A stretch of DNA of 36,679 nt, from positions 1-36,679 of the forward strand of contig JABFSU010000066.1 in NCBI GenBank assembly GCA_013140455.1. The letters run 5' to 3'. Of the stretch, positions 1 through 36,679 are shown piece by piece (position 1 is the stretch's first letter; the number at the start of each line of letters is the position of its first letter). The stretch comes from Nitrospira sp. Lineage in GTDB: Bacteria; Nitrospirota; Nitrospiria; Nitrospirales; Nitrospiraceae. Both the position numbers and the translations under genes were made by a program. The notes below the pieces were generated by a model. It made no database searches. It had not been told where the DNA came from and was given only the letters and a program-made list of their open reading frames with translations.

Positions 1-107
1 GCAGCGTTCTCGCATCGTTCAGAGGCTCAACATACCAAAGCGTATGCCTCGCCTCTTCGCTCGCTGCGGCCTTGCTGGACGGCCTTTCTGAACAGCCTGT
101 AGAGAAT
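1..107. repeat. REP-like palindromic intergenic repeat
   Basis: The stretch before the first gene is built of inverted segments. GAGGC followed by ATAC pairs with GTATGCCTC further on, and GCAGC at the left edge pairs with GCTGC near position 63. The 3' tail (GGACGGCCTTTCTGAACAGC) recurs in degraded form near 1457-1480, downstream of the lipoprotein gene. No reading frame is supported here. I read it as a dispersed palindromic repeat; whether it is genome-wide cannot be told from one window. Confidence 0.5.
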
Positions 108-167
108 TCATGGTGTCGGAGAGCTTCGGTAGTTTCTCACTAACTTGTTAACGGAAAGGATCAGGAT

Positions 168-677
168 ATGGCAGACGCAGGCAGTACGACGAAGGCGACG
201 ATTAGCGTGGCAAGCAAAGGGCAGGCGTTGGGCGATATTGTGTTGAAGTTTTTCCCCGACGTGGCGCCGGGCCATGTGAAGAACTTTACCGATCTCGCGA
301 AGAAGGGCTTCTATAACGGGACCACCTTCCACCGCGTCATTCCCGGATTCATGATTCAGGGCGGCGATCCCAACAGCAAGAATCCCGACCGGTCGATGCA
401 TGGCATGGGCGGCCCCGGCCATAAAGTGAAGGCGGAGTTCAACAGCAAGCCGCATAAGCGCGGCATCGTGTCGATGGCCCGGTCGAACGATCCGGACAGC
501 GCCGGCTCGCAATTCTTCATCTGCGTGGCCGATGCCAACTTTCTGGATTGGCAGTACACGGTGTTTGCCGAAGTCGTGACTGGAATGGACGTGGCGGATA
601 AAGTCGTCAGCATGAAGCGCGATGGGAACGACAATCCTTTCGAACGCGTCGAGATGACGGTCACCATCACGGAGTAA
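168..677 (+). CDS. Peptidyl-prolyl cis-trans isomerase, cyclophilin type
   Basis: Cytoplasmic proline isomerase that speeds protein folding. The 169-residue protein is one complete cyclophilin domain: the FHRVIPGFMIQGGD core begins at residue 54 with catalytic Arg56, followed by SAGSQFFI and the LDWQYTVFAEV segment. There is no signal peptide or membrane segment, so it is a PpiB-like cytoplasmic form. The ATG is preceded by a purine-rich GGAAAGGATCAGG stretch. It is followed 18 bp later by a lipoprotein gene on the same strand, possibly co-transcribed. Family assignment is secure; client proteins are unknown. Confidence 0.95.
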   Translation: MADAGSTTKATISVASKGQALGDIVLKFFPDVAPGHVKNFTDLAKKGFYNGTTFHRVIPGFMIQGGDPNSKNPDRSMHGMGGPGHKVKAEFNSKPHKRGIVSMARSNDPDSAGSQFFICVADANFLDWQYTVFAEVVTGMDVADKVVSMKRDGNDNPFERVEMTVTITE

Positions 678-695
678 CGTACTGGGTGCTGAGTT

Positions 696-1439
696 ATGCG
701 TGCTGAGCGGGAAAGCAAGTCCAAGCGCATCCGGGTGTCGAGGTTTGCCTTCTGCTTAGCACTCAGCGCTCAGTTCGCTGGACTACTCCTCCTGACCGGC
801 TGCGCCATTCCGCAGGTGCCGTCACGGACGATCTATGAAGATCCCGTGAACTATGTGCGTCTGGAAGAGGATCGCGGCTATCTCATCGAGTGGCCGCTGA
901 GCCACAACAGCCATCCGGCAGCGCTGGGGGCGGAAGTGCTGCGGCCTCTGTTGCAAGGGCTGGTCATTCAAGAGCACCGGATCTGGCTGCAGCGCTGGAT
1001 TGCGGGAGACGCGCCGTACCAGGCGGCGTTTCAGGATCAGGAGATCGCGCTCCTGTCGGCGCAGCTGGCGGAGGCGCTGGCTCAAGCTAAGCCCAACGAG
1101 CGGGTGACCTTCTATCTGAGCGAGCCGCAGGCCTCAACCAAGCGAGTCGTCACGTCCGGCGGTCTGTACATGAAGGGCACGGAGCTGCATCTGATTCTGG
1201 GGAACTGGCAGATCGTCTACGGGATTCCCACCTATGGGATGATCTACGACCGGCGCTATCCGATGCGGCCGACGGCGGCGAAGGGGTTCGATTTGTTTTT
1301 TCAGCCGCACGAAGCGATGCGGCGTTCGGAGAGCAGCTGGATCGACGGTGTCCTGGCTAACGGGGCGGATGAAGTAGTCATCGATCTCAGCAAGCTGCCA
1401 CCACCTTCAGCGGTTTCTTCCACGACCTCCGGCAGCTAG
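696..1439 (+). CDS. Predicted lipoprotein, unknown function
   Basis: 247-residue protein with a basic N-terminus, a hydrophobic stretch and a lipobox (LTGC, Cys36), so it is probably lipidated and anchored in the inner or outer membrane. The mature part is soluble and mixed alpha/beta, with a central segment that reads as beta strands around residues 150-190. I recognise no domain. It follows the cyclophilin gene with an 18-bp gap on the same strand. The C-terminal tail is Ser/Pro-rich. The upstream ATG at 696 gives a long n-region (about 16 residues), so a slightly later start is possible but no better ribosome site is visible. Confidence 0.75.
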   Translation: MRAERESKSKRIRVSRFAFCLALSAQFAGLLLLTGCAIPQVPSRTIYEDPVNYVRLEEDRGYLIEWPLSHNSHPAALGAEVLRPLLQGLVIQEHRIWLQRWIAGDAPYQAAFQDQEIALLSAQLAEALAQAKPNERVTFYLSEPQASTKRVVTSGGLYMKGTELHLILGNWQIVYGIPTYGMIYDRRYPMRPTAAKGFDLFFQPHEAMRRSESSWIDGVLANGADEVVIDLSKLPPPSAVSSTTSGS

Positions 1440-1456
1440 CGGGACACTGATCTGAC

Positions 1457-1480
1457 CGGCGGGCCTTTTCAACATCCTGC
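1457..1480. repeat. Degenerate copy of the left-edge repeat tail
   Basis: The segment GGGCCTTTTCAACATCCTG matches the 3' tail of the repeat at 1-107 (GGCCTTTCTGAACAGCCTG) with a few changes. It lies between the convergent lipoprotein and TolC-like genes. No strong terminator hairpin with a U-run is seen here. Confidence 0.35.
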
Positions 1481-2838
1481 TACCGGATAGTCGGATCGAT
1501 TTGCAGCTGCGCACTGCCGCCGGCGGCGTAGGCCAGCGTCACTTCGGCGATCTTGTAATCGTACTGCGCTTCGGCCAGTTTCGTCTGGGCCGTGGTCAAC
1601 CCCACCTCCGACTGCGTCACTTCCACGATGGTGCCGAGGCCGAGTTTGTACCGCTGCTTGGCCAGACTCAAGGCTTCCTGCGCCGTCTTCACCAGTTCCT
1701 CCGCCAGTTTGATTTGCTGCGCAAACGTGACCGTGTCGAGATAGGCGTTCGTGACTTGTTGGGTGAGGGCCTGTTCGATATTGCTGCTCTGGGCTTGGGC
1801 CGCCGCCTCTTGGGCCGCCGCTTCTTTCACTTGGTTTTCGATGAGCCCTCCGGTAAAGAGCGGCATAGAGACCATCCCGCCCGCCGCCCACCAGCTGCCG
1901 GTGCTCACATTGCGGTTGGGGTCGAAGGTGTCGTAATAGCCGCCGCTCGCGATGGCGGAGACCGTCGGCAGGTACTGGCTTTTCATGGCCCGTTTCTTCG
2001 CCTCGGCCGATGCGGTCTGTTCCTTGGCCCGCTTCAATTCCGGATGGCCCAGACTGTCGGAGATCAACTCACCCAATGCGCGCGGGAGTTTCACATCGGT
2101 GGTGACGTCTTCCAGCGTGTAGTCTTCCGATCCCGCGATGCCCATCGTGCGGTTGAGGTCGGCGAAGCTGGATTTCAAATCGTTCCGGCTGCGAACCAAC
2201 AACGACTCTGCATTCACCAGCTCCACCTTGACCAGATCCAGATCGAGTTTGGATTTCAACTGCTGCCGATAGAGCGTCTCGATCTGGCCGGTGATGATGC
2301 CGCGCTCCCGCACCGTTTCTTCCGCGATGCGGACGAGCTTCTGGCGTTTGAGACTGTTCAGGTAGCTGCGTTGGACGGACACGATGACGAGGGCGCGCCG
2401 GGCGCTGACGTCCTGTTCCTGCGCTCGCTCGCCGTACTGGGACGACTCCACCAGATTTTTCGTGTAGCCGAAATCGTAGATCCGCTGGCTCGCCAGGACG
2501 CCGGCGGTGTACGTGCTCAAGTTGGGTTGGAGCAAGCCGCCGCCGATCAGGAAGCGGGGATTGATGCGCCCGGATCCCGCCGATCCATCGGCATTCGCAA
2601 ACACTTGCGGATAGTAGAGCGACTTGGTCTGGTCGGTCCTGGCGCTGGAAGCGGCGAGGCCGGCGTTGGCTTCCTGCACGATCGGATGGCTCTGCAGTCC
2701 GGTTTCAATCGCCTGCTGCAAGCCGAGAAACCGGCCCTTGGTGGCGGCATCGCTTGAACCGGCCGGTTGGGCCGTCGCCGGCCCGGGGAGCATCAACAGC
2801 ATGGAGAAGAACAGGGCGATCGATCGAGTAGTCGTCAT
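1480..2838 (-). CDS. TolC-family outer-membrane efflux channel
   Basis: Outer-membrane component of a tripartite RND efflux pump. It forms the exit duct that docks with the adaptor encoded just upstream. The 452-residue protein has a cleavable signal peptide (hydrophobic residues 7-23, then ATAQP) and two internally similar alpha-helical halves typical of OEP proteins, each about 200 residues with long Ala/Gln/Leu-rich helices. The start ATG overlaps the stop of the adaptor gene by 4 nt (ATGA) and has AAGGAG upstream, so it is translationally coupled. It is the last gene of the efflux operon. The transported substrate cannot be read from the sequence. Confidence 0.92.
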   Translation of the reverse strand: MTTTRSIALFFSMLLMLPGPATAQPAGSSDAATKGRFLGLQQAIETGLQSHPIVQEANAGLAASSARTDQTKSLYYPQVFANADGSAGSGRINPRFLIGGGLLQPNLSTYTAGVLASQRIYDFGYTKNLVESSQYGERAQEQDVSARRALVIVSVQRSYLNSLKRQKLVRIAEETVRERGIITGQIETLYRQQLKSKLDLDLVKVELVNAESLLVRSRNDLKSSFADLNRTMGIAGSEDYTLEDVTTDVKLPRALGELISDSLGHPELKRAKEQTASAEAKKRAMKSQYLPTVSAIASGGYYDTFDPNRNVSTGSWWAAGGMVSMPLFTGGLIENQVKEAAAQEAAAQAQSSNIEQALTQQVTNAYLDTVTFAQQIKLAEELVKTAQEALSLAKQRYKLGLGTIVEVTQSEVGLTTAQTKLAEAQYDYKIAEVTLAYAAGGSAQLQIDPTIR

Positions 2839-4049
2839 GGCTTGGCTCCTTCATATGTCGCGGGTGATGGCGGCTGGCCTGCCGAGCGCCGGTCGAATTT
2901 CTGTTGTGACAGCTTTGCATCTGGCAATTTGAACGGCGAGGGCTGCACGGGGCTGCCCTGCAGGAGTCGTCGTTTCCCAACCACCACGACGTCTTCAGAA
3001 CCGTCGAGTCCGTTGGTGATCTCGATCCACGTTCCGTTCGTGATGCCGGTCTGCACGGGCACAGACTTGGCCTTGCCCTGGGCGATGATAAAGACGGATT
3101 TGCCCTTCTGGCCGCTGATCACCGCTTGCGGCGGCAACACCAGCGCGTCGGGAATCTCGCGCAAGTCCAAGGCCAGTTCCGCGTAGGTGCCGGGCCGTAA
3201 GACATGATCCGGATTAGGCAGATCGAGTTCCACCAGCAAACTCCTGGTAGAAGGGTCGAGCGCGAGCGTGGAGCGGGTGATCGTGCCGGCGAAGGACCGA
3301 TCCGGCAGTTCCTTCAGGAGCACGGCCGCCTTGGTCTTGCCGGGGGTAATCCAGGCGGAGTCGTCCTGCGGCACGTTGGCGTAGACCCGTACCGTATCCA
3401 GATCCATGACGGTGAACAGGGGAATGGCATTGGTCGCAGAGGAAGTGGCGAGCTGGATCAAGGCGCCGGGATCGGCGAAGCGAGCGGTGACGATCCCGTC
3501 ATAGGGCGCACGCACTTTCGTGTATTCGCGCATGGCGGCGCGCTGCTGCATGAGATTCTTGGCTCCCTCGTAAGTCGCTTCGGCCACATCGACGTCCTGC
3601 TTGGCGATGACATCCGGCGATTCGTGCAGCACCTTGTCGAGCCGTTCGAAGGTAATTTTCTTGATCTTGTAGTCGGCGACCGCCTGTTGATACTGCTCTT
3701 CGACTTCCGGCGCGTCGATGATCGCGACCACCTGGTTCTTCTTGACGTGATCGCCCTTGTCCGGTCCGATCCACTTCAGATAGCCGGAGACTTTGGCATA
3801 GAGCGTCGTTTGATAGAGCGGGGCGATATTGGCGGGCAGCGTGATGGTGTAGACCAGCGGCTGCCTGACCGGTTTCGTCACCTGCACGTCCACCGGCTGG
3901 TTGTCCGTCACGACCGCTGTGCCGTTCTCGGCGCCTCCGTTAGGAGCCTCGCCGCCTGCGGCGGCCTTATGCGGCGGTTCCTCCCGCTGACAGCCGGAGA
4001 GCATCGCGATCAACAGGGTCATGGAGTAGACGGTCCGGTTCAGCATCAT
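2835..4049 (-). CDS. RND efflux periplasmic adaptor (membrane fusion protein)
   Basis: Periplasmic adaptor that bridges the RND permease and the TolC channel. The 404-residue protein starts with a lipoprotein signal (lipobox LSGC, Cys20), so it is anchored to the inner membrane. The order of parts is that of HlyD/AcrA adaptors: a first lipoyl half around residues 75-115 (AKVSGYLKWIGPDKGDHVKKNQ), a short coiled-coil hairpin, a second lipoyl half (KVRAPYDGIVTARFADPGAL), then beta-barrel and membrane-proximal domains. The start lies 1 nt after the permease stop, and its 3' end overlaps the TolC gene. Family certain; substrate unknown. Confidence 0.93.
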   Translation of the reverse strand: MMLNRTVYSMTLLIAMLSGCQREEPPHKAAAGGEAPNGGAENGTAVVTDNQPVDVQVTKPVRQPLVYTITLPANIAPLYQTTLYAKVSGYLKWIGPDKGDHVKKNQVVAIIDAPEVEEQYQQAVADYKIKKITFERLDKVLHESPDVIAKQDVDVAEATYEGAKNLMQQRAAMREYTKVRAPYDGIVTARFADPGALIQLATSSATNAIPLFTVMDLDTVRVYANVPQDDSAWITPGKTKAAVLLKELPDRSFAGTITRSTLALDPSTRSLLVELDLPNPDHVLRPGTYAELALDLREIPDALVLPPQAVISGQKGKSVFIIAQGKAKSVPVQTGITNGTWIEITNGLDGSEDVVVVGKRRLLQGSPVQPSPFKLPDAKLSQQKFDRRSAGQPPSPATYEGAKP

Positions 4050-4050
4050 C

Positions 4051-7000
4051 TCAGATATCCTCTTCCATCACAGCCGGTTCAGGTGCGGCACCGGCGGGGA
4101 CACGTCGTCCCAGCACCAGCGCATGCAACACCGGCACGACCAATAACGTCATCACGGTGGACACGGCGAGGCCGCCGACGACGGCGCGGGCCAACGGCAC
4201 CATGGTTTCATTCCCTTCGCCGAAACCGAGGGCGAGCGGCAGCAGGCCGAGAATCGTTGCGAGTGCCGTCATCAGAATCGGCCGGATGCGGTGCTTGCCC
4301 GCTTCCAGCACCGCCTGTTCGGCGGAGGCGCCGGATTCCACCATGCGGTTGGCAAAATCAACCAGGAGAATGCTGTTCGAGACGACGATGCCCATCATCA
4401 TCAGGGTGCCGATCATCGATTCCACGTTGACGGACGTATCGGTGAGATGCAGCATCAGGACGGTGCCGATCCAACCGAGGGGCACGGCGATCAGAATGAT
4501 CAGCGGATCGATCATCGAGCGGAACAGCCCGACCATCACCAGATAGATCAGCAGCACGGCCAGCGGCAGGGCCAGCGCAAAGTTGCTGAAGGCGCTGCGC
4601 ATGTTGGCGACCTCGCCCTTGATGGCGATCGTGACATCCTTCGGCAGTTGAATGGCGCCGAGCACCTGTTCGATATCCGCTGCGACGCGGCCCAGATCGT
4701 TGCCCACCGGCGTGACGAGCACGTTGATCAGGCGGGAAAGATCGTAATGGTCCACGCTGTCCGGCCCGGTTTTCATCTCCAGCGAGGCGACATCGCGCAA
4801 AAGTACCGGCGGGCCTCGCCGGTCGTCTGCGGCGTAGAAGCCGTTCGAAAGATCCAGGTTGCGTCCGGCGAACGGCGTATTCTGCAGCGCGACAATCGAT
4901 CCCCCGCTGCCGGCCGCCGTGAGCGACGAAGTGGGGTTCAACGGGGTCCGCGCGCCGATGACCGGGATGTTCAGCAGATCTTCCGTCTTCGTGAGCGACT
5001 GTTCGGGATATTGCGCAAGCAGGTAGTAACCGTTGGCGGTCTTGGGGTCGAGCCAATAGTTGGGGCTCAAGGCGATGTTCGAGCTGATGCCGGTGATCAC
5101 GTCCACGATCACGCGGTCCTGCGTGATGCCGTAGTAGGCGGCTTTCGTTCGGTCCACGTTCACGTGCAGTTCCGGGTAACTCTTGCCCTGCTTGATGCGC
5201 ACGTCGCTCGTATTGGCCACCTGCGCGACCTTGTCGCGGATCTGTTCGGCGACCGGGCGAATGAGATCCAGCCGGGGGCCTTTGACCTGAATGTCGATCG
5301 GCGCGCGCAGGCCGAAGTTCAGCACGTCGCTGATGATGCCGCCGGTTGAAAAGCTCACTTCCACGCCGGGGAGCGCCTGGCGGACTTTCGTGCGCAGGGT
5401 GGCGATGTAGTCGTCGGTACGGCCCTCATGCCCCGTCACCAGGTTTACGAGGATAAAGGCGGTATGGTTGCCGGTGTTGGGAGCGAAGCGGGCCGCATCG
5501 CCGAAGTAGAGACCGGTGTTCGAGACCACTTCTTCCAGATCCTGCTTGGGGATGGTGTCCTGTACGAGTTTTTCGAGATCGGCGACAATCGCGGTGGTCT
5601 TCTCGATGCGGGACCCTTCCGGCGCGCTCACGGTCATGGTGAAATTGCCCGCATCGACTCGGGGAAAGAACTCGGTATGGAGCCGGGGCAGGAGCAGTGC
5701 GCCGGTGCCGACCAGCGCGAGCAGCGCCAGGAGTATCACCAGGCCTTTGAAGCGGACGCCGGCGCGTAGGACCGGTTCATAGAGCGCCAGCACGAAACGG
5801 AACCAGTCTTTGGCGTCCTCTTCCTCCTGCGAACCGGTGCCATGCCCATGTTGATAGAGCCGCGCCAGCACCACCGGCGTCACGGTCATGGAGACGGCAT
5901 AGTCGGCCAGCATGGCAAAGGCCACGGTCATGGCCAGCGGCACGAAGAGATACTTGATGATCCCGGAGAAGAAGACGATCGGCAGATAGACGATCAGAAT
6001 GCAGATCGTGGCCACGAGAATGGGTAGCGTCAGCTCGATGGCGCTGTCTTCGGCCGCCGCGCGGCCGCTCTTGCCCATAAGCAAATGGCGATGGAGGTTC
6101 TCCTGCACGACGATGTTGTTGTCCAGCAACGTCCCGATGACCAGGGCCAATCCCCCCAGCGTCATGATATTCACCGATTGGCCGCTCAGATAGAGCGCGA
6201 CCAAGGCGGCCGTCAGCGAAAGGGGAATGGCCAGGCCGACGACGAGCGCCGCTTTGATGCTGCGGAGGAAGAGAAAGATCATCAGCCCGGCTAAGCCGGC
6301 GCCGAGCAAGCCTTCCTTCTGTAAGTTCGCAATGGCCTGCCTGATATAGAGAGATTGATCGTAGATGAACTTCACCGAGGTATTCGCGGGAATTTCTGTC
6401 AGCTTCGACAGCTTCGCGCGAATGCCGTCCGTCACTTCCAGCGTATTGGCGCCTTCCTGTCTGGTGATCGGAAGATAGGTGGCCTCGCGCCCGTTCACGC
6501 GCACAATCGAGGTTTGAATCGCCGAGCTATCCGATGCCGTGCCGATATCGCGGATGAGGATCGGTGTGCCGTTGACCACCTTGATAGGGATGTCGTTGAT
6601 CTGGTCCACCACGTCGATCAGGCTGTTGGAGTAAACGTAATAGTCCAGATCGCCGAGTTTGACGTTGCCTGCCGGAATGATCGCGCTTTGCGCATTGATC
6701 GCCTTCACCACGTCGGAGGGCGAGACGCCGCGCGCCAGCATGCGTTGCTGATCCATGAACACGGTGATCTGCCGGACTTTCCCTCCCAGCGGCGGCCCGA
6801 AGGAGATGCCGGGGATGTTGGCGATCTGCTGGCGCACGGTGAAGTAGGCCAGGTCGCGGATTTCTTTCGGGCCGAGAGTGTCGCTGCTCACCGAGAGGAG
6901 TCCGACCGGCAGGCTCGACACGCCGAACTTATAGACCGAGGGCGGGTAGACGCCGGGCGGGAGCAGCCGGATGATGCTGTAGGCCAGGCTGGTCAGTTCC

Positions 7001-7314
7001 GATTGGGCCGAGTCGATGCTGTATTCCGGCTGGAAGAAGACCTTGATATAGCTCATCCCCGCGAGCGACTGAGACTCGATGTGCTCCACATAGCTTGCTT
7101 CGACAAAGCGTTGTTCCATGCGGAGGGTGATGGCGCCTTCCATCTCGCCGGGGCTCAAGCCGCGGTAGAAGGTGGTGACGAGGATGGAGGGAATTTTGAT
7201 TTCCGGGAAGATGTCCACGCGCATCTTTTTGTAAGACACAGCGCCGAGGATCAGCGCGATCATGCAGACGGCGAAGACGGCGTAGGGATTTTTGAGCGCA
7301 GCGCGGGTCAGCAT
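4051..7314 (-). CDS. RND-family efflux permease
   Basis: Inner-membrane proton-driven pump of the AcrB type, 1087 residues, close to the family's usual 1030-1090. An N-terminal membrane helix is followed by a large periplasmic loop, a bundle of helices (about residues 340-560), a second periplasmic loop and a final helix bundle, the classic duplicated RND fold. In helix 4 the motif reads GTLLDNNIVVQEN with Asp398; the second Asp of the AcrB pair is Asn399 here, a variant also found in other RND branches. The gene overlaps the upstream response-regulator gene by 7 nt and runs directly into the adaptor gene, forming one operon. Substrate class (drug, solvent or metabolite) is not evident; no metal-specific CusA signature was noticed. 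Confidence 0.94.
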   Translation of the reverse strand: MLTRAALKNPYAVFAVCMIALILGAVSYKKMRVDIFPEIKIPSILVTTFYRGLSPGEMEGAITLRMEQRFVEASYVEHIESQSLAGMSYIKVFFQPEYSIDSAQSELTSLAYSIIRLLPPGVYPPSVYKFGVSSLPVGLLSVSSDTLGPKEIRDLAYFTVRQQIANIPGISFGPPLGGKVRQITVFMDQQRMLARGVSPSDVVKAINAQSAIIPAGNVKLGDLDYYVYSNSLIDVVDQINDIPIKVVNGTPILIRDIGTASDSSAIQTSIVRVNGREATYLPITRQEGANTLEVTDGIRAKLSKLTEIPANTSVKFIYDQSLYIRQAIANLQKEGLLGAGLAGLMIFLFLRSIKAALVVGLAIPLSLTAALVALYLSGQSVNIMTLGGLALVIGTLLDNNIVVQENLHRHLLMGKSGRAAAEDSAIELTLPILVATICILIVYLPIVFFSGIIKYLFVPLAMTVAFAMLADYAVSMTVTPVVLARLYQHGHGTGSQEEEDAKDWFRFVLALYEPVLRAGVRFKGLVILLALLALVGTGALLLPRLHTEFFPRVDAGNFTMTVSAPEGSRIEKTTAIVADLEKLVQDTIPKQDLEEVVSNTGLYFGDAARFAPNTGNHTAFILVNLVTGHEGRTDDYIATLRTKVRQALPGVEVSFSTGGIISDVLNFGLRAPIDIQVKGPRLDLIRPVAEQIRDKVAQVANTSDVRIKQGKSYPELHVNVDRTKAAYYGITQDRVIVDVITGISSNIALSPNYWLDPKTANGYYLLAQYPEQSLTKTEDLLNIPVIGARTPLNPTSSLTAAGSGGSIVALQNTPFAGRNLDLSNGFYAADDRRGPPVLLRDVASLEMKTGPDSVDHYDLSRLINVLVTPVGNDLGRVAADIEQVLGAIQLPKDVTIAIKGEVANMRSAFSNFALALPLAVLLIYLVMVGLFRSMIDPLIILIAVPLGWIGTVLMLHLTDTSVNVESMIGTLMMMGIVVSNSILLVDFANRMVESGASAEQAVLEAGKHRIRPILMTALATILGLLPLALGFGEGNETMVPLARAVVGGLAVSTVMTLLVVPVLHALVLGRRVPAGAAPEPAVMEEDI

Positions 7315-7874
7315 GGGGTTCCTACCATATGAGGCACGCGATTCCTATTTAGCCAGTATCGGCAGATATCAGCTGTGCATTGAATGAGTTCGACAAACGT
7401 TCCCGGCTTCACGACATAGCCGTTCGCGCCATTGGCATAGGCGAGGGAGAGATCAGAGGTATCGTCGGAGGTGGTGAAGACGACGACGGGGATGGCGGCA
7501 AGGCGGGAGTCCGTCCGCAGCCGTTTCAGGAACTCATCGCCCCGCTGCCTGCCCAAGTGCCAGTCGAGAAGTATCAAAGAGGGGAGGGAGTGCGAGACAG
7601 CTGGCATAGTCTCTGTGCTCGCGGAACGCGCGGCCTCGGAAGGCCCTCGTTCGACGCGCGCAGTGGAGACCACGCCAGCCGCCTCGCTAGAAATGGAGTA
7701 AAGAGCTTGTTCGGATTGGTGCCCGGATCGGTCCTGTAAAAAATGGAGTGCCCCCTCGGTATCTTGCTCGGTGGAGAGTGCGACGTTGAGGCCGGTCTGG
7801 ACCAGCGCCAGGCGAAACAACTCTCGCTCGCCAGGGCTGTCTTCGATCAGCAGGATGGAGGAATGCATCACCAT
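7308..7874 (-). CDS. Orphan single-domain response regulator with internal insert
   Basis: CheY/Rcp1-like receiver domain with no output domain. The acidic pair is Glu11-Asp12, the phospho-acceptor Asp104 (LILLDWHLG), the conserved Thr135 and Lys156 (VVKPG). The spacing between the acidic pair and the acceptor Asp is about 40 residues longer than in ordinary receivers: residues about 50-95 form a Ser/Ala/Glu-rich insert that is low-complexity and partly encoded by a palindromic repeat. The gene heads the efflux operon and overlaps the permease start by 7 nt, but no histidine kinase is present. No Shine-Dalgarno sequence precedes the start at 7874; an in-frame ATG at 7868 is an alternative. 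Role in pump control is inference. Confidence 0.85.
   Translation of the reverse strand: MVMHSSILLIEDSPGERELFRLALVQTGLNVALSTEQDTEGALHFLQDRSGHQSEQALYSISSEAAGVVSTARVERGPSEAARSASTETMPAVSHSLPSLILLDWHLGRQRGDEFLKRLRTDSRLAAIPVVVFTTSDDTSDLSLAYANGANGYVVKPGTFVELIQCTADICRYWLNRNRVPHMVGTPC
7611..7664. repeat. Palindromic REP-like segment inside a coding region
   Basis: Contains the perfect hairpin GGCCT-CGGA-AGGCC at 7632-7645, enclosed by CGCGCG at 7627-7632 and 7655-7660. It encodes part of the insert in the response regulator (around residues 71-88). Its palindromic build is unlike the neighbouring coding sequence and resembles dispersed intergenic repeats. Confidence 0.45.
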
Positions 7875-8005
7875 TATAAGGAGATGTATCGCAGGGACTA
7901 TGCCGGGAGATAATGGGATGTGTGCTGTGCTGAAAATATCTATTGAAACGGATGGTTATGATGAGAATCTCATTCGATTAGCGAGTAGTGGTCTGCGCTT
8001 GGATG

Positions 8006-8082
8006 GGGAATAGTTCTGGAGAAATTCCATAGGGCAGGGGAATTTCTCCAGAGCAAGACATCAGGCTGCTTTCGCGGAGGCG
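8006..8082. repeat. Direct repeat copy 1 flanking the brnTA pair
   Basis: 77 bp, matching 8722-8798 at 69 of 77 positions without gaps. It contains a 14-bp perfect hairpin and then the sequence that, on the minus strand, would encode the last residues (ASAKAA-stop) of the CZB-domain gene. At this copy those codons are an orphan remnant lying just beyond the antitoxin stop codon. Confidence 0.85.
8015..8052 (-). terminator. 14-bp hairpin, terminator-like, downstream of brnA
   Basis: TCTGGAGAAATTCC at 8015-8028 pairs perfectly with GGAATTTCTCCAGA at 8039-8052 across a 10-nt loop. It lies just 3' of the minus-strand antitoxin gene. No long U-run follows, so termination may be weak or factor-assisted. 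The same hairpin occurs 3' of the CZB gene. Confidence 0.55.
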
Positions 8083-8085
8083 AGG

Positions 8086-8379
8086 CTAGCTTGCCTTCTT
8101 CATCTCTCCCGCCAGCAAGTCGTTGATGAGTGATTGGTAGGGAACTTCCCGCTTAGCTGCGAGAGATTTCACCCAGCGAAGCACCGTGGGGTCGAGGCGG
8201 ATGGCAATGAGTTGCCGCCGTTCCGTTCCCAATGGAGGCCGTCCCACTCGACGCAGAGAGGCGAGCTGCCGGTCGGATAGCGGAGGGATGTCTGAATAAT
8301 CAATCTTTCGCTTCTTGGTAGCGTTTTTTTTCTTTTCGGTTTGCCAGTCGCGCACTGATGACGCGGATAGTTTTTTCAT
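8086..8379 (-). CDS. brnA: BrnA-like ribbon-helix-helix antitoxin
   Basis: DNA-binding antitoxin that would neutralise the BrnT ribonuclease encoded upstream and repress the operon. The 97-residue protein contains the IDYSDIPPLSD segment typical of BrnA, followed by a C-terminal RHH fold (RRQLIAIRLDPTVLRWVKSL, then a helix ending in LLAGEMKKAS). I chose the ATG at 8379 because AGGAG lies 8 nt upstream; a longer frame to 8406 has no such site. The start lies about 80 nt inside the 3' end of the toxin gene, so translation of the pair is coupled. Family assignment rests on motif and partner. Confidence 0.85.
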   Translation of the reverse strand: MKKLSASSVRDWQTEKKKNATKKRKIDYSDIPPLSDRQLASLRRVGRPPLGTERRQLIAIRLDPTVLRWVKSLAAKREVPYQSLINDLLAGEMKKAS

Positions 8380-8587
8380 GGCCGTGGCTCCTGAGCGTGT
8401 ACACAATGACGAGAATGTTGCCGGCTGCCGATTGTGCTAATCTGAATCGTCTCGCTTCCGTGGTCGAATGGTCGACATCCTCACCGTCAAGGCCGGCTGA
8501 GTCGAAGAAGGCCGTACCGGCTTCTTCAAAAGAGACACCATGCTTGCTCTTGTTGCTGGTGGCTTTCTTGGAGTCCCATTCGAACAC
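8300..8587 (-). CDS. brnT: BrnT-like toxin ribonuclease
   Basis: RelE-fold mRNA-cleaving toxin of the BrnT family, which slows growth under stress when its antitoxin is lost. The protein, about 95 residues, begins FEWDSKKATSNKSKHGVSFEEA and ends in IRVISARLANRKEKKRY, both hallmarks of BrnT. The start is GTG at 8587 or TTG at 8590; neither has a Shine-Dalgarno site. A TTGCAG-17 nt-TATACA promoter-like pair ends only a few bases before the GTG, suggesting a leaderless message (inference). The gene overlaps brnA. Toxin-first order fits BrnTA systems. Confidence 0.85.
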   Translation of the reverse strand: MFEWDSKKATSNKSKHGVSFEEAGTAFFDSAGLDGEDVDHSTTEARRFRLAQSAAGNILVIVYTLRSHGHEKTIRVISARLANRKEKKRYQEAKD

Positions 8588-8590
8588 CAA

Positions 8591-8620
8591 TTATGTATAT
8601 ACTAAAAGTGAGCTGTCTGC
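8591..8620 (-). promoter_or_regulatory. Candidate promoter of brnTA
   Basis: On the minus strand, TTGCAG and TATACA are separated by 17 nt, and the -10-like element lies about 6 nt before the GTG start of brnT. The short palindrome GTATATAC overlaps the -10 region and could be an operator for BrnA. Assigned by eye only. Confidence 0.35.
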
Positions 8621-8721
8621 AAGGTGGCTGATGAATGGGGAGAGGGAGCAGGGAAGTGTGTCGTAAGGCCGCTGCGTTCCCGATCAATACGCATGCTGAC
8701 CATATGGCGTGTTTATGAACA

Positions 8722-8798
8722 GGGAATAGTTCTGGAGAAATTCCCTAGAGTAAGGGAATTTCTCCAGAGCAAGAAATTAGGCGGCCTTCGCGGAGGCG
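8722..8798. repeat. Direct repeat copy 2, 3' end of the CZB gene
   Basis: Second copy of the 77-bp repeat at 8006-8082. Here it covers the last codons and stop of the CZB-domain gene plus the hairpin beyond it, so this is the native context. The two copies bracket brnTA. Confidence 0.85.
8731..8768 (-). terminator. 14-bp hairpin, terminator-like, downstream of the CZB gene
   Basis: TCTGGAGAAATTCC at 8731-8744 pairs with GGAATTTCTCCAGA at 8755-8768; the loop is 10 nt. It lies 9 nt beyond the CZB stop codon on the minus strand. Identical in both arms to the hairpin at 8015-8052. Confidence 0.55.
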
Positions 8799-9148
8799 CG
8801 TTTCCATTCCATCATCTTTGCGGTGAGCTTAGACGAGGCGGAGGCATAAGCGCCGTTCAGACCGATTGAGGCCTCTGCCCCGGCCTTGTCGCCTTTCATT
8901 ACCTTCGTGACGACGTCTCCCGCTGCCTTGTGAAAGTCTTTGTGCAGAGCGAGGACTTCTTTGTAATGCGGATCGGAGGTTTGCGTGCCGGTCAGGCTAT
9001 ACAGCCATTTCCCGAACTCGCACCGGTTGTCGACGCTGACTTCTGCCGGAATGAGGCTCAAGGTCCCGTCGATGTTCTGGCGCAGTTTCACTTTCCACGC
9101 CCCATGCGCTCCGATGGCCTTGTCGATCTGCTCAAGGATGTTCGACAT
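8777..9148 (-). CDS. Stand-alone CZB-domain (chemoreceptor zinc-binding) protein
   Basis: Small cytoplasmic zinc-sensor domain normally fused to chemoreceptors or diguanylate cyclases; here it is the entire 123-residue protein. The putative zinc ligands are all present: His15 in AHGAWK, Cys43 in CEFGKWL, and His69 and His73 in LHKDFH. No membrane segment or output domain is seen, so it must act on a partner encoded elsewhere. The start has an excellent AGGAGGA site 5 nt upstream. The 3' end is duplicated as part of a 77-bp repeat beyond the neighbouring toxin-antitoxin genes. Family call is strong; the target is unknown. Confidence 0.85.
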   Translation of the reverse strand: MSNILEQIDKAIGAHGAWKVKLRQNIDGTLSLIPAEVSVDNRCEFGKWLYSLTGTQTSDPHYKEVLALHKDFHKAAGDVVTKVMKGDKAGAEASIGLNGAYASASSKLTAKMMEWKRASAKAA

Positions 9149-9184
9149 GATTCCTCCTGATGAAGTGGTGGCACGACAATGGCC

Positions 9185-9212
9185 TTATCGGATGGGCAGC
9201 AAGGGATCTTGA
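9185..9212 (-). promoter_or_regulatory. Weak sigma-28-like promoter before the CZB gene
   Basis: On the minus strand TCAAGATC (9205-9212) and TCCGATAA (9185-9192) resemble the TAAAGTTT / GCCGATAA elements of motility promoters with a 12-nt gap; the -10 matches 7 of 8 positions, the -35 only 5 of 8. The site would give an untranslated leader of about 30 nt. Attractive because CZB domains belong to chemotaxis, but weak. Confidence 0.2.
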
Positions 9213-9442
9213 GGGGATTGAGTAGGGGATTTTTAGGAATATGCGGGAGGTGATCGGGTCTATTGGGGCTAGGTCACCAGGAGGATAGTGGTATTGCCTG
9301 CGGAGGAAGGAGGTGCGGGGAAGGAGAGGCTGGGGCGTGAGCCGAAAAAACGAGCGGAGCAGGATTGCCTCGAGTCGCGCAGGTAGAAAATGTTCCCGGC
9401 CAATTTGGTCCGTCTGCAATGTTTGATTGCAAGACCCGACCC

Positions 9443-10201
9443 TCATTCTTTTTTGCGTACTGTTTCAAGGCCGAAGGTGGTGCCCTTATCTTGAGAGTAG
9501 ATCAGCAGAGTGTTTAGTAGGAAAACCTTAAATAGGCGCTGAAGTTCAACTGCCATGGTTAACTGTAAGGGTATCCCTCTGCTGTCCTCATGTTTGTCGA
9601 GGATATATGTTCTTAAATCATCAGCAAGTGGGAAGTAGAATCCACGCCTCGGAGTTTCCTCGTCAAGCATGAGGACGTAGCTGGTGCCGCCTTTGGTTGA
9701 ATGGATGCGAAGCCCTTCCTCGAACGTCTTTCTATCATAGTGGTACGAAAGCTTATTCCTGGCAAGCTTGAGGATCGCCGTGTTTCCTGATTCTTGCCCT
9801 TTCGCTATCTTGAGTAAACGGTCAAACGCTGCCTTGGATTCAGGGTTTAGCCTGAGAAGTATCCTGTCTGATGAACGTAATCTTTCAAAATCTTCTATCG
9901 TCCTCAATGTCTCATGCAGGATAGAGTTTAGTAGCCTCAAGTGTAGGTCAGTTTTGCTAACCCTGAGGCTTATATATGCCAAGGTTGAAAGGCTGTTCTT
10001 ATCTCGCGATTCATCGAGAGCCCATTCGTTGATTGAGGAAAGATCGTTGTAGGCAGCAAGGAGTCTCAGGATGTCGATTGCGAGAGTATCTGAGTGGGGG
10101 AAGGCGGCACTAATTGTAAACTCTGTCTTCTTGCCCGCAGGCCAGCGGCGGAAAGCATATCTTTTGAGCCATGATTGAAGTTTGTCGATTATCCCAATCA
10201 T
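9443..10201 (-). CDS. Hypothetical protein with HEPN-like RNx5H motif
   Basis: 252-residue, mostly alpha-helical, soluble protein with no signal peptide. Residues 148-154 read RNKLSYH, matching the R-polar-x4-6-H catalytic motif of HEPN ribonucleases, and sit after a Lys/Leu-rich helix as in HEPN domains; a second long helix lies at 215-235. HEPN proteins are common toxin or anti-phage RNases, often paired with a nucleotidyltransferase, but no such partner is adjacent. Codon use is A+T-richer than the efflux operon, suggesting transfer. No clear ribosome site precedes the ATG at 10201. Gene call is good; the HEPN assignment is inference from one motif. Confidence 0.65.
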   Translation of the reverse strand: MIGIIDKLQSWLKRYAFRRWPAGKKTEFTISAAFPHSDTLAIDILRLLAAYNDLSSINEWALDESRDKNSLSTLAYISLRVSKTDLHLRLLNSILHETLRTIEDFERLRSSDRILLRLNPESKAAFDRLLKIAKGQESGNTAILKLARNKLSYHYDRKTFEEGLRIHSTKGGTSYVLMLDEETPRRGFYFPLADDLRTYILDKHEDSRGIPLQLTMAVELQRLFKVFLLNTLLIYSQDKGTTFGLETVRKKE

Positions 10202-10365
10202 GGTTGCAAATGCAAGGGAAGCAACCAGCTAGGGCTGAATTGTGACAGGAGTGATAGTAGCATTCCGAGAATCGTGCGCCACGATGAAAGATAAATGCAA
10301 GTTTCCAGAAAATGAATTGGTGTCAGTCTGGGTCCAATGTTCCTAGTGCAACGCCAGGACTTAAA

Positions 10366-10387
10366 GAGGGCGGGAGTCATTCTTTTA
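10366..10387. repeat. REP-type end of the RAYT element (left)
   Basis: GAGGGCGGGAGTCATTCTTT is a near-inverted copy of the sequence at 11091-11115 (GGGTCGGGAGTC core on the opposite strand). GGGTCGGGAGTC-like palindromic tags flanking the transposase are typical of RAYT elements. This copy overlaps the original stop codon of the transposase. Confidence 0.5.
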
Positions 10388-10585
10388 TGATCCCTTCGGC
10401 CGTCCGCGCGGCCGGAGCGTCGCTTCCATTCCAAATCGCTTGGCCATCCGCCGCACCCAGGCTTCTTCACCGAAGGGGCGGCCCCGTTGCACGCTCACCC
10501 GGAGTGATTCCAGCTCCGAGGCCGATTGCGGACGATTCACGCGCACCAGCCAATCCCGTGGCCGCTCCACAGGCCAGTCACTGAG
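10385..10585 (-). pseudogene. C-terminal remnant of the RAYT transposase
   Basis: In the same frame as the transposase gene that ends at 10586, reading continues after a single TAG stop as LSDWPVERPRDWLVRV and ends in LRPRGRPKGS at 10385. This is the usual C-terminus of the family, including the basic GRP tail. The full-length gene would be 224 codons, a normal RAYT length, so the TAG is a nonsense mutation rather than the natural end. Confidence 0.8.
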
Positions 10586-11056
10586 CTATGCCGTCAATTT
10601 GTCGTCTCGTTGATCCCGCCGCCAGAGGCTCGACCATTGCCAGTCTTCCGCACGAGTCACCAGCTTCGCTCGCAGGGCATTGCGCTCGACATAACGCGCG
10701 ACGGTCAGGAAGTGCGCATCGGTCTGCACCGGAAACGATTTGAAGCGGCCTTGATACACCGGGCCGGTCCCGGCGGTGTGATGATGGGCATGCCAGCGTT
10801 GCGTGTGCGTGACGGTGATCCAGCGGAGGACCTCGGAGAGTTCTCCATCATGACGAGGCCAGAGAAGGAGATGCCAGTGATTGGGCATCAAACAATAAGC
10901 GGCGATGCGAATCTTGGTCTGGGCCTGGGCTTCGGCCAAAATCTTTTCAAAGGCGGCGTAGTCAGTGGGCTTCTCAAGCAACGGCAGCCGTCCTACGCGC
11001 CGGTTCAACACGTGATAAGCGAGGTCTCCAGCAGCGAGGCGTGGGCGGCGTGGCAT
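10586..11056 (-). CDS. REP-associated tyrosine transposase (RAYT), amber-truncated
   Basis: Y1/IS200-like HUH transposase that processes REP sequences. The 156-residue product has the HUH motif His60-Trp61-His62 (MPNHWHLLLWP), the catalytic Tyr122 (YVERNALRA) and the GPVYQGRFKSF signature. It stops early at an in-frame TAG (10586-10588), losing the C-terminal 66 residues that are still readable downstream. The catalytic core is intact but the DNA-binding tail is not, so activity is doubtful. No Shine-Dalgarno site is visible. REP-like tags flank the gene on both sides, and IS30-type ends lie outside those. Confidence 0.88.
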   Translation of the reverse strand: MPRRPRLAAGDLAYHVLNRRVGRLPLLEKPTDYAAFEKILAEAQAQTKIRIAAYCLMPNHWHLLLWPRHDGELSEVLRWITVTHTQRWHAHHHTAGTGPVYQGRFKSFPVQTDAHFLTVARYVERNALRAKLVTRAEDWQWSSLWRRDQRDDKLTA

Positions 11057-11090
11057 AGGGAAGTATCTGCCGAAATCGGCGTGAGGCTGT

Positions 11091-11115
11091 CAAGGAAAGA
11101 CTCCCGACCCCTTTG
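11091..11115. repeat. REP-type end of the RAYT element (right)
   Basis: AAAGACTCCCGACCCCTTTG lies 40 bp upstream of the transposase start and is the inverted partner of the tag at 10366-10387. Together they delimit the RAYT element inside the IS30-type ends. Confidence 0.5.
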
Positions 11116-11251
11116 TTTTGCCCCAGGATACGGGTGTTGCACTAGAATCTTGAACCCACACGGGAACCATTTTGCTCCTAACCGCTATTCTTGCTTCATC
11201 AGCCGCGGCCCATCGAATTTCTGGATATGAAGAGGTTCCTCACTACAGTTC

Positions 11252-13057
11252 TCACTCATAGTGGCCATCCTCGAGGTAGCACTCATGTTGAGCAGGCCAG
11301 GGCTGTTTCCAGCATGTGGAATCCCAGAATCTGAGTTTTTGGCTGAAGTCTCCGTGCTTCTTGGGGGCGTCAACCGAGTCGCCAACGCCAAACTTTTGTA
11401 TGTGAATGTATTGGCGAAGAGATGGAGGCGTGTGGTGAACCGTAGTGATAAAGTTTGTAAATCTTCCTAGCGTTCGATCCTCTTTGCTTAGAGGATGGCT
11501 AAGAAAATTGTCCAGCCAGACTAAAAGCGATCCCCTAGGAAATGGGTCAACGGTACCCCATAGCCATTCGCCGGACTCTGCAGCTTCATGAAGCATGAGG
11601 TGAAATACACGTGTGGGCTCTTGCGTAGTCTGATCTGTGTTGCTTTGACTGTCGGTGCGGGGCGTGTTTTTTTTTCTTAGGTAGGGGAAAACGGTTTCTT
11701 GATAGTCTCTAATTGAGCTTGCTGCTCCCATGTAGACGATGTTTTTGATCGGCAGATTCTCGAATTCTCTAAGTATGTGGTGGATGATGATTGCCCCAGT
11801 CGAATGACCTACTAAAGTAATTTCCCATCCATTGGTATTTGGACAGGGTTCACTATCAGATGTGGGCAGGCATACTACTTTCTCTAGTTTCTGAAAGAAG
11901 AGGGAAAGTGCGCCGCTTGATTTGTAATTATCATCGTTATGGTGTGAATGGGTAACATTGTTGTGAGTGTGCTGCTCGTTGTCATAGTGGAATAGTTGGG
12001 ACACGCTACGTAGCATGACACTCCAGGCGCTAGTTCCTCCGGCATCAATGATAGGAGCGGTAACTAATTTGGTGGGAAGTGTGAGGATATATTTGGCGAA
12101 GGCCCAGGTCTTTTCGAACGGTTCGCGTTCATCTAGCCCGGCGGATAAGGTGAGCCCGGCCAATTCATGGTCTGGATCGATTCCGTGGATTTCACACTTG
12201 GAATCCTGTTTTTCGAGGATTTCTGCATATTCTTTAAGCGCTTCGGATGAGGAAGATGAGGAAGAGGAACGTTGGCAGAGAGCGGTGTAAGCGGATTCTT
12301 GGGCAATGGAAAGATCTGATGCCCAAAGTGAGAGAGCTGGTCTGATGGCTGGAACGGTTTCTAGGTCGTTACGGATTTGGAAAAATGTGGCTATAGGTGC
12401 ACGGACTAAGGCCCGCGTTACATCTCCAGCAAAGTAAATAGGTGATGACAGGTATCCGCCGAGTTTGCTTATAGGCCCTCCTCTCCAGTCCTCTCCCTGC
12501 CGGATATGAAGGAGGTGGTTCCCGTAGCTTGGGAATAGAGATGATTGCCAGTTGATAAAGATTGGATATGAGCCTTCATCAGCGATTCGTTTGCATAGTT
12601 CTGCTGCTCTCTCGACCGATCCGGTCTGTGTGTTCAATCCACCATGCAAGAAGATAAGAATCTTCGGAGTGGCACCCTTGCTCCGCATTTGTTCTAGGTA
12701 AGACTTGGTGCCTAAAGTGTCGCCGCATGTCTTGCCAGATTCTAGATTCTTTGTGAAAGTACGGAGGTATTCAATGTATTGCTCGTTTGTTAGGATGGGG
12801 TATTCAACAAGGAAGTTATGGTCTCCATTGCAGAGGGGCGTATCGGGTTTGTCGCAAGAGGTGTTGCCAGTTGGGTCAACAGGATGGCCTTCTGTGTTAA
12901 CCATAACGATGTGGTTGCTAGGAATTGTGCCATAGGTGGATCCGCACCCGAGCGCAACAAGTAATGGAAAGGCTATCATCCATGACTGCACGGATCTGCT
13001 CTCCTGTATGGATTGAAGGCAATGAGTTGTCAGTCTGGCTGTGAGTCTTGCCTTCAT
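11252..13057 (-). CDS. Alpha/beta-hydrolase-fold lipoprotein
   Basis: Probable membrane-anchored serine hydrolase or esterase of 601 residues. The N-terminus has an unusually long n-region, then a hydrophobic stretch ending in ALGC (Cys38). An oxyanion-type FLHGG lies at 136-140, the nucleophile elbow GHSTG carries Ser419, and a KHGDF segment supplies a likely catalytic His568. Odd features are a run of eight serines (nt about 12247-12270) and a His/Asn-rich stretch HTHNNVTHSHHND before the elbow, possibly metal-binding. I start it at 13057, where ATGA overlaps the stop of the preceding lipoprotein gene; a GTG at 13069 is the alternative. It is last in a lipoprotein operon. Substrate unknown. 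Confidence 0.8.
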   Translation of the reverse strand: MKARLTARLTTHCLQSIQESRSVQSWMIAFPLLVALGCGSTYGTIPSNHIVMVNTEGHPVDPTGNTSCDKPDTPLCNGDHNFLVEYPILTNEQYIEYLRTFTKNLESGKTCGDTLGTKSYLEQMRSKGATPKILIFLHGGLNTQTGSVERAAELCKRIADEGSYPIFINWQSSLFPSYGNHLLHIRQGEDWRGGPISKLGGYLSSPIYFAGDVTRALVRAPIATFFQIRNDLETVPAIRPALSLWASDLSIAQESAYTALCQRSSSSSSSSEALKEYAEILEKQDSKCEIHGIDPDHELAGLTLSAGLDEREPFEKTWAFAKYILTLPTKLVTAPIIDAGGTSAWSVMLRSVSQLFHYDNEQHTHNNVTHSHHNDDNYKSSGALSLFFQKLEKVVCLPTSDSEPCPNTNGWEITLVGHSTGAIIIHHILREFENLPIKNIVYMGAASSIRDYQETVFPYLRKKNTPRTDSQSNTDQTTQEPTRVFHLMLHEAAESGEWLWGTVDPFPRGSLLVWLDNFLSHPLSKEDRTLGRFTNFITTVHHTPPSLRQYIHIQKFGVGDSVDAPKKHGDFSQKLRFWDSTCWKQPWPAQHECYLEDGHYE

Positions 13058-13680
13058 GGTAATTTGCACGCTGCCTTTACGGCTGCGTCCTTCGCTGCTT
13101 CTGGTCGCTGTTTTGTGAAACCTTTCGTTAAGATATCTGTCGTGGCTAGCCCTTCAAAATGGGTTTTCATCCATTGCGTAATGCTATTCCAGCAGGCTTT
13201 GTCAGAATCTGTCGCCTTTTCTTTTATGGATTGTTTGTATCCCTCTGCGAGTTGATCTGTGAGCGTGTCAGTCCCGCGTTCGTAGCCGATAAGAGCTAGT
13301 ATGTGGTGTTCTCCTTTTAATAGATTCCTTGCGGCATGACCTGTTGCCACGTACTGCTCAATACGTGCGGGCCCGAACCAGTTGTGGGCAAGATTGAAGG
13401 TTACTAGTGCTGAGGCTGCGTCTTCCGTTGCTACTCCATCTGAGTTCTGCTTGCCTCGCTGGTTTTCTTTTGCCACAGGTACTACTGCAACTTCGGCTCT
13501 TCTATAGCCAAATGTGACGGCGGGGGTTTGGCCCTCATTTGGGTTTCCTGGAGTCGCTTCGATGCCTACCAGAGTTCCTGTACCTACAAATACTTTTGGC
13601 TGAGTGCAGGCATAGAGAGGGAGCATCAGGCTTGATACGATGAGCATAATCCTTACCTTCTTGAACTGTGTGTACATCAT
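13054..13680 (-). CDS. Predicted lipoprotein, paralogue of the preceding gene's product
   Basis: 208 residues with a lipobox (LYAC, Cys25). The mature part shares a pattern with the neighbour at 13709-14182: a P-x-(V/M)-x-x-GY-(R/K)-RAE-(V/I)-A-(V/L)-(V/I)-P block and later (Y/F)-x-ATG-x-AAR. I recognise no named domain; the beta-rich block may be a small outer-membrane-associated or ligand-binding fold. AAGGAG lies 4 nt before the first ATG and 7 nt before a second (13677), which may be the true start. The 3' end overlaps the hydrolase gene (ATGA), so the two are translationally coupled. Confidence 0.7.
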   Translation of the reverse strand: MMYTQFKKVRIMLIVSSLMLPLYACTQPKVFVGTGTLVGIEATPGNPNEGQTPAVTFGYRRAEVAVVPVAKENQRGKQNSDGVATEDAASALVTFNLAHNWFGPARIEQYVATGHAARNLLKGEHHILALIGYERGTDTLTDQLAEGYKQSIKEKATDSDKACWNSITQWMKTHFEGLATTDILTKGFTKQRPEAAKDAAVKAACKLP

Positions 13681-13708
13681 CTATCTCCTTGGATATGCGT
13701 GTGTGAAT

Positions 13709-14182
13709 CTAAAAGCAGTGCTTCTCTGTGACCCCTGCATGCGTGCGTCGCAGTGCGGCCTGGGCAAAGTGGGTTTGGATGGCCTCTGTTTTAGCGGCTT
13801 CACGGGCTGCCATGCCTGTGGCAAAGATCGATCGTATTTGCAGGCTATCTTTCACTTCTGTGGAGCTGGATTTACTTTTTGTAACGGTGTCAGTCCAGTC
13901 ATACAAAGAAGGGTTGGCCATTACACAGAAATCACTTAGAACAGCATAGGTGTCTGTGTCCGGTGTTGCAGGTGTATGGTCCGATGGAATAAGGGCAATC
14001 TCTGCTCGCTTATATCCCAGGGCCATCTTGGGAGGTTGTCCAGCATCCTGAGAAATGTCGATTCCGAATTTGGTGCTGGTTGTGAACACCAAGTAGTTGT
14101 TGCACCCGGATCCTGATAGTCCGCTAATTAAAATGAATATTGAAAGCCATACTTTCTTGTTAGCACGGCACGTTGTTTTCAT
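13709..14182 (-). CDS. Predicted small lipoprotein
   Basis: 157 residues; a basic N-terminus and a hydrophobic stretch end in GSGC (Cys27), an imperfect lipobox. It carries the GYKRAEIALIP block and IFATGMAARE, shared with the next gene, so the two look like diverged tandem duplicates. I chose ATG 14182 because AGGAGG lies 7 nt upstream and the codon overlaps the previous gene's stop (ATGA); a longer frame to 14275 lacks support. Function unknown. Confidence 0.7.
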   Translation of the reverse strand: MKTTCRANKKVWLSIFILISGLSGSGCNNYLVFTTSTKFGIDISQDAGQPPKMALGYKRAEIALIPSDHTPATPDTDTYAVLSDFCVMANPSLYDWTDTVTKSKSSSTEVKDSLQIRSIFATGMAAREAAKTEAIQTHFAQAALRRTHAGVTEKHCF

Positions 14183-14817
14183 CGGCAAACCTCCTGTTTT
14201 ATAAATGTAGAAAAGACTGTGGTGTCTTTCGCGATCTCGAATCGAGTGAAAAGTGGAGTTTTTCGTCGATAGCAAAAGATGTAGTAGGCATTGTCGCGTG
14301 GTTTTAGGCGAGTATCAGCAGAGTATCCGATGGTTAGGTATTGCCTATCCATGCCTATTCCAATAGAGGTTCCCAATATAGCTCGGTCGTAGAATTCTGC
14401 TGGTCGGCGATGCTCTACTCGACTGTAAAATCCACTCCAATGCCAACCATCAGCAGCCGTAGGCGCAGAGCACGAAAATGAAAATAAGCCGCTGCACCAC
14501 GTGAGATGCCAATCGCTATCGTATTCAGATGGGGCGGCGGCCACTTGGTTGAAGAAGCCCACCGTTAATCCGTTATGCTCTCCGCCCTCAATTGTAAATG
14601 GGAAAACTGACTGCTCTTCCCAAAGATAGGCTTTCCCATATGGAGGCTGAGTAGCTCGGAACAGCATGGGGCCTAGAAAATATTCCGTGTCGGCGTTTCT
14701 CCAAGTGCATCCTACTGTTGTTAGGGAAATGACAAAGATTATGTAGGTCAAGTAAGGATGATTTTGATGCTTGAGGAACAAGGGTTGCCTCTGGTTCACT
14801 TCAGTAAGGGAAGGCAA
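14179..14817 (-). CDS. Predicted lipoprotein, unknown function
   Basis: About 212 residues with a hydrophobic signal ending in TVGC (Cys37), so probably lipidated. The mature region is rich in Trp, Tyr, Phe and Gly and reads as successive beta strands (for example FTIEGGEHNGLTVGFF and GIGMDRQYLTIGYSAD), which suggests a beta-sandwich or barrel-like fold. The start is uncertain: TTG at 14817 opens the frame and a GTG lies a few codons later, neither with a good ribosome site. The IS30 element sits just upstream and may have separated it from its original leader. Its stop overlaps the next start by ATGA. Confidence 0.6.
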   Translation of the reverse strand: MPSLTEVNQRQPLFLKHQNHPYLTYIIFVISLTTVGCTWRNADTEYFLGPMLFRATQPPYGKAYLWEEQSVFPFTIEGGEHNGLTVGFFNQVAAAPSEYDSDWHLTWCSGLFSFSCSAPTAADGWHWSGFYSRVEHRRPAEFYDRAILGTSIGIGMDRQYLTIGYSADTRLKPRDNAYYIFCYRRKTPLFTRFEIAKDTTVFSTFIKQEVCR

Positions 14818-14852
14818 TTCATTCAGATGCGAAACTGAGGCTAAGAAAAAGT

Positions 14853-15926
14853 GTCAGTGTGCATTCAAGATCCTAGCGCAACAGTTGGTGAAACGCATGA
14901 GCCGGACTGTGCCAGTTCAGAATTTTCCGCGGGCGATCGTTGAGCATCGCCTGCACGCGTTTGATCTCCCGTCGCGAGACATGATTGAACTGGGTGCCGG
15001 CGGGAAAGAACTGCCGCAGCAAGCCGTTCGTGTTCTCGTTCGTGCCCCGCTCCCAGGGGCACTGGGGATGGGCGAAGTAGACCTGCATCTTGGTCTGCTT
15101 GGTGAAGAGCCGATGCTCCCGCATCTCCTGCCCTTGGTCGTACGTGAGGGAGCGGCGGAGTTGGGCTGGCAGCGTCCGCACTTCCCGCGCGAAGGCCCGC
15201 CGCACAGCGGTCGCATCCTTGGCCGTCAGTGGCACCAGCAGCGTAAACCGGGTGGTGCGTTCCACCAGCGTCCCGAGCGCCGACGCGTTGGCATGGCCCA
15301 CGAGCAAGTCGCCCTCCCAATGGCCGGGCACCGTGCGATCAGCCACCTCGGCCGGCCGTTCGTCGATGCTCACGATGTCCTGGACGGGGCGCGACGAGAG
15401 GCGAATCTTGCGGGAACGACGAGAGCGGTGCCGGCGGCGCAGATAGCGAGCGAGTTCGCGCTTGAACGCCCCGCGCGGCAGCACATACAAATACGTGTAG
15501 ATGGCTTCGTGCGAGATGCGCATAGTCGGATCATCAGGATACCGCTGGAGCAACCCGTGGGCAATCTGTTCGGGCGACCAGCGCTGGGCGAGCAGCGTCA
15601 GCACGGCACGGCGAAGCCGGTGATGGACCGCGAGAGTGCGCGGCTTCCGTGGACGATGGGCCCACCGGTGAGCGCGTTGATGGGCCGGGACGGCCCGATA
15701 GGTGACGGGGCTGGCTCGGTGCCGAGCGAGTTCCCGCGACCCCGTACTCGGCGCGCGCTGCAGCGCCTGAGCCGTGGCCCGCAGGCTATACCCGGCAGCC
15801 AACATCCGACTGAGTTCTTCACGTTCCATAAGGGTCAGGCGTCGGTAGAGGGCCATGTGCAACTCCTTCGTTCCTGGATGCTCCAGGATACTGGTGTTGC
15901 ACTAGTACCTTGAACCCGCACAGGGA
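14853..15926 (-). mobile_element. IS30-family insertion sequence
   Basis: About 1.07 kb carrying one DDE transposase. Imperfect terminal inverted repeats of roughly 30-35 nt are visible: the left end near 14852-14882 (TTCAAGATCCTAGCGCAAC) overlaps the 3' end of the transposase, and the right end at about 15891-15926 reads TTCAAGGTACTAGTGCAAC on the opposite strand. Exact edges and target duplication could not be fixed by eye. It is inserted in the lipoprotein operon, at the 3' end of a small gene that starts at 16142. Related ends bracket the RAYT gene at 10321-11170. Confidence 0.82.
14873..15856 (-). CDS. IS30-family transposase
   Basis: DDE transposase of 327 residues, complete for the family. 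An N-terminal helix-turn-helix (LTLMEREELSRMLAAGYSLR) precedes the catalytic core: Asp in GHWEGDLLVG, Asp in LTYDQGQEM, and Glu in PWERGTNENTNGLLRQFFP, the canonical IS30 signatures. ATG 15856 has GGAG 7 nt upstream; a TTG at 15862 opens the same frame but is less likely. No frameshift or internal stop is seen, so the element may be active. Very Arg-rich and more G+C-rich than the operon it interrupts. Confidence 0.95.
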   Translation of the reverse strand: MALYRRLTLMEREELSRMLAAGYSLRATAQALQRAPSTGSRELARHRASPVTYRAVPAHQRAHRWAHRPRKPRTLAVHHRLRRAVLTLLAQRWSPEQIAHGLLQRYPDDPTMRISHEAIYTYLYVLPRGAFKRELARYLRRRHRSRRSRKIRLSSRPVQDIVSIDERPAEVADRTVPGHWEGDLLVGHANASALGTLVERTTRFTLLVPLTAKDATAVRRAFAREVRTLPAQLRRSLTYDQGQEMREHRLFTKQTKMQVYFAHPQCPWERGTNENTNGLLRQFFPAGTQFNHVSRREIKRVQAMLNDRPRKILNWHSPAHAFHQLLR

Positions 15927-16142
15927 CCAATTCATGTTTGAGGTTGTTGCCTTGATGGCCTCAATGCTTTCAAGAGATGATACTTGGACAATGTGTTTGG
16001 ACTTATCTGATATGCCCAACCTGACAGGAGTGCCGTCCAACTTTTCCCAGAGCGCCAGGTTGTTGGCTTGGAAGTGAGCGGAATCTCCATCGGGGAATCT
16101 TACTGCTGGCTTGAATCGGCTCTTGATGAGGCTAAACGGCAT
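15927..16142 (-). pseudogene. Small gene cut at its 3' end by the IS30 element
   Basis: Begins at ATG 16142 with a strong AGGAGG 6 nt upstream, so it is a genuine gene start. About 70 residues are readable (PFSLIKSRFKPAVRFPDGD and on to IKATTSNMN) before the insertion edge; the open frame then runs artificially into the IS. On the far side of the IS the flank contains a stop codon within a few codons, so probably only the last residues were displaced. Soluble, no signal peptide. I do not recognise the family. It would have been the leading or second gene of the lipoprotein operon. Confidence 0.6.
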
Positions 16143-16202
16143 CGTGTCCTCCTGACGCTATGCTATGTGCTCTTTGCACACTTCACGATCGATTGCGATG
16201 TG

Positions 16203-16487
16203 TCACTTAGCAAAGCAAGTGCCGTCGTGTGCAATCGTGCTTTTCTTGTGAATAATCAAGTTGCGCTCTGTTGTGAGTTCGTCAGGTGAATCCAAATAGA
16301 TGCTGTGCTGGTCCTGAATAGATTCACCTATTGTCTTACGGTTATGAAGGTGTGTGAGAAACCAGTTCGGCTGTTCAGAAGGAGAGAAAATGTTTCGCGG
16401 GGCAAGCAAAGAGAAGGATGGTCCTGGTTCAGAGAGGAATTTGTTCTGCTCCACCGCTCGGGCACAGAGAACAAAATCTTTGCTCAT
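16203..16487 (-). CDS. Possible small hypothetical protein
   Basis: 94-residue frame 60 nt upstream of the IS-truncated gene and on the same strand. A GAGG-like element lies about 7 nt before the ATG. Composition is protein-like (Asn, His, Phe and Trp, no strong bias), but no domain, signal peptide or membrane helix is seen and an overlapping plus-strand frame exists. It could be the first gene of the lipoprotein operon or a chance frame. Confidence 0.35.
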   Translation of the reverse strand: MSKDFVLCARAVEQNKFLSEPGPSFSLLAPRNIFSPSEQPNWFLTHLHNRKTIGESIQDQHSIYLDSPDELTTERNLIIHKKSTIAHDGTCFAK

Positions 16488-16870
16488 GTAGAGCCTCGCT
16501 GTGATTCAACGCTCTATGATGGGGGCGGACGGTACCACGAGATTGGAAGCAATACGATCCCCTCATTCGGTCAGTGATAGATAGCCCTGGTAGTAGGTGC
16601 ATAGGTCCCTAGACGGATCTAGTAGGCAAATGGATGTGAGTGAATCTTGGATTGTTGAGCGGGCAGGTTTCTTGGCCGGTGAGATGTTGAAGGAGAGTCA
16701 GGCCGTTTCTCCCTGAGATACTGCCGGTAGCCAGCGTTCAGTCTTTAGTTCGAGCCATCAAACATAAAGCGTTTGTTGCCTGACGGAGGACGATGGGCAT
16801 AGCTCTACGAAGGCGGGGCTATTTTCAAGCCGGAGTCGTGCTGAGTGTTATGCGATGTCGAGGTGCGTGC
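16488..16870. other. Gene-poor stretch in the island
   Basis: No supported gene. A 27-codon plus-strand frame (16793-16876) has GGAGG a few bases before its ATG but encodes nothing recognisable. No hairpin, repeat or RNA gene was noticed. Confidence 0.4.
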
Positions 16871-16963
16871 TTATGAGGCTTTTGCGGCCTTGCGGTGGAG
16901 TTCCGCTTCGGCGCGTTCGAGGACGAACAGTTTGAGCTGGATGAAGAGCGAGGGCTCGGTCAC
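16871..16963 (-). CDS. 30-residue ORF overlapping the DUF433 gene
   Basis: A GTG at 16963 overlaps the DUF433 stop codon (GTGA, 4 nt) and opens a frame of 30 residues (TEPSLFIQLKLFVLERA, ending HRKAAKAS). It reads as one amphipathic helix. The 4-nt overlap suggests translational coupling. It may be a tiny partner, or the frame-shifted C-terminus of a longer ancestral protein. No family is recognised. Confidence 0.35.
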   Translation of the reverse strand: MTEPSLFIQLKLFVLERAEAELHRKAAKAS

Positions 16964-17235
16964 TGGAGGCGGGGATGAAAGTTCTCGGTTGGTACGCGAT
17001 TCCGACGGATGTCTTCGTCGATCGCCTCGCGATGTTCCTGATAGTAACTCAGGGCATCGAAGACCTGGGCCAATGTGAGGTGCGGGAGACGTCCGATGAT
17101 TTCTTCAGGGGCGATGCCGAATTTCCAGAGCTCGGCGATTGCGCACACCGGGGTGCGGCTACCCGATATGATAGGGGCTCCGTGGAGAATCTCCTCGGTA
17201 CAGACAATGTATGGATGGCTTGTCGCGGTTGTCAT
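16960..17235 (-). CDS. DUF433-domain protein (antitoxin-like)
   Basis: Small helix-turn-helix protein of 91 residues. The DUF433 pattern is clear: HPYIVCTEEILHGAPIISGSRTPV, then AELWKFGIAPEEII and LPHLTLAQVFDALSYYQEH. DUF433 proteins are usually VapB-type antitoxins encoded beside a PIN-like (DUF5615) toxin; here no such toxin is adjacent and only a 30-residue frame follows, so it is an orphan. No clear Shine-Dalgarno site precedes the ATG at 17235. It sits at the right end of the accessory region. Confidence 0.85.
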   Translation of the reverse strand: MTTATSHPYIVCTEEILHGAPIISGSRTPVCAIAELWKFGIAPEEIIGRLPHLTLAQVFDALSYYQEHREAIDEDIRRNRVPTENFHPRLQ

Positions 17236-17285
17236 GATCGAAGCCTACTGGAGTCATGGGGGTAAGTCAATTTTGAGCTGTTCCC

Positions 17286-17555
17286 TTGTTGCTTCAATTC
17301 TTTCCATTGGATGAGCCGCCGGCGATCAACGGCGATCCCTTTACCAATTCTCAGAAGTATCCGTCTGGCTTTACCGTGGGAGCTGTCCTGCGTGCCGGCT
17401 CACGCGCGACGGTGGCGGTACGGTTCGATGAGGGAGGTCGCTATAAAATCGTCGAGTATCGGCTTCAATTAGCAGGCACGACGTGGCGGGTGGACGACCT
17501 GCATTATCCCGATGGGGCGACGTTCCGCGGGTTGTTGAAGTCCGTGAAAGGATAA
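17286..17555 (+). pseudogene. 5'-truncated gene, DUF3828-like C-terminal part
   Basis: The frame opens at a TTG with no ribosome site and encodes about 89 residues. The pattern YPSGFTVGAVLR, ATVAVRFDEGG and TTWRVDDLHYPDGATFRGLL matches the C-terminal half of DUF3828-like exported proteins (a beta strand, then WRVDDI and an SLRSLL-like end). The signal peptide and the N-terminal half are missing. The break coincides with the right edge of the accessory island, so it was probably truncated by insertion or deletion there. The DUF assignment is tentative. Confidence 0.5.
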
Positions 17556-17572
17556 TTGCGCCTGGCCCGGGG

Positions 17573-17989
17573 TTACGCCGGCCACGGAACGCGGAGGCTC
17601 TGCGGTGTGTCTGCGCTCTGGTCGAACTGCCTTAGCCGGACGAAGATTTCAAGCTCTTTCGGTGTGCCGCCTTCCTGATAGACGCGAAACTCGATGTGAC
17701 GCTGATCCGCCGCGCTGGGTTCGAGCTTGTACCCCCAGAGAAAGAATGGCTTTCCTTGGGCTCCGGTTTCCCGCGCCTTGCTCGCAATCATCGGAGCTTC
17801 AAAGACGGCCCCCACCGTCTGCGTCGAGCGTATGCGCACCCGCCAGTTGCCCGAATCCTTGTCAGTTTCCTTGTAGGCGAGGAAGGCGAAATCGCAATTT
17901 AGCGGCGCATCGTAGGCCGCGATGTATCCGAGCGGGACAAAGCTGTGGACCGCATTGTCGGGTGGTGTCTCGAGCAAGGGTGTTTCCAT
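17573..17989 (-). CDS. Hypothetical cytoplasmic protein
   Basis: 138 residues from ATG 17989, which has AAGGA 7 nt upstream; a longer frame to 18145 has no support. No signal peptide or membrane helix. The sequence is rich in beta-type segments (FAFLAYKET, WRVRIRSTQTVGAVFEAP, HIEFRVYQEGG) and ends in a Pro-rich tail. I recognise no family. It converges with the truncated gene on its left and is divergent from the exported-protein gene on its right. Confidence 0.65.
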   Translation of the reverse strand: METPLLETPPDNAVHSFVPLGYIAAYDAPLNCDFAFLAYKETDKDSGNWRVRIRSTQTVGAVFEAPMIASKARETGAQGKPFFLWGYKLEPSAADQRHIEFRVYQEGGTPKELEIFVRLRQFDQSADTPQSLRVPWPA

Positions 17990-18239
17990 GAACGGGTCCT
18001 TTCGCCGATTTGAATGATGTGGCGATTGTCGTACAGGCACGGGGTAGTTTTCAATCAGCCGTTTGGAGCGCGCGCGCTTTATCTCGAGGGGGTGCAGTAT
18101 GGCATGGATTGGAGTTGAGGGGCTCACACCTCGTGAATGAGCCATCCACGGCTGTTTTCAGCGTATGCGGAGATTCAGTATACTGGCGGCCGGTTCTCTC
18201 GATATCGTACAGGGTTCTGGAAGGGGCGGGGGGGCCGTG

Positions 18240-18629
18240 ATGGTTTTACGAACCCGGGCTTGGGGTATCAGTCTGACGCTCTTGTTGTGTCTGGGGCTTC
18301 CCAACGTAACCGGAGCCGCCCAGGATGCCGATGCCCACAGGTTCGGGGTCTTCTGGAAACAGTTCAGCCAGGCTGTGATCGAGGACCAGCGGGGGACCGT
18401 CGCCGACCTTACTCAACTGCCATTTCTTATGGACGGGATCGAGCATGACCGTTCGGCCTTCTTACGCGAGTATCCGACGCTGTTTACGCCGGTGATGCGC
18501 CGCTGTTTCAAGAAGGTCACACCCGTTCACGACCTCGACGGGTATTCCGTCGTCTGCGGTGAGCAGATCTTTGTGTTCGGGCTGGTGAACGGGCGCTATC
18601 GGTTTACTGAGATCGGTGTGAACGATTGA
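18240..18629 (+). CDS. Small exported hypothetical protein
   Basis: 129 residues from ATG 18240, preceded by a very G-rich AAGGGGCGGGGG stretch; an upstream start at 18165 would bury the signal peptide. A signal peptide covers residues 1-25 (VTGAAQ cleavage region). The mature domain has the pattern FWKQFSQAVIEDQRGTVADLTQLPF, often seen in small periplasmic proteins, and two Cys that may pair. Function unknown. A membrane-protein gene follows 28 nt later. Confidence 0.7.
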   Translation: MVLRTRAWGISLTLLLCLGLPNVTGAAQDADAHRFGVFWKQFSQAVIEDQRGTVADLTQLPFLMDGIEHDRSAFLREYPTLFTPVMRRCFKKVTPVHDLDGYSVVCGEQIFVFGLVNGRYRFTEIGVND

Positions 18630-18657
18630 TGGAGTCTTTCATGCCGGAGGCACGATC

Positions 18658-19107
18658 GTGAACGACAGGTGGCCGTCTATCCTGTTCGGAGGTGGAACCT
18701 GGCCCTGGTGGTACGGGGTGTTGTTCGCCTTGTTTCTGGCCATGATGGGCACCGCCTACTACGCCTGTCTGGATTCTTCCGGTCCCAGCGGCGCGCCCTT
18801 TCTCATGTTCATGCTGTACGCGTATGCCTTTCTGCTCTTGGCGGTCATGTCGACGGTCGACATCTGGTTGTGGGCGCGTGCATCCGGCCACGGCATTCTG
18901 ATGACGGGGCTGTTCGTGCTGCTTGCCTGGATCGTGATCGGGTTATCCTGGACCTTTCTGTTTATGGCCACCGACCCGAATTATCCTGAGCAGCTTTTCA
19001 CGGGGCGCGTGTTGTTCACGCTGCATTCCATACTCCTGTATGCAGGGAACCTGTGGATGCTGTGGGTGTTGCGTACTGGCAGGGCTTCATCGGGAGCGAC
19101 ACACTGA
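18658..19107 (+). CDS. Four-helix integral membrane protein
   Basis: 149 residues from a GTG start with GGAGG 8 nt upstream. Four hydrophobic segments are visible: about residues 16-37, 47-72, 79-103 and 118-138. Trp and aromatic residues are abundant at the helix ends. No motif suggests transport or catalysis and no family is recognised. Same strand as, and close behind, the small exported protein. Confidence 0.7.
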   Translation: MNDRWPSILFGGGTWPWWYGVLFALFLAMMGTAYYACLDSSGPSGAPFLMFMLYAYAFLLLAVMSTVDIWLWARASGHGILMTGLFVLLAWIVIGLSWTFLFMATDPNYPEQLFTGRVLFTLHSILLYAGNLWMLWVLRTGRASSGATH

Positions 19108-19280
19108 TGGGTGCGACCGTCGACCATCTGGCGGAAGACGCTGCCGTCGTCGGATACTGAATCATCATCATCTTTGATGTTTGCAGGGAGAGAGTAGGTT
19201 TCGTATTCGATCTCGTGTACTGTTGGCTCCGGCCCGGCTCGGGTGGTAGAGAGAGATTCTGATTTTTGGGAGGTAGGGTG

Positions 19281-20366
19281 ATGCGGTTCAATGTATTACG
19301 ACTATTGATGGTGGTTGGGATGATGCTGACGGCAGACAGGGTGTTTGCCGAAGCGATGGCTTCACGGGACTATGCGCTGGGTCAGCACGGCAGTCTGCAG
19401 CTCAATGTGCCCGTATCCTGGAAAGACAACGTCACGCAGCCGCCGAACGGCCTTCCACCGACGATTGCCTTCGTTCCATCAAACGGTACGGCGTTTCGCG
19501 TGTTGCTCACGCCCATCTGGTCGGACCGTTCCGGGGCGGTGCTCCCGGCCGCTGCGGACATCAGAAAGAAGGTGGAGCAGGCGGCGGTGCAGGCCAAAGC
19601 GCAGGCGCTCGAAACCGACATCGCCGTGCAGGAGATGAAAGGCACGACGGGCGCCGGCTATTACTATGCGGTGACCGATCGGGTCCCGAAGCCGGGCGAA
19701 TTCAAGCGGATGAAACAGGGGATGCTGCGGGTGGGAGATTTGCTGGTGTCGTTCACGATCCTGTCGCAGGATGCGGCGGATCCGGTGAATGTCGAGGCGA
19801 CCGCGATGTTAGAGGGGGCGGTTCACTCCACCAGGCAGACGGCTGTGCCGGGGACGAAAGATAGCCCGGTTCGTCCCGATGCGCTGCAGATTACCTCAAC
19901 CGAGCAGGCCCATGTGCTCACGGTTCCGGCGAGCCGCCTGGTCATGCGCCTGCCTCTCGGTGGCTTGTCGCTCACGAACAGCGCGATCGGAGGATCCACC
20001 ACCAACCCGCGCTACTTTCATTTCCGGGACGACGCCAAGCAGGTGATCATTTCCGGATGGTTCGAGTCCGACCAGGCCTTTCCCGGTCTCCAGAAAATCT
20101 GGGCGGACGAGGTCACGGTGTCTAAGAAGAACGGACTCCCTGACGCGCAGCGCGTCGTGTTCGGCCGTCTGGGAAACTGGGAGACGATTGCCTATGAGCG
20201 CGCGGTTCCCAACATCACCAACTCTCACCTCCATGCGCACTGGGTGCAGGCGGGAACCTGGATCGACTTGCATGCGTCCCTAACGACGACCGGGTCGAGT
20301 CAGGACGCCAGGGCCAAGCTCGAATCGCTCCTCCGCGCGATCGTCGTGAAGCAAAAAGCTCCGTAG
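19281..20366 (+). CDS. Exported hypothetical protein, two similar halves
   Basis: 361 residues from ATG 19281, with GGGAGG upstream; a TTG at 19266 is an artefact of the open frame. A signal peptide ends at VFAEA. Both halves start with a short beta segment and a Pro/Leu-rich strand (LQLNVPVSWKDNV and LVMRLPLGG), then a strand containing FRVLLTPIW or KQVIISGWFE, so a duplicated fold is likely. The C-terminal half ends in a helix rich in Ala/Leu. Periplasmic location is inferred; I recognise no family. Confidence 0.72.
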   Translation: MRFNVLRLLMVVGMMLTADRVFAEAMASRDYALGQHGSLQLNVPVSWKDNVTQPPNGLPPTIAFVPSNGTAFRVLLTPIWSDRSGAVLPAAADIRKKVEQAAVQAKAQALETDIAVQEMKGTTGAGYYYAVTDRVPKPGEFKRMKQGMLRVGDLLVSFTILSQDAADPVNVEATAMLEGAVHSTRQTAVPGTKDSPVRPDALQITSTEQAHVLTVPASRLVMRLPLGGLSLTNSAIGGSTTNPRYFHFRDDAKQVIISGWFESDQAFPGLQKIWADEVTVSKKNGLPDAQRVVFGRLGNWETIAYERAVPNITNSHLHAHWVQAGTWIDLHASLTTTGSSQDARAKLESLLRAIVVKQKAP

Positions 20367-20471
20367 GCCGTTCGGGAGGGAGTGTGGAAGGACTCATTCC
20401 AGCGCCCGGTTCTTCTGTTTCTCTTGGGCAAACGGGTTCCTGGTCGTGATTGAGGCGGCACTGGTGAGCCT

Positions 20472-20515
20472 CGAACCATCTTGCGGTCCTCGGGATCGGC
20501 CCACAAGATGGTTCG
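20472..20515. terminator. 12-bp hairpin between convergent genes
   Basis: CGAACCATCTTG (20472-20483) and CAAGATGGTTCG (20504-20515) are perfect inverted copies with a 20-nt loop. They lie between the convergent genes ending at 20366 and 20549. Neither side has a U-run, so it may be a bidirectional weak terminator or a repeat rather than a classical intrinsic terminator. Confidence 0.4.
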
Positions 20516-20548
20516 GTATTGCGAGGGAGGAATCCTGCGCGCACCTGA

Positions 20549-21142
20549 CTATTTCACGGGAATGCTGATGACGATGGCCCCCATGACATCGTTGATCTTG
20601 AAGTCCCGTTTCGGGCTGTCAGGATGGGCGTTATGGCACCCGATGCAGGCCTGAGTGATTGCGAGATCCGGATAGACGGCCTGAAAGTACCGGGCTCCTC
20701 CTTCCTTCACAAATCCGGTATAGGGCTTGGTTGGATGGGTGAGGACGGTGCCTAAGCCGGCTTTCTCGAACTCGCTGGACGCGGCGTTGTGCTTATTAAT
20801 CGGCCAGAGGCTGATGAGCCGATATTGTATGCCGGTTCCTTTCTTGGCCATGGTGCGGCCCGACTCCATCAGGAATTGAGCCGGGAGAGGCAGTGTATTT
20901 TTCTGCTCCCAGTTCTCCGAGGCCACGACCACCCCTTTGACCTGCATTCGTTCAACGACATGCTTGGTGTACACTTCACGATCTGCCTCAATGACCGCAT
21001 GGACATAGTCTGCCACGATTTCGATGGGCAGGCTCACTGCGGCTTCTCCCGTCGCAGCAAAGCTCGGTCCACTAAGGCCGACGATGCCCAATCCGAAAGT
21101 TGACATGAGGACTGCCCTGAGCATCTTTCCGGAGGATGTCAT
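20549..21142 (-). CDS. DUF3365 (Tll0287-like) c-type heme protein
   Basis: Periplasmic monoheme protein, 197 residues with a signal peptide (SFAATG cleavage region). A single CxxCH site (Cys166-Ile-Gly-Cys169-His170) near the C-terminus binds heme covalently; the segments around it (HPTKPYTGFVKEGGARYFQAVYPDLA and IGCHNAHPDSPKRDFK) match DUF3365. Such domains act alone as heme sensors or electron carriers, or as the sensory part of signalling proteins; no kinase or cyclase is attached here. GGAGG precedes the ATG by 6 nt. Its redox partner is unknown. Confidence 0.85.
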   Translation of the reverse strand: MTSSGKMLRAVLMSTFGLGIVGLSGPSFAATGEAAVSLPIEIVADYVHAVIEADREVYTKHVVERMQVKGVVVASENWEQKNTLPLPAQFLMESGRTMAKKGTGIQYRLISLWPINKHNAASSEFEKAGLGTVLTHPTKPYTGFVKEGGARYFQAVYPDLAITQACIGCHNAHPDSPKRDFKINDVMGAIVISIPVK

Positions 21143-21557
21143 AAGTGCCTCCTTGGTTGCTTCATGGACACCTGAACATCAATCGCCGTGGTGCCATGAA
21201 GGGGTGAGGTGCCGTTCAGGAAGTTCCGGCATCGTTTCGATGTGTATAGCTCTCTCATGGTCTCTATAGAAAGCGAGTTCCGTGCCGCCTGGACTTATGA
21301 TGAATTGCCAGCAATTGTTCAGCTCATGCCGAACATCATGTTGGAGAAGATGTGAAGGTGTATTCAAAATGATCCTGTCCTGTATCTTTCGCGATAACAG
21401 AGCTGAGATCGTGCGGCATGGAGCATGAGAGAAGGAAGGCCGGGAAGGAGCGCTGTGGGTATGGGGACGAGGGAGCCAGCGAGTGCAGCCGGTCTTTTTT
21501 GGGAGAAGGACGCTCTTATACGGAGTGGACTGTCACGCCGTTGAGTAGCGAAGCCCG
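21143..21557. other. Intergenic stretch
   Basis: Lies between the divergently placed ends of the PEP mutase fusion gene and the heme-protein gene start. No gene, RNA gene or clear terminator is seen; a short TAGCG-CGCTA stem at about 21545-21560 just after the PEP mutase stop is too small to call. Confidence 0.4.
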
Positions 21558-23192
21558 CTAAAACTCACCCGCCTGCACCACATCTTCCAGGCTATTGATG
21601 TCGAGCCAGTGGCCGACGGTATAGAGGACGCGGATGGGTTGTCCGCGCTTGAGGAGTGCCTGAAGCAGGTGAGGAATCGTGGCTTTGCGGTTGCCGGGTT
21701 GTGCGAGCAGTTCGGTGATGACGGTAGTGATGAGCGTCGCGGCGGCTGGCGAGACTTTGAGGAAGCCCATCCAGACGCCGTGGGTATTGGCTTCGGGAAT
21801 CTCATTGCCGAGTTTCGTGAGGTAGACCTTGGCGTTGAAGGCTTTCCGGGAGTTGGGGAGGCTGCATTCGGCAAAGGCGCCGAGCCGGGAGTACCGGCTC
21901 TGTTCCCGCCAGTTGCTGTCGAGGAAGATCACGCAGTCATCCGGTTCCTGGCAGAGGGATTGGGGAATGTAGGAGTTGAAGAGCACGTCGCCGTAGGAAA
22001 TGAGGGTCTGCTGGACGCGGCCTTTGCGCGACTGCAGGGCCTTGAGCAGGGAGACCAGCTCGCCGGTGTCGGCATACTCCTCGTTGTCGACGTAGGTGAG
22101 ATTCGGGAGATTCACGGTTTCTTTTTTGTAGCCCCGGACGACGACGATGTCTTTGACCCCGACGGCGTTGTAGGCGTCGACAATGCGGGCAAGGATGGGC
22201 GTGCCCTGGACCTTGACCATGGTCTTGGGCTGGTGTTCGGTGAGTTCGCCCAATTCACTGCCGCGTGAAGCGGCCAGGACGATGGCGCAGGTATCTTCGG
22301 CGCCTTTCGGGAGATAGCGGTCTTCAGCCTCTTGCAGTTCCGCAGCATTCTGCAGCCGGAAGATTTCCGACACCGGCGCGACTTTATCTTCGATGGACAA
22401 GAGATGTTCCTGTTCCTTCAACGTGCGCGCAGTCTTCTGCATAGCCGTGACGGAGCTGCGGAGCAAATGGTTGGCCCAGATGACGATCGAGAAGTTGTGC
22501 TGCCGAAAGACATCGGTCGGCGTGGCGTAGTATTTCGTCGGGACGATGACGACCGGGCAGCGATTGCCCCATTCCTGCTTGAACGCCAGGATTTCATCGG
22601 GCACGGCCAGGGCGCTGTGGATCAGGATGCCGTCGGTGCCGGCCTGGCGATAGGCTTCGGCGCGGCGCAGCGCTTCAGCCAGCCCCCAGCCGCAGATGAA
22701 GGCCTCGACCCGGGCGATGATGGAAAAGTGCGGGTCGCTCTGGGCGTCTTTCCCGGCTTTGATCTTGCCGCAGAACTCGTGCATGTCCGCCATGGGCTGG
22801 GCGTCGCCCTTGATGAAGCTGTTCGTTTTGGGGAAGAGCTTGTCTTCGATGCACACCGCGGCAATCTTGCGCTGCTCCAGCTTACGGACGAGGCGCTGCA
22901 TGTTGTTGAAGTTACCGTAGCCGGTGTCGCCGTCGAGGAGAATGGGAATCGTCGTGGCATCGGACATGAACTCAAGGGTTTCGAGCACCTGCGTCCAGCT
23001 GGCTTCGTTATTGTCGCGCACCCCGAATTGGGCTGAGATCGACAGCCCGCTGGCCCAGATGCCCTTGAATCCCGCTTCCTGAACGATCTTGGCGCTCAGG
23101 CCGTTGTGGGCTTCACAGATGAATTCCAGCTGGTCGGACAGGAGGAGGTTGCGGAACTGTTTGGTGGTGCTGAGACCGGGTGTCGAGTTCAT
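21558..23192 (-). CDS. PEP mutase / nucleotidyltransferase fusion
   Basis: Phosphoenolpyruvate mutase forms the C-P bond of phosphonopyruvate, the first step of phosphonate biosynthesis. Residues 1-290 carry the family's key residues: Asp60, Asp87 and Asp89 (DGDTGYGN), and [10 protein letters not shown] at 116-125 with Glu116, Lys122 and Asn124. Residues about 305-544 form a sugar-nucleotide-type nucleotidyltransferase ([22 protein letters not shown]). This arrangement resembles fused PepM-PntC enzymes, where the second domain makes CMP-2-aminoethylphosphonate for lipids or glycans. AAGGAAGGG precedes the ATG. Phosphonopyruvate decarboxylase and the transaminase are not in the window, so the pathway must be completed elsewhere. 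Confidence 0.9.
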
Positions 23193-23311
23193 GGATTCCC
23201 TTCCTTGTGCCGGCTGGAATATTGTGCCAGCGTTGGTCGGAAAGGATACCGGTTTTCCCGAGAGAAATCACGCAGCCTTTTGCGGCGGTGGACCTCAGCG
23301 GATCCCTTTAT

Positions 23312-23734
23312 TCAGCTGCCGGTTCCGTCTCTGAATTCCACCCGGTCCAACTTTTCAAAGAACGCGCCGACGCCGGGACCCAACTGTTCTTCGAGTTGCG
23401 GATCGTTATCCAGGACAGTTCTGGCAAATCCCACGATCAAGAGAATGCGGCGAACGGATTCCTGGGGTGTGAGGGTGAGATCGGTCCGGACCGCCCGTGC
23501 GTGGATGGCAATCTCGGCGAGCAGGACATCCTGCTCCTCCTGGATGGCTGTGTAGGTACCTGAGGCCCGCGCCAGGTGGTGTTGCTGCATGGCCACTTCC
23601 GAGAGTGCCCGCAGGGCTCGTTCGACTGCCTGTGCCGTTTCTTCATTCAGGCGATCGCGCAGGCGGGCCGGTACGACCGATCCCGGCTCCAGCAGTGACT
23701 GGATGATCTTGGCAAGCGAGAGTAAGTGCGGCAT
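23312..23734 (-). CDS. Hypothetical helical protein
   Basis: 140 residues, almost entirely amphipathic helix, with no signal peptide or membrane segment. AGGAG lies 8 nt before the ATG. The segments LRDRLNEETAQAVERALRA and LTPQESVRRILLIVG suggest a small helical bundle. No family recognised. It lies about 120 nt upstream of the PEP mutase fusion on the same strand, but nothing links the functions. Confidence 0.65.
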   Translation of the reverse strand: MPHLLSLAKIIQSLLEPGSVVPARLRDRLNEETAQAVERALRALSEVAMQQHHLARASGTYTAIQEEQDVLLAEIAIHARAVRTDLTLTPQESVRRILLIVGFARTVLDNDPQLEEQLGPGVGAFFEKLDRVEFRDGTGS

Positions 23735-23873
23735 GTACGCGCTCCTGGGTAGACCTGGATCGGACGCTGTGCCCGGTTCAATCCTGCGATACGGAGTGGT
23801 ACTATGCCATGGCTTGAGATCGGGAGCTAGTGCCTAAAGGCGGTGAGGTTGGGCACCTAGGTATTGAAGCGAA

Positions 23874-24140
23874 TCATGTCTTTCCCACTGGCTGTCCCTT
23901 GTGGGCGGCGATGAGCGTCAGCTTGGCTGCCCGGTCGAAGGATTTGATCGCCGCTTCCCGTCGCAATGCGGCTCCTTTTGAATCTGCCGCTTCGCTATAT
24001 CGGAGCGTCAACGGTCGGCGGTGTTTGGTGTACTTGGCGCCTTTGCCGGCGCAGTGGGCCGCCATGCGTTGCTCCAGATCGTTGGTAATGCCGGTATAGA
24101 GACTCCGGTCGGCGCATTCGACGATATAGACAACCCACAT
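23874..24140 (-). CDS. GIY-YIG domain protein (UPF0213/YhbQ-like)
   Basis: Complete 88-residue single-domain protein of the GIY-YIG nuclease superfamily. The core VYIVECADRSLYTGITNDLEQRM has the paired Tyr (VYI and YTG) and the Arg on the next helix; a C-terminal Glu in ALRREAAIKSF fits the metal-binding position. Such small proteins act on DNA or RNA ends, but individual functions are mostly untested. Monocistronic here. The start at 24140 is the first ATG of the domain; the upstream ribosome site is weak. Confidence 0.88.
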   Translation of the reverse strand: MWVVYIVECADRSLYTGITNDLEQRMAAHCAGKGAKYTKHRRPLTLRYSEAADSKGAALRREAAIKSFDRAAKLTLIAAHKGQPVGKT

Positions 24141-24284
24141 TTCTCTGATTCCTCAGCCGGCTTCGATGACGCCTCACATCCTGCGTATCTTGCCTGTTGC
24201 CGGTTCTAAATGGAATATGGTCTCCGGCCACGGGAGAGTCTTTGCGTAAAAAATGAACTCTGGTACGAGCCCAGCCGGTCTCGA

Positions 24285-24301
24285 TGCTATACTCCGGTCC
24301 C
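24285..24301 (+). promoter_or_regulatory. Extended -10 promoter, probably leaderless
   Basis: TGCTATACT is a perfect extended -10 element ending at 24293, only 8 nt before the ATG at 24302. No -35 box is evident at the usual spacing. Transcription would start at or very near the start codon, and no Shine-Dalgarno site is present. Read by eye. Confidence 0.4.
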
Positions 24302-25258
24302 ATGACGAACACGACGACTCCCGACACAGAGTTCATGCTTTCATTCGGCAACCAGCGGGCGGTGGTCTCGCCCTGGGGCGCGTCCTTGCGCCGGTATTTT
24401 CTGATAGAGGCCGGCGGCAAAGAGGTCGATATCGTCTGGGGTTATTCGGGCGGCAGCCAGAAGAAGGGCGGGCAGGGGGATGTATTGATTCCGTTTCCCG
24501 GCCGCATCGCCGGGGGCCGCTATACATTCGCCGGCGAAAATTTCCAGCTCGAACGCAACGATAAAGAAGGTCCGAATGCGATTCATGGATTTGTCCGGAC
24601 GTTGCCGTGGCGGGTATCCCGTACCGAGGCAAACTGCGTCCTGTTCGACATTCAGCTTGAGGCTGAGCAGTACGGCCGCAAGGGTTATCCGTTTTCACTC
24701 ATGATTCAAGTGACCTATGGTTTAGACGACAAGGGATTGTCCTGCTCGTTCGATGTGCGGAATGCCGGGACGCGCCCCGCGCCGCTCGGGATCGGCTTCC
24801 ATCCCTATTTCACGGTAGGCACCACGTTGATCGATGAAGCCGAGGCCAGGATTCCGGGCGCGGGCTTTCTGGAATTCAACGACAAGCTGGTGCCGACAGG
24901 AACAGTCCTTCCCGCCGCAGGCACCGAGTGGGATTGTCGTGTCTTTCGTCGGATCGGCGAGAAGAAGTTCAATCACTGCTACGTACAGCTCGATCGCGAT
25001 GCGGAGGGGATGGCGACGGCCTCGCTGCGTCATGCCGGGAACGGTCGGGTGGTTGATGTGACGATGGACCGTTCATTCACTGCTATTGTGGTGTACACGG
25101 GTGATGCCATTGCCGATGCCCCGCGCCGCGCGTTCGCCATCGAGCCGATGACCTGCGCGTCGGATGCGTTCAACCATCCTGAATGGGGCTTGAAGCGCCT
25201 GTCCCCCGGAGAACACTTTTCCGGCCGCTACACGATCCGTCACCGGATCGAGTCCTGA
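24302..25258 (+). CDS. Aldose 1-epimerase family protein
   Basis: Mutarotase that interconverts alpha and beta anomers of aldoses. The 318-residue protein has the GalM-type active site: His95 in NAIHGF, His167 in GFHPYF and Glu281 in AIEPMTCASDAF, in a beta-sandwich with the LIPFPGRIAGGRY segment of the family. The start is set at 24302 because an extended -10 element lies immediately upstream; an ATG at 24284 would fall before that element. No signal peptide, so cytoplasmic. It precedes the cellulose locus by 148 nt and could supply sugar metabolism for it, but co-transcription is uncertain. Confidence 0.88.
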   Translation: MTNTTTPDTEFMLSFGNQRAVVSPWGASLRRYFLIEAGGKEVDIVWGYSGGSQKKGGQGDVLIPFPGRIAGGRYTFAGENFQLERNDKEGPNAIHGFVRTLPWRVSRTEANCVLFDIQLEAEQYGRKGYPFSLMIQVTYGLDDKGLSCSFDVRNAGTRPAPLGIGFHPYFTVGTTLIDEAEARIPGAGFLEFNDKLVPTGTVLPAAGTEWDCRVFRRIGEKKFNHCYVQLDRDAEGMATASLRHAGNGRVVDVTMDRSFTAIVVYTGDAIADAPRRAFAIEPMTCASDAFNHPEWGLKRLSPGEHFSGRYTIRHRIES

Positions 25259-25406
25259 CCCGGCTCGCCTGCCCAGCCGGTGCTGTATTGCTGCCCACGT
25301 CCGCTGTTGCCTTCCGCCCAGTCTGCACCGTACATTGACGACAGCCTTGGGCGGCTGAAAAGGCTTGCCGCACCTTCCTTTGCCGGGGTTTGATTCAATT
25401 TGAAAT

Positions 25407-28400
25407 ATGTTTTGTCACCGGTACACCAAGATTGTCCTGCTCTGTCTGTTCTGCCTGCTGTCTCCCCTCGGTGCCGCGGCTGATGCCAAGCCATCGACGA
25501 CGTCCAGCGACCGGTTGATTCGGCAACAGGACGACCTCTCCGCCCTCTGGAGCTTCTATCGGCAGACCTACATTCGCGCCGGGCGGGTGATCAGTCTGGA
25601 TGAACAGGGCGTCACGACGTCCGAAGGCCAGGGCTATGCCATGTTGCGGGCGGTCTGGTCGAACGATCGCCGCACGTTTGAGGAGGTGTGGCGCTGGACA
25701 CAAGCCTATCTCCAGGTCAGGCCGGACAAGCTCTTTGCCTGGAAGTGGAAAGGCAAGGTCCTGTCGCTGGATGCCGCGACCGACGCCGACACCGATATCG
25801 CGCTGGCTCTCATTCTGGCGTCGCGCCGGTTCGATATTCCTCGCTATGAGCAGGATTCCCTCGCGATTCTCTCTTCCATCTGGGATCTGGAGGTGCTGCA
25901 TCTGAGCACCGGCTCCTATGTCACAGCGGGAAACTGGGCGGTAGATGAAGCGTATCCAACGATCCATGTAGCGTATCTCGCGCCTTATGCCTACGAAGTG
26001 TTTGCGTCAGTCGATCAACGGCATCAGTGGCGGAAGTTGATCGAGAGTTCCTACGCCGTTCTGCATTGGCTCTATGATGTCCAACAGGTCTCGCTCCCGC
26101 CAGAACTGATCTATCTCGATAAAACCTCCGGCCGGTTTGTCATGACTCATCCCAAGTCCGGGCCGGCGGCGGAGTTCAGTTACGATGCGTTTCCGCTGTT
26201 CTGGCGCGTGGCGCTGGATGCCAGGTGGTTCGGCCGTTCAGAAGCGGGGCTGCGTGAGAAGATGCTGGGTTTCTTCTGGGGTGAGTGGAAGGCGCGAGGG
26301 AGGTTCGTCGATCGCTACACGGTTTCGGGGGAGTCGCGTTCGACGCTGGAAGGACTGCCGCTGTATGCGACGGTGCATGCGCTGGCTTCTCAGGAATTGC
26401 CGGAACTAGCCCGGCGGTTGTCCGAGCTCAAGCTCCCGCTGCTCCATGCCAATGCGTTGGCCGGCAAGGGCACGCCGTATTATCTGCACAACTGGCTGTG
26501 GTTCGATCGGGCTGTCGAGCTGGATCACGTACGGCGATACGACGAGTACTTCGCGTTTTTGCGGCCGTTCGATGTGGCAGGGTTCTCCGCACATTTTGCC
26601 TGGGAGCTGGTGGCCGTGACGCTGGTTCTCTTTCTCCTGGCTCGATGGCACTGGGTCTTGAAGGTGGCGTTTCTGGCCTGCGGGTTTGCGCTTTGCGTAC
26701 GGTATCTCGACTGGCGTGCGCATGAGACGTTGAATTGGGTCGAGGCCGGTGGGCCGTTCATCAGCCTGTCGCTCTGGTTCGCCGAACTCTATGCCTTTTC
26801 GACGGTCGCGCTTCTGCTTGTGCAGGTCGGAGTTGGCCGGAAACCGGTGGCATCGGGAGTCCCGATTGCGCCGACAGAATTTCAACCATCGGTCGATCTG
26901 TTGATCCCGATCTATTCAGAGTCCTGCGAGATTCTTGAGAAGACGCTGATCGGGGCGACGGCGATCGCCTATCTCAATAAGCGGATCTTCATCCTGGACG
27001 ACAGTCATCGTGAGGAGGTGCGGGTTCTCGCCGAGCGGTATGGAGCGACCTATTTCCAGGGGCCCAAGCGACATGCCAAAGCCGGCAATTTGAATCAGGC
27101 CCTGTCCCGGACGGAGGGAGAACTGATCGTCGTGTTCGACACCGATCATATTCCGGTCTCGACGTTCCTGAGCGAAACGGTCCCATACTTTGCCGACCCG
27201 CGCATGGGGTTCGTCCAGACGCCCCATCATTTCTACAATCAGGACATTTTTCAGCGGGCGCTCGGCACCGGAGTCCGGATTCCCAATGAGCAGGATCTGT
27301 TCAATCATGCCATTCAGGGAGGGCGGCATGCCTGGGGCGGGGCGTTCTTCGTCGGCAGCGGAGCGGTGTTCCGGCGGGCCGCTATTCAGGAGGTGAACGG
27401 CTTCAATCTGATGAGCATTACCGAGGACATCCATACCAGCCAGCACCTCCATGCCAGGGGGTGGAAATCCGCCTTTGTCGATAAGGATCTCGCAGTGGGG
27501 CTCACGGCGGAGAACCTCTCGTCGTACATTGTGCAACGACGGCGCTGGATGTTGGGATGTCTGCAAATCTTCGTGAAGGACAATCCGCTCTTCTGTCGCG
27601 GCCTGTCGTTGCGGCATCGGGTGGGCTACTTCGCGTCGTTATATTATTTCCTATTTCCCCTGGCTCGCGTCGTGTTCTGGATTACGCCGCTCTATTTTTT
27701 ACTGTTCCATCTCCACCCGATTTTGTCCGATGTCTCGATCCTGGTGGCCTATGTGTTGCCGTTTATGCTGATGCTGCCGTTATTGTCTTCGGTGCTGCTC
27801 CCGAGGTGGCCGCGGTTGCTCTGGTCGTCGACCTATGAGGCGACGGTCGCGTTCCCGCTCTTTCGCTCGATGTTCGATCTGTTTCTGCCGAAGCGGCTGG
27901 GATTCAAGGTCACCCCGAAGGGGATCACGTCGGCGCGCCGGACGTTCGATTGGCGGTCGTCGTCGAGTCTGCTGGTTGCCACGGTGATTACCATGGGGGC
28001 GATCGCGAAAGGTCTGTGGGAGTTCTGGTTTTTCGGAATCGAAAAAGACGCCTACTTCTTCAATCTCAGCTGGGCCGGGGTGAACCTGGTGACGCTGCTC
28101 ATCGGGTTGAGCATGGCCTGGGAGCGGCCGCAGCGGCGTGGAGAGGAGCGAATCAGCCGGCGCATCGACTGCAGGGTGGAGGCTCAGGGGGTGCAGTTCT
28201 CGACGGTCACGGATGACCTGAGTCTGTCCGGTCTGTCATTTCTCACGGCTTCGGCTGAGCCGATCCCTGGAGAGTTTGATGTGATATTGCAGGGACGGAC
28301 GTCGATGACCTGTCGGGCGCGGGTGTTGTATCACGAGGCGCTGTCTGGAAAGCGGATTCGCTGCGGGGTGGAATTTCTGGATGTGCAGGTAGCGCAGCGG

Positions 28401-28805
28401 CAGTGGCTCGTCGTCAATCTATTCGGCGATCCGGTGACCTGGGAGCGTGCGCATGATGCGCGCGTGCGCAGTCCGTTGCTGATGGCCGGGCATTTGTTGG
28501 CCGGATTCTGGCGGTCGTTGAAGGCGCCCGTCACGAGACGGCGGCGGATTCCGCGCCGTGGTTGTCTGGTTCCTGTGCGGATTCAGATCGGCCACGCCAG
28601 ACAGTGGGGGCTGGTACGCGATCGTTCCTCCCATGGCATAGGTGTACTCCTCTTCGGGCGGCCTGCCGAGTCGGCTGTCCCTTGGCTGATGGGCGAGCAG
28701 AAGAGACGGTATGAGCCCCTGTATGTCCGACGGCAATGGCTCTGGATCTGTCGGGCCGGGATACGACCGGCAGATCCGTTAGATTATTCGATCGTTCAGA
28801 AATAG
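25407..28805 (+). CDS. bcsA: GH8 cellulase - BcsA cellulose synthase - tandem PilZ fusion
   Basis: One 1132-residue protein combines parts that are separate genes elsewhere. A signal peptide leads into a GH8 (BcsZ-like) domain, about residues 30-385, with Glu73 (TSEGQGYAM), Asp128 (DADTDIAL) and Asp260 (SYDAFPL). Three membrane helices (about 400-490) follow, including the BcsA-type VRYLDWRAHETLNW segment. The GT2 domain has DD531-532, DTDHIP 578, TED 672-674 and QRRRW 710-714, then more helices with FKVTPKG. A first PilZ (RxxxR 915-919, DLSLSG 937) and a second (RIPRR 1047-1051, DRSSHG 1072) end the protein. It would make cellulose under c-di-GMP control with the hydrolase on the periplasmic side. 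No Shine-Dalgarno site is visible. Confidence 0.92.
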   Translation: MFCHRYTKIVLLCLFCLLSPLGAAADAKPSTTSSDRLIRQQDDLSALWSFYRQTYIRAGRVISLDEQGVTTSEGQGYAMLRAVWSNDRRTFEEVWRWTQAYLQVRPDKLFAWKWKGKVLSLDAATDADTDIALALILASRRFDIPRYEQDSLAILSSIWDLEVLHLSTGSYVTAGNWAVDEAYPTIHVAYLAPYAYEVFASVDQRHQWRKLIESSYAVLHWLYDVQQVSLPPELIYLDKTSGRFVMTHPKSGPAAEFSYDAFPLFWRVALDARWFGRSEAGLREKMLGFFWGEWKARGRFVDRYTVSGESRSTLEGLPLYATVHALASQELPELARRLSELKLPLLHANALAGKGTPYYLHNWLWFDRAVELDHVRRYDEYFAFLRPFDVAGFSAHFAWELVAVTLVLFLLARWHWVLKVAFLACGFALCVRYLDWRAHETLNWVEAGGPFISLSLWFAELYAFSTVALLLVQVGVGRKPVASGVPIAPTEFQPSVDLLIPIYSESCEILEKTLIGATAIAYLNKRIFILDDSHREEVRVLAERYGATYFQGPKRHAKAGNLNQALSRTEGELIVVFDTDHIPVSTFLSETVPYFADPRMGFVQTPHHFYNQDIFQRALGTGVRIPNEQDLFNHAIQGGRHAWGGAFFVGSGAVFRRAAIQEVNGFNLMSITEDIHTSQHLHARGWKSAFVDKDLAVGLTAENLSSYIVQRRRWMLGCLQIFVKDNPLFCRGLSLRHRVGYFASLYYFLFPLARVVFWITPLYFLLFHLHPILSDVSILVAYVLPFMLMLPLLSSVLLPRWPRLLWSSTYEATVAFPLFRSMFDLFLPKRLGFKVTPKGITSARRTFDWRSSSSLLVATVITMGAIAKGLWEFWFFGIEKDAYFFNLSWAGVNLVTLLIGLSMAWERPQRRGEERISRRIDCRVEAQGVQFSTVTDDLSLSGLSFLTASAEPIPGEFDVILQGRTSMTCRARVLYHEALSGKRIRCGVEFLDVQVAQRQWLVVNLFGDPVTWERAHDARVRSPLLMAGHLLAGFWRSLKAPVTRRRRIPRRGCLVPVRIQIGHARQWGLVRDRSSHGIGVLLFGRPAESAVPWLMGEQKRRYEPLYVRRQWLWICRAGIRPADPLDYSIVQK

Positions 28806-28818
28806 AAAGGTGTCAGGC

Positions 28819-30405
28819 ATGTTGTGTCGCCGGTTGTGTGCGCTCAGTGTTCTGCTTCTCATCTCATTCTGGGCGGCGGTTCCCGCGGGGGCCGATGATT
28901 TTGTGGAGTCCTGGTATATGTCCCGGGGCCGTTCCAATCTGGAGATTGAAAACTACAAGGCGGCGATCGAAGCCTTCGAGAAAGTCGTCGAGCGTGACCC
29001 GGGCAACCGTGAAGCCATGCGGAGCCTGGGGGTCGCCTACGAAAAACAGGGGTTGAAGGACAAGGCCATCGAACAGTTCGACCGCTATCTTGCCCGCTGG
29101 GACGACGATGCCGACATCGCCTTTGCCCAAGCGCGGGCGCTGGAATGGTCGCGTTACGCCTATCGCGAGAAGGATATGTTGAAGTATTACCGCATGGGGC
29201 TGAAGCGAAAGAACGATCCCGCGATGCGGTTGCGGTATGCGACGCATCTGGCCAGGCACAAAGAAACCAGTCAGGAAGCTGTCGCGCAGTACGACAAGGT
29301 ATTGGATGTGCAGCCGCGCAATGCCGAGGCCCATCGGGGATTGGCCAAAGCCTATGCCTGGCTCGGGCAGAACGATCTGGCCTTGTACCATGCCAATCTG
29401 GCGCGGCAGCAGACGAAACATGAATCGGGTGATCTGACGGCGCTTCGCCAGGACATGTCGAAGGGACGGGAGCCGGCCGTCGAAGGGGTGATAGGGGTGT
29501 TGGCGCAACCGGAGAAGCCCTATGAGCTGTACGGGTTCCGGATGGGTACGCGCGGCAAACTCGATATCTCGCCTTTTACGACGACCAAAGTGGAGATCGG
29601 GGCCGAGCATTTCTGGAACTCGTCGGAAAATCGTTCCGGCGCCTATCTGTCTCTGGGAAATCAAGTGCGATTCAACCCGTCGAATCGATTCGATGCGGTG
29701 CTGGAATATCATGGCGCGCCGCGCGGCGACGGCCTGGCCTATAAGTTTGAATACGCCTACGACGGGCCATCCTTTTCCATTCGACCCGGCGTGAAGCGGG
29801 AGTTTCGCTACGACTCATTCGCGGCCCTGGCCGGCTCGCGCAGTTCCGGTCAACTGGTGGGTTTGGCCCGGTCGACGCAGTTCTACAGTGAAGTCGCGTT
29901 CGACGTGGATGCGCTGCATGTGACTGTCACGCCCTTTGTCGGTTGGGTGACGGCGGAACAGCTGAAGTCGAACGATCAGGTGGGGGTGGATACGAAGGTC
30001 TCGTTGCCGCTCTGGCAGCAGGACAATTGGGAGATTGCCGGCGAGTACCTCTTCTATCTCACCCACTATGGAGAGAATCAGGGTGGCTTGCAGCCGAGCC
30101 CGCGGGAACCTCTTGCCGGCGGCTATTTCAGTCCGGAAGTGTTTATCAACCAGATCCCCCGGCTGGCTGCGACCTATAGCATGGACAATAAAGATGAACT
30201 GTATTTCGCCGCCGGTCCGGCTCTGCAGTATATCGACGAGGCGACGAAGTCAGCCGTGTTCCGTGTCGGAGGGGATGCGCACGTGGCCTATACCAAGCAT
30301 ATTTCCAAGCCCTGGCTTTTTAAGGTGATGGCGGACTACACGCAGATCGCCAGCATCTACATGCGGATCCAGGTGAATGGACTGTTGGTCTACACCTTCT
30401 ACTAG
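28819..30405 (+). CDS. BcsC-like TPR/outer-membrane porin, short form
   Basis: Probable outer-membrane exporter of the cellulose made by the upstream enzyme. The 528-residue protein has a signal peptide (VPAGADD), about four TPR repeats over residues 30-175 (for example ALRSLGVAYEKQGLKDKAIEQF-type helices), and a C-terminal beta-barrel with aromatic, Gly-rich strands ending in LLVYTFY, the terminal Phe/Tyr typical of barrels. E. coli BcsC is about 1150 residues with many more TPRs, so this is roughly half length. The ATG at 28819 has AAAGG 8 nt upstream and lies 13 nt after the synthase stop; the two form an operon. No BcsB gene follows. Confidence 0.85.
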   Translation: MLCRRLCALSVLLLISFWAAVPAGADDFVESWYMSRGRSNLEIENYKAAIEAFEKVVERDPGNREAMRSLGVAYEKQGLKDKAIEQFDRYLARWDDDADIAFAQARALEWSRYAYREKDMLKYYRMGLKRKNDPAMRLRYATHLARHKETSQEAVAQYDKVLDVQPRNAEAHRGLAKAYAWLGQNDLALYHANLARQQTKHESGDLTALRQDMSKGREPAVEGVIGVLAQPEKPYELYGFRMGTRGKLDISPFTTTKVEIGAEHFWNSSENRSGAYLSLGNQVRFNPSNRFDAVLEYHGAPRGDGLAYKFEYAYDGPSFSIRPGVKREFRYDSFAALAGSRSSGQLVGLARSTQFYSEVAFDVDALHVTVTPFVGWVTAEQLKSNDQVGVDTKVSLPLWQQDNWEIAGEYLFYLTHYGENQGGLQPSPREPLAGGYFSPEVFINQIPRLAATYSMDNKDELYFAAGPALQYIDEATKSAVFRVGGDAHVAYTKHISKPWLFKVMADYTQIASIYMRIQVNGLLVYTFY

Positions 30406-30431
30406 AGGTAGGTTGTGTCGGCCTGCGACGC

Positions 30432-30980
30432 TTACGTGCGCTCTATAAATTCTTGCTGGAGCAGGCCGTAGAGTTCGAGATCGACGAACCGGCCGAAGCG
30501 GAGATAGTGTTCGCGCATGCGGCCTTCGTAGGTCATGCCTGCTTTTTGCAAGACCCGGCCTGAGGCGTCGTTGCCCAGAAAGTGCGGGGCATAGATGCGA
30601 TTCAAAGTCAGTTGTCCAAACCCATACGCGAGCACGGCTTTGACGGCTTCGGTCCCGTATCCGCGGTTCCAATAGGGGAGCCCAAGCCAGTAGCCGAGTC
30701 GCGCGTGCCGGTGGCTCTGGGCAATGTTCAGGCCGATCGATCCAATGAACGTCGCATTGTCCGCGAGGGTGATGGCGAAGCTGACGGCGGTGCCTTCCTC
30801 ATGGATCCGTTCCTGATCGGCGATCCATCGCTCGGCCATTCCGTCTTCATAGGGGTGGGGAAGGAATGTGCCGGCGGCAACTTCTTTGGCCCCCGCGAGC
30901 CGCTGCACGTCGGGCGCGTCCGAGAGTTGAAACTTCCGGAGCAGCAGTCGATCGGTCTTGAGCTGGGGGAAAGGTGCCAT
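30432..30980 (-). CDS. GNAT acetyltransferase (RimJ/RimL-like)
   Basis: 182-residue acetyl-CoA-dependent N-acetyltransferase. It starts with the LKTDRLLLRKF segment and has the acetyl-CoA loop NRGYGTEA (Asn105-Ala112), then VLQKAGMTYEGRMREH, as in enzymes that acetylate ribosomal protein N-termini or small amines. Cytoplasmic. No clear ribosome site precedes the ATG at 30980. It converges with the BcsC-like gene; its substrate cannot be inferred. Confidence 0.88.
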   Translation of the reverse strand: MAPFPQLKTDRLLLRKFQLSDAPDVQRLAGAKEVAAGTFLPHPYEDGMAERWIADQERIHEEGTAVSFAITLADNATFIGSIGLNIAQSHRHARLGYWLGLPYWNRGYGTEAVKAVLAYGFGQLTLNRIYAPHFLGNDASGRVLQKAGMTYEGRMREHYLRFGRFVDLELYGLLQQEFIERT

Positions 30981-31205
30981 GCGGTTGATGCTATCACAGG
31001 GCGGGAAGGGGGCACAGCCGTTCGGGGTGCCCCACGCTAGCTTTTCTGATGGGCTGATCCTACAATCTCGCAGTCACTCCGCTCCCATCACCGGCGACTT
31101 AACATCCGGACTCATTTTGAAATTTGGCCTGGCCTTGCCCAATGTCCGTCTCGGTCGACATCGGCAGATTGCGCAGCTTTTCAGGACTGCGAGGGAAAGC
31201 GGAAA

Positions 31206-31775
31206 TCACCAAACGAAGCGGCCCGTGATGGGAGCAGGAAAGGGTGTTAGGTGAAAGGATGTATTGGTATTCTTTGGTTCGGTAATCTTGTCTATGAACT
31301 GCTGCCAGCCCCCTCCCTTGGTGCTGAACCCCATAATGTCGCACTGGTAATCTACAGACTTTCCTGTCGGATCCTTCGGCATCGCCATGGTGGGATCCAT
31401 GAAACTGTCGACCGTCACGGGGATGACCACGCGTGCCGTCGTCACGAGCTGGCCCGCCGACACCGGTAGCTCAACTTGAGCGCCACGCGGCTGTTTGACC
31501 GGAGCGCCCTTACCCTTGCGCATGGGAAACGCGTCACTGGTCATGCTGCAAGTAACCATCACCTTCGTGATGTCGGGGGCCAGCTTGGTCAGGTCGAGCG
31601 GCACCTCGAAGGTGACGTCGCCCGGGATGCTCTTCCAGTCAACCACAGCATCGCCCTCATAGCGGCCCGCTTGCGCCGCCTCGGCGGGGCGCCACGCGGC
31701 GATGGTCGCGAGAACGATCAAGATGACAAGCATGAATGGCATGATGGCATTCCTTCCGAGGTGAAGCGATCGCAT
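31206..31775 (-). CDS. Exported hypothetical protein
   Basis: 189 residues from ATG 31775 with AAGGAG 7 nt upstream; a longer frame to 31922 is unsupported. The signal peptide ends at PAEAAQA. The mature domain is mostly beta (VTFEVPLDLTKLAPDITKVMVTC, LVTTARVVIPVTVD) with two Cys and reads like an immunoglobulin-type or similar beta-sandwich. I recognise no family. It is the last of five consecutive minus-strand genes for exported proteins. Confidence 0.72.
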   Translation of the reverse strand: MRSLHLGRNAIMPFMLVILIVLATIAAWRPAEAAQAGRYEGDAVVDWKSIPGDVTFEVPLDLTKLAPDITKVMVTCSMTSDAFPMRKGKGAPVKQPRGAQVELPVSAGQLVTTARVVIPVTVDSFMDPTMAMPKDPTGKSVDYQCDIMGFSTKGGGWQQFIDKITEPKNTNTSFHLTPFPAPITGRFVW

Positions 31776-31785
31776 CTTCGACTCC

Positions 31786-32691
31786 TTAAGGGGGTGGTAG
31801 GCTGCCAGTGCCGGTCCATCCCGGCACCTTGATGGTGCGTGGCACAATGGGAGTGGCAGTGCCCGCGGCGGTGAAGCCGCCCAATTGTATCCTCCTGGGC
31901 ACGACCGGAATCGCCGTCCCACTCGCGGTAAATCCTTTCAGCACGATCGTACGCGGGCCGGACCCAGATGAGCTTCCCAGCGCAAACTTAAAAGGTTGTC
32001 CATAGGACATGAAGTCCCAGTTCTTCCACACATACGTCGTGATCCCGTTGCGCGTGCTGGAGTCGAACGTCTGCTGTTTCGGCATGAAGATCACCGTTAC
32101 CCTGCCGCCGGCATCGAGCGTGATGGCGCCTGCATGCACGGCCGCCACGCAGATGGCTGAGGAACTGGTATAGACATCCGTGCCCCAGACGGACATGTCC
32201 GTATTGCCCTTCGGCGGACAGAGCAGAGTGAGGGGAGCATGGAAATCGTCGGGAACTCGGTCGAGTATCGTGTACCAGTCGATTTGCCCCGGCTCGCCGT
32301 TCTTGGTGAAGGAATATGTGGAATCAGCGGGACCGTAGCTGGAACTCTTCACGCCGTTGCGCTCCTTCGCTTCAAACGACTTGGTGCCAGGCCCTATGAC
32401 AATCGTGACCTGGCCGGATGCGCCAGGCGTGAATACCCCTGCGTGAACCGCAGCAGTACAAATAGGGGATTCGTACATATAGATGTCGGTCCCCCAGATT
32501 TCTCGGCTTGTATTGAGATTCGAGGGGCAGATGAACGTCAAAACCCTGCCAAGCTGGGATCGGTAGCCCACGGCACTTGTGCCTTCGTCCGCTACAAGCA
32601 CATGCTGCTGAGCGAGCGCGAGGCTCGGGACGAGCAGAAGCAGGAACGAAGCGCACCATTGAAACAGTTGTCGTATCGACGGCATCGTCAT
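31786..32691 (-). CDS. Exported protein with two LCCL domains and C-terminal repeats
   Basis: About 302 residues with a signal peptide (SLALAQQ). Two LCCL domains follow in tandem: the first with IWGTDIYMYESPICTAAVHAG and RNGVKSSSYG, the second with VWGTDVYTSSSAICVAAVHAG and RNGITTYVW. The Trp-Gly-Thr, Cys and His of the family are all kept. The last 55 residues are three near-repeats of PR-(T/R)-I-x-(L/V)-x-GFTA-x-GTA-x-P. LCCL domains are best known from secreted eukaryotic proteins. I set the start at 32691, with AAGGAT 5 nt upstream; ATG 32715, which overlaps the previous stop (ATGA), is the alternative. Ligand unknown. Confidence 0.85.
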   Translation of the reverse strand: MTMPSIRQLFQWCASFLLLLVPSLALAQQHVLVADEGTSAVGYRSQLGRVLTFICPSNLNTSREIWGTDIYMYESPICTAAVHAGVFTPGASGQVTIVIGPGTKSFEAKERNGVKSSSYGPADSTYSFTKNGEPGQIDWYTILDRVPDDFHAPLTLLCPPKGNTDMSVWGTDVYTSSSAICVAAVHAGAITLDAGGRVTVIFMPKQQTFDSSTRNGITTYVWKNWDFMSYGQPFKFALGSSSGSGPRTIVLKGFTASGTAIPVVPRRIQLGGFTAAGTATPIVPRTIKVPGWTGTGSLPPP

Positions 32692-32711
32692 CCGTATCCT
32701 TGCCGGCGCGA

Positions 32712-33209
32712 TCATCGATTGCTATTGTCGCAATCCGCTTGTTTGGTCAGCTCGCCTAGCTTCTTCAGTTCGGCTTCATGCGCGCGATAGAAATTGACAT
32801 TCGCCATCTTCACACCGGGCGGCAACTTGCCTCCAGGCTGTTCAAGCGACCAGGCGGCCAAGCCGTTCTGGAACACCGACCAGGAGAATACGAGGTACTC
32901 GCGCGACGTCATACCGGCTGCCTTGAGTGCGGCCTTCACCTCCGGAACTCCATCCAGGCGTGCCGCCAGGCCATTGAGAGACTGCGGGGCTTCGTCGTGA
33001 TCGCAATCTTGCGGCAATTGCTCCGCCAGCGGTTGCAGCTTGCGTACGGCTTGCCGGTACTTCGCCAGCGCCGCGTCGGTCAGCACGTAGCCGGCGATCT
33101 CGTTGGTGTCGCGATCCGCCAGATTCTGAGCCTCTGCCCACGTTGGCGTCAGTAGTGCGAGGGCAAAGGCGACTGTTACCGCGAGCATGGCCTTGAACGT
33201 ATTGAACAT
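32712..33209 (-). CDS. Exported hypothetical protein
   Basis: 165 residues from an ATG with GGAGGATC 8 nt upstream. The signal peptide covers residues 1-27 (TWAEAQN). The mature part is helical (ALAKYRQAVRKLQPLAEQL and ELKKLGELTKQ), with Cys near residue 69 and near the C-terminus. No family recognised. Its stop overlaps a possible start of the LCCL gene by 4 nt, so the two are coupled. Confidence 0.72.
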   Translation of the reverse strand: MFNTFKAMLAVTVAFALALLTPTWAEAQNLADRDTNEIAGYVLTDAALAKYRQAVRKLQPLAEQLPQDCDHDEAPQSLNGLAARLDGVPEVKAALKAAGMTSREYLVFSWSVFQNGLAAWSLEQPGGKLPPGVKMANVNFYRAHEAELKKLGELTKQADCDNSNR

Positions 33210-33235
33210 GGCGATCCTCCGGGGTTCGATTCGGC

Positions 33236-34474
33236 TTAAAATCCGAGTTCTTTCTCCAGATCCGCCTGGCCCTTCTTGAACTGTTTCTTTTCCGCCTCGT
33301 CTTTCTTCTTGGTGAGGGCATCCAGTTCTGCCGCACGTTTTTTCAGTGCCTCGCTCTCCTTCTTGCGTGCCAATTCTTCCTTCTCCTCCACGATCGAAGC
33401 GACTTGCGCCGTTTTGACTAAGTCGTCCGGCACTGTCATCCAGTTGAGACGATAGCCGGGCCGATTGAGCGCCACGTCTTGATAGATCACGACATACCGG
33501 GTGGGATAGCTGCGCTGGCCTATCTGCCGCTCTTCAAGAATATAGACAGTCGGCTCCTTGAAAAGGGCCGGCTGATATGAATCCAACTGCATCCCAGTGA
33601 ATTGGCTCATTTGAACCGATTGAACCTGCTCCATAAACTCGGTGAGCGCTTTGGCATCTCTTGGATCCGGTTTGATCTGTTCCAGTTGCTTGGCTTTATT
33701 CTTTTGAATCTGCTCTCTCGCCTCCTGCTCGTCTTGCAGTTGATAGCGGTATTTTTCCTGAAAATCATCCAGTTTGAACGGCCCCGTTTTAGCTCTTCCC
33801 TTGAAGAACCCTGCCGCCTCGTTCTTGCTTGTGTAGGACAGCCGGCCCGATGCAGCATCACTCCCATAGAACAGGTACGTGCTGTCCGGGGCAACCGGGA
33901 TCGAGTATTTGGCGGCATCGGCCGGAGTTTCCGGTGCCAGTCCCATTTTCATCGACGGCGTGCGCTGACTCAACAGACGGATGGCGCTGCTTTTGCCATG
34001 GGAGATCGCTTGGGATACGGCTCTTCTCACATCCGGCACCGGATCGTTGACAAGCGGCGCCAGCGCATCCACATCCTGATCCTGCGGGCCGATCATGCCG
34101 ATCGCATCCGCCGCGGCAATCCGCAATTCAGGTTCATGGCTCTTAAAGATCCCGAGAATCACCGGTAGGTAGGTGCGATCGGTGGAGGAGCCCAGCGTCT
34201 GCAAGTCTTCTTTGAAAATCTCAATGGCATCCTTTCTGATCTTATCGCAAGGGTCTGCCGGGGCCGGCTTGTTCGCGCATTGGTTGGTATACTGTCCGAC
34301 GAGCTGCTTTTTAGTCGCTGAAGCGCCCTGCGGTGCGCTCTCTTGCACTTTCTCTGGAGTTGAGCCGATTCCCCTGAGAGAGGTCGCCTCGGCCGGCATT
34401 GGAAGGTGGCCATAGACCGTAATGAAGACGGCGCCCGTCATAATGACCGATGTGTATGTCCTTGATATCTTCAT
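33236..34474 (-). CDS. Exported HEAT-repeat and coiled-coil protein
   Basis: 412 residues from ATG 34474, with GGAGGAGC just upstream. A signal peptide covers about residues 1-30 (MPAEATS). HEAT-like repeats at about 95-170 (LPVILGIFKSHEPELRIAAADAIG and the following unit) suggest a protein-binding scaffold. A central beta-type region is followed by a Lys/Glu-rich C-terminal coiled coil from about 365 to 412. No catalytic motif. Third of five minus-strand genes for exported proteins; the family is unrecognised beyond the HEAT repeats. Confidence 0.78.
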   Translation of the reverse strand: MKISRTYTSVIMTGAVFITVYGHLPMPAEATSLRGIGSTPEKVQESAPQGASATKKQLVGQYTNQCANKPAPADPCDKIRKDAIEIFKEDLQTLGSSTDRTYLPVILGIFKSHEPELRIAAADAIGMIGPQDQDVDALAPLVNDPVPDVRRAVSQAISHGKSSAIRLLSQRTPSMKMGLAPETPADAAKYSIPVAPDSTYLFYGSDAASGRLSYTSKNEAAGFFKGRAKTGPFKLDDFQEKYRYQLQDEQEAREQIQKNKAKQLEQIKPDPRDAKALTEFMEQVQSVQMSQFTGMQLDSYQPALFKEPTVYILEERQIGQRSYPTRYVVIYQDVALNRPGYRLNWMTVPDDLVKTAQVASIVEEKEELARKKESEALKKRAAELDALTKKKDEAEKKQFKKGQADLEKELGF

Positions 34475-34501
34475 GAAGCTCCTCCTGGACCTTGAAAGCG
34501 G

Positions 34502-35200
34502 CTACCGTAAAGCCTTCCTCAGACCGTTCACATCCTCAGAGGCCTCCTTGAGCTGTTCCTGCATAGATATCCTGCGCTCGAGCGCCCAGCGAACGCTTTT
34601 ATCCAGTGAACAATACTTCTTCATCGTGTCCAATTCGCGTTTGAGTCGCTCCATTTCTTTCTGATAGCCGGCCTGCTCCTCTCGCATGTAGTCCACTAAC
34701 CGCTGCTTGCTCCGCCAATCCACGAACGGATTCATGCTCTTATTGGCCTCGCAGGCTTTCTTGTGGACCGCTTCATGATCTTGGAGCGCGCCGCGCAAAC
34801 AGGGGGTCGCGTTCGGACTAATCTTGATGGTGCAGCCGGCATCCGTTTCCGCTGCAAACGATCGTGCGTTGGCCGTCCGAACGGTAGACATCCTGAAACC
34901 GACAGAGCCCTGGACGCTGCCCCGGTTGTCATCGGTGAGGAGTAACTGTTCCTTCCCGCTTCGTTCCTTGGCCTCCGTCTCTTTGATCAGGGATTCGTAC
35001 TCCTTGATCGCGGCCTCCACCTGCTTGATGCGGCTTTCAAGATCTGTCTTATCTTGCTCGCTGCAGCCGCAGCCGATCGGGTCATTCAGATGCTTTTTGA
35101 CCTCGGCATCGAGATCGAATTCGGCACGCGCGCCGGGTGGAAACCACAACAATGCCGTTGCCATGAGTACGCCATACGTGGCTGATTTGAAGATCGTCAT
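34502..35200 (-). CDS. Exported protein with HExxH motif, possible zinc peptidase
   Basis: 232 residues from ATG 35200, with GGGGGGAGT just upstream; an earlier start at 35218 is less likely. The signal peptide ends at GARAEF. A coiled coil at about 50-80 precedes a domain with HEAVH (His142-Glu143-His146) and Cys150, followed by EE at 175-176 (REEQAGYQKE), the spacing expected for a gluzincin metallopeptidase. A second coiled coil, 180-232, ends the protein. Catalytic activity is inference from the motif. First gene of the exported-protein operon, divergent from the membrane glycosyltransferase with only 26 bp between the start codons. Confidence 0.72.
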   Translation of the reverse strand: MTIFKSATYGVLMATALLWFPPGARAEFDLDAEVKKHLNDPIGCGCSEQDKTDLESRIKQVEAAIKEYESLIKETEAKERSGKEQLLLTDDNRGSVQGSVGFRMSTVRTANARSFAAETDAGCTIKISPNATPCLRGALQDHEAVHKKACEANKSMNPFVDWRSKQRLVDYMREEQAGYQKEMERLKRELDTMKKYCSLDKSVRWALERRISMQEQLKEASEDVNGLRKALR

Positions 35201-35226
35201 ACTCCCCCCTATACCCAATAGACCCG

Positions 35227-36651
35227 ATGCAGTATAAGGACGCCGTGGAATGGTTCATTCAGCGTCCGTTGCTCATCTTCCTGCTGCTCGTGACGGTTGG
35301 CGCCGGCGGCTATGCCGGAGCTTTTCTTGGTGCCTTTCAATACGACGACGGCTTTGCGATTCTCCTCAATCCACACCTTGACCGCGCGGAAGTCTTTGTC
35401 AGCCACCTTGACCATATGGTGAGGCCGGTACTGTATGCCACTTTCCTGTTTGACCGGTCGATCTATGCTCACAATCCGGCCGGCTACCATCTGCTGAATC
35501 TATTGCTCCATCTCGGATCCGGGCTCCTCTTGTACCTGATTCTTTGTCATGCTGTCACGAAAGAAGCCCGCCCCATTACTTTCTGGACTGTGTTGCTCTT
35601 CCTCATCCACCCGATCCAGACAGAAACGGTGACGTACATCTCGGGACGGGCCTCAGGCCTCATGGCGTTCTTCTATCTCTTGGCCTTCTTCCTTTACATC
35701 AAGGCCTCAGATCCCGAAGACCACAGGCATACCCGTCGGCTCTTCATGTCAGGCGCGATGGTCTCACTGCTTTTGTCGCTCGGCTCGAAGGAGACGGCGA
35801 TGACATTTCCGCTTGCGTTGCTGCTCTGGGACGTGCTGATCCACCGGTTCGACGGTGCTGCTTTTCGCAAGAGGTTTGTCTCCTTCCATCTTCCATTCTG
35901 GTTCGTCGTTTTCGGCGCTGCGGCATGGGTCTGGTGGCACCCACGCTATTCCGCGCTTGCCCAGTTTAGTCTGGACCTCCGTCCCCTGTGGGACAATCTT
36001 CTGAGCGAACTGCATGCTGTCGCGTATGCGCTCCAGCTATTTTCCTGTCCCTGGAAACTGAATTTCGATCACGATCTGCCTCTGTTCAGTTCACTTTTTC
36101 AATGGCCTCTTCCGCTCGATCTCCTGGTTCTCAGCACATTGGCCGCGGTAGCGCTGTTCTTGGCGCGACGGCTTCCGCTTCTGTCCTTCGGCATCGGGTG
36201 GTTCTTTATTCAGATCCTTCCGACAAGTCTGATTCCTCGGGTGGATCTCTTGAGCGAACGCAATCTCTATCTAGCCTCGATCGGTCTGATCCTGGCGTTC
36301 GTCGTCCTCGGCGATCGGCTCATGCAGTGGCTCATGGTCATCTTGCCGTGCCCGCGCGTGACCCGAAATGCCGCATACAGCATCACGCTCGCAATGGTCC
36401 TCGCGCTCGGCGTCGCGACACACCAGAGAAATCTACTCTACCGCGATGAGGTCTCGCTCTGGTCGGACACGGTTCGGAAGTCGCCGAACAAAGCCAGGCC
36501 GCACAATAACCTGGGTCATGCCTACGCGATGCAGGACAACTGGGATCGCGCCATAGAGGAATTCCGCATTGCCGCCAGGCTAGACCCAGACTATGCGCCC
36601 GCCAGGAAAAACCTCCGCGATGCTTATCTTCACCAGGTCGGGCGCCAATGA
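35227..36651 (+). CDS. TMTC-like multi-pass glycosyltransferase with TPR tail
   Basis: GT-C-fold membrane enzyme resembling the TMTC/PMT protein O-mannosyltransferase group, which transfers mannose from a lipid carrier to exported proteins. The 474-residue protein has about eleven hydrophobic helices. The first extra-cytoplasmic loop carries FQYDDGFAILLNPH with Asp40-Asp41, the catalytic acid pair of the fold; GYHLLNLLLH, GRASGLMAFF and GSKETAMTFPLALLLWD are further family segments. Two TPR units close it (RPHNNLGHAYAMQDNWDRA and following), fewer than usual. No good ribosome site precedes the ATG. Divergent from the exported-protein genes, which could be its substrates (inference). Confidence 0.8.
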   Translation: MQYKDAVEWFIQRPLLIFLLLVTVGAGGYAGAFLGAFQYDDGFAILLNPHLDRAEVFVSHLDHMVRPVLYATFLFDRSIYAHNPAGYHLLNLLLHLGSGLLLYLILCHAVTKEARPITFWTVLLFLIHPIQTETVTYISGRASGLMAFFYLLAFFLYIKASDPEDHRHTRRLFMSGAMVSLLLSLGSKETAMTFPLALLLWDVLIHRFDGAAFRKRFVSFHLPFWFVVFGAAAWVWWHPRYSALAQFSLDLRPLWDNLLSELHAVAYALQLFSCPWKLNFDHDLPLFSSLFQWPLPLDLLVLSTLAAVALFLARRLPLLSFGIGWFFIQILPTSLIPRVDLLSERNLYLASIGLILAFVVLGDRLMQWLMVILPCPRVTRNAAYSITLAMVLALGVATHQRNLLYRDEVSLWSDTVRKSPNKARPHNNLGHAYAMQDNWDRAIEEFRIAARLDPDYAPARKNLRDAYLHQVGRQ

Positions 36652-36679
36652 CGACCGTCCTAGCCACTGTCCGCCCGCA

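Follow-up and report, generated by a model that had tools for sequence, protein, structure and literature searches.

A single reading frame joining a GH8 endoglucanase domain to a BcsA-type synthase in Nitrospira and other bacteria, and its short BcsC-type partner

In the Gram-negative Bcs systems, for which BcsA, BcsB, BcsZ and BcsC of E. coli and R. sphaeroides serve as references, the endoglucanase BcsZ is a separate periplasmic protein. A stretch of 36,679 bp from Nitrospira sp. (contig JABFSU010000066.1; hereafter, the window) raises the question of whether hydrolase and synthase can be one protein and, if so, what such a protein makes and with which partners it acts. An earlier note, made from the letters of the window, had proposed a fused membrane protein that trims glucan at the exit of the synthase pore. 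In this report, we examined the frame, its homologues, its predicted structure and its neighbourhood. The fusion proved real, but the earlier picture was incomplete, as it missed a second PilZ-like domain, a partner gene of BcsC type and the lack of BcsB. Taking these together, we consider it likely that the locus encodes a compact, c-di-GMP-regulated system for the secretion of cellulose (beta-1,4-glucan), in effect bcs(Z-A)-C, whose endoglucanase is tethered at the synthase exit.

The frame lies on the forward strand from position 25407 to 28805, starts with ATG, has no internal stop and encodes 1132 amino acids (aa); we propose to call it bcsZA. Four Pfam domains were matched above their curated cut-offs: GH8 (aa 47-290, E 2.9e-34), GT2 (aa 494-716, E 2.5e-23), Cellulose_synt (aa 666-801) and PilZ (aa 909-1002, E 1.7e-12). 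The GH8 domain thus resides in the same uninterrupted frame as the synthase core, as the earlier note had it. A promoter scan for the gene gave no match, and the two halves could yet be separated by a second start inside the gene or by proteolysis.

At the N-terminus, hydropathy predicts a signal peptide of 27 aa (positions 25407 to 25487; MFCHRYTK-IVLLCLFCLLSPLG-AAADA) with an AxA-type site, and most homologues with an intact N-terminus likewise have a hydrophobic stretch, then small residues close to the expected cleavage site. It is followed by a complete GH8 endoglucanase domain, an (alpha/alpha)6 barrel spanning aa 35-384 (25509 to 26558), in which the acidic motifs SEGQGY (E73), ATDADTD (D126/D128) and YDA (D260) are kept across 20 homologues. 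Phmmer aligned this half with CMCax of Acetobacter (Komagataeibacter) and CelA of C. thermocellum, the catalytic-acid motif SEGQGY as well as ATDAD and YDA being intact, and its best sequence matches are cellulose-operon endoglucanases and CelA; on the NCBIfam BcsZ model NF008305 it scores 88 bits, against a cut-off of 299.

For the synthase half, alignments were obtained with E. coli BcsA and, from the second helix on, with R. sphaeroides BcsA. Its GT2 catalytic domain occupies aa 492-735 (26880 to 27611), and its motifs DD (531-532), DTD (578-580), TED (672-674) and QRRRW (710-714) are invariant or nearly so in the same 20 homologues, so that the catalytic signatures listed in the earlier note for both halves are present and conserved. 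Helices TM5-TM8 and the gating loop FKVTPKG follow at aa 736-905 (27612 to 28121), located by hydropathy, alignment to BcsA and the AF2 model; this loop (FxVTxK) and the Glu eight residues before QxxRW are both kept in the 20 homologues. The stretch that reads FFCGS in BcsA of E. coli and R. sphaeroides is FFVGS here, and the GT2 half reaches 505 bits on NCBIfam TIGR03030 (cellulose synthase, CelA), below the cut-off of 699; these two features mark the half as a divergent BcsA.

A PilZ domain comes next at aa 906-1004 (28122 to 28418), with the motifs RxxxR (R911/R915) and DxSxxG (D937-G942). It is present in 19 of the 20 homologues, in most of which its motifs are kept, those of L064 and L066 being degenerate. 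The tail beyond it (aa ~1036-1121; 28512 to 28769) matches Pfam PilZ at E 0.19 only; it aligns in register with the first PilZ domain (hhalign probability 76%, E 2.4e-5) and forms six strands in the AF2 model, and in most Nitrospira homologues it still has D-x-S-x-x-G and a stretch resembling RxxxR. It is therefore probably a second, divergent PilZ-like domain. The genome itself has nine GGDEF matches, so c-di-GMP signalling is available to a synthase that the first PilZ domain may place under its control.

For hydrolase and synthase to act as the earlier note envisaged, the membrane must separate them. Hydropathy places helices near aa 393-411, 416-434 and 454-472 ahead of GT2, and four more after it; the first three, which we number TM2-TM4 after BcsA, make up together with the junction to GH8 the segment aa ~385-475 (26559 to 26831), delimited also by the homologue and 4hg6_A alignments. 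With GH8 set outside, the mean content of K+R in the helix loops is higher on the cytoplasmic side (1.9 versus 1.05 around TM3, and 4.9 after TM8). Helix count and the positive-inside rule thus predict GH8 and GT2 to lie on opposite sides of the membrane, as the earlier note had proposed, a topology consistent with a periplasmic GH8 and a cytoplasmic GT2.

The full-chain AF2 model, of moderate quality (pLDDT 72.6, pTM 0.48), agrees with the domain assignment: it contains a complete GH8 fold at aa 34-384 joined to BcsA at aa 391-1040. Aligned with VIA-align, the GH8 half matches 1cem (Z 36.6, rmsd 2.5, 326 residues aligned) and E. coli BcsZ 3qxq (Z 34.3, rmsd 2.6, 320 aligned), and lichenases, xylanases and chitosanases, which are also GH8 enzymes, match its fold equally well. 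The BcsA half superimposes on 4hg6_A, from residue 37 of that structure, at 4.3 A over 618 residues (Z 28.3). Some of the VIA alignments begin at model residue 3-18, which could be read as an uncleaved TM1 with GH8 inserted in the TM1-TM2 loop; we did not adopt this reading because the model reaches a pLDDT of about 30-50 in this region, and because the sequences resemble cleavable signal peptides. Between aa 355 and about 411, none of the 20 homologues (51-93% identity) has a gap in the junction, suggesting that the distance at which the cellulase is held from the membrane is important.

The fusion gene forms an operon with a second gene (28810 to 30405, forward strand), which begins 4 nt downstream and encodes 531 aa with a signal, about six TPRs, a 16-strand beta-barrel and a GGYFSP stretch that its homologues have in common. 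A profile of 17 homologues of this product retrieved E. coli BcsC (9b8a, 1.8e-6; 6tzk, 6e-4), and 15 of the 17 match PF05420 (BCSC_C) at E <= 1 (best 6.2e-7), the window protein itself scoring 15.4 bits, short of the curated cut-off of 23.5. Its AF2 model (pLDDT 84) has exactly 16 strands, and Foldseek ranks 1 to 3 are all BcsC, the top structural matches being E. coli BcsC. The predicted architecture, a periplasmic TPR solenoid followed by a 16-strand outer-membrane barrel, is thus that of BcsC, and we designate the protein a short BcsC-type exporter; E. coli BcsC has more TPRs. From Nitrospira to Desulfosudis, the gene immediately after the fusion is BcsC-like in every lineage whose contig extends far enough. 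On the other side, an aldose 1-epimerase gene (24284 to 25258) lies just upstream of the fusion; it is seen only beside the copies of the closest relatives (L032-L034) and hence does not belong to the core system. Further upstream, one ORF of the window (21558 to 23192) fuses PEP mutase and MobA-like NTP transferase domains, as in phosphonate metabolism.

What polymer does this pair handle? The strongest competitor of cellulose is a related beta-glycan, for example mixed-linkage glucan, for which the GH8 half would be the matching hydrolase. The replacement of FFCGS by FFVGS means that product specificity is not fixed by sequence, the TIGR03030 score stays below the cellulose synthase cut-off, and the GH8 fold would suit such a product as well. 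Moreover, in a tree of BcsA proteins all fusions form one clade (support 96/100) on a long stem branch (1.14), apart from the stand-alone BcsA of Nitrospira and from canonical BcsA of E. coli, Acidithiobacillus and Raoultella. Nevertheless, BcsA is the best match of the GT half both by sequence and by structure, the models for PgaC, NodC and MdoH score far lower on it, the top GH8 matches come from cellulose operons and CelA, and the exporter is BcsC-like. We therefore regard a different glycan as unlikely, while keeping it in mind, and favor cellulose as the probable product.

The second issue concerns BcsB. PF03170 found no match in the genome of the window, in the draw of 59 genomes of relatives or in 14 fusion-bearing genomes, among them the complete N. 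moscoviensis; in control searches it detected E. coli BcsB and, in the BcsAB protein of L073, the BcsB portion. In these genomes, a BcsB whose sequence has diverged beyond the reach of PF03170 may have been missed. We know of no characterised Gram-negative system in which BcsA is active without BcsB. According to what PMC7710045 relates of Omadjela et al. 2013, BcsA and BcsB are considered to be the core that suffices for synthesis. Since BcsB went undetected, either the synthase works without it or something else, perhaps the GH8 domain, fills its place.

This last option can be pushed further: catalysis by the GH8 half would then be unimportant, and the domain would serve as a scaffold, for instance as a platform in the periplasm that stands in for BcsB and to which the TPRs of the BcsC-like protein dock. 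The missing BcsB and the fixed junction would suit such a role, and in E. coli, BcsB is the periplasmic platform and touches BcsC (PMC11379886). Yet the acidic residues of GH8 are conserved under strong purifying selection, which a mere scaffold would not need: dN/dS is 0.07-0.10 in GH8 and 0.05-0.07 in GT2, with looser values in the PilZ domains, and the pairwise identities of the GH8 and GT2 halves correlate (r=0.91). Purifying selection acts on both halves, and we consider a purely structural GH8 highly improbable. Scaffolding and cutting are not mutually exclusive, and it is an endoglucanase that is predicted to cut which we retain in what follows.

How widespread, then, is the fusion? It occurs in 10 of 59 Nitrospira genomes, including that of the window, at 64-91% identity to the window protein, and the complete N. 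moscoviensis chromosome (NZ_CP011801) carries it in the same single frame. In these 59 genomes and in 40 more relatives from the order, no GH8 match lies outside a fusion, so that within the genus GH8 was found only in this form. When 246 genomes were drawn evenly across the phylum, nine fusions of full length turned up, spread over four genera and two families. Beyond the phylum, a scan of named genomes revealed fusions in metagenome-assembled genomes (MAGs) labelled KSB1, Myxococcota, Chromatiales, Gammaproteobacteria, Bdellovibrio and Desulfosudis; these are 51-58% identical to the window protein, that is, they are not copies of it, although MAG labels can mislead for single contigs. The single, supported clade makes one origin of the fusion most likely. 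In a plasmid collection, 532 records had BcsA-like or partial matches and none covered 80% of the query, hence no fusion was found there. That the frame results from an assembly or frameshift artefact merging two adjacent genes is practically out of the question: the window does come from a 143-contig draft, and Patescibacteria do have GH8 and GT2 as separate adjacent genes, but the same full-length frame recurs, at 51-93% identity, in numerous assemblies made independently, one of them a complete chromosome, with a junction conserved residue by residue, which rules out chance or sequencing error, the latter a reservation of the earlier note.

Two further observations concern split copies and stand-alone genes. 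MAG fusion copies L054 and L065 are split by apparent frameshifts within or after GT2, probably assembly errors. The stand-alone BcsA of Nitrospira (L041-L044, L046-L048), about 35% identical to the fusion, have neighbourhoods without a BcsB-sized partner; most of these genes adjoin a neighbour of about 233-280 aa, one of which has a sub-threshold BcsS match (PF17036, E 0.009).

Compared to the Gram-negative Bcs systems, the locus shares the BcsA catalytic motifs, channel helices, gating loop and PilZ domain, the GH8 endoglucanase, the exporter made of TPRs and a 16-strand barrel, and the operon logic. It differs in that BcsZ is fused N-terminally to BcsA and replaces its first helix, BcsB is undetectable, BcsC is shortened to about six TPRs, and a second PilZ-like domain is present. 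It is thus a variant of the Bcs system and not a new kind of system. Fusions of adjacent bcs genes have precedents, as excerpts of the literature describe BcsZ-BcsC and BcsA-BcsB fusions in Zymomonas (PMC7112194) and a BcsAB fusion in acidobacteria (PMC9693552); the partners are others, and these excerpts name no BcsZ-BcsA fusion. We found no report of a GH8-BcsA fusion in the open-access literature, which is weak evidence of absence. Tunicate CesA (PMC6523144) also unites a GT2 synthase and a cellulase domain in one membrane protein, but it is an animal protein whose hydrolase is GH6 and C-terminal, after TM7, whereas that of the window is GH8 and N-terminal; it is an independent analogue in function, and the two fusions are not homologous. 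Clostridial ccsZABHI (PMC7710045) likewise pairs a synthase with a cognate membrane-held hydrolase and has no BcsB or BcsC homologue, but its genes are separate, its membrane-anchored CcsZ is not a BcsZ homologue, its CcsB is non-homologous, and there is no fusion.

Closer to the fusion in gene order, the Patescibacteria mentioned above (L074, L076, L078, L079) have a gene for GH8 immediately ahead of one for a cellulose-synthase-like GT2, the two proteins being separate. PilZ was not found in the member scanned, nor a BcsC-like partner by tblastn. This pair is a plausible picture of the unfused arrangement, and synthesis of a cellulose-like polymer by it is possible. In L074 and L076, the pair is followed by a gene for a PMT_2-type membrane protein, and in two Peribacteria MAGs (L080, 4798-10075; L081, 4834-9889) a double-GT2 protein adjoins a protein that unites PMT_2 and GH8, a further hydrolase-transferase fusion.

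How might the favored cellulose system work? The BcsA half would polymerise UDP-glucose on the cytoplasmic side and pass the chain through its own membrane channel, and c-di-GMP binding to the PilZ domain would switch the synthase on. The fused GH8 would sit at the periplasmic mouth of the synthase, held there by the short junction of fixed length that leads into the first membrane helix; a fusion of fixed spacing would provide one hydrolase per pore, at the exit. There, GH8 may cut stray or jammed chains, as the separate BcsZ does elsewhere: in E. coli, secretion depends on the catalytic activity of BcsZ, unrelated cellulases can substitute for BcsZ, and the enzyme is proposed to cut chains that have escaped or become jammed (PMC11379886). 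The trimming of glucan at the pore exit envisaged by the earlier note would fit this scheme. The downstream protein, as a short BcsC, would carry the chain over the periplasm and the outer membrane. The synthase would work without BcsB, or GH8 would take part of its periplasmic place. More tentatively, one can conceive of a two-protein trans-envelope machine devoid of BcsB, in which GH8 would at once cut, replace BcsB, receive the chain and offer a docking site to the BcsC-like pore with its short TPR arm.

It is a puzzle in bacteria, plants and tunicates alike why cellulose synthesis should require a cellulase. A conserved natural fusion sets one hydrolase beside each synthase, and with it the idea of jam clearing can be tested directly, while the absence of BcsB casts doubt on this subunit as a universal requirement. 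The locus, with its two genes, also provides a minimal system that could be reconstituted and engineered, and it would suggest that some members of Nitrospira, a genus of nitrifiers, have a matrix polysaccharide.

Follow-up and report, generated by a model that had tools for sequence, protein, structure and literature searches.

The window analysed here is the whole stretch of 36,679 nucleotides of contig JABFSU010000066.1, from the Nitrospira sp. assembly GCA_013140455.1. Five genes run in the same direction on its minus strand: a coiled-coil gene with a HEAVH motif, a HEAT-repeat gene, a gene termed F19, a gene with two LCCL domains and a gene termed F12, with successive spacings of 27, 26, -4 and 10 bases. 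F19, the LCCL gene and F12 are referred to below as the module. The run and the gene beyond F12 comprise:

34502..35218, minus strand: coiled-coil type protein with a HEAVH motif, first gene of the run; no Pfam match at E 0.01
33236..34474, minus strand: HEAT-repeat protein (412 aa; PF13646, 3.7e-9), its gene preceding F19 by 26 bases
32712..33209, minus strand: F19, a secreted-type protein of 165 aa; no Pfam or NCBIfam family over the cut-off
31786..32715, minus strand: twin-LCCL protein of 309 aa, putatively secreted; ORF from the first ATG (PF03815, 4e-38), with orthologues in the related genomes G023, G030 and G203
31206..31775, minus strand: F12, a secreted-type protein of 189 aa; predicted beta-rich at modest confidence (pLDDT 66), no Pfam match at E 0.01
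30432..30980, minus strand: GNAT acetyltransferase, beyond F12 (PF13302, 8.5e-34)

F19 runs 4 bases into the LCCL ORF, its stop codon overlapping the first ATG there, and the three module ORFs are all intact in the window. A fold search with F12 gave no match at E 0.001 or better. Promoter and terminator scans returned chance level only, and PADLOC detected no defence system at the module, its single hit being to the repeats of the HEAT gene. A phage origin was rejected, as no match was found in phage records, none in PHROGs and none was confirmed in viral contigs; a plasmid origin was rejected likewise, the only matches being partial ones in 3 plasmid records. The HEAVH of the secreted-type coiled-coil protein is an HExxH motif, and other short secreted proteins hold the place of this gene in G023, G030 and G203. 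On the plus strand, two genes occupy the segment 25407-30405 of the window. The first encodes a 1132-aa protein in which a GH8 glycosidase is fused to a glycosyltransferase of cellulose-synthase type and a PilZ domain; the product of the next has TPR repeats and weakly matches BcsC at its C-terminus. A fusion of the GH8-BcsA-PilZ kind is unusual.

The original prediction had given the LCCL gene the limits 31786-32691. Position 32691 is indeed an ATG of the frame but an internal one (residue 9), and the ORF extends to 32715; translation likely starts at an ATG in the interval 32715-32685, near which the homologues start. The following features were located along the protein:

32608..32685, minus strand: signal-peptide-like start, residues 11-36 (MPSIRQLFQW...ALA-QQ), read by eye; helix at 14-27 in the structural model
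32338..32586, minus strand: LCCL domain 1, residues 44-126, with Cys63 and Cys86; profile match, model residues 37-139 aligning to 1jbi
32029..32277, minus strand: LCCL domain 2, residues 147-229, with Cys166 and Cys189; profile match, phmmer to cochlin 1jbi at E 1.4e-8
31900..31956, minus strand: tail repeat 1, residues 254-272; period-19 test, predicted disordered (pLDDT ~40)
31843..31899, minus strand: tail repeat 2, residues 273-291; period-19 test and model
31789..31842, minus strand: tail repeat 3 (partial), residues 292-309; period-19 test and model

To the eye, residues 11-36 resemble a signal peptide of the Sec type, closing with ALA-QQ, and would direct export of the protein. The Pfam LCCL profile (PF03815) matches the ORF in two stretches with an E-value of 4e-38 and 129.9 bits, against a cut-off of 22.6. 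Scored singly in an LCCL search of the genome, the two units reach 71.0 and 63.3 bits, and this search found no second LCCL gene in the assembly. The motifs WGT, C-x-AAVHAG and RNG are present in both units. The tandem of LCCL domains first described from the sequence is therefore confirmed by the profile search, and the Nitrospira ORF is firmly a genuine and well-formed member of the LCCL family. The fold agrees with this assignment. In a predicted structure built from an alignment of 38 sequences, pLDDT is ~90 or more across most of both units, and residues 37-139 superpose on the LCCL domain of cochlin (1jbi) with a Z-score of 14.4 and an rmsd of 2.0 over 99 residues, at 23% identity. Each domain holds two cysteines (C63/C86 and C166/C189) that are kept in 4/4 orthologues, and these probably form one disulfide per domain.

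Yeast Rxt3 chains come next after cochlin in the structure comparison, with Z-scores of 8.5-11.4, and the Pfam Rxt3 profile (PF08642) matches the ORF at 58.7 bits, above its cut-off of 29.9. As the LCCL score is more than twice the Rxt3 score, this match is taken to reflect a relation of fold, with LCCL the better filing. No Pfam family besides these two exceeded its cut-off on the protein. Rxt3 is a subunit of the nuclear Rpd3L/SIN3 histone deacetylase complex, and we know of no such complex in bacteria. This fungal protein, the other clear match besides cochlin, looks like a nuclear protein of LCCL fold.

The two domains are followed by a tail (residues 253-309) in which a 19-residue unit, PRxIxLxGFTAxGTAxPIV, occurs twice in full and once in part. 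Its self-match at period 19 covers 20/38 positions, a value reached by 0/20,000 shuffles, and the same test on the tails of the other three orthologues also gave 0/20,000 shuffles each. The three near-repeats of about 19 residues noticed originally are thus real, and the tail matches no family, as had been said. Residues 249-309 are modelled as disordered (pLDDT < 50 save one residue), the tail being covered by three sequences in the alignment of the model. Among the 175 genomes of the family Nitrospiraceae that were searched, only the four orthologues carry the tail at an E-value of 5e-13 or better, so that the repeat tail is lineage-specific. The tail was also considered as a motif common to other Nitrospira proteins and rejected as such: the next match, at 0.002 in G244, falls in a frame that by eye is metallo-beta-lactamase-like. 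In all six orthologue pairs, with synonymous sites near saturation in some, dN/dS is 0.16-0.36 for the tail compared to 0.08-0.30 for the LCCL units; since the whole range lies between 0.08 and 0.36 in 6/6 pairs, the LCCL gene including its tail is a coding sequence under purifying selection.

Few relatives possess the gene. A family search identified LCCL in 4/59 relatives and in 6/198 genomes of the phylum, and a protein search in 11/175 genomes of the family, the own genome included in each count. These 11 comprise four genomes with orthologues (the own genome, G023, G030 and G203), five with other twin-LCCL genes (G118, G178, G192, G273 and G278) and two with fragments (G270 and G276). The order HEAT-F19-LCCL-F12 is found also in G023, G030 and G203, and the module is intact or nearly so in 4/175 family genomes. 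F12 occurs in the same four genomes as the LCCL orthologue, with two further weak matches over 38-39 leader residues only; F19 occurs in these four and in three degraded or partly kept sets. A full-length HEAT gene is present in 7/59 relatives, seven more giving weak partial matches only, and the module accompanies it in 3 of the 7 (G032, G005, G038 and G029 are without it). A separate search for this gene in three genomes was empty and does not enter the counts. In G032 and G029, the GNAT gene directly follows the HEAT gene with ~140 bases between them, which represents the site without the module. The sequence of this gap bears no clear likeness to the window junctions, and we therefore assign neither state, with or without the module, as the older one.

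Several sets are degraded. G270 has F19 and only frame-broken pieces of the LCCL gene; in G272, F19 is disrupted and an LCCL match is absent; in G276, what is left is the end of F19 together with LCCL residues 1-30. In G030, F19 has two in-frame stops and the LCCL gene is intact, which indicates that F19 is not strictly needed. As the module is absent from some genomes with the HEAT gene, degraded in three others and stop-broken in F19 in G030, we consider it optional and being lost in several lines; being rare and decaying in relatives, the gene set cannot have an essential role. The Nitrospira LCCL gene is thus a rare accessory trait and F19-LCCL-F12 an accessory gene set, of which no prior description was found. 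The remnant in G276 (L144:5522-6706) adjoins, by eye, a HigA/RelE-like toxin-antitoxin pair, and an unrelated gene of 757 aa stands before the GNAT gene in that genome.

The domain itself is common among bacteria. A single-protein query of bacterial genome records gave no match; a domain alignment then revealed 78 bacterial loci encoding LCCL relatives in one pattern scan of named bacterial records, a lower bound because the scan relied on a single short motif pattern. The Nitrospira orthologues are represented among them by L019 and L020. By their titles, which can be wrong for metagenome bins, the records span about ten phyla: Proteobacteria (alpha, beta, gamma), Myxococcota and other former Deltaproteobacteria, Acidobacteria, Gemmatimonadetes, Chloroflexi (Anaerolineae), Bacteroidetes (Spirosoma), Actinobacteria, Leptospiraceae, Schekmanbacteria, Trueperaceae and one Oceanobacillus record. 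Among 86 proteins, the own one and those of other Nitrospirota included, 21 have one LCCL unit, 46 two, 16 three, 1 four and 2 five. The Pfam LCCL model matches 85/85 of the bacterial proteins scanned, 84 of which had been chosen by LCCL similarity; OmpA is an extra domain in 7 of the 85 and Peptidase_M57 in 4. LCCL is therefore widespread in bacteria and is not a eukaryotic oddity. The original statement that LCCL domains are known mainly from animals and apicomplexans does not hold for genomes; it stands for the experimental literature that we reached, which concerns these two groups. Paper searches, with subscription papers mostly outside their reach, yielded no article on an LCCL protein from bacteria, and the text available to us of PMC9848320, PMC10892792, PMC10672452 and PMC12839204 gave no description of one.

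Other observations were made on these proteins. Read from their sequences, LCCL units appear fused to an OmpA-type C-terminal domain in the Proteobacteria loci L027, L032, L034, L044 and L046. The Pfam TolA C-terminal model matches 9/85 of the LCCL proteins (best 6.6e-8) and the Pfam Rxt3 model 74/85. Beside single-LCCL genes of gammaproteobacteria lies a divergent regulator of ~950 aa, with Trans_reg_C and TPR domains in the two that were scanned (L085:2873-5713 and L088:2894-5767); in L092 and L093, an ORF of similar length occupies the corresponding position.

A tree was built from 173 LCCL domains of 86 bacterial proteins, with no eukaryotic sequences. Within this set, the own units group with bacterial LCCL domains: unit 2 pairs with unit 2 of L021 (support 0.985) and unit 1 with unit 1 of L021 (0.834). 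As each unit pairs with its counterpart, the tandem predates the gene of Nitrospira. A recent transfer from a eukaryote is not supported, the nearest units being those of a gammaproteobacterial bin in a tree of bacterial domains and the identity to cochlin being 23%.

The genes adjoining LCCL genes were inspected one by one for the five other Nitrospiraceae loci, and each has an envelope gene within ~1.2 kb. In G118, an S11 carboxypeptidase gene lies 22 bases downstream of the LCCL gene; in G178, a coiled-coil OmpA gene lies upstream; in G273, a PBP1b-type synthase gene with a UB2H domain overlaps it by one base; in G278, a PBP1b-type synthase gene with UB2H is found ~1.1 kb downstream, followed by a bactofilin gene; in G192, MlaE and ABC ATPase genes lie downstream. 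In sister genomes of the lineage of the window, such as G270, the gene run is near S11 carboxypeptidase and DUF4412 genes. A general bacterial link of LCCL to cell-wall genes was considered and rejected. Around the 78 loci, 147 neighbour ORFs were picked mechanically, some of them shadows. A size limit removed one ORF with at least 1,100 aa and nine with 900-1,099 aa, leaving 137. The 25 commonest families of these 137 ORFs include none for cell-wall synthesis, the nearest to an envelope family being 2 OprB porins, and no difference or enrichment was seen with respect to 137 randomly drawn distant ORFs. The link between LCCL and envelope genes is accordingly claimed for Nitrospiraceae only.

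We consider the Nitrospira product most likely to be a periplasmic or surface protein that binds an envelope glycolipid or glycan, with F19 and F12 as an optional module; because the survey of 137 neighbours runs against the pattern in Nitrospiraceae, our belief in this explanation is held at about one half. In its favour are the envelope genes near the five other Nitrospiraceae LCCL genes, the OmpA fusions in 7 of the 85 proteins, and the close spacing and co-occurrence of the module genes. The protein would be exported by the Gram-negative Nitrospira cell and remain periplasmic or attached to the outer surface; its pair of LCCL domains may there jointly bind an envelope component, lipid A/LPS in the first place and peptidoglycan glycan in the second. 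In the parts available to us, PMC10892792 and PMC12839204 state that LCCL domains of animals bind lipid A, bacteria and sulfated glycans, and by analogy binding of LPS or polysaccharide by the Nitrospira protein is a reasonable proposal. The flexible, proline-containing tail may be a linker or a docking strip for the F19 and F12 products, the docking role being a guess, since the tail is modelled as disordered. LCCL, F19 and F12 would then form an optional envelope module behind the HEAT-repeat gene.

Two alternatives keep some weight. A released protein could bind other bacteria, protists or extracellular polysaccharide, working in the manner of the animal LCCL proteins as an adhesin or an antibacterial factor outside the cell. 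We judge this rather unlikely. Animal LCCL peptides bind bacteria (PMC12839204, in the part available), the module is accessory and decaying as is often the case for surface traits, and exopolysaccharide is plausibly made nearby in view of the GH8-cellulose synthase-PilZ and BcsC-like genes at 25407-30405; on the other hand, PADLOC assigned the module to no defence family, G276 and G029 retain cellulose genes without a working module, and the LCCL genes of other Nitrospiraceae adjoin housekeeping envelope genes. Alternatively, the LCCL domains could be protein-protein modules, the protein serving as a scaffold for F19, F12 and the HEAT-repeat product without a glycan or lipid ligand, as the fold of Rxt3 within a nuclear complex and its Pfam score would allow and as the tight clustering and co-occurrence of the module genes might suggest. 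Such a scaffold is likewise a fairly improbable answer: Rxt3 is not exported and in the alignment lacks the cysteine of the CxAAVH core, and the LCCL loci of other phyla are without F19, F12 or HEAT neighbours. The broken or incomplete copies of G270, G272 and G276, the F19 stops in G030 and the module-free sites of G032 and G029 might suggest that the gene is a decaying relic with no present function in this genome, but this is very improbable in view of the three intact module ORFs in the window and of dN/dS values of 0.08-0.36 for the LCCL gene in 6/6 pairs.

A broader form of the envelope explanation, which we find unlikely, would make LCCL an ancient bacterial envelope-binding domain. The Nitrospiraceae proteins would work in the periplasm together with the machinery of the cell wall and outer membrane, perhaps regulating the adjoining PBP1b-type synthases in G273 and G278, and the innate-immunity proteins of animals that attach to bacterial surfaces would be a later re-use of LCCL. 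Should bacteria employ LCCL on their own envelope, the known affinity of cochlin and CRISPLD2 for bacterial surfaces would have a simple evolutionary explanation, and small LCCL proteins of bacteria would offer convenient models for locating the ligand site; the interest rests mainly on what bacterial LCCL binds.

The closest known structure is human cochlin LCCL (1jbi; Z 14.4, rmsd 2.0), with which the Nitrospira domains have in common the cysteines of the CP and IC-x-AAVH motifs. In contrast to cochlin, the Nitrospira protein is bacterial, has only two cysteines per domain, a tandem of domains and a repeat tail, and is devoid of vWA domains. Like CRISPLD1/2 (Lgl1; SCP and two LCCL), it has two tandem LCCL domains in what its sequence suggests to be a protein of exported type; it differs from them in having no SCP/CAP domain by Pfam and in domains that group with bacterial ones in a tree without eukaryotic LCCL. 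Outside Nitrospira, L021, from the gammaproteobacterial bin SJ809, is the nearest relative for both LCCL units, but that protein is 794 aa long, with no GFTAxGTA tail and with a long unrelated C-terminal part. The proteins of G118, G178, G192, G273 and G278 have the same two LCCL domains and signal-like start, whereas they are without tail repeats, stand in other neighbourhoods and are 33-49% identical in the matched parts.
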